Source of the DNA: Funneliformis mosseae
Lineage: Eukaryota > Glomeromycota > Glomeromycetes > Glomerales > Glomeraceae
Reading direction: 5' to 3'
NCBI GenBank assembly: GCA_910592005.1
Contig: CAJVPP010003513.1
Span: forward strand, 1 to 11,430
DNA: 11,430 bases
This document shows, piece by piece, positions 1-11,430 of this stretch; position 1 is the stretch's first letter; the number at the start of each line of letters is the position of its first letter. The notes below the pieces were generated by a model. The model was given only the letters and a program-made list of their open reading frames with translations, was not told where the DNA came from and did not search any database. The position numbers and the translations under genes were made by a program.

Positions 1-573
1 ATAAATATAACTATGATAATAAATATAATAAATAAAATAATGATAAACGTTAAAATAATGAAAATGAATATCACAATAATAGCTGTGATAGCAGTGAAAT
101 CAGTGATCACGATTTTCCTAGTGATCATTGATGATGTGAGTTGGCGCAATCATTTAGTTGTGCAAACGGATTATCACTAATAACGTTCACTTTTCAAACA
201 TAAAAACAAATTCGCTCTCACCCTTCCCAACACCCTTTTGAACTTCAAACAATTCTATAACTTAAGCAACCTCTGGTCACTGTAAATCAAATCCCTTTTC
301 AACTGCTCTTATTTACCAATTTAATAACTCATCCCTTTATAAGAACATCTCTTTAATTTGACTCTACCAATTACAGTCAAGCAATGTTCTTGTTACATCC
401 CCCCTAAATTATTGGCCACATTTTTTCAACAAAAGTTCACATAAAAACTTAATTGGTGTCTCCCTCTCCCTTATTAACTCTTCATCATCAAAACTTTCTC
501 TTAATGTTTCCCCTCTCCTCATGAATAAAATTACTGGAGGCACCTAACCCATCACAACAATTTTTTCTAGTAG

Positions 574-1161
574 TTTACTGAAATGATACAACAAGATTCT
601 CACTACCATAACTTATATTTTTTAGATCAACTAATCTCTTCCTCAGGTCATCATTTAATTACTACGTCTGATTTCCTTCTTAGGGATTTTAACCACCAAT
701 CAAAAAGATTTGGTTCATCTGATTTTTTTTATAGATTAGACAACGTTGTTTTAAAAAGCAATGTATATAGATTGATCAAACCAGCATTCAGACTAGTTTC
801 TCCCTTACCATGTTACAAAACTATTTCTTAAGTGCCCACCTTAAATAGCTGAATGAAAGAAATAGTATCAACCTAGGACACAACGCTCAATGGTCTAATT
901 TTCGGAAAAATTATAGCCGATATCTTAAACAGTTGTTATCTTATCTGTTACCATTTCACCCACAACATCAACCATAATAATATTTGTCAGCTTGTTAAAT
1001 ATTCCGGTTGTCCTCTCAGCAGACAGACTGTTTCATCTGGGCGTTGCATCATCAATATCCCTAATGCCCTGGCCTACTTAGTCCAGACCATTCCTAAGCA
1101 ATCACATACAGTCAAGAATTAACCCAAACAATCATTTAGGGAAATCTCTCGTATCACTAAT
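574..1161 (+). pseudogene. Linker region upstream of RNase H in the LINE relic
   Basis: Frame 1 is open from 574 to 828 and then continues, with stops at 829, 850, 874 and 1120, straight into the RNase H region in the same frame. The translation starts with a Leu-, Ser- and His-rich stretch around FLDQLISSSGHHLI and contains no catalytic motif I know. By position it should be the segment between reverse transcriptase and RNase H. The 82-residue piece beginning at 583 is a surviving fragment and not a gene of its own. Assignment to the element rests on frame continuity and composition, not on motifs. Confidence 0.55.
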
Positions 1162-1920
1162 ATGATCTTTTACAATTCATACAATGACTCCCCTTTAACA
1201 ATTCCGCTTTCTGAGAATATTATTGATCTTCTCATTCAACCATCGATGCACTTATCCAAGATTAAACAATTGCAATCCACATTTATTAGTGCTACAGCCT
1301 TAATATTTTACACCGATGGCTCCTTAAGAGGACCTCAGACAGACAACTGTAAAATAGGATTCAGTTGGATTTGCTTACACCCTGACAACGGTTCATTTAC
1401 CTTCAAAGCCTCACTCACAAATTGACCCTCTTCCACGCAAGTCAAAATGTATGCTCTCCTTACTGCCCTCATAGTATTCCTAAATAACGCAGTGGTGGAC
1501 GTCTACCTAGATAGCCAGGCAACAATTCATGGCTTTAACAAATATGTGCTTTTCAATCATCTTTCTCAGAGAAAGCTTGAAAAAGTTCCCAATTATACAA
1601 TCTGGATCATTATTTGATACATCACTGATCACCTTAACCTCCAAGTTTCACTTCACAAAATCAAAGCACACGCTAGAAATTATTACAATGAAATAGCGAA
1701 TAGATTAGCTAAAGATGGATGTAATACACCTCCTCTATCCTTGCTATTTAATAACGTTCCCTCATCAGATTTCTTATTCTGCTTTAATAATATTCCTATT
1801 AAGGTCTCTATCAGAGGCTTTCTCAAGCAACTTTTGCAGCATAAACATTTGGCAACTTTCTGGATTTGAACAGGAATGATAAACTCAAAGTACTCATAGT
1901 CAATAAATCTATCAATTAGT
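1162..1920 (+). pseudogene. RNase H domain of LINE, inactivated
   Basis: RNase H type I cleaves the RNA of RNA-DNA hybrids during retrotransposition. The motifs appear in order in frame 1: FYTDGS with the first catalytic Asp at 1315-1317, then YLDSQATI with an Asp at 1510-1512, then KIKAHARNYYNEIANRLAK with the His at 1669-1671. Two catalytic positions look lost. The expected Glu before MYAL is Lys (1444-1446), and the last Asp, normally in a motif like NExAD, is Asn (1699-1701). Stops at 1423, 1615, 1867 and 1897 also break the frame. It is therefore a dead copy. The family call is firm; which LINE clade it belongs to cannot be settled by eye. Confidence 0.85.
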
Positions 1921-1991
1921 TCACCATCTGGAATATTTTTTTGATGAACACCTCTCCTCTTTCTACATCCTTTGCTTCATGTAAGCTCAAA

Positions 1992-2533
1992 TCATTTATA
2001 ATTAAAACTTCATCAATGAACTTCCTTCACTATCGCGTCTCACGTTATTAAGACCTGATTTATATGAACACTAGCCTTGTGTAAGTTGCAACATTGCTAC
2101 TGAAACTGCTTTTCATATTTGGACATGTCCAGTGTACTCCTCAAAAATTATGGACATGATCTTGGCTATCAAAAACGATCTTATTGACTAGCTAAGCTCT
2201 TCATACAGAGTCAGATACACAACGCACCAAACTGAACTAAAGGATATATTCAACAACACCTTTGCATCACCTTCAAATGCTTCTAATGATTACACAGACA
2301 TCATTCAATCTAGAATTTCATCTTCCCTTATAAATATTGTTTACAAAATAACTGACAATAAAGAACAATGCCTCTCCATCATTTCACGCTCGCTGCTCTT
2401 CTTCTACCAAAAGCTATATGATGACATCTAAAAACACTGTTGCAACTTATTAATTGTTAAAGAGCGTTTAATGGGTATCACTAAACAAGATAAGCATAAA
2501 CGCAGTGCCAGTTCACCCCTGCCTTATAGATAG
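1992..2533 (+). pseudogene. C-terminal CCHC region of the LINE relic
   Basis: In frame 2 this gives NFINELPSLSRLTLLRPDLY, then a stop at 2072-2074, then PCVSCNIATETAFHIWTC. The cysteines at 2078 and 2087, the His at 2114 and the Cys at 2126 form CX2C-X8-HX3C, a zinc-knuckle-like motif of the type found after RNase H in fungal LINEs. Further stops lie at 2189 and 2429, and the frame ends at 2531-2533. The segment just before the 2429 stop, FFYQKLYDDI, and the basic stretch after it look like the usual C-terminal tail of such proteins. It is one frame away from the RNase H part, so at least one indel lies between 1900 and 1992. Confidence 0.7.
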
Positions 2534-2976
2534 ACATCAAGTCCCTTTTTTAACTAAGAAACTTGGATACATCTTGCGAACAAATTTAGCTATACGTTCT
2601 CAGATTTTTAGATAAGTACTGATGTCTTCTTTTTCTTTTCTTACTGATGTTAACCTTCATTAAGTATGCACTTAGCGGAGTTGATGGAGGAGAAAGATGA
2701 TGATAGATTAATTCAAACGAGTTTGCAATATTACTATGGAAAATAGCTAATACTTAGCATAGATTTATTCTCAATTTACTTTGTATTTCTTTATATATAA
2801 ATTTAATAAAGTTACTGACAGTGCAACATCGTTAAAAAAAAAGTATATACAAATGTTAATTAACTATATTATAAAATTTCCGATCACATGCATATTGTGG
2901 ACTTTTACTTGCAACGGACTTCTAATGGTTTTCGTATTCTTAGTTAATTAGTTATAATATTATATTGTATCAATAA

Positions 2977-3010
2977 ATTCAATTATTATGATTGAATATT
3001 ATAATTGAAT
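2977..3010. repeat. Perfect 10-bp inverted repeat (hairpin)
   Basis: The arms 2977-2986 and 3001-3010 are exact reverse complements (ATTCAATTAT and ATAATTGAAT) with a 14-base loop, followed by a run of A. It lies just downstream of the LINE relic in gene-free DNA. In sequence this rich in A and T such a stem can arise by chance, and no function is claimed. Confidence 0.5.
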
Positions 3011-4485
3011 AAAAAAAAGCCTTGATTTAACCTTTTGTTATCAGCCTCCAAAAATATAGATTACTTTTACATTATTTACAGTGCTTTTCATTATGCATAT
3101 TATTAATATATAATTTTGTATAACTTATAAATTCTACATTCATAGTAAAATATTATTCTATGCTTCAATATACTATTGAAATGTTAAATAATCATAATCT
3201 CTTTAGGAAGGCCTTGAAAGATTTGCTTGTTTCAATATAATACAAAGTATAACATCATGTTTTCAAATTGGCTTTAATAATTAGGTTTAAATTGACAGAC
3301 TAGATTAACTTTTAATAATATTAATATACAGGATATATTAAAAAATTTTGATAATTTAAAAAAAACTTAATTTAAAGAGAAAATTCGACAGCTTTAAAAA
3401 ATATAATTTAATTAAATAAATAAATAATTAGGTCTTAGATAAATATTTAATGCATATTTTTAGACCTGAAATTGAACTGCTAATCTTTCTTAAAAGCAGT
3501 GTTAGCCTTTTAAATTAATAGACTTTTGAACAATTAGACTATTGAACTAATGGATCTAGTATGATAATTCAGCATTTTGAAATTGTGATATGCAATATAA
3601 TCATCTTAGAATATACAGTGTTAACCCTATGCTCAGCCTGTCAAACTTAGAGTAACTATGACTTAATAACAGAAAGAAACGTGTGAGAAACTACTAAGTT
3701 ACTGTAAAATAAGTCCTATCATAATCAAACCTTAGGTTTATACTTTTAGACGAGTAAAAATAACTTTAACAACTTGTAAACACAATAAATACAATTGACA
3801 TATTAAAGGATTTTTAATATGTGTAGTTTAGAAAGAGATTCCTTTATTGTAGAGATTTGTATCCTTAGTAATCCTTAACTTTCGATTCTAAGTCCTGAAC
3901 TAGAACTATTGAGTTTACACTGTTATCTCTGCCCTTTTGTAAGAACAAATTTCTATCCTATTTATACAGAAATATAATTATAAAAAATTACTAACGCTAA
4001 ACTATTTTATAACGATAAAATAAATATAAAAGATAAATTATAATTTAACAATAATACTAATAGAATAAATAATAATAATAAAATATAAGAATAAAATAAA
4101 TAAAATAAAAATGTTAACTAAGTTAAAAATGCTAATTATGTTAATAACGTTGATCATTCATCAATCTTTATGATGCAATAAGATTAACTTTATATGGTAT
4201 CAACAGTTAGATAGATGTTTATATTTTAGTTGATTATAAAATTTCTAAATTTCAAATTTATTAAAAATTAAATATTGTAATGAATAATTATATAAAATAT
4301 AAAAGTTTTCATATATTATCAAAATATTTTAATTCTCTTTAAAAACTTCACCTATATATATAAATAAAATTAAAACATAAAAATTATATATATAATTTAA
4401 TATTAATTTTAAATTACTTACATATTTCATCAACTTTAATATTTAAAGTTTCTGTAATTTAATATATAAATTAAACTTAAATTAT

Positions 4486-4491
4486 TTTATT
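4486..4491 (-). terminator. Possible polyadenylation signal of the kinase gene
   Basis: The minus strand reads AATAAA about 36 bases after the kinase stop codon at 4527-4529, which is a normal distance for this signal. The sequence here is nearly all A and T, so the hexamer is expected often by chance. Confidence 0.3.
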
Positions 4492-4526
4492 TTTATAAGT
4501 TTATAAATATAATATTTACCAATACT

Positions 4527-5834
4527 TTAACTAATTTCAGTATTTTGATCCAAAATTTTATTTAAATTTTCAGTAAAATCAAATAAACGACTTGTATAAT
4601 ATGCCTGTAAATGAGAACTTCTATTAAATGAAATCTTATTCTTTAATTTATCTGCTTTATAAAATTCTATAATATTATTTCTGAATTCTTTGTTAAAACT
4701 TGTAATTGTAATATTATCAATCCAATATTTAATAATTTCTTTAATTTCTAATGCTGTAGGTCTTTTTAATGGATCCATATTCCAACATCTTTTCATAAGG
4801 TTTATATAACATTGTGGAGTATTTTCAATAATTTCAGGATGTTTACCTTTACATATATCTAAACTAAGTTGAAGATCATGAGCTATATTATTAAATGGAA
4901 AAATTCCAGATATTAATTCCCACATAATCATAGAAAAACTATATATATCACTAGCTAAAGTATAAGTTTGATTTCTTAAAACTTCAGGTGCTACAAATGG
5001 TAAAACACCATATATATCATTTTTTTTAGATAACTGAAAATATTCTACAGGTTTACATAATCCTAAATCACTAATAGATAAAAAATTTTTCATATCAATT
5101 AAAATGTTACCATAATGAAGATCACAATGAATAAGATTTTGCTTATGTATTTCATTAAGTCCAGTAATAATTCTATATAAAATAAATAACTTATTTATCC
5201 AATTATTATTAATAATATTTGATAAATTTTTTTCTAAATTATTATTATTAGCATATTTCATTACTATCATATAATTCAAAGTATTTGGATTTTGAGTAAA
5301 TCCATATAATCTAATAAGATTTTCATATAAATAATTTTGACAAAAACATTTATAATGATATTTCCACTACAAATTAATAAACATTTATTTAAAATAAATT
5401 CTTTAATTTAATAAGAAATTATAAATTTATACCTCATTTAAAAATTCTTCATTTAAATTTGAAGAATTATTAAAATTTTTAAGAATTATAACCATTTCAC
5501 CATTTCTTTCCCATTTATCTATATTATAAAAAAATAATTTTCTTTTATTTTCTTTTTTTCTTATAATATATCCATCTAACCAAATAGCATTATATATAAT
5601 ACTAAATCCTCCTTTATCTAAATATTTAATATTTTTAAATTTATTATAAGAAATCCATTCTAATACTTGTTTACTATGAATAGCATTTAATTGAGTTTCT
5701 TGAATAAATTTATCAATAAATTTATTTTTACTAGTCCAAAGTGAAAAATCTTTTTGAAATTGCTTAGCATTACAATCTTTACACCATTTATATGAATTAT
5801 ATTTTTTATTACAATTTAAACATATACTTTTTTC
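4527..5834 (-). CDS. TKL-type protein kinase, two exons, 5' end not contained
   Basis: Predicted Ser/Thr or dual-specificity kinase that moves phosphate from ATP to proteins. Exons are 5834-5433 (134 codons) and 5366-4527 (279 codons plus TAA), split by a 66-nt GT-AG intron. Numbering from the first exon base gives: cysteines 5, 8, 18 and 21 (CX2C-X9-CX2C, probably zinc-binding); DFSLWTS about 29-35; glycine loop DKGGFSIIY at 73-81; ATP lysine K119 in VIILK; probable helix-C Glu134, the last codon before the intron; IHCDLHYGN with catalytic D216 and N221; DLG in place of DFG with D234; APE at 260-262; DIYSFSMIMWEL from 274; and CW-x6-RPT near 336. All key residues are present, so it is probably active. 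The tail AYYTSRLFDF is typical of the Glomeromycotina family (recalled, not searched). An in-frame TAG lies just before 5834 and the first Met is residue 114, so the start must come from an upstream exon. The TTG at 5279 is not a start. Confidence 0.92.
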
Positions 5835-6151
5835 CTAAATTATAATTATATATTATTAATATTCTTAATTTTTTTAAATTATAATTTATTATTAAATAAA
5901 TATATAAAACTTACTAAATGAAATAATATTAATATAATACTTTATAATAAAAAAGTGAAAAATAATTAGAAAAAATAAATTAATTAATTATTCTTATTTA
6001 AATTGTTATTTAATATTTAAAAATATAAATAGTAAAATACATAAACAATTATTTAATAAAATTAATGAAATAACTTACTTTTTAATATAATAAAAAATTT
6101 AACTGAATTAAAATTATAATTAAATACTGATAAGCAATAAAAACAACTTAC
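5835..6151 (-). other. Unresolved junction between microexon array and kinase
   Basis: This stretch should hold whatever links the array to the kinase, if they are one gene. It contains two decayed array units with good donors (GTAAGT) at 6078 and 5914. In the first the acceptor AG has become AA. In the second the AG sits further away, giving a candidate 25-nt exon at 5915-5939 after a T-rich tract ending in AAAG. That exon would be open into the kinase frame (xxT ATT ATA ... CAT TTA, then GAA) but needs to be entered in phase 2, whereas the array leaves in phase 1. A 24-nt candidate at 6079-6102 after TTCAG is also open but does not change the phase. The acceptor used by the kinase exon, TTTAG before 5834, is clear. 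No solution with canonical sites and reasonable intron lengths was found. Confidence 0.5.
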
Positions 6152-9100
6152 TCTCTAATAAAATTTATTTTTTAAATAAAAATTTAATTGATTTGAAAAA
6201 ATTACAATAAAAAGTATAATTAAATATTGATAATCAATAAAAATAATTTACCAACTAATAAAATTTATTTTTAAAATAAAAAATTTAGTTTATTTTAAAT
6301 TATAATAAATATATAACTAAATAATAATCAATAAAAATAACTTACTATCTATTGTATATTAATTATTTTTTTAAATAAAAAATTTATTTGACTTTTAATT
6401 ACAATAACAAGTATATTAAATACAAATAATTAATAAAAATAACATACCTTCTAATAAAATTTATTTTTTAAAATTAAAAAATTCAGTTAATTATAAATTA
6501 TAATAAATAAATATAATTAAATAATAATAATCAATAAAAATAATTTACCTACTAATAAATTTAATTTTTAAAATAAAAATTTTATTTAATTTTATATTAT
6601 AATAAAAGTATAATTAAATAATAATTAATAAAAATAACTTACTATCTGTTTTATTAATTATTTTTTAAAAATGAAAAAATTTAATTAAACTTTAATTATA
6701 ATAAAAAGTATAATTAAATACTAATAATTAATAAAAATAACTTACCCACTATAAAATTTATTTTTTTAAACAAAAAATTTAATTGATTTTAAATTATAGT
6801 AAAAAAGTAGAATTAATAATTTAATAATCAATAAAAATAACTTGCAATCTAAATTATAAATTTTTTTTTTAAATGAAACTTAGTTGATTTTAAATTATAG
6901 TTAAAAGTTTAATTAAATACTGATAATCAATAAAAATAGCTTACTAACTAAAAAAATTTTTTTACAATAAAAAATTTAATTAATTTTAAATTATAATAAA
7001 AATATAATTAAATATTAATAATCAATAAAAATATCTTACAATCTAAATAATTAATTATTTTTTTTAAATAAAAATTTAGCTAACTTTTAATTACAATATA
7101 ATATATAATTAAATATTGATAATTAATAAAAATAATTTACCTGCTTTAATATTATTATTTTAAAATAAAATTTTAGTTAACTTTAAATTTTAATAAAAAT
7201 ATAATTAAATATTATAATTAATAAAAATAATTTACTTCCTAATAAAATTTATTTAATTAAATAAAATTTTAGATGACTTTAATTAAGTAAAAAGTATAAT
7301 TAATTACTGATTAATCAATAAAAATAAATTACCATCTAATAAATTATTAATTGTTAATTATTAAATATATTTTAAATAAAAATTTAATTGATTTTAAATT
7401 ATAGTAAAAGTATAATTAAATAATGATAATTAATAAAAATAACTTACAATCTATTTTATTAATAATTTTATATATTTTTATAAATAAAAATTAGTTAACT
7501 TTTAATTACAGTAAAAAGTATAATTAAATACTAATAATAATAAAAATAACTTACTCCCTATTACAATTTTATTTTTTTAAATAAAATTTTAGTTAAATTT
7601 AAATTATAATAAATAAATATTAATAATTAATAAAAATAACTTACAATCTAAATTATTAATTTTTTAAATAAACTTTTAATTAATTTTATATTATAAAATT
7701 ATATACTGATAATCAATAAAAATAACAACCTGCTTTAATAATATTATTTTTAAAATAAAAAAAATTAGTTATCTTTAAATTTAATAAAAAGTATAATTAA
7801 ATACTAATAATTAATAAAAATAATTTACTCCCTATTTAAATAAAAAATTTAATAATTTTTAAATTATAATAAAAAAGTATAATTAAAATATTGATAATTA
7901 ATAAAAATAACTTACAATCTAAATTATTAATTTTTTTTAATAAGTATTTAATTAATTTAAATTATAATAAAAATTATAATTAAATACTAAAGATCAATAA
8001 AAATAACTTACTTTCTAATAAAATTTATATTTTAAATAAAAAATTAATTGATTTTAAATTACAGTATAATATATAAATAAATATTAATAATAATAATTAA
8101 ATAAAAATAACTTACTATCTATTATTATTAATTTTTTATAAATAAAATATTTAGTTAATTTTAAATTATAATTTAAAGTATAATTAAATATTAATAAACA
8201 ATAAAAATATTTACTCCCTAAAAAATTTATTTTTTTTAAATAAAATTTAGTCAACTTTAAATTACAGTAAAAAGTCTCTAATAATCAATAAAAATAACTT
8301 ACAATCTAAATTATTAAATATTTATTTATAATTAATTTATATTATAGTAAAAAGTATAATTAAATATTTAAAATTAACTTACTATCTAAATTATTAAATA
8401 TTTATTTAAAATAAAAAATTTAGATATACTTAAATTATAATGAAAAGTATAATTAAATATTGATAATAACTTACAATCTAAATTATTAATATAAATTTAA
8501 TTGAGTTTTAATTAATTATAAAAAAATAAATAAATACAATAACTTACTCCCTTTTGTAATATTTATTTTTTTAAATAAAATTTAGTTAAATTTAAATTAC
8601 AGTAAAATATAATTAAATATTGATAATCAAAAAAGATAAATTACATTCTAAATTATTTAAATAAAAATATTAGTTAAAATAAATTATAAAAAAAGAATAA
8701 AAATAACTTACCATCTAAATTATTAAATATTTTTTTACAAAAAATTTAATAGTGTTTATAGTAAAAAGTATAATTAAATATTAATAAACAATAAAAATAA
8801 CTTACTCCCTTCAGTAATATTTATTTTTTAAATAAGAAATTTAATTGAGTTTAAATTATAATAAAAAGAATAATTAGAGACTGATAAACAATAAAAATAA
8901 CTTACTCCCTTTATTTTTTTAATAAGAATTTTATTGAATTAGAATTATAGTAAAAAGTAAAATTGAATACTGATAATAATAAAAATAACTTACTATCTAA
9001 ATTATCAAATATTTATTTAAATAAGAAATGTTTTTGAATGTAAATTATAAAAAAAGTATAATTAAATACTATTAATAAATAAAATTTAACTTACTTTCTG

Positions 9101-9425
9101 TAATATTATTAATTATAAATAAAAATAATTAAATTTAAATTATAAAAATCAATAAAACTAACTTACGATCTATATTATTTAAATAAACTTTAATTATATT
9201 TAAATTGACAAAAATAATATAACTAAAATATCAAATAAAAAATAACTTACTAACTATAATATCATTTATAAATATTATTTTAATAAAAAATTAATAAAGT
9301 TGTATTACAAAATAGAAATAAAGAAAACTTACTCCCTAAATATAATTAATTATATTTAAATAAAAAATTTAGTTAAATTTAAATTGCATATTTGCGAATA
9401 TAGTAAATATCAAATGACTTACATG
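6152..9425 (-). repeat. Tandem array of 36 intron units around single-codon microexons
   Basis: Mean period is 93.5 bp (67-115). Each unit on the minus strand has an AG acceptor, three bases, a donor, then a fairly conserved AT-rich intron with a TTRAY branch-like site and a T tract. Lower coordinate and minus-strand triplet: 9423 CAT, 9333 GGA, 9251 TTA, 9167 ATC, 9095 AAA, 8994 ATA, 8906 GGA, 8806 GGA, 8712 ATG, 8645 AAT, 8548 GGA, 8475 ATT, 8383 ATA, 8303 ATT, 8215 GGA, 8116 ATA, 8012 AAA, 7916 ATT, 7829 GGA, 7730 CAG, 7645 ATT, 7555 GGA, 7448 ATT, 7333 ATG, 7236 GAA, 7141 CAG, 7040 ATT, 6945 TTA, 6846 ATT, 6746 TGG, 6643 ATA, 6549 TAG, 6448 AAG, 6346 ATA, 6252 TTG, 6152 AGA. Acceptors are TAG in 29, AAG in 5, CAG in 2 and never GAG. 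Donors are GT in 35 and GC in one. The repeat is certain; use of every triplet as an exon is inference. Confidence 0.9.
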
Positions 9426-9815
9426 CTATAGTATTATAAACAAAACCATTATTATTTTTTAAAAAATAAATAAAAAATACATTAATATAACTAAACTTAG
9501 TGACTATATGAAGTTTTTTTTTACCATTTAATTCTTTTATTGTAGGAACATCTGATAATAAATTATTTTTAAAAATTTTATGAATTAATTGTTAAAATTA
9601 TTATTTATCTTTGTATTTAGATTTGAGCAATTTTTGAGGGTAATGAATAATACTTGATTTTACCTTTTAATTCTTCTAATGAAGAAGTTTTTTTAGCATC
9701 TAAAGCTGGTTCTAATAAATTATAAATTTTATTCTTTATGTAATAAACTTTACTTAGGCTTGTTAAATTAATTTCTTTTTCATTATACTTTACCTTTATC
9801 GTCACCGTTAGACAT
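6152..9815 (-). CDS. Microexon gene: three short exons plus 36 three-base exons, 3' end open
   Basis: No known family; function unknown. The start is the ATG at 9815-9813 (A at -3). Exon 1 is 9815-9794 (22 nt, MSNGDDK plus one base), exon 2 is 9711-9664 (48 nt, PALDAKKTSSLEELK), and exon 3 is 9551-9525 (27 nt, DVPTIKELN plus one base). Donors are GTAAAG, GTAAAA and GTAAAA; acceptors are TTATTAG, TTATCAG and ACTATAG; introns are 82, 112 and 99 nt. Every intron is phase 1, so the 36 triplets add codons across junctions. In that phase they read AWINQNRR, then NEWNYNWNKNWTDWNYG, then TDFNLDIEDIE, without a stop. The other two phases have a stop (TAG at 6549-6551; TAA from the second and third units). 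Without splicing the ATG frame stops after ten codons. The product so far is 68 residues, polar, with 9 Asn and 5 Trp in the array part. It probably continues into the kinase at 5834 as its N-terminus, but the phase does not yet fit. Confidence 0.65.
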
Positions 9816-10202
9816 TGTTGTAATCTTAAACGAAAAAAAGTAGTGCTTATATTTTTTCTTGTTTTTCTTTTTAAGGTCGTTGTTTATGCATTGTCATACA
9901 ATAGCTAATATGTTGATCATTTTCGTTGACCGGTTCTTATGACGATCGCAAGCCGACAAAAGATATTAACAAGAATATACTGTATATTCTTAGACTTTGT
10001 GTGGAATAATATAGAAAAAATTGATAAATCAATAGTATCGATTAGTCAATAAATTATTCTGTAAAATAAATAAATGTTAAAATTACAACTTATTTCGAGA
10101 TTGTAATTGTACTATAACCTGATCGACGAATGAAATTTGTGGATTTGTTTATTACCAATTTTGTGTTACGTAAATATTGTTAGCCATGTTATCGAAATTA
10201 AC
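9816..10202 (-). promoter_or_regulatory. Likely promoter and 5' leader of the microexon gene
   Basis: This is the only unique-looking, less AT-rich DNA upstream of the ATG at 9815. The minus strand has a T-rich tract just before the leader (CTTTTTTTCG, near 9831-9840) and then ACAACAATG around the start. I see no firm TATA box that stands out from the background. A perfect 21-nt palindrome lies at 9971-9991. The region is placed as a promoter by position only. Confidence 0.35.
9971..9991. repeat. Perfect 21-nt palindrome upstream of the microexon gene
   Basis: AAGAATATAC, a single central T, then GTATATTCTT: 10-bp arms that match exactly. It sits about 155 bp upstream of the predicted ATG on the minus strand. 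It could be a site for a dimeric regulator or simply a chance feature. Confidence 0.5.
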
Positions 10203-10683
10203 TAGGGATGGATCGGTCCTGGTAATGGGACCGGTCCTTGCGGTCCTCGGTCCTTATTCTGAGGACCGGTCCAGACCGGTCCTTTATTATTTATAGCATA
10301 TATTATTTAAATTAAGGATTAATATTATAAAATACTTATTTTATTTATAAAATATTACAAAATTATAGTTGGTTCGACCTGGTCCGGTTTTCATCTCTCT
10401 TATGGAACGGACCGGTCCATAAGTCCTTGGACCTGTCCTACATTTTACTATAATCTAAATAGAAATGGAAAAATAACGAGATTAACAAAGGCGCAGTAAT
10501 CGTTTTTATGCAATACTTTTTATATATCATTAAATATGTATATATCGAATATTATTTCTAATATGTTCTATACCGATCCTTTGGACCATTCTTGTAAATC
10601 AATCTGTATTGAGAAGGAAACAAATCTTGGACCGGACCGGACCGGACCAACCCTAAAATTAACCCATGTTATTATCGAAATTA
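10184..10683. repeat. Short direct repeat flanking the MITE (old tandem duplication)
   Basis: CCATGTTATCGAAATTA at 10184-10200 recurs at 10664-10683 with a 3-base insertion. Removing the MITE and one copy of its target duplication puts the two copies next to each other as a tandem repeat of about 20 bp. The MITE thus appears to have inserted into the first copy of a small duplication. Confidence 0.6.
10203..10655. mobile_element. Non-autonomous hAT-type MITE, 453 bp
   Basis: The ends are imperfect terminal inverted repeats: TAGGGATGGATCGGTCC at 10203-10219 and, on the opposite strand, TAGGGTTGGTCCGGTCC at 10655-10639, with 14 of 17 bases the same. The element is flanked by an exact 8-bp direct repeat, AAATTAAC, at 10195-10202 and 10656-10663. 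An 8-bp duplication and ends starting TAGGG are the known marks of the hAT superfamily. Inside are several copies of the palindrome GGACCGGTCC (perfect at 10228, 10263 and 10409), which make the element far richer in G and C than its surroundings; such subterminal repeats are usual for hAT transposase binding. No open frame for a transposase is present, so it must have been moved by one encoded elsewhere. Confidence 0.85.
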
Positions 10684-11430
10684 TGCTTCGGACTAGAACG
10701 GTTTCCGTTCCCTAGTTTAAGTCGTATCTTGGTTCAAAATTTATTATGCTTGGCCCTTCACAAATCAAAGTTTGCAATTGTATGTAAAGCCAAATATGAC
10801 TTGCACGCATTACCTTAGCCAGCTTTAGTTCAGACAAGAATCTATGGATTAAGTTCAAGAAAGTAAAAAAAAATCGTCTACACCTACAGCCTGTAACAAT
10901 ATGATATTGATCTTCAATGTTATAATAATATTTTTTTACGTTAATTTTTGTATAAAGTACAAATTTAAAAGTTTTAATTATAACATACAGTTATTATACT
11001 GAATAAAATGAACTGTTACAGACACATAATTCTTCAATGTAATTGACATTTGACGAAATAACTAATTACTAATAGATCAAAAATTATGTACTAAAAAATA
11101 TGGCTTTCTGCATTTTATTAAAAAAAATAACAGAAAGTAGGAAACATTCAGAATATAATAGTTTTTCAAATAAAATATTTCAGATTAATCATGAACTTAA
11201 TCTTTTTTGGCAAACTTACTTTGCATTTATGAAATAATAACTATCATTATCATTATAACATTACAGTCCTGGTGAAAAAAATGGTGGTGAAAGACCGCAT
11301 CTATTTTAGGCTGCAGTTTCACCACTTTCTAGATTTAGGCATTTGTTTATATGCCCAAATTGGACATTAGAACCTGAATTAAAAAGGTAAGTTAAAAAAA
11401 TAAGGTTTGTTATTTGTTTTTATTTTGATT
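10656..11430. other. AT-rich DNA, no gene seen; two small hairpins
   Basis: No coding frame or RNA gene is supported. 10696-10710 is an inverted repeat, GAACGG-TTT-CCGTTC. 11284-11325 has 9-bp arms GTGGTGAAA and TTTCACCAC around a 24-base loop that contains CTGCAG; this could be an end of another element running off the window, but no target duplication was found. 11383-11430 is low-complexity. Confidence 0.5.

Follow-up and report, generated by a model that had tools for sequence, protein, structure and literature searches.

A tandem array of 36 predicted three-base exons upstream of a kinase-like gene in Funneliformis mosseae, and related arrays in the same genome

The DNA analysed here (the window) comprises 11,430 nucleotides of Funneliformis mosseae, namely positions 1 to 11,430 of contig CAJVPP010003513.1 (GenBank assembly GCA_910592005.1). 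Its gene lies on the minus strand and consists of three small 5' exons, a long array of predicted three-base exons, and two kinase exons, as listed in Table 1. The automatic gene model fuses the third exon through the first triplet of the array into a single exon of 129 nt; a separate first triplet was seen in the paralogues L013, L022, L024, and L027. Elsewhere in the window, broken open frames on the plus strand at 583-1750 appeared by eye to be retroelement-like with an RNase H part (FYTDGS), and a Pfam search of 1162-1425, inside these frames, gave no match. At 10200-10660, several copies of a GGACCGGTCC-like motif occur within a few hundred bases, in AT-rich surroundings.

Table 1 Features of the kinase-like gene in the window.
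Feature	Position	Strand	Basis or remark
First coding exon, ATG, 22 nt, ends in phase 1	9794..9815	minus	Read from the sequence; automatic gene model agrees
Second exon, 48 nt, phase 1 to phase 1	9664..9711	minus	Automatic gene model agrees
Third exon, 27 nt, phase 1 to phase 1, (G)DVPTIKELN	9525..9551	minus	Comparison with L013, L022, L024, and L027
Array of 36 three-base exons (predicted)	6152..9425	minus	First CAT 9423-9425, last AGA 6152-6154; predicted phase-1 joining
Possible terminal unit AG/TAA/GT, weak donor	5911..5913	minus	Position and sequence resemble a unit of the paralogues
First kinase exon (SICLNC...)	5433..5834	minus	Sole open acceptor near the start needs phase 0
Second kinase exon, up to the stop codon	4527..5366	minus	PF07714, E 5.3e-33 for 4527-5279

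On the minus strand, all 36 units of the array showed AG, three bases, and then GT or, in one unit (triplet at 6846-6848), GC, as an earlier sequence-only reading had claimed; its figures for the spacing of the units (67-115 bp) and for the kinds of triplet (16 among 36) were also reproduced. The array is very AT-rich and repetitive, with a repeat unit of approximately 94 bp. One of the 16 kinds is the AAG unit near 6451, which fails one donor filter, and the unit with its triplet at 7730-7732 has a poor donor (CAG/GTTGTT), where the unit finder picked the overlapping reading AG/GTT/GT. With a length below the 30 nt taken as the upper limit for microexons and with canonical AG and GT or GC at their borders, 36 of 36 units have the form of microexons. 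The same reading had held that each triplet adds one codon. One codon's worth of sequence per unit was indeed found, but the exons lie in phase 1 and are not whole codons; that is, the first two bases of a triplet complete one codon and its third base opens the following one. Taken as whole codons, the window triplets include TAG (6549-6551), and in phase 1 no stop occurs at the 35 junctions. Stop avoidance in the window array by itself was not significant in shuffles (P 0.13), because the array is too short. The possible terminal unit at 5911-5913 resembles an AG/TAA/GTATT unit found in L010, L013, L022, L023, L024, and L037.

A strict form of the motif, TTAGNNNGTAAGTTATTTTTATT, gave 199 exact matches in the 82-Mb genome and 0 for the reversed pattern, and the motif is therefore not a product of chance. 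The genome search for AG-N3-GT that had been suggested thus found that the window array is not unique. The matches are on at least 79 contigs, with 195 of the 199 located (95/95 and 100/104 in sub-searches), and the arrays at related loci range from 13 to about 42 units, giving the many consecutive small and frame-keeping exons that characterise the micro-exon gene type. Units were resolved to one per 40 bp, which removed overlapping readings (AGTAAGT as AG/TAA/GT four bases on). In the window and 20 loci, AG was exactly 3 nt upstream of 322 of 376 donor-like motifs, which had been collected with no acceptor required; the next commonest distances of the nearest AG below 25 nt were 0 (15 sites) and 1 (12 sites). 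In the same loci, G+C was 20-26% at the triplet positions versus 2-7% at the 15 positions before the AG. With the intron motif behind the donor as sole anchor, both AG and GT were present at 238 of 369 sites, GT only at 7, AG only at 3, and neither at 121, the last group being taken, with no single check of its members, as other anchor matches inside introns. Hence AG and GT do not drift as freely as the triplet, the outcome that had been named in advance as speaking against exons. Units that have lost their AG occur in arrays that stay open.

Stops were counted after joining the triplets in order and reading them in three phases, using runs of at least 4 units spaced 50-125 bp, and the counts were compared with 5000 shuffles of the order within each run. 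Twelve loci (the window, L014, L022, L023, L024, L034-L037, L043, L044, and L046) formed the open-kinase group, in which open means that the first kinase exon is open by tblastn over the stretch covered; L014 was classed as open though its kinase match continues in a second frame. L010, L015, and L017, in which no four units form a run, contribute nothing to the count. In the 12 open-kinase loci, 329 triplets with 308 junctions contained 0 phase-1 stops, versus 15 stops in phase 0 and 79 in phase 2; the shuffles gave a mean of 16.5 phase-1 stops (sd 3.1) and a minimum of 5 in 5000. The nine loci whose kinase exon is damaged by stops or frameshifts, ruined, or unfound had 9 stops at 119 junctions (shuffle 10.6), and six loci with no kinase exon in the stretch examined had 0 of 69 (shuffle 4.8). 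The open and damaged groups differed with a Fisher p of 8e-6, to be read with two qualifications: the split by kinase exon was first drawn after stops had been seen in L019 and L026, and array stops are absent from five of the nine damaged loci (0/53), the contrast resting on L019, L026, L045, and L047.

Loci that entered at a later stage bear on this result. L034-L037, obtained after the phase hypothesis, had 0 stops at 114 junctions (P 0.005); L043 and L044, with stop-free kinase exons and predicted beforehand to be clean, had 0 at 55 (P 0.002); and L045 and L047, noted beforehand as stop-bearing and each with three stops in the kinase exon, had 2 and 1 array stops, respectively. L046 was likewise first listed as stop-bearing and was moved to the open group afterwards, its kinase exon being open and its array having no stop. 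The five later loci together (L043-L047) had 3 stops at 83 junctions (P 0.06), and all of these P values are optimistic, since paralogues share descent and are not independent. Coding constraint in the frame of the flanking exons was accordingly seen at the level of the family, while it was not significant in the window alone. In an earlier count, 6 phase-1 stops had been found at 323 junctions, all in L019 and L026. The idea that these two are phase-0 arrays was dropped; the kinase exon of L026 is in ruins, and none was found in L019. L026 (2410-7254 and 7650-7900) is a decayed locus of about 50 units with a ruined kinase exon and phase-1 stops, and serves as a natural control.

Other signs of coding pointed to the same phase. 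With codon usage learned from long open frames in these loci, phase 1 was favoured by 5.8 SD over shuffles in nine intact loci, with an excess of 2.3 SD in damaged loci, 3.5 SD in kinase-less loci, and 0.2 SD in the two most ruined loci. The predicted array segment has a length of 13 to about 42 codons, with many N, D, Y, W, and E residues, and begins with W-I-x-[QE]-N in 12 of 14 arrays examined (exceptions, L025 and L036), a count that includes arrays missing only the W where the first unit was undetected (L035 and L044). At the first codons, the triplets were more alike than the introns in 32 of 36 pairs (mean 0.81 vs 0.71). Near the start of the kinase, an AG in phase 1, giving entry to the kinase frame with a single base carried over, was found in 19 of 21 array loci, some of which also have a second, non-fitting AG; the exceptions are the window and L028. 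This count includes acceptors whose G also opens the kinase codon. Furthermore, automatic gene models traverse consecutive three-base exons into a phase-1 kinase exon in L022 (22 exons), L024 (13), and L013 (20, with a damaged kinase exon).

The introns have a history apart from that of the codons. Array introns measure 64-114 nt (190 introns) and have GTAAGT-like donors. The first four often match the intron of the same number in a paralogue (4/4 for L013/L027, 4/4 for L034/L035, and 1/4 for L022/L013), and interior introns are up to 0.95-0.96 identical within and between loci, so that near-identical introns at many loci, a feature of introners, are present here among interior introns (up to 0.96 between loci). 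Flanks and triplets were compared in 346 units of 13 loci, using both 45-nt flanks. For pairs between loci, the per-base identity of the triplets was 0.31 with flanks at least 95% identical (n=15) and 0.35 with flanks 90-95% identical (n=308), random pairs giving 0.36. Within loci it was higher, 0.44 (12 pairs, flanks at least 95%) and 0.56 (78 pairs, 90-95%). Since near-identical flanks enclose unrelated triplets in different genes, introns spread or are homogenised without the codons. Two routes would account for this, namely introns that enter coding sequence three bases at a time, or conversion that homogenises the introns while selection keeps the codons; the present data are compatible with both.

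Growth by recent duplication of units was rejected as the main story, the longest triplet repeat within an array being five. This repeat, in L034, is the clearest trace of unit-block duplication: triplets 14-18 equal triplets 22-26, giving the block ATA TTG ATG GAA AAG twice. Identical neighbouring triplets were not enriched (29/334 vs 25.1 in the shuffle), and along four arrays the mean identity of introns depends little on how far apart they lie. A branch-like motif, YTRAY, was not enriched near the intron ends (114/190 vs 130.7 in the shuffle), and AACTAAA was present in 78 of the 190 introns, its median distance from the intron end being 37 nt. Searches of the own genome found no empty site lacking the introns.

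Pfam domains beside the arrays are protein kinase or Sel1. On the reverse strand of L012, an array at 76-2098, whose 5' end is cut by the contig end, has 22 triplets open in phase 1 and leads towards Sel1 repeats (PF08238, E 1e-35). In L021, the array at 3322-4867 precedes a kinase of another type (PF07714, E 1.9e-21; HRD- and DFG-like motifs by eye). As these two loci show, the arrays occur with more than one protein. The named database proteins closest to the L022 model, among the matches listed, are kinases from Rhizophagus, Glomus, and Funneliformis, in keeping with an arbuscular mycorrhizal fungus as the likely source. In the same genome, kinase relatives (L029-L033 and L038) carry an unbroken N-terminal stretch ahead of the same CxxC...C motif, and these stretches showed no clear similarity to the array peptides. 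A homologue search with the N-terminal part of the L022 model gave 6 candidates, none at E 1 or better, and there was no convincing alignment of the array part among the best 120 of 761 kinase matches. The array peptide of L023 alone gave at best E 0.13 against its own genome; its joined array as a DNA query gave no match, an empty answer that is uninformative in such a search. Pfam assigned no family below E 0.001 to three array-bearing pieces. In these homologue searches, array peptides turned up in no protein and in no contiguous exon.

We regard it as very likely, judging from genomic sequence, that the array is a run of real three-base exons that are spliced in order into a variable N-terminal stretch of a kinase-like protein, and as likely that part of a kinase gene family is encoded at one codon per exon. 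Introns 64-114 nt long, with their GTAAGT-like donors, would be recognised across the intron (intron definition). U1 bound at a donor would cover the triplet and the preceding acceptor. With donor and acceptor only three bases apart, the two could not be occupied together, and neighbouring introns would therefore have to be removed one after another. Each splice would set the next triplet and a fresh donor against the growing exon, a ratchet resembling recursive splicing that would leave one codon behind per step. Loss of the AG or GT of a unit would skip one codon with the frame unshifted; as every unit is three bases long, no loss or skipping of a unit shifts the frame. Introns may be copied or homogenised among units and genes, with selection on the protein keeping the triplets.

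The window itself raises a question of its own. Its array delivers phase 1 and the acceptor of its kinase exon needs phase 0, and hence the two are out of phase. It is an evenly balanced matter whether, among arrays that are real microexons in the family, the copy in the window has recently been broken and no longer makes a full kinase. Only the window and one other of the 21 array loci that have a kinase exon lack an acceptor in the phase of the array, and the automatic model links its array to the kinase only via exons of 1 nt and 25 nt, which we regard as ad hoc. On the other hand, the kinase exon and the 35 array junctions of the window are open, and the same appearance would result from an exon that went unrecognised or from an assembly that is wrong by one base in an A-run. 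Thus the window copy may be recently broken, or the assembly may be shifted by one base. What is concluded for the family does not depend on this copy.

A rather unlikely variant is that the triplets are optional exons, many of them skipped randomly or under control, so that one gene would yield many N-termini differing by codons. Any skip of a 3-nt unit would keep the frame, and the AG-less units in open arrays agree with such skipping. However, the avoidance of stops depends on the order of neighbouring triplets, as the shuffles indicated, which suggests that full inclusion matters. It is very improbable that the array is removed whole, its AG-N3-GT units acting as ratchet points for the stepwise removal of a 3.4-kb intron and the triplets never entering the mRNA. 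The joint conservation of AG and GT fits such points, and close acceptor-donor pairs are a mark of recursive splicing (PMC8605326). But triplets absent from the mRNA should not avoid stops in one phase alone, favour phase-1 codon usage, share first codons among paralogues, or lose their openness in pseudogenes. Moreover, known ratchet points lie in long introns with acceptor and donor juxtaposed and leave nothing in the mRNA, whereas acceptor and donor here are three bases apart and the triplets are constrained as codons. A tandem satellite with incidental splice-like motifs is scarcely credible: the array is repetitive and very AT-rich with nearly identical interior units, but its triplets have 20-26% G+C in flanks of 2-7%, are unrelated between units with nearly identical flanks, and are open or not according to the state of the kinase exon.

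Returning to the reading of the triplets as exons spliced in order, we tentatively propose a broader picture, which we hold with somewhat less than even confidence. A fungal gene family would write whole protein segments one codon per exon, and the near-identical introns would form a population that spreads or homogenises itself and passes among dozens of genes in three-base steps, leaving the codons in place. The array would divide the coding sequence codon by codon with the protein unchanged, each codon being free to be added, lost, or skipped in frame. If splicing proceeds as predicted, one spliceosome handles up to about 40 successive three-base exons, each too small for recognition across the exon. 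One natural gene would then allow tests of how small an exon can be, in what order introns are removed, and how faithfully stepwise splicing proceeds, and gene finders and spliced aligners would be likely to overlook part of these proteins. That introns and codons have had separate histories offers a handle on intron multiplication.

The matches listed from the open-licence PMC literature included neither an array of single-codon exons nor a study of microexons in these fungi. We file the arrays as microexon genes at the extreme of exon size and number. Schistosome MEGs have runs of small exons with lengths divisible by three and encode variable proteins; their exons are longer than three bases, and they differ further in belonging to parasitic animals and in having secreted products. 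Introners, or introner-like elements, are near-identical introns in many places of one genome, whereas the fungal copies examined sit in arrays at three-base steps and in one phase. The exons of aphid bicycle genes are larger than three bases, and these genes, in a further difference, encode secreted proteins. Bicycle and megacycle genes are, like the fungal genes, rapidly evolving families with many microexons, more than 100 in megacycle (PMC9168663), whereas near-identical introns and three-base exons, features of the fungal arrays, are not known from bicycle genes. Exons from 1 nt upwards are known in plants (PMC8831610, PMC4674806). The 1-nt exon of APC11 and 3-nt exons are too small for exon definition, as here (PMC8831610), but those systems are described with one tiny exon per gene or two adjacent ones, in contrast to the fungal runs of 13 to about 42, in which every exon has three bases and the phase is the same throughout. 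Finally, recursive ratchet points share with the fungal arrays acceptor-donor pairs that are close together, and such pairs regenerate a donor after each splice (PMC8605326); ratchet sites usually leave nothing in the mRNA, whereas the fungal units are predicted to leave three bases.
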